DNA of 34,097 nt from Bacteroidales bacterium (GTDB lineage: Bacteria; Bacteroidota; Bacteroidia; Bacteroidales; UBA7960): contig PWJZ01000055.1 in NCBI GenBank assembly GCA_003559855.1, positions 1-34,097 on the forward strand, read 5' to 3'. Numbering within the stretch: the first letter of the stretch is position 1; every line of letters starts with the position of its first letter. Positions 1 to 34,097 of this stretch are shown here, one piece after another. The translations under genes and the position numbers were made by a program. Under the pieces are notes generated by a model. It searched no databases. It saw nothing but the letters and a program-made list of their open reading frames with translations, and was not told the DNA's origin.

Positions 1-153
1 GGAAGATGTGCGGATGGAATGATAATTATGCCTTGAATATTTTGAAGAACATGAAAGCCTGAAAATGTGAATAATAAAAAGCCACGAATGCACGAATAAA
101 ACAGCGAATAATATTCGAACAAAATTCGTGCATTCGTGGCTAACAAATAAATG
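1..153. repeat. Bipartite intergenic repeat, copy 1, block A
   Basis: This stretch recurs at 18910-19061 with only about five differences, one of them an indel. It contains a perfect 17-bp inverted repeat (81-97 with 124-140). The copy begins at the first base of the window, so its true left end may lie outside. It is non-coding in all frames and lies upstream of yidC. The near identity of two copies about 19 kb apart suggests a dispersed repeat family rather than conserved regulatory DNA. A second shared block follows at 440-495. Confidence 0.9.
81..140. repeat. 17-bp perfect palindrome inside the repeat
   Basis: The left arm GCCACGAATGCACGAAT (81-97) is exactly complementary to 124-140. 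The 26-nt loop contains a smaller stem, CGAAT-aat-ATTCG. As RNA or cruciform DNA this would form a strong hairpin. No T-tract follows directly, so it is not a typical intrinsic terminator. The arms are conserved in copy 2 (18989-19005 and 19032-19048). Confidence 0.9.
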
Positions 154-439
154 GACGATCAAAAATATTATTAAACATCTTTCGGTTAAATATTTAGTAT
201 GATGATCATGAGCCGAAAAACATTAAAATATATACAAAGTAACAATAAAATAAAACCGTTCAATGTGTTTGCATATATTAAAAATATCTGATTATAAGCG
301 ATGATTTCAGAGTGTTTTTAAGAAGCCTCAACCTATGGCAAAATCAATAAAATATACTGTATTTTGCACTTTATCTCTATCATCAGTTTCTGATGGAAGG
401 GAGGCAATGTTTCATTTAATTATTGATAACTGTTAAAAT
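154..439. other. Non-coding DNA present only in copy 1 of the repeat
   Basis: These 286 nt separate the two shared repeat blocks here, whereas only 15 nt separate them in the second copy. No credible ORF is present. Small hairpins occur, for example CATCAG-ttt-CTGATG and AAAATA-tactg-TATTTT. It could be an insertion in this copy or material lost from the other; two copies cannot decide. Confidence 0.6.
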
Positions 440-495
440 ATTAATGTGTTAAACTGCTGCAGGGGAGGTACAGCATTTTCACGCGTTTGCCCTGA
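440..495. repeat. Bipartite repeat, copy 1, block B
   Basis: These 56 nt match 19077-19132 with about five substitutions. The core GGGAGGTACAGCATTTTCA is identical in both. The block ends about 40 nt before the yidC promoter. No coding potential is seen. Confidence 0.85.
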
Positions 496-535
496 GGCAA
501 TCATCATTTTATTTCAAAAATTGGTTTATTTAATC

Positions 536-543
536 TATCTTTG
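536..543 (+). promoter_or_regulatory. Promoter -7 box for yidC
   Basis: TATCTTTG matches the Bacteroidota -7 consensus TAnnTTTG exactly and lies 21 nt before the yidC start codon. No clear -33 TTTG is seen at the usual distance. Confidence 0.7.
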
Positions 544-563
544 CACTTTCAAAAATCAAACCC

Positions 564-2507
564 ATGAGTCGTAATAATGTAATAGGCCTGGTAATCATTC
601 TGTTTCTGATGATCGGTTACAGTATCTGGTTGGCTCCGGATCCGCCAACGGAAGAGGAGTTTGCCGAACGCAGGAAAATCGAAGACAGTCTTGAACTGAT
701 TCGGGAACAGCAAGAAGCCCTGGAAAAAGCAGAAAAACTTGAGGAAGCTTTTGAAAAAGTGCCTGAAGAGATTGTGGATGACCCCGAAACTCTTGATCCT
801 GATACCATACCAGACACCGAAATAAAGGAATTACATGATAAATACGGCATATTTGTAGGAAGCGCCAAAAAAGATGACCGGTTTTATGTTCTTGAAAACA
901 ATGTCTTAAGCCTTTCAATAAGCAAAAAAGGTGGTTATATTCATTCTGTCGGGTTAAAAAATTACAAAACCTTCGACCAAAAACCCTTGAAGCTCTTCTA
1001 TGGGGATGATGAAGAGTTTTCGATAAACTTTTTCCATAGAGCCAGGCTTATATCCACACAAAATCTTTATTTCACCCCTTACTTAAACGACAAAAGGTTC
1101 AAGAATGAAAAGTCCGTAACTGTTGAGCCTGGCGATTCAGTTATGTTTGCCATGCGGCTTTATACCGACAACTCCTCTGCAGAAAACCCCAAATACATTG
1201 AATTTCTCTACGGCCTGCACGGCAATAAATATATAATAGATTTTGATATTAACCTTGTCGGCCTGCAGGATGTTATAGCCGCAAATACCACGCGCATTAA
1301 TCTCGACTGGAAAATCAACATGCCTCGCCAGGAAAAAAACCGTGATTACGAGCAAAGCATGTCAACTGTTTTTTACAGGTTTGCTACCGGCGAAGTCGAT
1401 AATTTGAGACAAAACCGTGATGATTCCGAAAACCTGCGGACAAGTGTACATTGGATATCTTTCAAACAACAATTCTTCTCTTCAGTAATAATTGCCGAAA
1501 ACAATTTTATGGGTGCTGAGGTTGAAAGCCAGCTTCATGATGATGAAAATGAAGATTTTCTCAAAATATTATCCGTTTCGATGGATCTGCCCTACTCTTC
1601 CCGTAATGACAATTTTTACCCGATGCGGCTTTACTTCGGTCCGAACCATTACCAGACCCTGAGCAAATATGATATTGACCTTGAAAGACAAATACCGCTC
1701 GGTTGGGGTATATTCGGCTGGATAAACCGCTTTGCCATTATCCCGGTATTCAACTTTTTGGATGGATTTGATATTAATTACGGCATTATTATTCTAATGC
1801 TCACTGTAATGCTTAAGATAATTCTGCTGCCGATAGCATATAAAACATATATCTCTTCAGCCAGAATGAGAGTATTAAAACCGGAAATAGAGGAGCTCGG
1901 TAAAAAATTCCCCAAAAAGGAAGATGCCATGAAAAAGCAACAGGCTACCATGGCACTTTATAAGAAAGCAGGTGTTAACCCAATGGCAGGATGCGTACCA
2001 ATGCTTTTACAGCTGCCTATTCTTATTGCTATGTTCAGGTTTTTCCCGGCCTCTATTGAATTAAGACAGGAATCATTCTTATGGGCTGATGACCTTTCAT
2101 CATACGATTCCATTCTTGACTTGCCTTTCAGTCTCCCTTTTTATGGAGATCATGTCAGTCTCTTCACTTTACTCATGGCTGTTTCAACTGTCATCTATAC
2201 CAGGATGAACAGCCAAATGATGGGCAGTACAAACCAAATGCCCGGAATGAAAACGATGATGTATATGATGCCTGTTATGCTGCTGGCTATTTTTAACAGT
2301 TTTGCTTCAGCACTCAGCTACTATTATTTCCTAACAAACATTATTACTTTCGGCCAAATGGGCTTGTTTAGAAAATTAATTAATGAAAATGCCATTCGTA
2401 AAAAAATCGAGGAAAGCAAGAAAAAGCCCGTAAAAAAATCCAAATGGCAAAAAAAGCTTGAAGAAGTGTCAAAAGAAAGAGCAAAACAGGCAAAAAGAAA
2501 AAGATAG
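564..2507 (+). CDS. yidC: Membrane protein insertase YidC
   Basis: YidC inserts and folds inner-membrane proteins, either alone or with the Sec translocon. The 647-residue length fits the long Gram-negative form. An N-terminal membrane anchor (about residues 4-22) is followed by an acidic, Glu-rich linker and a large periplasmic beta-sandwich domain. The conserved YidC/Oxa1 core begins near residue 375 (GWGIFGW...) with several membrane helices. After the first core helix comes a basic segment with the groove-type arginines (SARMRVLKPE). The C-terminus is a Lys-rich tail (KKPVKKSKWQKK), as in YidC proteins that contact ribosomes. The start at 564 follows an exact -7 box by 21 nt and there is no Shine-Dalgarno, which is normal here. 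A strong terminator follows, so the gene appears monocistronic. Confidence 0.97.
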   Translation: MSRNNVIGLVIILFLMIGYSIWLAPDPPTEEEFAERRKIEDSLELIREQQEALEKAEKLEEAFEKVPEEIVDDPETLDPDTIPDTEIKELHDKYGIFVGSAKKDDRFYVLENNVLSLSISKKGGYIHSVGLKNYKTFDQKPLKLFYGDDEEFSINFFHRARLISTQNLYFTPYLNDKRFKNEKSVTVEPGDSVMFAMRLYTDNSSAENPKYIEFLYGLHGNKYIIDFDINLVGLQDVIAANTTRINLDWKINMPRQEKNRDYEQSMSTVFYRFATGEVDNLRQNRDDSENLRTSVHWISFKQQFFSSVIIAENNFMGAEVESQLHDDENEDFLKILSVSMDLPYSSRNDNFYPMRLYFGPNHYQTLSKYDIDLERQIPLGWGIFGWINRFAIIPVFNFLDGFDINYGIIILMLTVMLKIILLPIAYKTYISSARMRVLKPEIEELGKKFPKKEDAMKKQQATMALYKKAGVNPMAGCVPMLLQLPILIAMFRFFPASIELRQESFLWADDLSSYDSILDLPFSLPFYGDHVSLFTLLMAVSTVIYTRMNSQMMGSTNQMPGMKTMMYMMPVMLLAIFNSFASALSYYYFLTNIITFGQMGLFRKLINENAIRKKIEESKKKPVKKSKWQKKLEEVSKERAKQAKRKR

Positions 2508-2530
2508 TCATGCCAAATAACGTCAAAAAG

Positions 2531-2562
2531 AACCGTATCTTTTTTTGATACGGTTTTTTTTT
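2531..2562 (+). terminator. Intrinsic terminator after yidC
   Basis: A 9-bp perfect stem (AACCGTATC at 2531-2539 with GATACGGTT at 2547-2555) encloses seven T residues and is followed by a T-run. It starts 23 nt after the yidC stop codon and separates yidC from purB. Confidence 0.9.
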
Positions 2563-2607
2563 ATTTTAAAATAGGTTCATAAAACAACCGCATGTTAAGC
2601 TAATTGT

Positions 2608-2615
2608 TAACTTTG
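2608..2615 (+). promoter_or_regulatory. Promoter -7 box for purB
   Basis: TAACTTTG is an exact TAnnTTTG match. It ends 14 nt before the purB ATG, so the leader would be very short. Confidence 0.65.
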
Positions 2616-2629
2616 CCAAAAAAAGCACA

Positions 2630-3985
2630 ATGCAACACACCGGGCTACATAATATTTCGCCTCTGGACGGGCGATACAGTGAAATGACATCTTCACTGCA
2701 AAAATATTTCAGCGAAAAGGCACTTATCAGATACCGCATATATGTTGAAATAGAATATTTTCTTGCTTTATGCAGGCTGCCATTACCACAGTTAAAAGAT
2801 ACAGACCGTTCCGATTATAAAAATATCAATGATATTCACACATTGTTTTCCGATGAAGATGTTTTACGGGTTAAAGAAATAGAAAGATCCACAAACCATG
2901 ATGTAAAAGCTGTTGAATATTTCCTGAAGGAAAAATTTGAAAATACCGGCTTGGGCAGTTACAAGGAGTTCATACATTTCGGGCTTACGTCGCAGGACGT
3001 CAACAATACTGCCTTTCCGCTTATGTTAAGGGATTGTGTTGCCAACGAGCTGTTGCCGAAAACGTTTGAGCTGCTCTCTTTGCTGGAAACCCTTTCAAAG
3101 CAATGGCTTTCACATCCCATGCTGGCCCGGACCCACGGCCAGCCTGCCTCACCTACAACCGTCGGTAAAGAGATCTACGTTTTCCATAACCGCCTGAAAA
3201 AACAACTAAACTGCTTAAGCTCTTTGAACTATCCGGCAAAGTTCGGCGGAGCTGCCGGCAATATGAATGCACATCATGCAGCTTTCCCGGAAATTAACTG
3301 GATCAGATTTGCTAATAAATTTGTTGAAAGCACCCTGAAATTAAAACGTTCTGAAATAACAACCCAAATAGACCATTACGACGGGTTGTCGGAAATTTTT
3401 GATTGCCTCAAAAGGATATGTATAATTATTACCGACCTTGACAGGGATATGTGGACATATATTTCAATGGATTACTTCAAGCAAAAAACCGTTGCTGCAG
3501 AGGCAGGTTCCTCTGCCATGCCTCATAAAGTAAATCCGATAGATTTCGAAAATTCAGAAGGCAATTGCGGTATAGCCATTGCAATCTTTGAACATTTATC
3601 GGCTAAGCTGCCGGTTTCACGTTTACAACGCGACCTCAGCGATTCGACGGTAATACGCAACATTGGAGTGCCTGTAGCTCATCTGTTTTTAGCCCTTAAT
3701 TCAACTATAAAGGGCTTAAACAAACTTATAATCAATAAGGCCGCTATTGATAAAGACCTGGAAAATAACTGGCAGGTAATCGCAGAAGCCATTCAAACCA
3801 TTTTGCGCAGAGAAGGTTATCCGGAACCGTATGAAAAATTAAAGAAATTCACCAGAGGGAATAAATCAATTGACCGTAAAACCATTCATAACTTTATAGA
3901 TAATCTAAATATCAGCACGGAAGTAAAAAATGAACTGAAAAGCATTACTCCTTTTAACTATACCGGGATCTTACCGGAAATTTAA
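2630..3985 (+). CDS. purB: Adenylosuccinate lyase PurB
   Basis: PurB catalyses two fumarate-releasing steps of purine synthesis: SAICAR to AICAR, and adenylosuccinate to AMP. The 451 residues match the family. The opening LSPLDGRY-like segment (ISPLDGRYSEM), the HFGLTSQDVNN motif, the active-site ARTHGQPASPTT segment near residue 165, and the fumarase/lyase superfamily signature SSAMPHKVNP near residue 297 are all present. It is a soluble cytoplasmic enzyme acting as a tetramer in characterised relatives. It sits alone between the yidC terminator and the ABC exporter gene, so no purine operon is visible. Confidence 0.97.
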   Translation: MQHTGLHNISPLDGRYSEMTSSLQKYFSEKALIRYRIYVEIEYFLALCRLPLPQLKDTDRSDYKNINDIHTLFSDEDVLRVKEIERSTNHDVKAVEYFLKEKFENTGLGSYKEFIHFGLTSQDVNNTAFPLMLRDCVANELLPKTFELLSLLETLSKQWLSHPMLARTHGQPASPTTVGKEIYVFHNRLKKQLNCLSSLNYPAKFGGAAGNMNAHHAAFPEINWIRFANKFVESTLKLKRSEITTQIDHYDGLSEIFDCLKRICIIITDLDRDMWTYISMDYFKQKTVAAEAGSSAMPHKVNPIDFENSEGNCGIAIAIFEHLSAKLPVSRLQRDLSDSTVIRNIGVPVAHLFLALNSTIKGLNKLIINKAAIDKDLENNWQVIAEAIQTILRREGYPEPYEKLKKFTRGNKSIDRKTIHNFIDNLNISTEVKNELKSITPFNYTGILPEI

Positions 3986-4124
3986 TATGTATGAAACCCT
4001 CAGTTACCAAGGTTTTGAAAAAATTATGAACCGGACATGAGAGTTTCAGGTAGTCAGGACTGTTAATGTTATTTTTAGCAAATAAATGTTATTAAAAGCG
4101 GAAGTTTAAATACATTTCACAGGA

Positions 4125-5945
4125 ATGAAAAATTTTAATAAAATACTTCGATATATATTTCCTTACTGGAGCAGGATAGTCTGCAATATTTTCTTAAATT
4201 TTTTGTCGGTTATTTTTTCGGTTTTCACGCTTACTATGATAATTCCCTTTTTAGGAATTCTTTTTGATGCCCAGCCGGTGATTGAGGATCCTGTTCCACT
4301 GAGGTTAACGGTCAATTCAATTGAGCAGAATTTCAACTACTACATTGGCTTATTGATAAGGAATTACGGTGAATTTTATGCCTTGCTGTTCATTGGAGTG
4401 ATTGTTACAATTACCAGCCTGCTTCGTAACGGATTCAAATATCTTGCAATGTACAACCTCGCTTCTGTCCGTACAGGGGTGGTAAAAGATATTCGCAACA
4501 CTCTTTATAAAAAAACCATTGATCTTCCTCTTTCCTACTATTCAAATGAACGCAAAGGCGATGTTATTTCGAGGATGACCAACGATGTTCAGCAGGTAGA
4601 GTTAAGCATCATAAGCAGTCTTGAAATGGCATTTCGCGAGCCGATAACCATTATTGTATACCTGTTCACGCTTTTTATCATGAGCCCGTTGCTGACCTTA
4701 TTTGTTTTGATCTTACTGCCTATAAGCGGTTTTATCATCGGCAAGATAGGTAAAAACCTTAAAAAAACGGCTTTGAAAGGACAAACCAAGCTTGGAATAA
4801 TACTCTCAGTAATTGAGGAGACGATCACAGGGCTTCGTATTATCAAGGCATTCAATGCCGAAGAAAAGGTCAAAAAACAGTTTCACAGTATTAACAGCTT
4901 CTATACCAGGGTAATGACCAAAATGTATCGCAGGCACTATCTTGCTGCTCCAACCAGTGAGTTTCTGGGAACCTTGATAGTAGTAATAATAATGATATAT
5001 GGCGGCGCACTTGTGCTTGGCGGCCAGGCAAACCTGTCCTCGCAAGGGTTTATAGGATATATTGCAATATTCTCACAAATAATCAATCCTGCCAAATCAT
5101 TCACAAAGGCATACTATGATATTAAGAAGGGTATGGCATCAGCCGACAGGATCAATGACATCATGAAAGCAGAGAGCACAATAGTTGAGATCAAAAACCC
5201 CATACCCATAAAATCTTTCAATGATTGCATAGAGTATAGGAACGTATATTTCCGTTACGAAAAGGAAGACGTGTTGAAAAACATCAATATTAAGATACAT
5301 AAGGGAAAAACCGTTGCGCTAGTGGGTCATTCGGGTGCCGGCAAATCCACCTTTGTTGATCTGCTGCCCCGCATACTCGATGTTACCAAAGGCGAGATAT
5401 TAATTGACGGAATAAACATTAAAAATCTCAAAATAAAAGACTTGAGAGCCTTAATGGGTAATGTCAACCAGGAAGCAATACTTTTCAACGATAACTTTTT
5501 CAATAACATTGCTTTCGGAATGGAGAAAGTTGCCGAAGAACAGGTAATAAATGCCGCAAAGATTGCCAATGCACATGAATTTATTATCAGGACCAACAAC
5601 GGATATTACACCAATATAGGCGACAGCGGCAGAAAGCTTTCAGGCGGGCAACGGCAAAGGCTCTCAATTGCACGTGCCATAATCCACAATCCACCAATCC
5701 TGATACTTGATGAAGCAACTTCAGCTCTTGATACCGAGTCGGAAAGGCTCGTTCAAAAAGCCCTGGCTGAAGTAATGAAAAACCGTACCTCAATAGTAAT
5801 TGCACACAGACTGTCAACAGTTATCAATGCCGACCTTATCTGTGTGCTCCTGGAAGGTGAAATTATCGAACAGGGAAGCCATAACGAACTGATAGTCAAT
5901 GACGGTGTGTACAAAAAACTACATGACACACAAATGTTCTCGTAA
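4125..5945 (+). CDS. ABC exporter, fused permease and ATPase (MsbA-like)
   Basis: This is a half-transporter with a six-helix type I exporter domain (about residues 15-330) followed by a nucleotide-binding domain. Walker A is GHSGAGKST near residue 401, the signature LSGGQRQR lies near 505, Walker B is ILILDEATS near 527, and the switch His follows in IAHRLS. It would work as a homodimer in the inner membrane. The 606-residue length and overall layout fit MsbA-type lipid flippases, but multidrug or lipid exporters of the same family look alike, so the substrate is not assigned. It lies about 140 nt downstream of purB; TACATTTC at 4111 is a one-mismatch -7 box. Confidence 0.9.
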   Translation: MKNFNKILRYIFPYWSRIVCNIFLNFLSVIFSVFTLTMIIPFLGILFDAQPVIEDPVPLRLTVNSIEQNFNYYIGLLIRNYGEFYALLFIGVIVTITSLLRNGFKYLAMYNLASVRTGVVKDIRNTLYKKTIDLPLSYYSNERKGDVISRMTNDVQQVELSIISSLEMAFREPITIIVYLFTLFIMSPLLTLFVLILLPISGFIIGKIGKNLKKTALKGQTKLGIILSVIEETITGLRIIKAFNAEEKVKKQFHSINSFYTRVMTKMYRRHYLAAPTSEFLGTLIVVIIMIYGGALVLGGQANLSSQGFIGYIAIFSQIINPAKSFTKAYYDIKKGMASADRINDIMKAESTIVEIKNPIPIKSFNDCIEYRNVYFRYEKEDVLKNINIKIHKGKTVALVGHSGAGKSTFVDLLPRILDVTKGEILIDGINIKNLKIKDLRALMGNVNQEAILFNDNFFNNIAFGMEKVAEEQVINAAKIANAHEFIIRTNNGYYTNIGDSGRKLSGGQRQRLSIARAIIHNPPILILDEATSALDTESERLVQKALAEVMKNRTSIVIAHRLSTVINADLICVLLEGEIIEQGSHNELIVNDGVYKKLHDTQMFS

Positions 5946-6284
5946 TTATGGAAGAACGCCGGAAAAATATTTTAAAACCCAAACTTAAAATCCTAAGCTC
6001 GAAAGTTGCTCTTGAAACACGAATGCTATCAAATTACGAATATGTGCGAATGTATAAATTACGGATTAATACCGATTACCTCTCACAATTCGTTCACCCC
6101 GTTAAATATAAACTATTTTAAAATTATTGTTGTTTTGATCAACATCGAACCAACGTTACAACCTTGCATAATATATATTATCTATGTTATTTAACAAGGG
6201 TAAACCCGTCACCCGTCATCCGAAATTTTAAATTTTTAATAAAGTACATGGATGAATTAGGTAAAAAAAATTTCAGAATTGTTG
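5946..6284. other. Intergenic DNA with decayed palindrome-like fragments
   Basis: No credible gene is seen. The stretch around 6021-6095 carries scattered CACGAAT, TTACGAAT and TGCGAAT motifs that resemble, imperfectly, the palindrome arms at 81-140. I treat it as possible repeat debris without a defined boundary. A 62-residue ORF at 6006-6194 lacks any recognisable composition or start context. Confidence 0.4.
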
Positions 6285-6292
6285 TATTTTTG
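6285..6292 (+). promoter_or_regulatory. Promoter -7 box for the DUF5606 gene
   Basis: TATTTTTG is an exact TAnnTTTG match about 60 nt upstream of the ATG at 6354. Confidence 0.65.
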
Positions 6293-6353
6293 CAAATGTT
6301 ATCTGTAAACTATCATATCATTATCAACACAAAAAAGTAAAAATCTGATTATT

Positions 6354-6938
6354 ATGGACTTAAGTGACATTCTGACAATTTCGGGAAAAAGCGGGTTGTA
6401 TAAGATTATTTCAAAGACACAGAACAGCATGATAGCCGAGTCACTGGAAGATGGTAAAAGGTTTCCGGTTTTTGCTACCAACCGTTCTTCAACGCTCGAA
6501 GATATTACCATATTTACTGAAAAAGAAGATATCCCTTTAAAGGATGTTCTCTGGAAAATGCATGAAACCGAGGAAGGCAAAAAAAGCAGTATTGATCATA
6601 AAGCTGATGATAAATCATTGAAAGACTATTTTGAAAAAATCGTACCTGATTTTGATAAGGAAAGAGTATATCCTTCTGATATAAAAAAGGTTATAAGATG
6701 GTATAATATTTTACTTCAGCATAATATTATAACAAAGCCGGAAGAAGAAAAAAAGGACAAGAAAAAAGAGGATGCCGAACAGGATATAAAGGACCAAAAG
6801 ACACGTCAGGACAAAACGGCAAAAACCAAAGCAAAGAAAACAGAAAAGATAAAACCGGTGAAAGATACCACAAAGCAAGCCGAATCAATACCAGTACAGA
6901 AAGGCAAGTCAAAAAACATAAAAACCAAGAAAGTTTGA
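6354..6938 (+). CDS. DUF5606 domain protein with Lys-rich tail
   Basis: The first roughly 120 residues match the pattern of DUF5606, a conserved Bacteroidota family of unknown function. It opens with MDLSDILTISGKSGLYK, continues through a segment like VESLEDGKRFPVF, and then an acidic stretch (IFTEKEDIPLKDV). A segment around residues 100-122 (YPSDIKKVIRWYNIL) completes the domain. The remaining roughly 70 residues are almost entirely Lys, Glu, Asp, Thr and Gln, so they are probably disordered and charged. No signal peptide or membrane segment is visible, so it is probably cytoplasmic. The gene has its own promoter and is followed by about 265 nt without a gene. Its role is unknown; the basic tail could suit nucleic-acid contact, but that is inference. 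Confidence 0.85.
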   Translation: MDLSDILTISGKSGLYKIISKTQNSMIAESLEDGKRFPVFATNRSSTLEDITIFTEKEDIPLKDVLWKMHETEEGKKSSIDHKADDKSLKDYFEKIVPDFDKERVYPSDIKKVIRWYNILLQHNIITKPEEEKKDKKKEDAEQDIKDQKTRQDKTAKTKAKKTEKIKPVKDTTKQAESIPVQKGKSKNIKTKKV

Positions 6939-7203
6939 GAGTTACGGTTGACGTGGATCAGGAGTACGAGACGAGGTCAGATGTGACCGGTTGCATAATG
7001 TAGCAGGCATTTGCACGGGTAATGGCTCGTGGCAGCCGAAACGGGAACGGACATGACGGAATGGCATATGGCCCGGTTGAAAAAGATGACAAAAAAACTG
7101 CATAATGAATAACCAGTACTAAACACGAAACCATTTACACGAAATTTCAAACCAATAACCAGCTATCACTTGACCGGAATTTAAAACAAAATATCGTATA
7201 AAT

Positions 7204-8244
7204 ATGTACAAAAGGGTAATACGCCCGCTGCTGTTTCTTATCGACCCCGAAACCATACATAACTTAGTTTCAGGCGGTCTGAAGTTCTTTTTTTCCATAC
7301 CCGGCATACCACACTTTATAAGCAGAGTTTTTACTGTTAAGCACGATTCTCTTAAACGGCAGGTGTTCGGCCTTGCCTTCAGCAATCCTGTCGGTATGGC
7401 TGCAGGATTTGATAAAGAAGCCAGGCTATACAACCATCTGAAACATTTCGGTTTCAGCCATGTTGAAATTGGCACTGTTACACCTGAATCGCAACCGGGC
7501 AATCCCCGGCCGCGACTATTCAGAATCCCGAAAGATAAAGCAATGATAAACAGGATGGGATTCAACAACCGGGGAGTTGCAGAAGTGGTGAAAAATCTGA
7601 AAAAAACAAAACCAAAGATCATTATCGGATGCAATATCGGCAAAAACACAAATACGCCCAACGAAGATGCACTAAAAGACTACTGCAGGGTCTTTGAAGC
7701 CGTTTATCAATATGTCGACTATTTTGTCATAAACCTGAGCTGTCCTAATATTAAAGACCTGCACAAACTGCAGGATAAGGAGAATACAAAACAAATACTG
7801 GATGAAATAACAAGACGAAACTCCGAAAAACCTGTAAAAAAGCCCGTATTACTTAAAATCGGACCCGACCATGATGAAAAAAAGCTTGATGAAATAATCG
7901 AAGTGGTTGAACAAACCGGAATCGACGGAATTATTGCCACAAATACGACAACAACACGCGAAAACCTTACCACAGATTCAAAACAGATTGAATTTATAGG
8001 TGATGGCGGTTTAAGCGGCTTGCCGCTTAAACAGAAATCAACCAGAACCATCGCTTATATATCAAAAAAAACAAAAGGGAAATTACCTGTTATCGGGGTA
8101 GGCGGTATTTTCTCACCAAACGATGCACTGGAAAAACTAAAAGCAGGGGCAAAACTTATACAGATCTATACAGGATTTATCTATGAAGGTCCTTCTGTGG
8201 TAAAAAAAATCAACAAACAACTATTAAAAAACACAGATCTTTGA
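7204..8244 (+). CDS. pyrD: Dihydroorotate dehydrogenase, class 2 type
   Basis: PyrD oxidises dihydroorotate to orotate in pyrimidine synthesis. Class 2 enzymes pass electrons from FMN to membrane quinone. The 346-residue length and the N-terminal amphipathic extension (YKRVIRPLLFLIDPETIHNL) are class 2 features, and that segment normally touches the membrane. FMN and substrate motifs include NPVGMAAGFDKEA (61-73), NRMGFNN (116-122), a central VINLSCPN (175-182) and the late GVGGIFSP. The residue at the catalytic-base position appears to be Cys180, which is the class 1 residue, where E. coli and human class 2 enzymes have Ser. The start at ATG 7204 gives the usual N-terminus. No promoter is evident in the 265 nt upstream. 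Confidence 0.95.
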   Translation: MYKRVIRPLLFLIDPETIHNLVSGGLKFFFSIPGIPHFISRVFTVKHDSLKRQVFGLAFSNPVGMAAGFDKEARLYNHLKHFGFSHVEIGTVTPESQPGNPRPRLFRIPKDKAMINRMGFNNRGVAEVVKNLKKTKPKIIIGCNIGKNTNTPNEDALKDYCRVFEAVYQYVDYFVINLSCPNIKDLHKLQDKENTKQILDEITRRNSEKPVKKPVLLKIGPDHDEKKLDEIIEVVEQTGIDGIIATNTTTTRENLTTDSKQIEFIGDGGLSGLPLKQKSTRTIAYISKKTKGKLPVIGVGGIFSPNDALEKLKAGAKLIQIYTGFIYEGPSVVKKINKQLLKNTDL

Positions 8245-8479
8245 CAACTTTAACCCTGACCGTTCACATATGCTTTTTTAACTCATATATTAAAATCTGA
8301 AATTTAAAAAAATCAGTTAAAACAACTATTTGTAAATTACCGAACATTACCCGGCTGAAAATTGTTTTATTTACAATAATAAAATATTATTAAAAATGTT
8401 CATAATGAAGCAATTAATATTTTTTGGCCCGGGGTTTGCTTTAAATATATAAGATAAAGCACTATCAAAGACTCTATTT

Positions 8480-9754
8480 GTGAAAACACTAATAAAAATA
8501 TCGTTAATTTTTTTGTTGCTGATGAATTTTCAGGGTTCATCGCTTACCGGCAGTGATCCCGGATTTGAGTTCATTACAGGCAGGAGCTCTGTCAGTATAC
8601 CTGTAAAAACGTTTCATAACCTTGTCATTCTTCCATTGCAGATTAACAACGGGCCGGTTTTGAATTTTATTCTCGACACCGGTGTTAATAACACCATTCT
8701 CACTGAACCATTAATTGCACATACATTAGGGTTGGAGGGAGACAAATTGGTATACATACTGGGTTTAGGAGGTGAAGGGTTGGTTGAGGCTATGAAAATC
8801 AAAGATATTTCGATTCAAATTGACGGGATAGAAGGGAGTAATCTTGATTTGCTTGTAATACCTGCTGATGTTCTTGCCTTATCTGAGATATTCGGTTTTC
8901 CGGTTCATGGGATCATAGGTTATGACCTGTTAAAGGATTTTCCTGTTCGGGTCAATTACACCAATAATTCCTTAAGGATTTACAGTGATTCTGATTACAG
9001 GATAGGGCGTCGCAGTAATGTAATACCTTTTGAGCTCGTTAACAACAAGCCATATATAGATGCTAAGATAAAGGGTACAGCCGATACCATCCTGACATTG
9101 CCGCTATTGGTTGACCTTGGAGCAAGTCATACACTATATTTAAACAATAAATATGATTTCATCAGTGAAGGCGAGACTATTCTTTCCTATTTAGGACAAG
9201 GTATAAGTGGTGCAATGCTTGGAGAGGAGGGCAGATTAAAGAAAGTTAAGCTGAGCGACGATATAGTAATTGAGAAGACTATTGTTGCTTATCCTGATCC
9301 GGAACAGATGTGGCTGGAAAAGCTGGACATTCCATGGGAAGGTTTGATTGGCGGAAGTATATTAAGCAGATTTCATATTACTATTGATTACCCGTCGGAA
9401 AGGCTTGTATTAAGAAAGAACCACAAATTTAACAGGCCGTTTAACAGCAATATGAGTGGTTTGGAGATTGTTGCCGAAGGCAGGAATTACAGGAGATTCA
9501 TAGTCAGTTATGTAAGACCGGGCTCTCCTGCATATGAAGCTGGGGTTAAACCCGGCGACAGGATATTAAGCATTAATCGTAAAAAAGCCTTTGAGATCAC
9601 TCTGCAGGATGTTTTTGATATATTGAATTCCTCACCCCGAACAAGGATTTCTCTTACCATAGCAAGGAAATATATTTCGAAGGACGAGGAAGGCAATATA
9701 GAAAGAGAAACGAAGCATCATGATCTTTCTTTCAGGCTCAGGCAGGATATATGA
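8480..9754 (+). CDS. Secreted double aspartyl-protease and PDZ protein
   Basis: The product has an N-terminal signal peptide (about residues 1-20), two retropepsin-like halves and a C-terminal PDZ domain (about 325-400). The first half carries the classic FILDTG (Asp66-Thr67-Gly68) and a later GIIGYDLL motif. The second half carries LLVDLGAS (Asp212-Leu213-Gly214) and GLIGGSILSRF. This fits the Asp_protease_2 family common in Bacteroidota. The PDZ part has the GSPAYEAGVKPGDRILSIN motif, which could bind peptide tails. I use the GTG start at 8480 because it supplies the full signal peptide; the first ATG downstream would remove most of it. Location is probably periplasmic or outer surface. Substrates are unknown. 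Confidence 0.88.
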   Translation: MKTLIKISLIFLLLMNFQGSSLTGSDPGFEFITGRSSVSIPVKTFHNLVILPLQINNGPVLNFILDTGVNNTILTEPLIAHTLGLEGDKLVYILGLGGEGLVEAMKIKDISIQIDGIEGSNLDLLVIPADVLALSEIFGFPVHGIIGYDLLKDFPVRVNYTNNSLRIYSDSDYRIGRRSNVIPFELVNNKPYIDAKIKGTADTILTLPLLVDLGASHTLYLNNKYDFISEGETILSYLGQGISGAMLGEEGRLKKVKLSDDIVIEKTIVAYPDPEQMWLEKLDIPWEGLIGGSILSRFHITIDYPSERLVLRKNHKFNRPFNSNMSGLEIVAEGRNYRRFIVSYVRPGSPAYEAGVKPGDRILSINRKKAFEITLQDVFDILNSSPRTRISLTIARKYISKDEEGNIERETKHHDLSFRLRQDI

Positions 9755-9847
9755 ATAATTTTTGCGATAATACGGACAGGTCTTGCGAAAGATCATCAGC
9801 CTGCCCGGATCACATAATTTCATCCTGTTTCTCTGAAAAATGTTATT

Positions 9848-10426
9848 TTAAAGAAAACGTTTTTCCACCATTTCCCAGTTAACTATTTTCCAGAAAGCAT
9901 CGATATATTCCGGCCTGCGATTTTGATAATCAAGATAATAAGCATGTTCCCATACATCGCATGTAAGAAGCGGAATGTTACCGTCGCGTAGAGGGTTTTC
10001 CGCATTGCTTTTTTGAACAATGTCGAGTGTTCCGTCAGGTTTTTTCACCAGCCATGCCCATCCGGAGCCGAACAGTGTAACTGCCGCCTGCGAAAAATCA
10101 CCCTTGAACTGCTCGAAAGAACAATACCGGCTCTCAATGGCAGCCAAAACATCCCCTTCAGGCCTGCCACCACCCTCTGGTGAAAGACTATGCCAGTAAA
10201 AGGTGTGATTCCAAACCTGGGCCGCATTATTGAAAACAGCACCCTCCGACTTATTTATTATCTCTTCAAGTGATAAATTCTCAAAAGCACTTCCCTTTAT
10301 CAGCTCATTAAGCTTATTTACATAAGTCTGATGATGCTTGCCATAATGAAAATCTATCGTCCTCTTAGAAATGTATGGCTCCAATGCATCGTGCGTATAA
10401 GGCAGTTTCGGTAATTTAATCTCCAT
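9848..10426 (-). CDS. sodB: Superoxide dismutase, Fe/Mn family
   Basis: The enzyme converts superoxide to oxygen and hydrogen peroxide. I choose the ATG at 10426, which gives 192 residues. A longer in-frame reading to 10519 adds 31 residues unlike the family and would pass over the promoter. The four metal ligands are visible: His27 ([11 protein letters not shown]), His74 (VWNHTFYW), Asp157 and His161 ([12 protein letters not shown]). The AAQVWNH segment has the Gln typical of iron enzymes, although Bacteroides relatives can use either Fe or Mn. No signal peptide is seen, so it is cytoplasmic. It converges with the protease gene across 93 nt and is transcribed alone from the exact -7 box at 10454-10461. 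Confidence 0.96.
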
Positions 10427-10453
10427 AATATAGTGGTTTTTTATGTTAGTCAA

Positions 10454-10461
10454 CAACAAAA
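10454..10461 (-). promoter_or_regulatory. Promoter -7 box for sodB
   Basis: On the minus strand this reads TAGTTTTG, an exact TAnnTTTG match 27 nt before the chosen sodB start codon. It supports the shorter start. Confidence 0.65.
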
Positions 10462-10736
10462 CTAATAATTTTTCAAAACAGATCACTTTTTTTATAAAAT
10501 TTTTAATTTGCAAAACCAATACCTGTAACCCTCGTCACCCTCTCCTGGCAAGACAAGATACACCTGAAACTGTCAAACCCAAATAGAAAAAATGTTCGTA
10601 TTCGTACAAATGTGTGCGGATATGCACATTATCTTTTTGTTCATTTATTTGTTTATTGTTATTTATCAGCTTTTTATGTTATTTTGCATGGTATTTGAAC
10701 AAATTTTTAATATAAAAATACAATCCTCAATATGAT
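10462..10736. other. AT-rich divergent intergenic region
   Basis: This lies between sodB and the FtsX-type permease. Around 10590-10625 there are TTCGTATTCGTAC and TGTGCGGATATGCACA motifs, possibly decayed repeat or palindrome. TTATTTTG just upstream of 10690 is a one-mismatch -7 box that could serve the permease. Nothing else is recognised. Confidence 0.4.
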
Positions 10737-13187
10737 ATGATATTAAATTATATTATAATAGCCTGGCGGAATATCAACAGGAACAGATTATACTCGACAC
10801 TAAACATATTGGGCCTTTCATTAAGTATGTGTGCTGCTATTATCATCTTTCTCCATGTTATCAAAGAACTTTCCGTTGACAGTCAACACAAAAAAGCGGA
10901 TAATATTTACCGGGCCGAGGTGGAGCTAACAATTGAAGGAAAACCTTTACACGCTGCAGTAACGGCAATTCCTTTGGGAGAAGCACTAAAAAATGATTAT
11001 CCCGAGATTATTGATTTTGTCAGAGTTTTTTATCCCAGCATGTTCTATGGTGATTTTTTAATTAAATATAAAGAGAAAGCATTTTATGAAGATGGCGTTC
11101 TGTTTGCCGATACTAACTTCTTTGATTTTTTCGATTATGAATTTATTTTCGGAAATCCCGGCACAGCTCTTAATGAACCAAACAGCATAATACTTACCCA
11201 AAAAACATCGGAAAAATATTTCGGTCCTTCAAACCCGGTAGGTGAAATATTGACAGTTGAAAACCAATATTCTTTAGAAGTTACAGGCGTCATCAAAGAG
11301 CCTTCAGAATACACTCATTTAAGGTTTCATTTTCTTATACCCTTTTATGGAATGGACAGGTTTGCCAACGGAATGTTCGGCGAGTCACCCGGTTTTACAA
11401 GCAACAATATATATACATACGTTTTGGCAAAAGATCATTTCGATACAGAAGCTTTTCGCCGCGAACAAATACCGGACTTTGTAATAAGGCATGTCTATGA
11501 TTCTTCAGTCCATGATGAACAAAGAGTGTTTTATTCATATGAGTTTACTCCTTTGCGCGAAATATATTTTGATACCCAGATCAGGGCTGAAATACCTAAC
11601 CCTTCTACAATACCTCATAAAGGCAATAAAACTTATATATCCGTTTTCATCGCTATTGGCATATTCCTTATTTTAATTGCTTCTATCAATTATATGAATA
11701 TGGCAATATCCAGGTCTTTGAAAAGATCAAGGGAAGTTGGAATGAGAAAAGTTTTGGGGGCAAAAAAATCTGATATAGCACGCCAGTTCATGGGTGAGGC
11801 TATACTTTTTGTACTTATTGCCCTGGTGATCGCCTGCCTGTTTGTTGAAACAGCTCTCCCCTTCTTCAACCAGTTCATGAATAAATCAATATCCTTCAAT
11901 ATCTTTAATAACACTATGATACCGGTTTTACTTGTTGCAATAACAGTTTTGACCGGCTTGATTTCCGGGAGCTATCCCGCTTTTTACCTTGCACGTATTC
12001 AGCCTGCTGATGTGCTTAAAGACAAGCTCAAACTGAAAGGCAAAAAAATAAATTTAAAAAATACATTGCTGACAGTTCAGTTCATTATCTCTGTTTTTAT
12101 GATTACCATAACGTTGATGGTATATCAGCAGGTAAATTATATGCATAGCAAGTCATTGGGTTTTGAACCGGAATATCGTGTAACGGTGAGTATTCCCGAA
12201 AGCAAAAGACGAGAAGGAGAATGGATGGCAAACTTCAAGAACCGGCTTGAACAATATCCGGGTATTATTACAACAGCTTTTAGCCAGAGCATTCCGGCAG
12301 CAAGCTCGGTTTTTGAAACCTGGGGTCTGTCGGTTGAAACTGAACATGGTTATGATGATTACCTGATGCGAATATTTATGGTTGAGCCTGATTTTTTAGA
12401 GCTTTTTGATATGAAAATAGTTGAAGGAAGAAACTTCGACCCGCAATTATATACTGACTTTAACAACTCCATATTGATAAATGAAAGTGCTGCACGTGAA
12501 TTTGGCTGGGATGAACCTATAGGCAAAACAATTAACAGAAACCTTTCCGACACATTAATTAGTCGTCGTGTAATTGGAGTAGTTGCCGATTTTAATTACC
12601 AATCACTCTACCAGTCTATTGAACCAATGGCTATTTTTCCGGTAAGAACAGCGAGATTCATTACGGCGAAAATACAACCCGGACAAGCTGAAGGTGCAAT
12701 AGACCATATTAAAAAAACATTCAGCAATGACCTTCCGGAACATCCTTTTGAATATTATTTTCTTGATGAGGTCATTGCATCTGCCTATGATGAAGAAACA
12801 AATACAGCCAATCTGCTGGGCATATTTGCATTGCTTAGTATAATTATAAGTCTTGTAGGGCTGTTTGGCTTGGCTGGCTTTAACGCGGAACAACGCACCA
12901 AGGAAATTGGAATCAGAAAAACACATGGCGCTGAAACTATCGACATTATTAAATTATTATTTAAAAATTTTGCAATATTTGTTTTTGCCAGTATAATAAT
13001 AGCGCTTCCGCTGGCATATTTATTTATGGAAAGATGGCTTTCCGGATTTGCATACAGTATCAGTATTACACCATGGCCATTTTTACTGGCAGCGATTACG
13101 GCTTTTGCAATATCATATATGACTATAGCATACCATGCAATAAAATCATCAGGTGCCAATCCTGTAGAAACTTTGAGAACAGAATAA
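10737..13187 (+). CDS. MacB/FtsX-type ABC transporter permease
   Basis: This 816-residue inner-membrane protein has two copies of the MacB periplasmic core plus FtsX module. The first N-terminal helix is near residues 20-40, and a periplasmic domain runs to about 280. The first three-helix FtsX domain spans about 285-415 with the cytoplasmic SREVGMRKVLGAKKSDI motif. A second core domain runs from about 440 to 640, and a second FtsX domain from about 690 to 805 with TKEIGIRKTHGAETIDI. The two motifs are similar, as expected of an internal duplication. Members of this family need a separate ATPase. None is adjacent, which is common for Bacteroidota permeases of this size. Substrate is unknown; relatives move lipoproteins, peptides or drugs, or transmit signals. 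Confidence 0.92.
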   Translation: MILNYIIIAWRNINRNRLYSTLNILGLSLSMCAAIIIFLHVIKELSVDSQHKKADNIYRAEVELTIEGKPLHAAVTAIPLGEALKNDYPEIIDFVRVFYPSMFYGDFLIKYKEKAFYEDGVLFADTNFFDFFDYEFIFGNPGTALNEPNSIILTQKTSEKYFGPSNPVGEILTVENQYSLEVTGVIKEPSEYTHLRFHFLIPFYGMDRFANGMFGESPGFTSNNIYTYVLAKDHFDTEAFRREQIPDFVIRHVYDSSVHDEQRVFYSYEFTPLREIYFDTQIRAEIPNPSTIPHKGNKTYISVFIAIGIFLILIASINYMNMAISRSLKRSREVGMRKVLGAKKSDIARQFMGEAILFVLIALVIACLFVETALPFFNQFMNKSISFNIFNNTMIPVLLVAITVLTGLISGSYPAFYLARIQPADVLKDKLKLKGKKINLKNTLLTVQFIISVFMITITLMVYQQVNYMHSKSLGFEPEYRVTVSIPESKRREGEWMANFKNRLEQYPGIITTAFSQSIPAASSVFETWGLSVETEHGYDDYLMRIFMVEPDFLELFDMKIVEGRNFDPQLYTDFNNSILINESAAREFGWDEPIGKTINRNLSDTLISRRVIGVVADFNYQSLYQSIEPMAIFPVRTARFITAKIQPGQAEGAIDHIKKTFSNDLPEHPFEYYFLDEVIASAYDEETNTANLLGIFALLSIIISLVGLFGLAGFNAEQRTKEIGIRKTHGAETIDIIKLLFKNFAIFVFASIIIALPLAYLFMERWLSGFAYSISITPWPFLLAAITAFAISYMTIAYHAIKSSGANPVETLRTE

Positions 13188-13280
13188 AAAAGTGTATTTG
13201 TTGCTGGAGTGTATACTCATAAAACCAAAATCATATTGAAATTAAAAAGTTTTTATATTTACCATTAACAAGCCGCAAAC

Positions 13281-13559
13281 ATGAGAGAAGTTGTAATTTT
13301 AATTCCTGAAGTGGACGCTCATCAGAACGTTGAAATAGACGTTCGCATCAATGGAAAAAAGAAGACCCTCAGATACCGTGTTGAGATTTTAGAATGGGAA
13401 GGTGAAGACCCTTCAAATGACAGGGTGCGGGTGTTGAAACGAAAAATTGAAAATTATGATAAAGACTGGCAACTGATGGAAATAGGTGCCCCCACCGAAC
13501 ACCAAATACCATTAGTGTTCAGGGCAAAAAAGATTGAAGAAAGTGATTGTGCTGAATAA
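13281..13559 (+). CDS. Small conserved-looking protein, function unknown
   Basis: The 92-residue product has no signal peptide or membrane segment. It begins with a beta-rich half (REVVILIPEVD, VEIDVRINGKKKTLRYRVEILEW) followed by a charged middle rich in Arg, Lys, Asp and Glu and a short acidic end. The codon pattern and the ATG about 20 nt after a near-consensus -7 box (TATATTTA at 13254) support a real gene. It lies immediately upstream of the SRP RNA gene. I do not recognise a family with confidence. Confidence 0.75.
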   Translation: MREVVILIPEVDAHQNVEIDVRINGKKKTLRYRVEILEWEGEDPSNDRVRVLKRKIENYDKDWQLMEIGAPTEHQIPLVFRAKKIEESDCAE

Positions 13560-13595
13560 TAATTTTCAAAATTTTTCAATCCAACAAAATTTTTA

Positions 13596-13603
13596 TACCT
13601 TTG
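13596..13603 (+). promoter_or_regulatory. Promoter -7 box for the SRP RNA
   Basis: TACCTTTG is an exact TAnnTTTG match ending 5 nt before the predicted RNA 5' end, which is the expected distance to a transcription start. Confidence 0.8.
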
Positions 13604-13608
13604 TAAAT

Positions 13609-13706
13609 GGGTAAGTCTTATACGACCAGCTCCCACCGAACTCCTCCAGGTCCGGAAGGAAGCAAGGGTAAGGTGGTTGTAGCGGTGCGATATAAGTAAC
13701 TTACCC
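13609..13706 (+). ncRNA. ffs: Small bacterial signal recognition particle RNA (4.5S type)
   Basis: The RNA pairs with Ffh to target nascent membrane proteins. The ends are complementary: GGGTAAGT at 13609-13616 pairs with ACTTACCC at 13699-13706. The apical part contains the highly conserved AGGTCCGGAAGGAAGCA with its GGAA tetraloop, flanked by the asymmetric internal loop that Ffh binds. Length (98 nt) fits the short form without an Alu domain. A T-run (13707-13712) follows the closing stem and probably ends transcription. Confidence 0.96.
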
Positions 13707-13732
13707 TTTTTTATTTGTTCAAACCGTTTTCT

Positions 13733-13740
13733 TATTTTTG
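13733..13740 (+). promoter_or_regulatory. Promoter -7 box for the transaldolase gene
   Basis: TATTTTTG is an exact TAnnTTTG match 43 nt before the start codon at 13784 and just after the SRP RNA T-tract. It favours the downstream start over the in-frame ATG at 13715. Confidence 0.7.
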
Positions 13741-13783
13741 CAGGCAGTTAAGCAATTATTTACTAACCAAAAAGCATAGACCA

Positions 13784-14443
13784 ATGAAATTTTTTATTGA
13801 CACAGCCAATCTTGATCAAATCCGCCAGGCAAACGACCTGGGTATATTAGACGGAGTAACCACTAATCCTTCACTGATGGCAAAGGAAGGTATTACGGGT
13901 CATGACAACATCATGAAACATTATGTTGACATTTGCAACATTGTTGACGGCGACGTCAGTGCCGAAGTCATAGCCACCGATTTTGAAAACATAATCAAAG
14001 AGGCTGAATCGCTGGCTGCCCTGCACAAAAATATTGTTGTGAAGGTTCCGGTTATCAGCGAAGGCGTTAAGGCAATAAAACACCTCACATCCAAAAACAT
14101 AAAGACCAACTGCACGCTTGTTTTTTCTGCCGGACAGGCAATACTTGCTGCAAAAGCCGGTGCAACATACGTTTCGCCTTTTATCGGCAGGATCGATGAT
14201 ATTTCCTACGACGGGGTTTCACTCATAGAAAAAATTGTAGACATTTACAATATACATGGATTTGCAACCGAAGTTTTGGCTGCAAGCATCAGGCACAGTA
14301 ACCACATAATAAAATGTGCCGAGGCGGGAGCCGACGTAGTTACCTGCCCGCTCGACCCGATACTTAAGTTATTAAACCACCCGCTCACCGATATCGGACT
14401 GGAAAAATTTCTTGCCGACTATAAAAAGGGAAACCAGGAGTGA
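13784..14443 (+). CDS. tal: Transaldolase, short TalC/FSA-like type
   Basis: Transaldolase exchanges dihydroxyacetone units between sugar phosphates in the non-oxidative pentose phosphate pathway. The chosen ATG gives 219 residues, the normal length of the short family, starting MKFFIDTANLDQI. The longer reading from 13715 would cross the promoter. The Schiff-base lysine lies in IVVKVPVISEG. TTNPSL and TNCTLVFS are conserved barrel motifs. The YVSPFIGRIDD segment has Phe where fructose-6-phosphate aldolases have Tyr, so I favour transaldolase over aldolase activity. It is cytoplasmic and apparently transcribed alone. Confidence 0.93.
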   Translation: MKFFIDTANLDQIRQANDLGILDGVTTNPSLMAKEGITGHDNIMKHYVDICNIVDGDVSAEVIATDFENIIKEAESLAALHKNIVVKVPVISEGVKAIKHLTSKNIKTNCTLVFSAGQAILAAKAGATYVSPFIGRIDDISYDGVSLIEKIVDIYNIHGFATEVLAASIRHSNHIIKCAEAGADVVTCPLDPILKLLNHPLTDIGLEKFLADYKKGNQE

Positions 14444-14901
14444 CCCGGAAAATCAGGGGCTAAAGGCATAGCCGTCAAGCTAAGAAAATGAAGTATATAT
14501 GAAATATTCTATTACCTGAACCACATGTACACTCAGGAAACACAGGATAACACATAGAGTTTCCGCATGCAAATTTTTATGTGAAACACTATGTGCCCTA
14601 TTGTGACTCGAAAAAAGTATTGCTTTTGGAGCCGGTTAGGATAGTTGTTTTGAGGGTAGTCAAATATAGATTTCTTATTTTCAGCCTTACGTCTATGGGG
14701 CAAAGGGTCTGAGAGTCTGACAAACTGAGAGATTTATATACTGAGAGATGTTCTCTTAAATAAAAAAGTTTTTTAGTCTTAACAAAATATTTTTTCTTTA
14801 TTAAATTAAATAGTGCATTTTGCTTAATTTTACAATGGCAAAACAAATATTGGTCAGACCTTTATTACAATTAAAGTATCTAACAAGAAAAAGAATATCA
14901 A
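14444..14901. other. Intergenic region without a credible gene
   Basis: This 458-nt spacer holds the inverted repeat at 14551-14595 and a short direct repeat ACTGAGAGAT near 14725 and 14740. An 82-residue minus-strand ORF at 14598-14846 looks random and AT-driven. No clear promoter for the next gene was found. Confidence 0.5.
14551..14595. repeat. Imperfect 13-bp inverted repeat
   Basis: CACATAGAGTTTC (14551-14563) pairs with GAAACACTATGTG (14583-14595) with one mismatch across a 19-nt loop. It lies about 110 nt after the transaldolase stop and has no T-run, so a terminator is doubtful; it may be the remains of a dispersed palindrome. Confidence 0.65.
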
Positions 14902-16284
14902 ATGAAACGAAAAAATCTTTTATTCCTCATAACGATTTTTCTTGTCCTTTCTTTTTCAATACTCGGGCAACGACATGATCGTGTATCGGAGGCCATTGAA
15001 AAAATTCCTGATAAGGAGTTTCTGGTTTATAAATTCCCTATACGTGAGAATATTGCTCCACCTGTAGTAAGAACGGCTGAAAAAGCACTGGAAGAGGCTG
15101 ACAGTTTAGGTGCCGATTTTATCTTAATTCACATGGATACTTATGGCGGCATGGTAGATGCAGCTGACAGATTGCGCACCATGGTCATACAATCGCCTAT
15201 ACCTGTAATAGTGTTTATAGATATTAATGCTGCATCGGCCGGTGCTCTTATATCAATAGCTGCTGACAGGATTTACATGCGACCGGGAGCTAATATAGGT
15301 GCTGCCACTGTAGTTGATCAAACCGGCGAGGAGGCACCCGATAAATATCAGTCATATATGCGCTCTATGATGCGTTCGACGGCCGAAGCCAAAAACCGCG
15401 ACCCAAACATTGCACAGGCAATGGTAGACCCGTTTATAGAAATAGAAGGAGTCATTGAAGCCGGAAAAGTGCTCACCTTTACGGCTTCTGAAGCGATGAG
15501 GTGGGGCTTCTGCGAAGGAATAGCCGAAAATACGGAAGAAGTCCTGAAGCATGCCGGAATGGAAAAATTCACAATTATTGAACAACGGCTCGCCTTTATC
15601 GACCGTTTTATTAATTTTTTGATATCCCCCCTTGTAAGCGGTATCCTTATTATGCTTATTTTAGGAGGCTTATATTTTGAATTTCAAACACCCGGCGTCG
15701 GATTCCCCCTGCTTGTTTCGGTTACAGCCGCCATATTATATTTTGCCCCTCTCTATGTCGAAGGGATCGCTCAACATTGGGAAATAGCCCTGTTCATCGT
15801 GGGCATTATACTTATAGGCGTGGAAATATTTGCGTTGCCAGGCTTTGGCGTTGCAGGAGTACTGGGAATACTGATGATGATCGTAGGGCTGGCCCTGGCA
15901 ATGGTGGAAGTTGACGGATTGGATTTTACAGGCGTGCCCGCAAGAGAAATCCTGACTGCCTTCCTTATAGTGATTATAGCTTTCTTTGTTTCACTCACAA
16001 CCTCTTTTTATATCAGTCAAAAATTGTTTTCCACTTCACGGTTTGGTGAACTTGCCCTTGATACCGTGCAGGAAACCAAATCAGGATACAGCTCGGTAAA
16101 CCCTGTTATGACAACATTAACAGGCCAAACAGGTATAGCAACAACCATGCTCAGACCAAGCGGAAAGATCGAAATAGATGATGAAATATACGACGCCACA
16201 GCGCTTACGGGTTTTATTGACAAATGTGATAAAGTAAAAGTGGTAAAATATGAAACTTCCCAGGTTTTTGTGGTAAAAGTTTAA
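14902..16284 (+). CDS. nfeD: NfeD-type membrane-bound serine protease
   Basis: This is a long-form NfeD protein of 460 residues: signal peptide (1-22), ClpP/crotonase-like protease domain (about 35-220), four to five membrane helices (about 230-375) and a C-terminal OB-like NfeD domain (about 395-460). The probable Ser-Lys dyad is Ser112 in INAASAGAL and Lys148 in APDKYQSYM, with the HMDTYGG motif near residue 77 shaping the oxyanion region. Family members cleave membrane proteins of the SPFH/stomatin group and are usually encoded beside one. No SPFH gene is adjacent here: the next gene is a macro-domain protein with its own promoter. Confidence 0.92.
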   Translation: MKRKNLLFLITIFLVLSFSILGQRHDRVSEAIEKIPDKEFLVYKFPIRENIAPPVVRTAEKALEEADSLGADFILIHMDTYGGMVDAADRLRTMVIQSPIPVIVFIDINAASAGALISIAADRIYMRPGANIGAATVVDQTGEEAPDKYQSYMRSMMRSTAEAKNRDPNIAQAMVDPFIEIEGVIEAGKVLTFTASEAMRWGFCEGIAENTEEVLKHAGMEKFTIIEQRLAFIDRFINFLISPLVSGILIMLILGGLYFEFQTPGVGFPLLVSVTAAILYFAPLYVEGIAQHWEIALFIVGIILIGVEIFALPGFGVAGVLGILMMIVGLALAMVEVDGLDFTGVPAREILTAFLIVIIAFFVSLTTSFYISQKLFSTSRFGELALDTVQETKSGYSSVNPVMTTLTGQTGIATTMLRPSGKIEIDDEIYDATALTGFIDKCDKVKVVKYETSQVFVVKV

Positions 16285-16300
16285 GGAACAAAACAATTCT

Positions 16301-16308
16301 TAACTTTG
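16301..16308 (+). promoter_or_regulatory. Promoter -7 box for the macro-pncB unit
   Basis: TAACTTTG is an exact TAnnTTTG match 90 nt before the macro-domain start and 17 nt after the nfeD stop. Confidence 0.65.
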
Positions 16309-16397
16309 TACAATGCTTTGCAGATCTTTGTGCTGTAATAAGTATTTTATCCTTTTATTTATATTATATTGTTAAACTAAAAAAACTTCTATTAACA

Positions 16398-16934
16398 ATG
16401 GAACAACTTAAAATTGAAAATACAACTTTAGAAATCGTTCAGGGTGATATAACAAATCAAAAAGATATTGAAGCTATAGTTAATGCAGCGAATGCATATC
16501 TACGCATAGGTGGTGGCGTAGCCGGAGCGATACACATGGCTGCCGGGCCGGAGCTTGAAGAAGAAAGCACCAAGCTCGGACCCATAAAACCCGGTGAAGC
16601 AGTTATTACAGGCGCATACAACCTGCCCAACAAATATGTTGTTCATTGCCTGGGTCCGGTTTATGAACGCGATATTCCGCATGACAAACTCCTCGCAAAC
16701 TGTTATAAAAATGCTATTGATATCTGTGAAGAAAAAGGTATTGAAAGCATTGCCTTCCCTGCTATTTCTACGGGAGCCTTCGGATACCCCGTTGAAGAAG
16801 CCGCACAGGTAGCATTGAAACAGATCATTGACAAAATGAAAGGCCTCAAAAAACTGAAAATCATAAGAATGGTTCTGTTTAGCAGAAACGATTTCCTGAT
16901 ACATATAGAAACTCTAAAAAAGCTTTACAAGTAA
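16398..16934 (+). CDS. Macro-domain ADP-ribose hydrolase/deacetylase (MacroD-like)
   Basis: The protein is a single macro domain of 178 residues. It shows the MacroD-type catalytic loop AIVNAANAYLRIGGGVAGAI (about residues 27-46) and the second ADP-ribose-binding loop SIAFPAISTGAFGYP near residue 120. An HCLGPVYER segment lies between them. Relatives remove ADP-ribose from acidic residues or convert O-acetyl-ADP-ribose, a product of NAD-dependent sirtuins, to ADP-ribose. It is soluble and cytoplasmic. The stop codon is only 7 nt before pncB, so the two are very likely co-transcribed, which links ADP-ribose handling to NAD salvage. The exact substrate cannot be read from sequence. Confidence 0.93.
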   Translation: MEQLKIENTTLEIVQGDITNQKDIEAIVNAANAYLRIGGGVAGAIHMAAGPELEEESTKLGPIKPGEAVITGAYNLPNKYVVHCLGPVYERDIPHDKLLANCYKNAIDICEEKGIESIAFPAISTGAFGYPVEEAAQVALKQIIDKMKGLKKLKIIRMVLFSRNDFLIHIETLKKLYK

Positions 16935-16941
16935 TTAATCA

Positions 16942-18366
16942 ATGTTTGATAAACAAAAAATATCACCGCTATATACCGACCTGTATCAGCTTACAATGTC
17001 TAAAGCCTATTTTATGCACCAAAAGGCTGATACTACTGCCTGTTTCGACTATTTTTTCAGAAAAATACCATTCAAAGGCGGATACCTGGTTTTTGCGGGA
17101 TTGCAAGAGTTGCTGGAATTAATTGCCGAATTGAAGTTTGAAAAAGATGATATTGACTTTTTACACCGTTCGGGTTTTGAAAGCAATTTTCTGGATTACC
17201 TTGCAGCTTTTTCTTTTAGCAGCGATATTTATTCTGTTCAGGAAGGGGATATCGTTTTTCCCTTTGAGCCTGTTGTACGTGTTGAAGGTAATTTAATTGA
17301 AACTCAGCTGATCGAGACGTTGTTGCTAAATATTTTGAATTATCAATCACTTATAGCTACGAAGGCTGCCCGTATCAGGCAGGTAGCCAAAGACAAAATA
17401 CTCAGCGATTTCGGGCTCAGGCGTGCACAATCCTATGGAGGCATAATGGCTTCAAGAGCCGCCATTATAGGTGGGTTTAACAGCACATCAAATGTTCTTG
17501 CCGCACGAAAATATAACATACCCCATGCCGGAACAATGGCTCATTCATTTATTGAATGTTTTGAATCAGAACTGGAAGCATTCAGGGCATACGCCAGTGT
17601 TTTCCCCAACTCCTGCATACTCCTTGCTGATACCTACGACACCATCAACAAGGGAATTCCAAATGCTATTATTGTAGCTAAAGAACTCGAAAAAAACGGC
17701 CATAAGCTCAAGGGCATAAGATTGGACAGCGGCGACCTTGCCTATTTATCAAAAAAAGCCAGAGAAATGCTCGATAAAGAAGGCTTAAATTATGTTTCTA
17801 TTGTGGTTTCCAACCAACTTGACGAAAACGTTATAAAAAGCCTTTTCGAACAAAAAGCACCAATAGATATATTCGGCGTAGGCACAAACCTGGTTACAGG
17901 CAACCCCGACGGCGCAGTAGACGGGGTATATAAACTTTCTGAAACAGCAGGAAAACCAAAACTAAAAATTTCCGAAAACATCCAAAAAATAACACTGCCG
18001 GGGAAAAAACAAATAATCAGATACCTCGACGATGACAACTTGTTTTACGGAGATGCCATAGCCCTTGTAAATGAAAAACAACCCGGAAAAATGTTTCACC
18101 CTTATGTAAAAAGTAAATCTGTGAGCTTAAGAAACAAGAAAGCAGAAATATTGACAAAACCTGTTATGATAAAAGGAAAAGCCGTTGTTAAAAAACAAGA
18201 TATCAAAAGTATCAACGAATACCTGAAACATCGTCTCGGCTTTTTGCCTGAAGAACATAAAAGATTTGACTTCCCGCACATTTATAAAGTGGGTATATCG
18301 AAGGCCTTGATGGATCTGCGTGGTAAGATCATCTCACAATATCAGACCGGCAGGGCAAACGCATGA
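16942..18366 (+). CDS. pncB: Nicotinate phosphoribosyltransferase
   Basis: The enzyme joins nicotinate and PRPP to make nicotinate mononucleotide, the rate-setting step of the Preiss-Handler NAD salvage route. The 474-residue length and the opening SPLYTDLYQLTMSKAYF are typical. FDYFFRKIPFKGGYLVFAGL, the conserved FGLRRAQSYGGIMASRAA segment and GTMAHSFIECF follow. The IRLDSGDLAYLSKKAR and FGVGTNLVTG motifs belong to the phosphate-binding barrel face. The nicotinamide-using enzyme NadV is a different family and does not fit. It is the second gene of the macro-pncB unit, and its stop codon is followed within 50 nt by the remains of an insertion element. Confidence 0.95.
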   Translation: MFDKQKISPLYTDLYQLTMSKAYFMHQKADTTACFDYFFRKIPFKGGYLVFAGLQELLELIAELKFEKDDIDFLHRSGFESNFLDYLAAFSFSSDIYSVQEGDIVFPFEPVVRVEGNLIETQLIETLLLNILNYQSLIATKAARIRQVAKDKILSDFGLRRAQSYGGIMASRAAIIGGFNSTSNVLAARKYNIPHAGTMAHSFIECFESELEAFRAYASVFPNSCILLADTYDTINKGIPNAIIVAKELEKNGHKLKGIRLDSGDLAYLSKKAREMLDKEGLNYVSIVVSNQLDENVIKSLFEQKAPIDIFGVGTNLVTGNPDGAVDGVYKLSETAGKPKLKISENIQKITLPGKKQIIRYLDDDNLFYGDAIALVNEKQPGKMFHPYVKSKSVSLRNKKAEILTKPVMIKGKAVVKKQDIKSINEYLKHRLGFLPEEHKRFDFPHIYKVGISKALMDLRGKIISQYQTGRANA

Positions 18367-18413
18367 AAAAAATTACCGGATTCTGGATAGCCAAAGCCGG
18401 GCTGTTCTCAAGC

Positions 18414-18809
18414 TTATATCCAGCCCCCATAACTTTTTGGCATAATCCTGTTAAACCAATCCGGTCCACTTTTTGTTTTTATATCATTTTTTTGCAGGAG
18501 ACTTTTTTGTAATTTTTTCAGTTCACTCTTTCTATGTTGCTTTAATTTAGATCATTTACCTGCTTTCTTATGCTTTAATAAACCCTTAAGACCCTCCCGG
18601 CGAAGCTGGTTCTTCCATAATCGCACTCCTTCCCTTGTTATATTCAACACATTGCATACTTCCGTCATTTTAGCTCAACGGTTTAATGCAGTCATAGCTT
18701 GACATATTAATACTTTTCTTGTCATTTTATTTGCTTTTAGCCATATTTCAAGCTCATTGATATTTATACCTGATAAGTCCACGGGTTTACCTATTTGTTT
18801 TTTGTTCAT
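18414..18809 (-). pseudogene. IS630-like transposase helix-turn-helix relic
   Basis: Read from ATG 18809 on the minus strand, 132 codons stay in one frame but are interrupted by TGA at 18677-18675 and 18554-18552. The product resembles the N-terminal DNA-binding part of IS630-type transposases. A lead helix (ELEIWLKANKMTRKV) is followed by a helix-turn-helix (MTEVCNVLNITREGVRLWKN) and then RREGLKGLLKHKKAGK. Both stops lie where the family usually has Arg, so each could come from one CGA to TGA transition. No catalytic DDE domain is seen, and similarity fades after about codon 105. It lies between pncB and pncA and is clearly inactive. Family assignment rests on pattern recognition only. Confidence 0.75.
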
Positions 18810-18909
18810 AACTAATTGGTTTTGTTTACAAACAGTTGATTTAAATTTTTATCAAGGATACAAACCTTGTATGTTAGTCAACTAATTAAAACAAGCTTTA
18901 AAAATAAAA

Positions 18910-19061
18910 GGAAGATGTGCGGATGGAATGATAATTATGCCTTGAATATTTTGAAGAACATGAAAGCCTGAAAATGTGAATAAGAAAAGCCACGAATGCA
19001 CGAATAAAACAACGAATAATATTCGAAAAAAATTCGTGCATTCGTGGCTAACAAACAAATG
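18910..19061. repeat. Bipartite intergenic repeat, copy 2, block A
   Basis: This is the near-identical partner of 1-153. Its left boundary cannot be set beyond the window-edge match; the bases just before (AAAATAAAAG) are AT-rich. It contains the same 17-bp palindrome and lies directly beside the transposase relic. Confidence 0.9.
18989..19048. repeat. 17-bp perfect palindrome, copy 2
   Basis: The arms 18989-19005 and 19032-19048 are exact inverted copies and identical to those at 81-140. Differences between copies fall in the loop and flanks, leaving the stem intact. Confidence 0.9.
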
Positions 19062-19076
19062 CAGAAAATAAAAAAG

Positions 19077-19132
19077 ATTAATGTGTTAAACGGCTGTAAG
19101 GGAGGTACAGCATTTTCATGCGTTTGCCCTGA
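19077..19132. repeat. Bipartite repeat, copy 2, block B
   Basis: This matches 440-495. Only 15 nt separate it from block A here. GCTGTA and TACAGC could form a small stem around AGGGAGG. After it, up to pncA at 19379, only AT-rich DNA is seen; TTGG at 19149 and TACCTTTA at 19172 form a weak promoter candidate. Confidence 0.85.
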
Positions 19133-19378
19133 TAAGTCCGGTCAACACTTGGAAAAGAAATAAAAAAAATATACCTTTACACTGTTAACCAAACATCGTC
19201 AATCACATATCGGATTGGCGGATGTTTATCAGCAAGAAAACATATAATTGTTATACTGATTTATTAAACAACAAAAAAATGAACAAATCATAAGGGTTTC
19301 ATTGTTTAAGAACTAAAGATGTTAAAATTGACGAAAATATATAATCGGAAATCAGTAGTTTAAACAAATTTTAGACAA

Positions 19379-19987
19379 ATGAAAGCACTCATAATAGTAG
19401 ATCTTCAGAATGATTTTTTGCCTGGCGGTGCTCTTGAGGTTCCAATGGGCGATGTAATAATTCCTTTGATAAACAAGCTGCAGGAGAGGTTTCCGTTGGT
19501 AGTTGCAACACAGGACTGGCATCCTGCAAATCATGGCAGTTTTGCCTCCAGCCATAGGAATAAAAAAGTTTTTGATAAGATCACTCTTGGCGGTATTGAA
19601 CAGATCCTTTGGCCCGACCATTGTGTTCAGGGTACCATAGGCGCCGAATTATCAGGTAAACTGAATACTGTTGCCATTGAAGGTCTTTTCCGTAAGGGTA
19701 CTAATCCGGACATAGACAGCTACAGCGGTTTTTTTGATAACGGAAAAAAGAAATCGACAGGATTAACAGGTTATCTGAAGGAGAAAGACGTTATAGACAC
19801 ATATATCTGCGGGCTGGCAGGTGATTTTTGTGTTGGTTATACGGCGCTCGATTCAATAGATGTCGGCTTTAACACCTTCTATATCCGGGATGCAACAAAA
19901 CCCATAGACAAAACAGGCTTCTATGACATGATCAACAAAATAAAGGAAAAAGGAGGCAACGTTATATATTCTGCAGAAATAATCTAG
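19379..19987 (+). CDS. pncA: Nicotinamidase PncA
   Basis: PncA hydrolyses nicotinamide to nicotinate and ammonia, feeding PncB. The isochorismatase-like fold is complete in 202 residues. The catalytic triad is Asp8 (IIVDLQNDFLPGGAL), Lys106 (FRKGTNPDIDSYS) and Cys151 (GLAGDFCVGYTA). Metal ligands are Asp46 and His48 (TQDWHP) and His81 (WPDHCVQGT). It is cytoplasmic and the start at 19379 is the only sensible one. The next gene follows after 14 nt, suggesting an operon. About 1 kb of repeat and transposon debris separates it from pncB, the enzyme acting on its product. Confidence 0.96.
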   Translation: MKALIIVDLQNDFLPGGALEVPMGDVIIPLINKLQERFPLVVATQDWHPANHGSFASSHRNKKVFDKITLGGIEQILWPDHCVQGTIGAELSGKLNTVAIEGLFRKGTNPDIDSYSGFFDNGKKKSTGLTGYLKEKDVIDTYICGLAGDFCVGYTALDSIDVGFNTFYIRDATKPIDKTGFYDMINKIKEKGGNVIYSAEII

Positions 19988-20001
19988 AAACCCTTACGGG
20001 C

Positions 20002-20937
20002 ATGATCATAAATACCGTAAAAATAAACAACTCAAAGCTTACTCCAGGCAAATATTATCAATTTGAAGTAATCAAAACACTAGAGTTCGATAACAATGAA
20101 AAATACCTGGTACTTGAAGACCCGCTGGGTTTCAAGTTCCTTTTGCCCGGCGAGCATTACGCAAATTACGGGCTGAAACCGGGAGAAAAAAAATTATGCA
20201 GAGTTGACAAGATCAATTGTAAAGGGAAAATGTTTATAGAACCTGAACATCCCTTTTACAAAGAAGGTGAGATATATCCTTTCAGATTTGTGGAAAGTAA
20301 AGAAAGGTTCAACTTTTACGACGAAAAAGAATATATAATAGTAGTCAGCGATATATTCGAAAACAAATGGGATGTAAAAACCTCGCAGGGAAATAATACA
20401 GTAAATTCGCAGCAAGTAGATTGTTACGTAAATAAAATAAAAAAAGGGAAACTGTTTCTATACAAAGCGGGCGACAAGGCAACACAAACCAGACTTATAC
20501 CGGGAAATTACCACGAATTTGTAATTATCAACGAAAAAACCAATCCTGAAAACAAAAAAAGATATTTTATCCTCGTTGACAAAAACAATACCAAACATGT
20601 ACTTGAGAAGAGGTTTTATCTGAACTACAACCTCAAACAAGGTCATAAAATAATTTGCCGCGTTGACAAGCTAAGTTCCGACGGTTATTATTACCTTGAG
20701 CCTTTGCATCCGCATTATAAGATCGGAAAGAAATACAAATTCCCGGTAAAAAGGGTAGACAAACTGGAATTCTCAAACAACAAGCAAAAGTATATTCTAA
20801 TTCTGGAAGACATTTTTGGTGAGGAGATCATGGTTGACCTAGGGGAAACTGTTGAGGACCTGCCGGGCAACAAAGAATTCATTGAATGTAAGATCAAAGA
20901 CTTTCACAGAGGCAAGCCGGTTTTGGAATTTACATGA
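20002..20937 (+). CDS. Unknown protein of duplicated beta-rich (OB-like) units
   Basis: The 311-residue product contains an internal duplication of about 150 residues. Unit A (about 14-87 and 165-240) shares TPGKYYQF/IPGNYHEF, LEDPLGFKFLL/LVDKNNTKHVL, NYGLKPGEKKLCRVDK/NYNLKQGHKIICRVDK and EPEHPFYKEG/EPLHPHYKIG. Unit B (about 88-155 and 241-310) shares IYPFRF/KYKFPV, YIIVVSDIFE/YILILEDIFG and a closing KIKKGKLFL/FHRGKPVLEF. The alternating hydrophobic pattern suggests small beta barrels resembling OB or S1 folds, which often bind RNA or DNA. No signal, membrane or catalytic motif is visible. It follows pncA by 14 nt and overlaps the convergent DUF721 gene by 8 nt. Fold and nucleic-acid binding are inference. 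Confidence 0.8.
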   Translation: MIINTVKINNSKLTPGKYYQFEVIKTLEFDNNEKYLVLEDPLGFKFLLPGEHYANYGLKPGEKKLCRVDKINCKGKMFIEPEHPFYKEGEIYPFRFVESKERFNFYDEKEYIIVVSDIFENKWDVKTSQGNNTVNSQQVDCYVNKIKKGKLFLYKAGDKATQTRLIPGNYHEFVIINEKTNPENKKRYFILVDKNNTKHVLEKRFYLNYNLKQGHKIICRVDKLSSDGYYYLEPLHPHYKIGKKYKFPVKRVDKLEFSNNKQKYILILEDIFGEEIMVDLGETVEDLPGNKEFIECKIKDFHRGKPVLEFT

Positions 20938-21220
20938 AAACAATTTTTTTAATCAGGTTCTCACCACATTCCTTGTTTATTTTTTCTATTATTTTCTCTT
21001 TGGCATAGCTGAGTTCATTACATAGTGCCGGTGAATTCAGTTTCACTATAAGGGTATCATTTTGCAACTTAATATTAACGGTCTTTCCTGCAACAAATTC
21101 CCCCATCACCTTACCCCATACAGATGCTATCCTGACCTGCGTAACTTTTTTCTCGAGACCATAAGTTCTTAATACATCCTTTATGACATCACCGAGGCTT
21201 TGCTCATTTGTACGTTTCAT
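20930..21220 (-). CDS. DUF721 (DciA-like) protein
   Basis: This 96-residue protein matches the DUF721 pattern: SLGDVIKDVLRTYGLEKKV, VWGKVMGEFVAGKTV, a strand NDTLIVKLNSPALCNELSY and KEKIIEKINKECGE. Related DciA proteins help load the replicative helicase in bacteria without DnaC, and the family fold resembles a KH domain. It lies downstream of recF on the same strand with a 154-nt spacer, the usual Bacteroidota arrangement, so a replication/repair role is plausible. The last 8 nt overlap the end of the convergent gene at 20002-20937. The spacer to recF has GTTCCGTATTC twice. Confidence 0.85.
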   Translation of the reverse strand: MKRTNEQSLGDVIKDVLRTYGLEKKVTQVRIASVWGKVMGEFVAGKTVNIKLQNDTLIVKLNSPALCNELSYAKEKIIEKINKECGENLIKKIVFM

Positions 21221-21374
21221 AGCTGTTCTTTTATTTCTGTGGTAATTGCAAACTGTTAAACGGCCGGCAAATGCCTGTTTAGCGTTATGAGTTCCGTATT
21301 CCGCGTTTAAAGTTATCCGCTCCTTATCCCGTGTTCCGTATTCATACTCATTGCCACATTAAGTCATTGCCTGT

Positions 21375-22496
21375 TCAGACATCAACACTTAAGCCCTTAC
21401 CGATAATTTTTCCATTTTCAATTTCAAAGAGAGCTGTTTCCGTTTCAATAATCGAAAATATCTTCTTTAACCTTTCCCTGCTTGTATCGGATACGAATAT
21501 TTGACCGAATTTATCGCCACTTACAAGTTTCATCAGCTGTTCAACACGCAGGTCATCAAGCTTATCAAAAATATCATCAAATATCAATATAGGTTTATAT
21601 CCTTTAACTTTCCTTGTAAACTCAAATTGTGCAAGCTTCAATGCGATAAGAAATGATTTTTGCTGACCCTGGCTGCCGAATTTTTTAGCTGACACTTGAT
21701 CAATGTAAAACAAAAGGTCGTCTTTATGTATTCCGGCGGTTGAATATTGCAGAATTGTATCTTTTTTCAACGATTCGGTCAGGAGTTGTTTCATATTTGC
21801 ATTGCTGAGCTGACTTTCATATACAATGTTTACGGTTTCTTTTTTGTTTGTAAGGAAGCTGTAATTTTCGCGGAAGATGAGCAAGAAATCTTCAAAAAGG
21901 CGTTTTCTCGACCGGTGAATCAATTCGCCATATCTTATCAATTGCTCGTCCCATATATCAAGGGAAGGTTTATCAAAAAAGTTATTTTCGGCAAAATTCT
22001 TCAGCAAGGCATTACGCTGCTGAAGCGCTTTATTATAAGCTATAAGGTTTGAAAGGTATTCCTTATCATATTGCGATATAACTCCATCAGCAAACTTTCG
22101 TCTTTCTTCACTGCCACCCAGTATCAACGAACTATCAGAAGGACTTATAAGCACCAGTGGATATAGACCGACATGATCCGCCAACCGGCGATAATCTTTC
22201 TTATTTCGTCTAAATATCTTACGATGGTTCTTTTTCATCGAACAATATATCTCTTCGTTAACACCATTGCGCTTATAATTACCCTGTATTATGAAAAAAT
22301 CCTTACCGTGCAAAATATTCTGACTGTCGACCGGGTTGGTAAAACTTTTGCAAAAAGACAAATAATATATTGCATCCAAAAGATTGGTCTTGCCACTTCC
22401 ATTATAACCCGTAAAACAATTTACGCCCGGACTGAATGACAATCCCGCTTCATTGTAATTTTTGAAATTTATTACACTCAAATTTTTGAGATACAT
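21375..22496 (-). CDS. recF: DNA replication and repair protein RecF
   Basis: RecF is an SMC-like ATPase that, with RecO and RecR, loads RecA at single-strand gaps. The 373-residue length fits. The opening YLKNLSVINFKNY is the family start, followed by Walker A GYNGSGKTN (about residues 29-37). The ABC-type signature is seen in GSQGQQKSFLIALKL near 272, and Walker B in PILIFDDIFDKLDDLR near 306. It acts in the cytoplasm on DNA. DUF721 follows on the same strand. A near-consensus -7 box lies 58 nt upstream of the start. Confidence 0.96.
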   Translation of the reverse strand: MYLKNLSVINFKNYNEAGLSFSPGVNCFTGYNGSGKTNLLDAIYYLSFCKSFTNPVDSQNILHGKDFFIIQGNYKRNGVNEEIYCSMKKNHRKIFRRNKKDYRRLADHVGLYPLVLISPSDSSLILGGSEERRKFADGVISQYDKEYLSNLIAYNKALQQRNALLKNFAENNFFDKPSLDIWDEQLIRYGELIHRSRKRLFEDFLLIFRENYSFLTNKKETVNIVYESQLSNANMKQLLTESLKKDTILQYSTAGIHKDDLLFYIDQVSAKKFGSQGQQKSFLIALKLAQFEFTRKVKGYKPILIFDDIFDKLDDLRVEQLMKLVSGDKFGQIFVSDTSRERLKKIFSIIETETALFEIENGKIIGKGLSVDV

Positions 22497-22873
22497 ATCT
22501 GACCTTTCCCGTAGGCGAAATTAAGCCGATTTTTTAAAAAAGATACCAGAAAATAAAGGTAAATTTAAACATTATGGCAATTGTTAATAAATATTTTTTA
22601 CAAAATAGTGCAAAAATAATGATCCGATCAGACTTCAATAATTTACCAAACGGTAGATAAAAATCAGTTAAATTTCAGATATACAGCCATTTACGTCTTC
22701 ACAGCCTTCAATTTCGCCTTTAGACACCGCTTATTATCATTATTCGTAAAATATGACAAATTGAATGTTTTTTTAGATATATCTATTTTTTACTTGGTTA
22801 TACTGAAAATAATTTTACACTTTTTTACTATAATTGCATTACCCGGTTAACTTAAAGTTTAAAAGAAATAATT
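22497..22873. other. Divergent promoter region between recF and an unknown gene
   Basis: This 377-nt AT-rich region separates two divergent genes. Apart from the candidate recF promoter at 22554-22561, TATAATTG near 22830 is a one-mismatch -7 box for the rightward gene. No ORF or strong hairpin is seen. Confidence 0.5.
22554..22561 (-). promoter_or_regulatory. Candidate -7 box for recF
   Basis: On the minus strand this reads TACCTTTA, seven of eight positions of TAnnTTTG, with a suitable distance to the recF start. Confidence 0.4.
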
Positions 22874-23428
22874 ATGAAAGTTAAGGGTAAATTAGCAATA
22901 TATGTCTTAAAACTAATAAAGTCTATGCATCCCGTCTATTATAATGAATGGATGAAAGCCTTACCTATTAGCTCAAAAGAAATATTTTCAAAGGATATTA
23001 TATCAAGCGGTTGGTATCCTGCATACGATTCGTTCATAGTACCTATCCGTATAATGTCTTATATTCTTTTCAAAGATGAGCAAACAGGCGCATGGCAGAG
23101 CGGCAGATACAGTGCAAAAATGGAATATAGCGCAATACACCGGATCTTTTCAAAGCTTGCCTCTCCCGATTCCGTCATAAAAAAAGGCATGCACATATTT
23201 AATAAAAACTTTGAGCATTCAGAGATAATCATCGCAAAAAAGGACAAAAGCAATGTTACTTTTCATATCATAAAATTGGCTGAGCCCGACCCTGTCTTCG
23301 AAGATTGGTTTGCCGGCTGGATGGAAGAGGGTTTGGAAATATCAGGATGCAATGACATTAGAATCATCATACCAAAGACTCTTACCAGCGGTGCCGGACT
23401 GACAGAAATCATTATTTCATGGAAATAA
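22874..23428 (+). CDS. Unknown protein with V4R/TIGR02265-like pattern
   Basis: The 184-residue product has no signal peptide or membrane segment. From memory, its layout resembles small TIGR02265 (DUF2378)/V4R-like proteins: a WYPAYDSF segment near residue 47, a GRYSAKMEY helix near 77-85, a middle SPDSVIKKGMHIFNKNF, and a C-terminal half with EDWFAGWMEEGLEISGC, a short strand and a final IIISWK. Such domains bind small ligands in some relatives, but no ligand-binding Cys cluster is evident here; only one Cys is seen. It is divergent from recF and precedes a RecD-like helicase gene that has its own promoter, so a functional link is not shown. Confidence 0.75.
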   Translation: MKVKGKLAIYVLKLIKSMHPVYYNEWMKALPISSKEIFSKDIISSGWYPAYDSFIVPIRIMSYILFKDEQTGAWQSGRYSAKMEYSAIHRIFSKLASPDSVIKKGMHIFNKNFEHSEIIIAKKDKSNVTFHIIKLAEPDPVFEDWFAGWMEEGLEISGCNDIRIIIPKTLTSGAGLTEIIISWK

Positions 23429-23633
23429 CCATGGCTTTATAAGGTTATTCATTTACATCCGACAAAAAACTTATGAATGACTGACATTGCCCGTTTTTCA
23501 CGGTAAAAGCTATCCTTTTTCAGTTATAGTCTTTTGCTTTAACAAAGATCACATGAAATATACCGGTCGGCCTTTTCATTTAATTTCAGCTGCGGCTGCA
23601 AGGATATTGTCAGGGAAATAGGTTAAGTTATCT

Positions 23634-23641
23634 TATATTTG
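23634..23641 (+). promoter_or_regulatory. Promoter for the RecD-like helicase gene
   Basis: TATATTTG is an exact -7 box, with TTG at 23607 about 27 nt upstream where a -33 element is expected. It lies 21 nt before the start codon. Confidence 0.7.
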
Positions 23642-23661
23642 CCATAAATGCGTGCAGATAT

Positions 23662-25086
23662 ATGGATATTGAAAACACCATAAGCGCTTTCAACAGAGCA
23701 CTTCCATACACTCCCACAAGAGATCAGGAGCGGGCTACAGAAGAGCTTTGCCGGTTTATTTTCGACTCTTCAACATCAGCCCTTTTTATTTTAAAGGGAT
23801 ATGCCGGCACGGGTAAGACAACTCTTGTCAGCAGCCTTGTCAGGATATTGCCTGTGCTTGATTTCAATTTTGTGCTTCTTGCTCCCACGGGCAGGGCTGC
23901 AAAGGTATTATCATCATATTCGGGCAAGAAAGCTTTTACCATACACAAAAAAATATATCGACTAAACAGCGGCAACGATGGTATTGTATCTTTTGTACTA
24001 ATGAACAACCGGCATAAAAACACCGTGTTTATCGTTGACGAAGCATCCATGATAAGCACGAAAAGCGATCATGATGAGCAAACTCTCTTTGGCGGGAATA
24101 ATATACTCAACGACCTTGTTGAATACGTTTACAGCGGAAACAACTGCAAATTGCTGCTTATAGGTGATGAGGCCCAGTTGCCGCCGGTTCATATGGAAAA
24201 AAGTCCGGCACTTGATGAAAAATATTTAAAATCAAAATACAGTTTCAAAATATACTCTGCACAATTGAGCCGGGTAGTCAGGCAAAGCCTTGAGTCGGGG
24301 GTATTATACAACGCCACCTTAATACGAAACAAGCTTGACAAAGCAGGCGTATCTGTCATAAAATTCAGGCTGACCGGCTTTGATGATGTAAGGAGGCTTC
24401 AGGGCTGGGAGCTGGAGGATGCCGTGGTAAGCTCATATAGCAGTAATGAGAGGGGAAAGTCGGTTATAATATGCCGTTCAAATAAAAGGGCCAATCTGTA
24501 CAACCAGGAAATCAGAAACCGGGTGCTTTTTTTTGAAGAAGAGCTGAGCAGCGGCGATTACCTTATGGCAACAAAAAACAATTACTTCTGGCTGCCGGAA
24601 ATCTCCGACGCAGAATTTATTGCTAACGGCGACATGATGGAAGTGCTGAGGATAAATAAAACTGAAGAATGCTACGGATTCAGATTTGCCGACCTGTCAG
24701 TCAGACTGACCGATTACCCCGACGAACCTGTCGTGGAACTGAAAATCATTATCGATTCGCTGCACATTGACAAACCCTCCTTGTCGTTCAAGGATCTGAA
24801 AAAGCTTTACGAAGAAATTCAAAAAGATTACAATGACATACAGGATAAGCGCAAGCGCTATCTTAAAATAAAAAGAAACCATTACTATAATGCCCTGCAG
24901 GCAAAGTTTGCCTATGCAATAACCTGTCATAAATCACAGGGAGGTCAATGGGAAAAAGTTTTCGTAGAACAGGCTCCGATATATTCAAACCCGCCTGGCA
25001 AAGAATACTACAGATGGCTCTATACAGCCGTAACCAGGGCAACAAAAAATCTCTACCTTATTGGTTTCAATGACGAGTTTTTCTGA
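23662..25086 (+). CDS. RecD-like SF1 DNA helicase
   Basis: This 474-residue ATPase has Walker A GYAGTGKTTL near residue 48, motif Ia APTGRAAKVLS near 80, Walker B/motif II FIVDEASMI near 124, and motif III GDEAQLPPV near 168. The C-terminal UvrD_C_2-type part includes TCHKSQGGQW near 421 and YTAVTRATKNLYLIG near 454. This is the core of SF1B RecD/Pif1-like 5' to 3' helicases. It lacks the long N-terminal extension of RecD2, and no RecB or RecC gene is adjacent, so it is probably a stand-alone repair helicase of a kind common in Bacteroidota. It lies near recF but is transcribed independently from an exact promoter. Confidence 0.93.
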   Translation: MDIENTISAFNRALPYTPTRDQERATEELCRFIFDSSTSALFILKGYAGTGKTTLVSSLVRILPVLDFNFVLLAPTGRAAKVLSSYSGKKAFTIHKKIYRLNSGNDGIVSFVLMNNRHKNTVFIVDEASMISTKSDHDEQTLFGGNNILNDLVEYVYSGNNCKLLLIGDEAQLPPVHMEKSPALDEKYLKSKYSFKIYSAQLSRVVRQSLESGVLYNATLIRNKLDKAGVSVIKFRLTGFDDVRRLQGWELEDAVVSSYSSNERGKSVIICRSNKRANLYNQEIRNRVLFFEEELSSGDYLMATKNNYFWLPEISDAEFIANGDMMEVLRINKTEECYGFRFADLSVRLTDYPDEPVVELKIIIDSLHIDKPSLSFKDLKKLYEEIQKDYNDIQDKRKRYLKIKRNHYYNALQAKFAYAITCHKSQGGQWEKVFVEQAPIYSNPPGKEYYRWLYTAVTRATKNLYLIGFNDEFF

Positions 25087-25248
25087 AGTTGATTTTGTCT
25101 GTTGATTGCCTGACGGACATTTCTGTAAGCCTCCCTCCCCCGCTCAAGATACCATTAATTTGTAATGCATTGTCACAACATATCGCGCTAATACAAGAAA
25201 TAATCCAATAAGTTTAATTTTGCGGCTACATAATGTTTTTTAATTAAG

Positions 25249-25466
25249 TTAATCCCAGATTTGTCATTAGGAGTTCAGCGAACTAATGACTTGACTGGGT
25301 TTAACCCCGATTTAGAAAAACTTAATTTGCAAGCATTTTTGATTGCAAATTTTTATTTTTTCTTAATCGATTTGTCATTCTAATGTCCTTGTAAACAATG
25401 AATAGGCAATAATTTTATCTAATGGCGGTCATGAGAAACAAACGGCTAATGACAAATTTGGGTTAA
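25249..25466. repeat. Composite palindromic repeat in an 803-nt spacer
   Basis: Four related arms alternate in orientation: 25249-25270, 25283-25304 (inverted), 25363-25385 and 25446-25466 (inverted). The outermost pair matches at about 20 of 22 positions. The first pair forms a hairpin with a GTTC-agc-GAAC tip. Between the pairs, AATTTGCAA (25324-25332) and TTGCAAATT (25343-25351) form a 9-bp stem followed by a T-rich run, which looks like a terminator. The rest of the spacer 25087-25889 has no credible gene. Confidence 0.75.
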
Positions 25467-25850
25467 TGATACAATTACTAAAATAGAATTGAACGGAAAA
25501 ATATAATCAAATCCTTTCATTCAACAGCTTTACACCGGTAAAGATTTGCCTTCCGGCATTTATTCGCTCTTTAACAGAAGAGGCTCCGTACCGACGCAAT
25601 TTTTGTCGCCTCCCTGTTAATATTATCGAAGCATTTCTCTGATGATAAGCCTTCTGATGTGTCTTCACGCAACTTGCATGTTGGAAAACATGCCCGGATA
25701 TACAATCTAAAGGTTTATAGCTGATTTTATTCTTTCTGGCTGTTACAAAATTTATTCAGCAAAAAAGATTTTAAATTAAACTAAAGCAATATTTTACCTT
25801 TATTAACAGGTTAATTTTTCATATAAAAAATTTAATTTGCAAATTTATTT

Positions 25851-25858
25851 TACTTTTG
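25851..25858 (+). promoter_or_regulatory. Promoter -7 box for the lipoprotein gene
   Basis: TACTTTTG is an exact TAnnTTTG match 32 nt before the start codon. Confidence 0.65.
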
Positions 25859-25889
25859 TTCGCAATTCTAAACTTAAAAATTAATCTAA

Positions 25890-26288
25890 ATGAAAAAAAT
25901 CAGCATTTTTTTATTGTTGCTGTTGGCAACAGCAGTTGTATTTACCGGTTGCAGCAAGGAAGAAGAGTTCGACATTGTGAATACGTGGGATCATGAAAGC
26001 ACCAAGCTAACTACTTACTGGGGGCCAAACCATGTCAGTATTACATTAGATGGTGAAGGAAGTGTAACATTCTATTCCGATGGAAACGGAACAAGCACAG
26101 TTGAAGATTTTGAAGATGGAGATTTTACCTGGACACTATCTGACAAAACGCTGACGATTATTAAAGGTACAAGGGAAAGAGAATATGAGCTCACTAAAAT
26201 GGAAGCTAAAAGAATGGTTGTTGTGAGAGATACCAGGGAAGGTGACGATCCCAACGGGGAAGTATATGAATTCCGATTTTCCCGTTAA
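25890..26288 (+). CDS. Lipocalin-like lipoprotein
   Basis: The 132-residue product begins with a lipoprotein signal peptide (KKISIFLLLLLATAVVF) and lipobox FTGC, so Cys20 would be lipidated. After an acidic SKEEE linker, the mature part is beta-rich with the IVNTWDHES opening of small lipocalin-like proteins (usual form: GTW...). Strand pairs include SVTFYSDGNGTST, FTWTLSDKTLTII and MVVVRDTREGD, with YEFRFSR at the end. Acidic residues after the Cys can favour surface export in Bacteroidota, but the exact signal is not certain here. Ligand is unknown. It has its own promoter and terminator, so it is monocistronic. Confidence 0.85.
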   Translation: MKKISIFLLLLLATAVVFTGCSKEEEFDIVNTWDHESTKLTTYWGPNHVSITLDGEGSVTFYSDGNGTSTVEDFEDGDFTWTLSDKTLTIIKGTREREYELTKMEAKRMVVVRDTREGDDPNGEVYEFRFSR

Positions 26289-26298
26289 AAGCCTGCAA

Positions 26299-26350
26299 TA
26301 CCCTGATTCTCTTTTTGCCATTAAATAAACGGGGAATCAGGGTAATTTTT
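26299..26350 (+). terminator. Intrinsic terminator after the lipoprotein gene
   Basis: An 11-bp perfect stem (TACCCTGATTC at 26299-26309 with GAATCAGGGTA at 26334-26344) has a 24-nt loop and is followed by TTTTTATT. It begins 11 nt after the stop codon. Confidence 0.85.
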
Positions 26351-26729
26351 ATTAGATGCCTGAAAAAACCCGTCAAATTTAAAACCCATTTCAGATAAGA
26401 AAGCTTATTAAAATTGCCATTCCGGAAGAAAAGCAAATTATCAGCATATGAAAATAATATCTGAGAACGCAGAAAAACATAAAAAACCGGCAGTTGTTAT
26501 ATATAATAATCTGTATCGCATCAATAATTATAACGTAAAACTTCATGAGATTGTCTTATTGCCACAATCAACATAAAAAAACATCTTAATACTGCAACAT
26601 ATCCGGTTTATATATCAACTGGCCGGTTAAACAACCTTTAAGAATAAAAGAATGTTATACCTGAAAAATATTTATAACCATTTAAGGTTAAAAGAAGAAA
26701 ACACATAACCAAATAAATTCAGGACCAAA
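26351..26729. other. AT-rich spacer, one doubtful small ORF
   Basis: A 42-codon ORF at 26448-26576 (start MKIISENAEKHKK) is the only open frame with a plausible ATG. It has no recognisable family or promoter. Otherwise nothing is seen. Confidence 0.3.
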
Positions 26730-28199
26730 ATGAAAACAACAACATTTTACGACATCCACTTCCACGCCATGGATTTAAGCCATGCGAACATTACGGCTTT
26801 TATAAACAGGTTTCTGAAGGAAGGAACCGGCAACCTGCTACAAAGTATTTTGAATATAAAAACACTTTGGATCATACTTATCAGCCTGTTTACCATTTCG
26901 GTTGCTGCATTTTTCTTCTTTAAGGAATATTTTGTCATAGCTTTGTCGGCACTGCTGCTGCTTTTAATAATTATTATGATCGTGTTTTATTATTTGCCCG
27001 GCTCACTGATCTCAAAAGTTATTTTCGGCTTCATCAAAAAAAGGCTGAATATTGCCAATATGGTTATGAAGAAAAACAGGGCCAGAAACCTGCTTTCTTT
27101 CATGGAAAGCTCCATAAAATATGATTTTTTGATAGTAGAACATTTCCTGAAAACCAAAGAACCCGTTATAATTTCAGAAAATAACACCTTATCGATCGGG
27201 GATCTCAAATTCAATAAGATCGTTTTATGCCCGCTGGTGATGGATTTCGGTTATAAAAACCTGCAAAACGAATACATTTTCTATAATATTCCGCCGCAAA
27301 AGCCGGTAACCGCGCAAACAAGAGATTTGTTCCGGGCAATAAAAACATACTACTCCAATGATATTTTTCATGATAATAAAAGTGGGGTGAAAAGATTTTC
27401 TGTTGCCCCAACAAACAAGACTAAAGAGGAAAAGCTTTTCGAAATATACCCCTTCATGGGTTTGAATACCAAAAATTACACTCTTGAAGAAACTGACCGA
27501 ATGCTGAAAAAATATTTTGGAGATTTTGACAGGAAAGACTCTTCTGAAAAGCGAAAAACCATGCTTCATGAAAAAATGGGTGAATTTGACGGAAACCTTG
27601 ATGACGATGAAGCATGCAAAAACATATTCGCCGGCATCAAATTATACCCGCCACTTGGATTTGAGCCATGGCCCGATGATATAAAAGACCAAAACGGCGA
27701 AAACGAACGACAAAAAGTTAAGCTGTTATATCAAACATGCATGGACAAAAACATCCCTGTTATTGCCCATTGCAGCTCCGGCGGTTTTTTAGCCGACAAA
27801 GATTACATCGCATACTCAAACCCTGCAAAGCAATGGGCAACAGCACTCAGTAATTATCCGGAACTGAAGATAAACTTTGCCCATTTTGGCACTGGAAACA
27901 AAAATTGGGAAAAATCTATTATCGCATATATTTTGGAAGGAAACAACAATATATATACCGACTTTTCATGCAATACAAAAAAAGATATCTATTATGAAGA
28001 ATTAGCCGAAACCTTCATAAAGCACAATAAAAAGGAGCTGGAAAATAAAGTACTCTTCGGGACCGACTTCATGATCAATCTACTTTGGCTTGAGTCTTAC
28101 AACGAATATCTGAAAGACTTTGCAGACACGACCCATTTCACGGATAAGCTGAAGATGAAGCTGGTCAATGAAAATGCAGAAAGATTTTTATTCGGATAA
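26730..28199 (+). CDS. Amidohydrolase-family protein with an inserted membrane hairpin
   Basis: The metal-binding set of an amidohydrolase (COG2159-like TIM barrel) is present: His10 and His12 in YDIHFHAMD, His347 in VIAHCSSGGF, His385 in INFAHFGTG and Asp446 in LFGTDFM, with a GIKLYPPLGF segment between. Between the first barrel strand and the rest lies a long insertion. It carries two hydrophobic helices (about 44-64 and 66-89), a basic segment (KKRLNIANMVMKKNRAR) and a less conserved stretch to about 300. A hairpin would leave both barrel parts on the same, probably cytoplasmic, side. Total length is 489 residues, longer than the usual 280-380. Substrate is unknown. It ends 35 nt from the convergent PD40 gene. 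Confidence 0.8.
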   Translation: MKTTTFYDIHFHAMDLSHANITAFINRFLKEGTGNLLQSILNIKTLWIILISLFTISVAAFFFFKEYFVIALSALLLLLIIIMIVFYYLPGSLISKVIFGFIKKRLNIANMVMKKNRARNLLSFMESSIKYDFLIVEHFLKTKEPVIISENNTLSIGDLKFNKIVLCPLVMDFGYKNLQNEYIFYNIPPQKPVTAQTRDLFRAIKTYYSNDIFHDNKSGVKRFSVAPTNKTKEEKLFEIYPFMGLNTKNYTLEETDRMLKKYFGDFDRKDSSEKRKTMLHEKMGEFDGNLDDDEACKNIFAGIKLYPPLGFEPWPDDIKDQNGENERQKVKLLYQTCMDKNIPVIAHCSSGGFLADKDYIAYSNPAKQWATALSNYPELKINFAHFGTGNKNWEKSIIAYILEGNNNIYTDFSCNTKKDIYYEELAETFIKHNKKELENKVLFGTDFMINLLWLESYNEYLKDFADTTHFTDKLKMKLVNENAERFLFG

Positions 28200-28234
28200 A
28201 GTTATCTTATCCCAAACCCTCAATTCCTGTTCAG

Positions 28235-29617
28235 CTATTTTTCTATACTCTCTTCAACAAAATATATGTTGTTATCCTTTATGGCAAAATAATATAAATC
28301 ATTAGGTGTTTCCCATTTAATTTCTTCCACCATTATCACATCATAGTGCTGGTCTCCTTCATTTTCATTAATCACTACAATGTTAGTGTCGCCATCTCTC
28401 GCCCAATAGCTTATTCGTTTACTGTCAGGGCAAAATACGGTATAGCTGACGCCATCGTAAGGTTTGCCTTCCTCACCGTCTATCACCACTATTTGTTTGT
28501 TGTTTTCCACACCCACATATACAACCCTTTTGCTGTCAGGACTGAATATCGGATAACCAATATAATCGTAATTTCTTCCTTTCTGACCATCGACCACCAC
28601 AAACCACTTTTTGTCTATTCTGGCGTTATAAGCGACCCTCTCGCTGTCGTCACTGAAAACAACCGAGGCATATATAATATCATCATATTTATCTCCTTTT
28701 TTCCCGTTTACTACCAGGTATCTTTTATTATCCTCAGTTCTTGCCACATATGCTATTTTCTTGCTGTCTGGGCTGAAGAGAGGCGGACCGACAGCATAGT
28801 GTTTTTGTTCTTTTCCGTCCACTACCATAAACCTGTCATCGCCCTTTATAGCTCCGTAAGCAATCCTTTTGCTATCAGGGCTGAAAAGAATAAGACCATC
28901 AATAAATCCATCATATTTTCTCCCCTTTTCACCGTCAACAACCACAAAATGACGATCATCATGCATGACAGCGAAAGCAAGCCGATTACCATCCGGGCTG
29001 AATATCACCGAACCAAAATAGATGGCATCATACCTTTTTATGACTTCGCCGTCTTTAATCAAAAGGCTCTCTTTTTCATCCCTTGCACCATAAACAAACT
29101 GCTGTCCATCAGGGCTGAAAAGAGGTTTTTCAACACTAAGGTAAGTATCCCCCTCCCGACCGTCAACAACCATGAAACGTTCATTACCCCTGCCTGCACC
29201 ATAAGCCAGCCGAGTACCATCAGGACTGAACTCGAGACTTTCTCTTAAAATCACATCATAATGCTTTAGCTCCTGACCGTCCAAAACAACAAACTGCTTA
29301 TTGTCTTTAGCTGTAGCATATGCAAGCCGACTGCCGTCAGGACTGAAAACAGGAAAACTTACCAAACCATCATATTTCTCATGTTTTTGACCGTCTACAA
29401 CAACATAACTTTTCTGATCTTCCCAAACCGCATAAGCAAGCCGCTTGCCATCAGAATTGACCGTTAAAGAGCCCCGTAAAATGGAAGTCAAATCCACCTG
29501 ACCAATGTATTCTTCAGATACCGTCCGCGTATAGCTTCGATCATTTTCACCCGCAATATTGCAAGCTATTACCAATGTCATCAATAATGCCATAAATACC
29601 ATGACCTTTTTAATCAT
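28235..29617 (-). CDS. PD40/WD40-like beta-propeller lipoprotein
   Basis: The 460-residue product has a lipoprotein signal with lipobox VIAC (Cys19). It then has about ten tandem repeats of roughly 38-40 residues of the type FSPDGxRLAYxA...FVVVDGxxxxxYD, covering about residues 45-440. Each repeat joins a PD40 (TolB-like) strand pair with a VVVDG strand. This should form one or more beta-propellers, usually binding or scaffolding other proteins at the cell envelope. A cluster of SPDS variants (repeats 6-9) differs from SPDG in repeats 2-5, suggesting block duplication. The gene has a strong Shine-Dalgarno (29626-29631), unusual here, which hints at transfer. It is transcribed alone. Confidence 0.88.
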   Translation of the reverse strand: MIKKVMVFMALLMTLVIACNIAGENDRSYTRTVSEEYIGQVDLTSILRGSLTVNSDGKRLAYAVWEDQKSYVVVDGQKHEKYDGLVSFPVFSPDGSRLAYATAKDNKQFVVLDGQELKHYDVILRESLEFSPDGTRLAYGAGRGNERFMVVDGREGDTYLSVEKPLFSPDGQQFVYGARDEKESLLIKDGEVIKRYDAIYFGSVIFSPDGNRLAFAVMHDDRHFVVVDGEKGRKYDGFIDGLILFSPDSKRIAYGAIKGDDRFMVVDGKEQKHYAVGPPLFSPDSKKIAYVARTEDNKRYLVVNGKKGDKYDDIIYASVVFSDDSERVAYNARIDKKWFVVVDGQKGRNYDYIGYPIFSPDSKRVVYVGVENNKQIVVIDGEEGKPYDGVSYTVFCPDSKRISYWARDGDTNIVVINENEGDQHYDVIMVEEIKWETPNDLYYFAIKDNNIYFVEESIEK

Positions 29618-29625
29618 AATGATTT

Positions 29626-29631
29626 CCTCCT
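29626..29631 (-). promoter_or_regulatory. Strong Shine-Dalgarno before the PD40 lipoprotein
   Basis: On the minus strand AGGAGG lies 8 nt before the ATG at 29617. Most other genes in the window have no such site. Confidence 0.75.
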
Positions 29632-29650
29632 GCTTTTTTATATTTAACTA

Positions 29651-29683
29651 AAAATATATATTATGAACTATAAATTACCCAAA
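29651..29683 (-). promoter_or_regulatory. Candidate promoter of the PD40 lipoprotein
   Basis: On the minus strand TTTG (29683-29680) and TATATTTT (29658-29651, one mismatch to TAnnTTTG) start 25 nt apart, matching the -33/-7 geometry of the phylum. The rest of the 369-nt divergent spacer to 29986 shows nothing further. Confidence 0.45.
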
Positions 29684-29986
29684 CATTCCGTCAATAAAAG
29701 ACTAAAACTTACCGCAAAAATAAATACTTCCTGCAAACACTGCAATTAAAACTTCACCTTATCCAATATTTTTTTTATTTCAAAATTAACTAAAGCTTAT
29801 GATTCATTCAACAAACTTGTCGGTTTTTTTCATTTATTTTCAATCGACACCTCCTGCCCTGCTCCTGTTTCTTTTTGCCGGGCAAATTCCTGGTATCCTT
29901 ATACCATTAAAAAATAACACTTTAAGTGTTTTTAAACTTCAAAATTTTGTATCTTACCTGCCTGAATAACAAAAAAAAGCTGAACT

Positions 29987-31411
29987 ATGAAAATTCTTTT
30001 AACCGGAGCTACAGGATATATTGCCAAAAGATTGCTGCCGGTTTTGCTTTCCGACGGGCATGAAGTTATATGTTGTGTCCGAGATAAGAAAAGATTTGAT
30101 GCTTCACAATATGACTCTGCAGGAATTTCTGTAATTGAAGTTGATTTTTTGAAAAGGGATACGCTTGATTCCGTTCAAAAAGATATTGATGCGGCTTTTT
30201 ACCTTATTCACTCCATGTCTTCATCAATTAATGACTTTGAATCTATGGAGATTGAGTCGGCTAATAATTTCAGGGAATGCATGAACCAAACCGGTGTCAG
30301 GCAGGTAATATACCTTAGCGGGATCGTCAATTACAAAGAGTTGTCAAGACATCTTTCTTCACGTAAAGCAGTAGAAGACGTCCTGAAAAAAGGCAACTAC
30401 CATTTAACCACCTTAAGGGCAGGTATAATTTTAGGTTCGGGAAGCGCATCATTTGAGATAATACGCGATCTTGTCGAGAAACTTCCCGTAATTATTGCTC
30501 CCAAATGGATAAAAACCAAAACCCAACCCATAGCAATACGAAATGTTTTACATTACATGAAAAGTGTTTTGCTAAACGAACAAACTTTCGACAGGAGTTT
30601 TGATATAGGAGGGCCCGATGTTATGACATATAAAGATATGTTGCTTCAGTTTGCAGAAGTGAGAAATCTGAAAAGACGGGTTTTAATTGTGCCATTCCTT
30701 ACTCCCAGACTTGCCTCAAATATGCTTTATTTTATCACATCAACATCATACAGGCTTGCCGTAAATCTTGTCAACAGCATGAAAGTGGAGGTCATTTGCA
30801 GTGAAAACAATCTTAATAAGATCATTGAGACCGATCTTATTCCATACAAGGAAGCTGTTCGACTGGCTTTCGACAAAATCAGACAAGAAGAGGTGTTGTC
30901 AAGCTGGACTGACGCCCTTGCAGGCAGCATCCTGGAAAAAGGAATATCAAACTTCATCAACATGCCTGACCATGGTTGTTTTGTAAATAGAAAATGTGAA
31001 TCCATAAATGATGAAAAACTTGTATTTGAACGTATTTGGACTATAGGCGGAAATAACGGATGGTATTATGCCAATTGGCTGTGGCGCTTAAGAGGTTTTA
31101 TTGATAAGCTTTTGGGAGGTGTGGGAATACGCCGCGGAAGAAGAAGCAGCATCAGCATTTATCCGGGCGATTCACTCGACTTCTGGCGTGTATTGCTTGC
31201 CGACAGAAAGGAAAAACGGTTGTTGCTTTATGCTGAAATGAAACAACCCGGTGAAGCTTGGCTCGAATTTAAAGTAAAAGACAATAAACTCTGTCAAACA
31301 CTAACCTTCAGACCATTGGGGATTTTAGGCAGACTCTATTGGTATGCAACTTTACCGTTTCTGATTTATATTTTAAAAGGTATGATAAGAAAAATTGCCA
31401 GAACCAAATAA
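29987..31411 (+). CDS. NAD(P)-binding SDR/epimerase with DUF2867 domain
   Basis: The N-terminal 230 or so residues form an atypical SDR Rossmann fold. The nucleotide-binding loop is LLTGATGYIAKRLLP, with Ala where the third glycine usually lies. FYLIHSMSSS and VIYLSGIVNY follow, and an LSSRKAVEDVL segment stands in the position of the usual Tyr-x-x-x-Lys. The C-terminal part (about 310-474) fits DUF2867, including ERIWTIGGNNGWYYANWLWRLRG and a final hydrophobic stretch LYWYATLPFLIYIL. This two-domain layout is common and generally annotated as NmrA/epimerase-like; substrate is unknown. The missing Tyr-Lys pair suggests a sensor or non-classical catalyst. The gene stands alone. Confidence 0.85.
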   Translation: MKILLTGATGYIAKRLLPVLLSDGHEVICCVRDKKRFDASQYDSAGISVIEVDFLKRDTLDSVQKDIDAAFYLIHSMSSSINDFESMEIESANNFRECMNQTGVRQVIYLSGIVNYKELSRHLSSRKAVEDVLKKGNYHLTTLRAGIILGSGSASFEIIRDLVEKLPVIIAPKWIKTKTQPIAIRNVLHYMKSVLLNEQTFDRSFDIGGPDVMTYKDMLLQFAEVRNLKRRVLIVPFLTPRLASNMLYFITSTSYRLAVNLVNSMKVEVICSENNLNKIIETDLIPYKEAVRLAFDKIRQEEVLSSWTDALAGSILEKGISNFINMPDHGCFVNRKCESINDEKLVFERIWTIGGNNGWYYANWLWRLRGFIDKLLGGVGIRRGRRSSISIYPGDSLDFWRVLLADRKEKRLLLYAEMKQPGEAWLEFKVKDNKLCQTLTFRPLGILGRLYWYATLPFLIYILKGMIRKIARTK

Positions 31412-31479
31412 ACTAAAAAAATAAGCCGATGCCTGCCGGTTTATGCCTGCTGAACGCTAAAAAATTTATGCTTTTACTA

Positions 31480-31649
31480 CATTAGTGTTGCGCTGTAATC
31501 TTATCATTTGTTCTGAAACCCATTATTTACAAGTACTGTAGCGCACTTTGATATTTTTTGATTTCAAAAACATTTTGTTTTTATGAGCCTATAAGTAGCT
31601 GATTATCAGCACTAATTTTCTTGAAAACAAAAACAACGCAACACTTATG
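31480..31649. mobile_element. MITE-like element with 13-bp terminal inverted repeats
   Basis: The ends CATTAGTGTTGCG (31480-31492) and CGCAACACTTATG (31637-31649) are inverted copies with one mismatch. Directly outside lie identical 9-bp direct repeats CTTTTACTA (31471-31479 and 31650-31658), as expected of a target-site duplication. The 170-bp body has no ORF but further palindromes, such as GCTGATTATCAGC and a TGCGCT/AGCGCA stem. It would need a transposase supplied elsewhere. The rest of the spacer 31412-31928 shows no gene. Confidence 0.65.
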
Positions 31650-31846
31650 CTTTTACTATATGAAAATAAGATGTTTTTCCCCTGACAAGCCGCAATGAAC
31701 ACTTAACTTTTCCTGGTTAACTAAAATAAAGATTTTTTTATAGCTCTTTGTTCAAAAAATTAAGAAACTATTGCATCAAAAGCTATGATTTTCAGCCAAT
31801 TATTAATAAATATCTCGTATACCGAACTCACATTAAAGACTTTCTT

Positions 31847-31854
31847 TAACTTTG
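31847..31854 (+). promoter_or_regulatory. Promoter -7 box for the DUF1847 gene
   Basis: TAACTTTG is an exact TAnnTTTG match 75 nt before the start codon. Confidence 0.65.
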
Positions 31855-31916
31855 ACAGTGATCTTAATTTTCAGGACTACCATTAAAAAGTAAACACACT
31901 TTTTACAATTAAAAAT

Positions 31917-31922
31917 AAGGAG
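31917..31922 (+). promoter_or_regulatory. Strong Shine-Dalgarno before DUF1847
   Basis: AAGGAG lies 6 nt before the ATG at 31929 and fixes the start. Confidence 0.75.
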
Positions 31923-31928
31923 ATTGTT

Positions 31929-32528
31929 ATGGTTATTAATTGTGCAGGATGCAAAACATTCAACTGTTACGAAGGAGAAGATTGTGTGCGTGGTCAGGAT
32001 TTTAAGGCTTATGATGCTCCAACAAGAAGCGAATATAGAAAAGCTGATAATAAGAAGTTGTTGGAAGTTTCTACCCGCATAGAAGGAGAACATTACATGG
32101 AGTGGACAAGGATTGAGGAAATTATCGGCTTTGCCGGTCAAATGGGCTATAAACAGATCGGTATTGCACATTGTGTCGGGCTGATAAATGAAGCTAAAAC
32201 CCTGAAAGATATCCTCGACAAAAGATTCAAAGTTCATGCCGTTTGCTGCAAGTTTTCGGGAATTGACAAAAAGGATTTCAATCTTAAACGAATTCGCAAC
32301 AACAGACGTGAGTCAATTTGCAGTTCGATCGGGCAGGCAATGGTGCTTAATGATCTGAGGACAGAGTTGAACATCATAGTCGGTTTATGCATCGGTCATG
32401 ATATATTGTTTACCAGATATTCTGAAGCACCGGTAACCACATTTATAGTAAAAGACAGGGTAACAGGTCATAATCCGGCCATAACCCTTTATTCAAATTA
32501 TTACAGCAGAAAGTTTCTCGATAAGTAA
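31929..32528 (+). CDS. DUF1847 cysteine-rich, probably metal-binding protein
   Basis: The 199-residue product matches DUF1847. It opens with CAGCKTFNCYEGEDC (four Cys within about 15 residues, suited to a metal site). Then come a charged stretch, RIEEIIGFAGQMGYKQIGIAHCVGLINEA, a central AVCCKFSGIDK, and a C-terminal GLCIGHDILF followed by DRVTGHNPAITLYSNYY. Families of this type occur mostly in anaerobes such as Clostridia and Deltaproteobacteria. The function is unknown; an Fe-S or zinc role is inferred from the cysteines. It is soluble and stands alone with a phylum-type promoter but a Shine-Dalgarno start. Confidence 0.9.
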   Translation: MVINCAGCKTFNCYEGEDCVRGQDFKAYDAPTRSEYRKADNKKLLEVSTRIEGEHYMEWTRIEEIIGFAGQMGYKQIGIAHCVGLINEAKTLKDILDKRFKVHAVCCKFSGIDKKDFNLKRIRNNRRESICSSIGQAMVLNDLRTELNIIVGLCIGHDILFTRYSEAPVTTFIVKDRVTGHNPAITLYSNYYSRKFLDK

Positions 32529-32553
32529 TAATTTTAAATGACCGGGCTATTCG

Positions 32554-32561
32554 TATATTTG
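32554..32561 (+). promoter_or_regulatory. Promoter -7 box for the 5'-nucleotidase gene
   Basis: TATATTTG is an exact TAnnTTTG match 83 nt before the start codon. Confidence 0.65.
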
Positions 32562-32643
32562 CTGAAATTTGGTGAAATAAAATTTTACCTGAAATTCTAA
32601 ATTGAATTATATAAAATAACAGACATTGAGAAAATAACGGCTA

Positions 32644-34097
32644 ATGGATAAATTTCAACTACGGTTTTTTTTTATACTTACATTTTTTATATTTATTGTT
32701 TTTCCCGGCGCCGGCCAGGAAAAGCGTTTCACGCTGCTCCACACCACTGATGAACACTCCGCTTTGCTTCCGTTGCCGCTGGTTGATTATCACCCGCAAA
32801 AAACCGGTAATTCGCTGGGAGGGTTTGCCAGGCTAGCAACACTGGTAAACCGTGTGCGTGAAGAAAAATCATATGAGCCCGTTTTGTTGTTCTCATCAGG
32901 CGACTTTATCGGAGGCCAGCCATTTGCATGGCTCATACCTTTGGGACATTCGCCCGAACTGGAGATCATGAAAAAGATCGGCTATAATGCAATAGCTGTT
33001 GGAAACCATGAGTTTGATTATGGTCCCGATGTATTGGCCGAATACCTGGAAAGAGCCGGATATCCTGATTATCATGAGCACCTGCCACTGCTCGGAACAA
33101 ATCTGAATATACCGCCCGGCACCAAGCTGAATGAAACACAAATTCATGAAAACCACCTCTTCACCCTGGATAATGGCATTGTTATAGGTGTTTTTGCATT
33201 GATGGGTGATGACGCATTCTCGGTTGCACCTGCTGCTCATCCTGTAACCATTTCCCCTCCCGCTGAAGCAGCAGTAAAGCAGGTGAAACTGCTCAGAAAA
33301 GCCGGGGCAGACATTATTATTGCTCTCACTCATTCAGGAATCACTGAAGACCGCCGGTTAGCATCAGAAACAGATGGAATAGACATTATTCTCGGAGGGC
33401 ATTACCATTACAAAACAGCCAAACCTGAAATCATAAATAACACAATTATCTTACACAGCGGTTGTTTCCTCCGGCATATGGGTAAACTCGAACTGGCTTT
33501 TGATGTTGCAACAGGAGGTTTGAGGATTTTAAATGATGAAAATAACACACCATATTTTACCCGCCTTGACAGCACCGTAGATGAAAACCCTGAAATAGCG
33601 CAACTGGTTAATAATTACGGTACGCATTTGAGCGAATTCATCGAATCATATACCTCCGGCCTGGTAAGTGACTTCAGCGAAATGGTTATCTTTTCAGAAT
33701 TCCCGCTGGTAAAAGAATATAAAAAAACCGAAACTACAACAGGCAATTTCATAACCGATGCCATGCGCCTTATGACAGGCGAACTGGTTGGAAAAAGTAT
33801 AGATATAGCTTTACAGGCTAATGGAATTATTCGCGGCGATATTATGCCCGGCACTACCAAATGGTCAAGAGGTAAAATAACTTTTTTTGACCTGGCATCT
33901 GTATCCAGTTTGGGTATGGGGCTTGATAAGAGCCCCGGGTATCCCCTGGTATCTTTTTACCTGACGGGAGAAGACGTTTTTAATCTGCTGGAAATAGCAG
34001 CATTGCTGCCACTGGTGCTGGGAGATACGTTTTTCCTTCAGTTTTCGGGTTTAAGATATAGCTACGACCCCGGCAAGGCATTGTGGCTGACAATACC
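32644..34097 (+). CDS. Secreted 5'-nucleotidase-family phosphoesterase, 3' end cut
   Basis: The frame is open from ATG 32644 to the window edge (484 complete codons), so the C-terminus is missing. A signal peptide (about residues 1-24) is followed by a metallophosphoesterase domain with all its metal motifs: TTDEHS, SSGDFIGG, GNHEFDYG, ALTHSGITED and GGHYHYKT. The 5'-nucleotidase C-terminal domain begins near residue 350 (TETTTGNFITDAMRL, LQANGIIRGDI), where substrate specificity resides. Such enzymes (UshA/CpdB-like) release phosphate and nucleosides from nucleotides or UDP-sugars in the periplasm. The usual DxHG of the first motif reads DEHS, so His and Asp remain but Gly is Ser. Exact substrate cannot be given. 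Confidence 0.9.
   Translation, partial: MDKFQLRFFFILTFFIFIVFPGAGQEKRFTLLHTTDEHSALLPLPLVDYHPQKTGNSLGGFARLATLVNRVREEKSYEPVLLFSSGDFIGGQPFAWLIPLGHSPELEIMKKIGYNAIAVGNHEFDYGPDVLAEYLERAGYPDYHEHLPLLGTNLNIPPGTKLNETQIHENHLFTLDNGIVIGVFALMGDDAFSVAPAAHPVTISPPAEAAVKQVKLLRKAGADIIIALTHSGITEDRRLASETDGIDIILGGHYHYKTAKPEIINNTIILHSGCFLRHMGKLELAFDVATGGLRILNDENNTPYFTRLDSTVDENPEIAQLVNNYGTHLSEFIESYTSGLVSDFSEMVIFSEFPLVKEYKKTETTTGNFITDAMRLMTGELVGKSIDIALQANGIIRGDIMPGTTKWSRGKITFFDLASVSSLGMGLDKSPGYPLVSFYLTGEDVFNLLEIAALLPLVLGDTFFLQFSGLRYSYDPGKALWLTI

Follow-up and report, generated by a model that had tools for sequence, protein, structure and literature searches.

Does the intergenic spacer near the right end of the 34,097-bp stretch analysed here (the window) hold a mobile element, and if so, what moves it? 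A MITE with a 9-bp target duplication had been proposed at this place from the letters alone, and the boundaries of that original prediction are correct to the base. The 13-bp ends, CATTAGTGTTGCG and CATAAGTGTTGCG (both read inward), are identical at 12 of 13 positions, and they are bordered exactly by identical 9-bp repeats (Table 1). Extended to 17 bp, the arms of the terminal inverted repeat (TIR) are complementary at 15 of 17 positions (88%). Stops occur in all six reading frames of the 170-bp segment, which contains no transposase gene, and the claim of a non-coding interior thus stands. Our reading, to which we give a probability of roughly 0.93, is that the segment is a MITE and that an IS4-family transposase is its likely mover.

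Table 1. Coordinates of the 170-bp element and its parts in the window.
Feature	Position	Strand	Remark
MITE, non-coding, 170 bp	31480..31649	+	orientation: IS-5'-like half on left
9-bp target duplication, left copy, CTTTTACTA	31471..31479	.	sequence and shuffle scan
9-bp target duplication, right copy, CTTTTACTA	31650..31658	.	sequence and shuffle scan
Terminal inverted repeat, left, CATTAGTGTTGCGCTGT	31480..31496	+	
Terminal inverted repeat, right, CATAAGTGTTGCGTTGT (read on - strand)	31633..31649	-	
Left subterminal stretch resembling IS4-family 5' non-coding end, GTTCTGAAAC ... TTTTTTGATTTCAAAA	31510..31569	+	moderate

The window was scanned for 13-bp inverted repeats 60 to 600 bp apart that are bordered exactly by identical 9-mers, with dinucleotide-preserving shuffles as the null. 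When at most one TIR mismatch is allowed, the element itself is the single place found, against none in 200 shuffles; at most three mismatches again give one place, against a mean of 0 in 60 shuffles, and at most five give 5 places against a mean of 1.5 in 60 shuffles, at which point the scan no longer discriminates. The identical direct repeat is actually 14 bp long (TTATGCTTTTACTA), the left flank matching for five bases beyond the 9-bp duplication. Since the copies on contig C58 and in genome G001 (below) fit a 9-bp duplication, the extra five bases would be coincidence or target context and the duplication itself 9 bp. The interior had also been called palindromic. A second arm pair (14 nt, 86%, 31573-31586 / 31619-31632) does lie inside the element and both strands fold better than shuffles (z -4.3 and -5.6), but the folding is due in part to the TIRs. 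The left subterminal stretch contains an inner inverted repeat of 10 predicted pairs, each of which is broken in 0 to 2 of six aligned copies, so that it is largely kept.

Other copies had been suggested as a check, and they were found in the element's own genome (G000; 2.97 Mb in 131 contigs), which holds three, a low number. The copy at C58:123985-124154 is 96% identical to the one in the window over the same 170 positions and has its own exact 9-bp duplication, AGTGCAATA in contig orientation or TATTGCACT in element orientation; the copy at C77:11739-11907 is 84% identical and has no flanking duplication. Six of 147 genomes searched, the own genome included, match the element at E 1e-4 or better. 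Among them G028 and G029 give diverged, nearly full-length matches, and G001 and G002 give partial ones. Outside the bacterial family there are short partial matches alone (39 bp in G111 among the 147 genomes, and 31 bp in G768 among 393); the 393-genome search covered few family members, and it undercounts weak copies because fewer candidates were scored per genome and the known C77 copy was missed. Two contigs of G001 each stop within the element; their overlap of 71 bases is identical, and on the outer flank of each stands AATTGCGAG, a third distinct 9-bp duplication after those of the window (CTTTTACTA) and C58 (TATTGCACT). In the G028 and G029 copies, which were delimited by position, the ends are altered and no duplication is visible. 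Thus an exact 9-bp duplication is present at three of the six full-length copies (window, C58 and G001) and absent from the C77, G028 and G029 copies. Compared pairwise, the six are 64% to 96% identical with 0 to 4 gaps and are 169 to 171 bp long. The prediction of a MITE with a 9-bp target duplication is therefore borne out both by its boundaries and by its further copies.

Nine contigs (L043, L051, L044, L052, L054, L056, L045, L053 and L057), which belong to G001, G006 and G028, stop about 118 to 121 bp inside an element or IS end. These stops look like repeats collapsed in short-read assembly, so the three genomes may hold more copies than are visible.

The element starts 68 bp past the stop of a gene for an NAD(P)-binding/DUF2867 protein (29987-31411) and a DUF1847 gene (31929-32528) begins about 280 bp after its end, so neither neighbour is interrupted. 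Among the relatives examined no empty site turned up: the two neighbour genes are not adjacent within the available flanks. The DUF1847 gene occurs in 6 of 47 family genomes and the upstream gene in 22 of 47, the own genome being included in both counts. At the other five DUF1847 loci the upstream neighbour was not found within the available flank, of which little remains where a contig ends nearby; the downstream flanks compared, those of 6 of 22 other upstream-neighbour loci, show no conserved spacer. The C77 copy (L035:5740-5908) lies between what we take to be a peptidase-like and an ispH-like gene, and regions upstream of ispH were compared in 3 of 7 loci. At the corresponding place G002 and G003 presumably have a gene of the squalene/phytoene-synthase type. 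Relatives of this gene were found in the own genome on contig C78 alone (43% identical) and not in G001, and G002 and G003 each have a second one (55-56%). Both absences, of the gene and of the duplication, would follow from a deletion beside the C77 MITE.

The likely source of a transposase is an IS4-family IS of about 1.3 kb with DDE_Tnp_1 and DUF4372 domains that makes 9-bp duplications. The observation that no transposase in the window matches the element held when the window ORFs of at least 80 aa were read by eye, which showed no transposase, and contig C85 carries the own genome's single match to PF01609 (DDE_Tnp_1). There, a 1313-bp IS-like stretch has ends CATTAGTGTCCGA / CATTAGTGTTCGA, slightly different from the TTGCG type, and a frameshifted transposase split over two frames. 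PF01609 and TIR searches of the own genome found no intact IS4-type helper and no IS with both TTGCG ends. Of the 53 PF01609 matches listed for the family, 30 were taken as loci, 29 of them other than the own one, and both TTGCG-type ends were present in one of these 29 (L059, in G023). L059 is thus an IS in the window's own family; it is 1310 bp long with CACTAGCGTTGCG at both ends, and its flanking 9-mers differ at 4 of 9 positions and so form no matching duplication. Its 390-aa transposase scores 255.7 bits against NCBIfam IS4_1 (NF033592; cut-off 115) and also matches PF01609 and PF14294 (DUF4372). The criteria for the IS4 family in De Palmenaer et al. (2008; PMC2266710) are a Y(2)R(3)E(6)K motif and D(60-110)D(100-150)E spacing. 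The L059 transposase has the YREK motif YKSRWGIETFFKWIK, with equivalents in L112 (below) and the own C85 copy, and candidate DDE residues are D at 131 and 197 and E at 300, the choice of the D residues being our own.

With the L059 protein as query, 37 of 395 genomes of the class were matched. When the best end pair was taken at each of 31 IS loci (L059 and 30 others), an exact 9-bp duplication was present in 8 and absent in 23. One of the eight, L112, is a 1310-bp IS with CACTAGCGTTGCG at both ends and the exact 9-bp duplication AACTAGAAT; in the remaining seven the ends are related, with GTCC where L112 has GTTGC. Full-length ISs with ends near-identical to those of the MITE therefore exist, and an exact 9-bp duplication flanks one of the two. 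Overall, the 13-bp MITE ends agree with IS4-type IS ends at 10 to 13 of 13 positions. The expectation of ISs with matching ends was thus realized in other genomes, where 9-bp duplications accompany them, whereas the ends of the own IS4-type copy are slightly different. Among three further plasmid IS records, two have an exact 9-bp duplication and the third is a circle without flanks. A 'plasmid' record from Bacteroides finegoldii (L189; NZ_OY725889.1, 1318 bp) contains little besides an IS4-family IS whose ends are about 2 bp apart, and represents either an IS circle or an error of assembly.

Matching ends were also sought directly. The TIR pattern, with at most one mismatch, gave 21 matches in 9 of the 47 family genomes, and a reversed control pattern gave none. 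Six of these belong to the own-genome copies and two to G001; the copy in G028 accounts for one, and another is next to that in G029. Ends of IS-like repeats make up seven more, of which G006 has four and G028 three; each of the seven sits at a contig edge, about 120 bp from where the contig stops. The remaining four are unassigned single ends in G030, G046, G018 and G005. The G006 and G028 contigs that break inside IS-like repeats carry ends CATTAGYGTTGCGTT. The G006 end was assigned by alignment with the 5' end of L059, and the G028 ends were assigned by eye; the G028 contig-edge repeats end in CATTAGTGTTGCGTTAT, adjoining sequence that by eye is like the own IS4 copy at its 3' end. A paired-end scan of the genome collection for lengths of 149 to 179 bp yielded 25 stretches, of which 14 were inspected: one (L102) is the G028 copy, one (L110) is a second type of MITE, and 12 appear by eye to be chance occurrences. 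Viral contigs gave four stretches with one end each, and a looser scan found a second end in none of the four.

The segment, then, has the size of a MITE, no transposase gene, TIRs, independent duplications and three copies in the own genome, and its ends are common to autonomous ISs (L059, L112 and the contig-edge repeats in G006 and G028). It is a MITE. We propose that it is a non-autonomous member of an IS4-family group whose ISs are about 1.3 kb long and have DDE_Tnp_1 and DUF4372 domains and ends CAYTAGYGTTGCG. By analogy with the cut-and-paste transposition known from IS10 and IS50, an IS-encoded transposase, acting in trans, would bind both ends and excise the element, the excised element would be joined to staggered target cuts 9 bp apart, and repair of these cuts would leave the flanking 9-bp repeats.

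Could the MITE have arisen from such an IS by internal deletion? Bases 18-110 of each MITE end were compared by position with four IS 5' ends (L059, L112, the own C85 copy and G006) against a null of 1500 real AT-rich segments from the loci analysed, the G028 end L045 lying outside the set. The left ends resemble the IS 5' ends in the window (p 0.0033), C58 (0.0040), C77 (0.0060), G001 (less than 1/1500) and G029 (0.0053) copies and less so in G028 (0.072), although these six tests are not independent because the copies are related. The right MITE ends give p 0.24 to 0.70 against the same 5' ends, and the left ends compared with the four IS 3' ends give 0.013 for C58, 0.022 for the window and 0.10 to 0.39 for the others. 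The left half of the MITE thus appears moderately similar to the 5' non-coding end of IS4-family ISs, and the right half matches neither IS end. When the interior was compared locally with nine IS ends and L110 in both orientations, 4 of 20 comparisons reached p ≤0.02 by simple shuffles, one of the four being with the 3' rather than the 5' end of L059; interior similarity to the ISs appears weak. Among the ISs examined there was none that could yield the whole MITE by excision. L110 shares an 18-base IS 5' word, GAGCAACGATTTGAAAAT, with L059 at an equal distance from the end, and shorter pieces of this word stand at the same distance in the G006 and L112 ends, which makes it plausible that MITEs of this group arise by deletion. 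We infer that the MITE originated by internal deletion of an IS4-type IS, a route that at the level of sequence comparison is believable for the group and falls short of proof for the window element.

The same ends could in principle be recognised by a transposase of some other family, in which case the element would still be a real MITE and its likeness to IS4-type ends would be convergent. Duplications of 8-9 bp are made by several other families too, the own genome yielded no intact IS4-type partner, and most IS interiors lack a match to the MITE. Against this are the agreement of the MITE ends with IS4-type ends, an IS group that itself makes 9-bp duplications, the likeness of the left half to IS 5' ends, and the presence of GAGCAACGATTTGAAAAT in L110 at L059's distance; we consider another mover very improbable.

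Still less probable is that the segment is a conserved intergenic element with a function, for instance a structured RNA or a regulatory hairpin, that was dispersed in some other way and is flanked by repeats through coincidence. Its better folding than shuffles and the near-constant length of six copies with up to 36% difference between them speak for such a role. Promoter, Rfam and covariation analyses gave no sign of one: 31300-32000 contains 3 promoter-like sites against 3.0 in shuffles, there is one weak terminator-like stem, inside the element, where 0.5 is expected, and the window contains no tRNA. A structured RNA was rejected since Rfam gave no match in 31300-31950 at E up to 1 and covariation is negligible (two-sided change in 2 of 32 consensus pairs, with a slightly unfavourable covariation term). 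Exact 9-bp duplications at three different sites and the different neighbouring genes of the three own-genome copies also argue against it. Finally, the element is AT-rich (31% G+C against 38% in the window), as an AT-rich spacer arranged by chance would be, but the 200 shuffles without a hit and the C58 copy, whose 96% identity spans exactly these 170 positions, refute this reading, whose probability is vanishingly small. For annotation, the MITE can be masked as mobile DNA and not treated as a conserved regulatory element.

Among known systems, an IS on plasmid 2 of Polaromonas sp. JS666, whose transposase is annotated to the ISPosp4 family of IS4-like elements, has ends CAGTAGTGTCCGGTTAAA (18 of 18 in both arms); the Polaromonas copy of this group is 1328 bp long with the 9-bp duplication AGATTCGAT, and in a relative from a plasmid of Parabacteroides distasonis the ends are CATTGTTGTCCC / CATTAGTGTCCC and the 9-bp duplication is TTTTACAAA. 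The group resembles the MITE in the opening of its ends and in duplication size, but it encodes a transposase, and after CAnTAGTGT it has CC where the MITE, L059 and L112 have TGCG. The IS4Sa subgroup is tabulated in De Palmenaer et al. (2008; PMC2266710) with ends CA------T, a length of 1150-1750 bp, direct repeats of 8-10 bp and the YREK motif. L112 fits all four of these traits (ends CACTAGCGT, 9 bp, 1310 bp), an assignment by table row and not by tree; the MITE fits in ends and repeat length but has no transposase.

The MITEs of Porphyromonas gingivalis (BrickBuilt, MITE239, MITE464/PgRS and MITE700; PMC4596501) are like that of the window non-coding, from Bacteroidota and provided with TIRs that match those of resident ISs; unlike it, they match ISPg elements of the IS5 family, and their printed TIRs differ. 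The same paper gives a MITE size range of 50-1000 bp, which accommodates 170 bp. MITEAba12 of Acinetobacter (PMC6382973) is similarly non-autonomous, with a proposed autonomous IS parent and spread across a bacterial family, but its host family is another and its proposed parent is ISAba12. A narrow search of open-access literature, judged by titles and the openings of abstracts, gave no IS4-derived MITE from Bacteroidota. With the present element, an uncultured Bacteroidota family gains a MITE family linked to the IS4 group, including copies with clean 9-bp duplications.

The second type of MITE, L110 (L110:332-501), comes from the Bacteroidales MAG CSSed10_347. G028, which the genome search places in the window's own family, seems to be Bacteroidales bacterium isolate B1Sed10_143R1, since by reading L102 and the G028 copy have one and the same sequence; both CSSed10 and B1Sed10 are datasets from hypersaline soda-lake sediment (PMC6146748). 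This 170-bp MITE-like element has ends CACTGGCGTTGCG / CAATAGCGTTGCG, an interior largely unrelated to that of the window element, and flanks TCATCAAGC/TTATCAAGA that by reading are alike at 7 of 9 positions. In its own comparison set, 4 of 20 gave p below 0.02, the fourth being a 17-base match to the G001 MITE. Its length equals that of the window element, although the scan that found it admitted 149 to 179 bp alone. The six copies in three genera, at 169-171 bp despite up to 36% difference, raise the idea that length is enforced and that these MITEs evolve in sequence and not in length. We think this unlikely; if true, the pairing of IS4-type ends would prefer a fixed spacing of about 16 helical turns.

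End-like sequences are also found doubled. In G029 (L050:1501-1517), CATTAGTGTTGTGTTGT stands directly outside the element end TACTAGTGTTGCATTGT, and in G046 (L047) the end-like CATTAGTGTTATGTCAA directly precedes CATTAGTGTTGCG. Together with the TTATG that precedes the duplication in the window, these may hint at insertion near existing ends.
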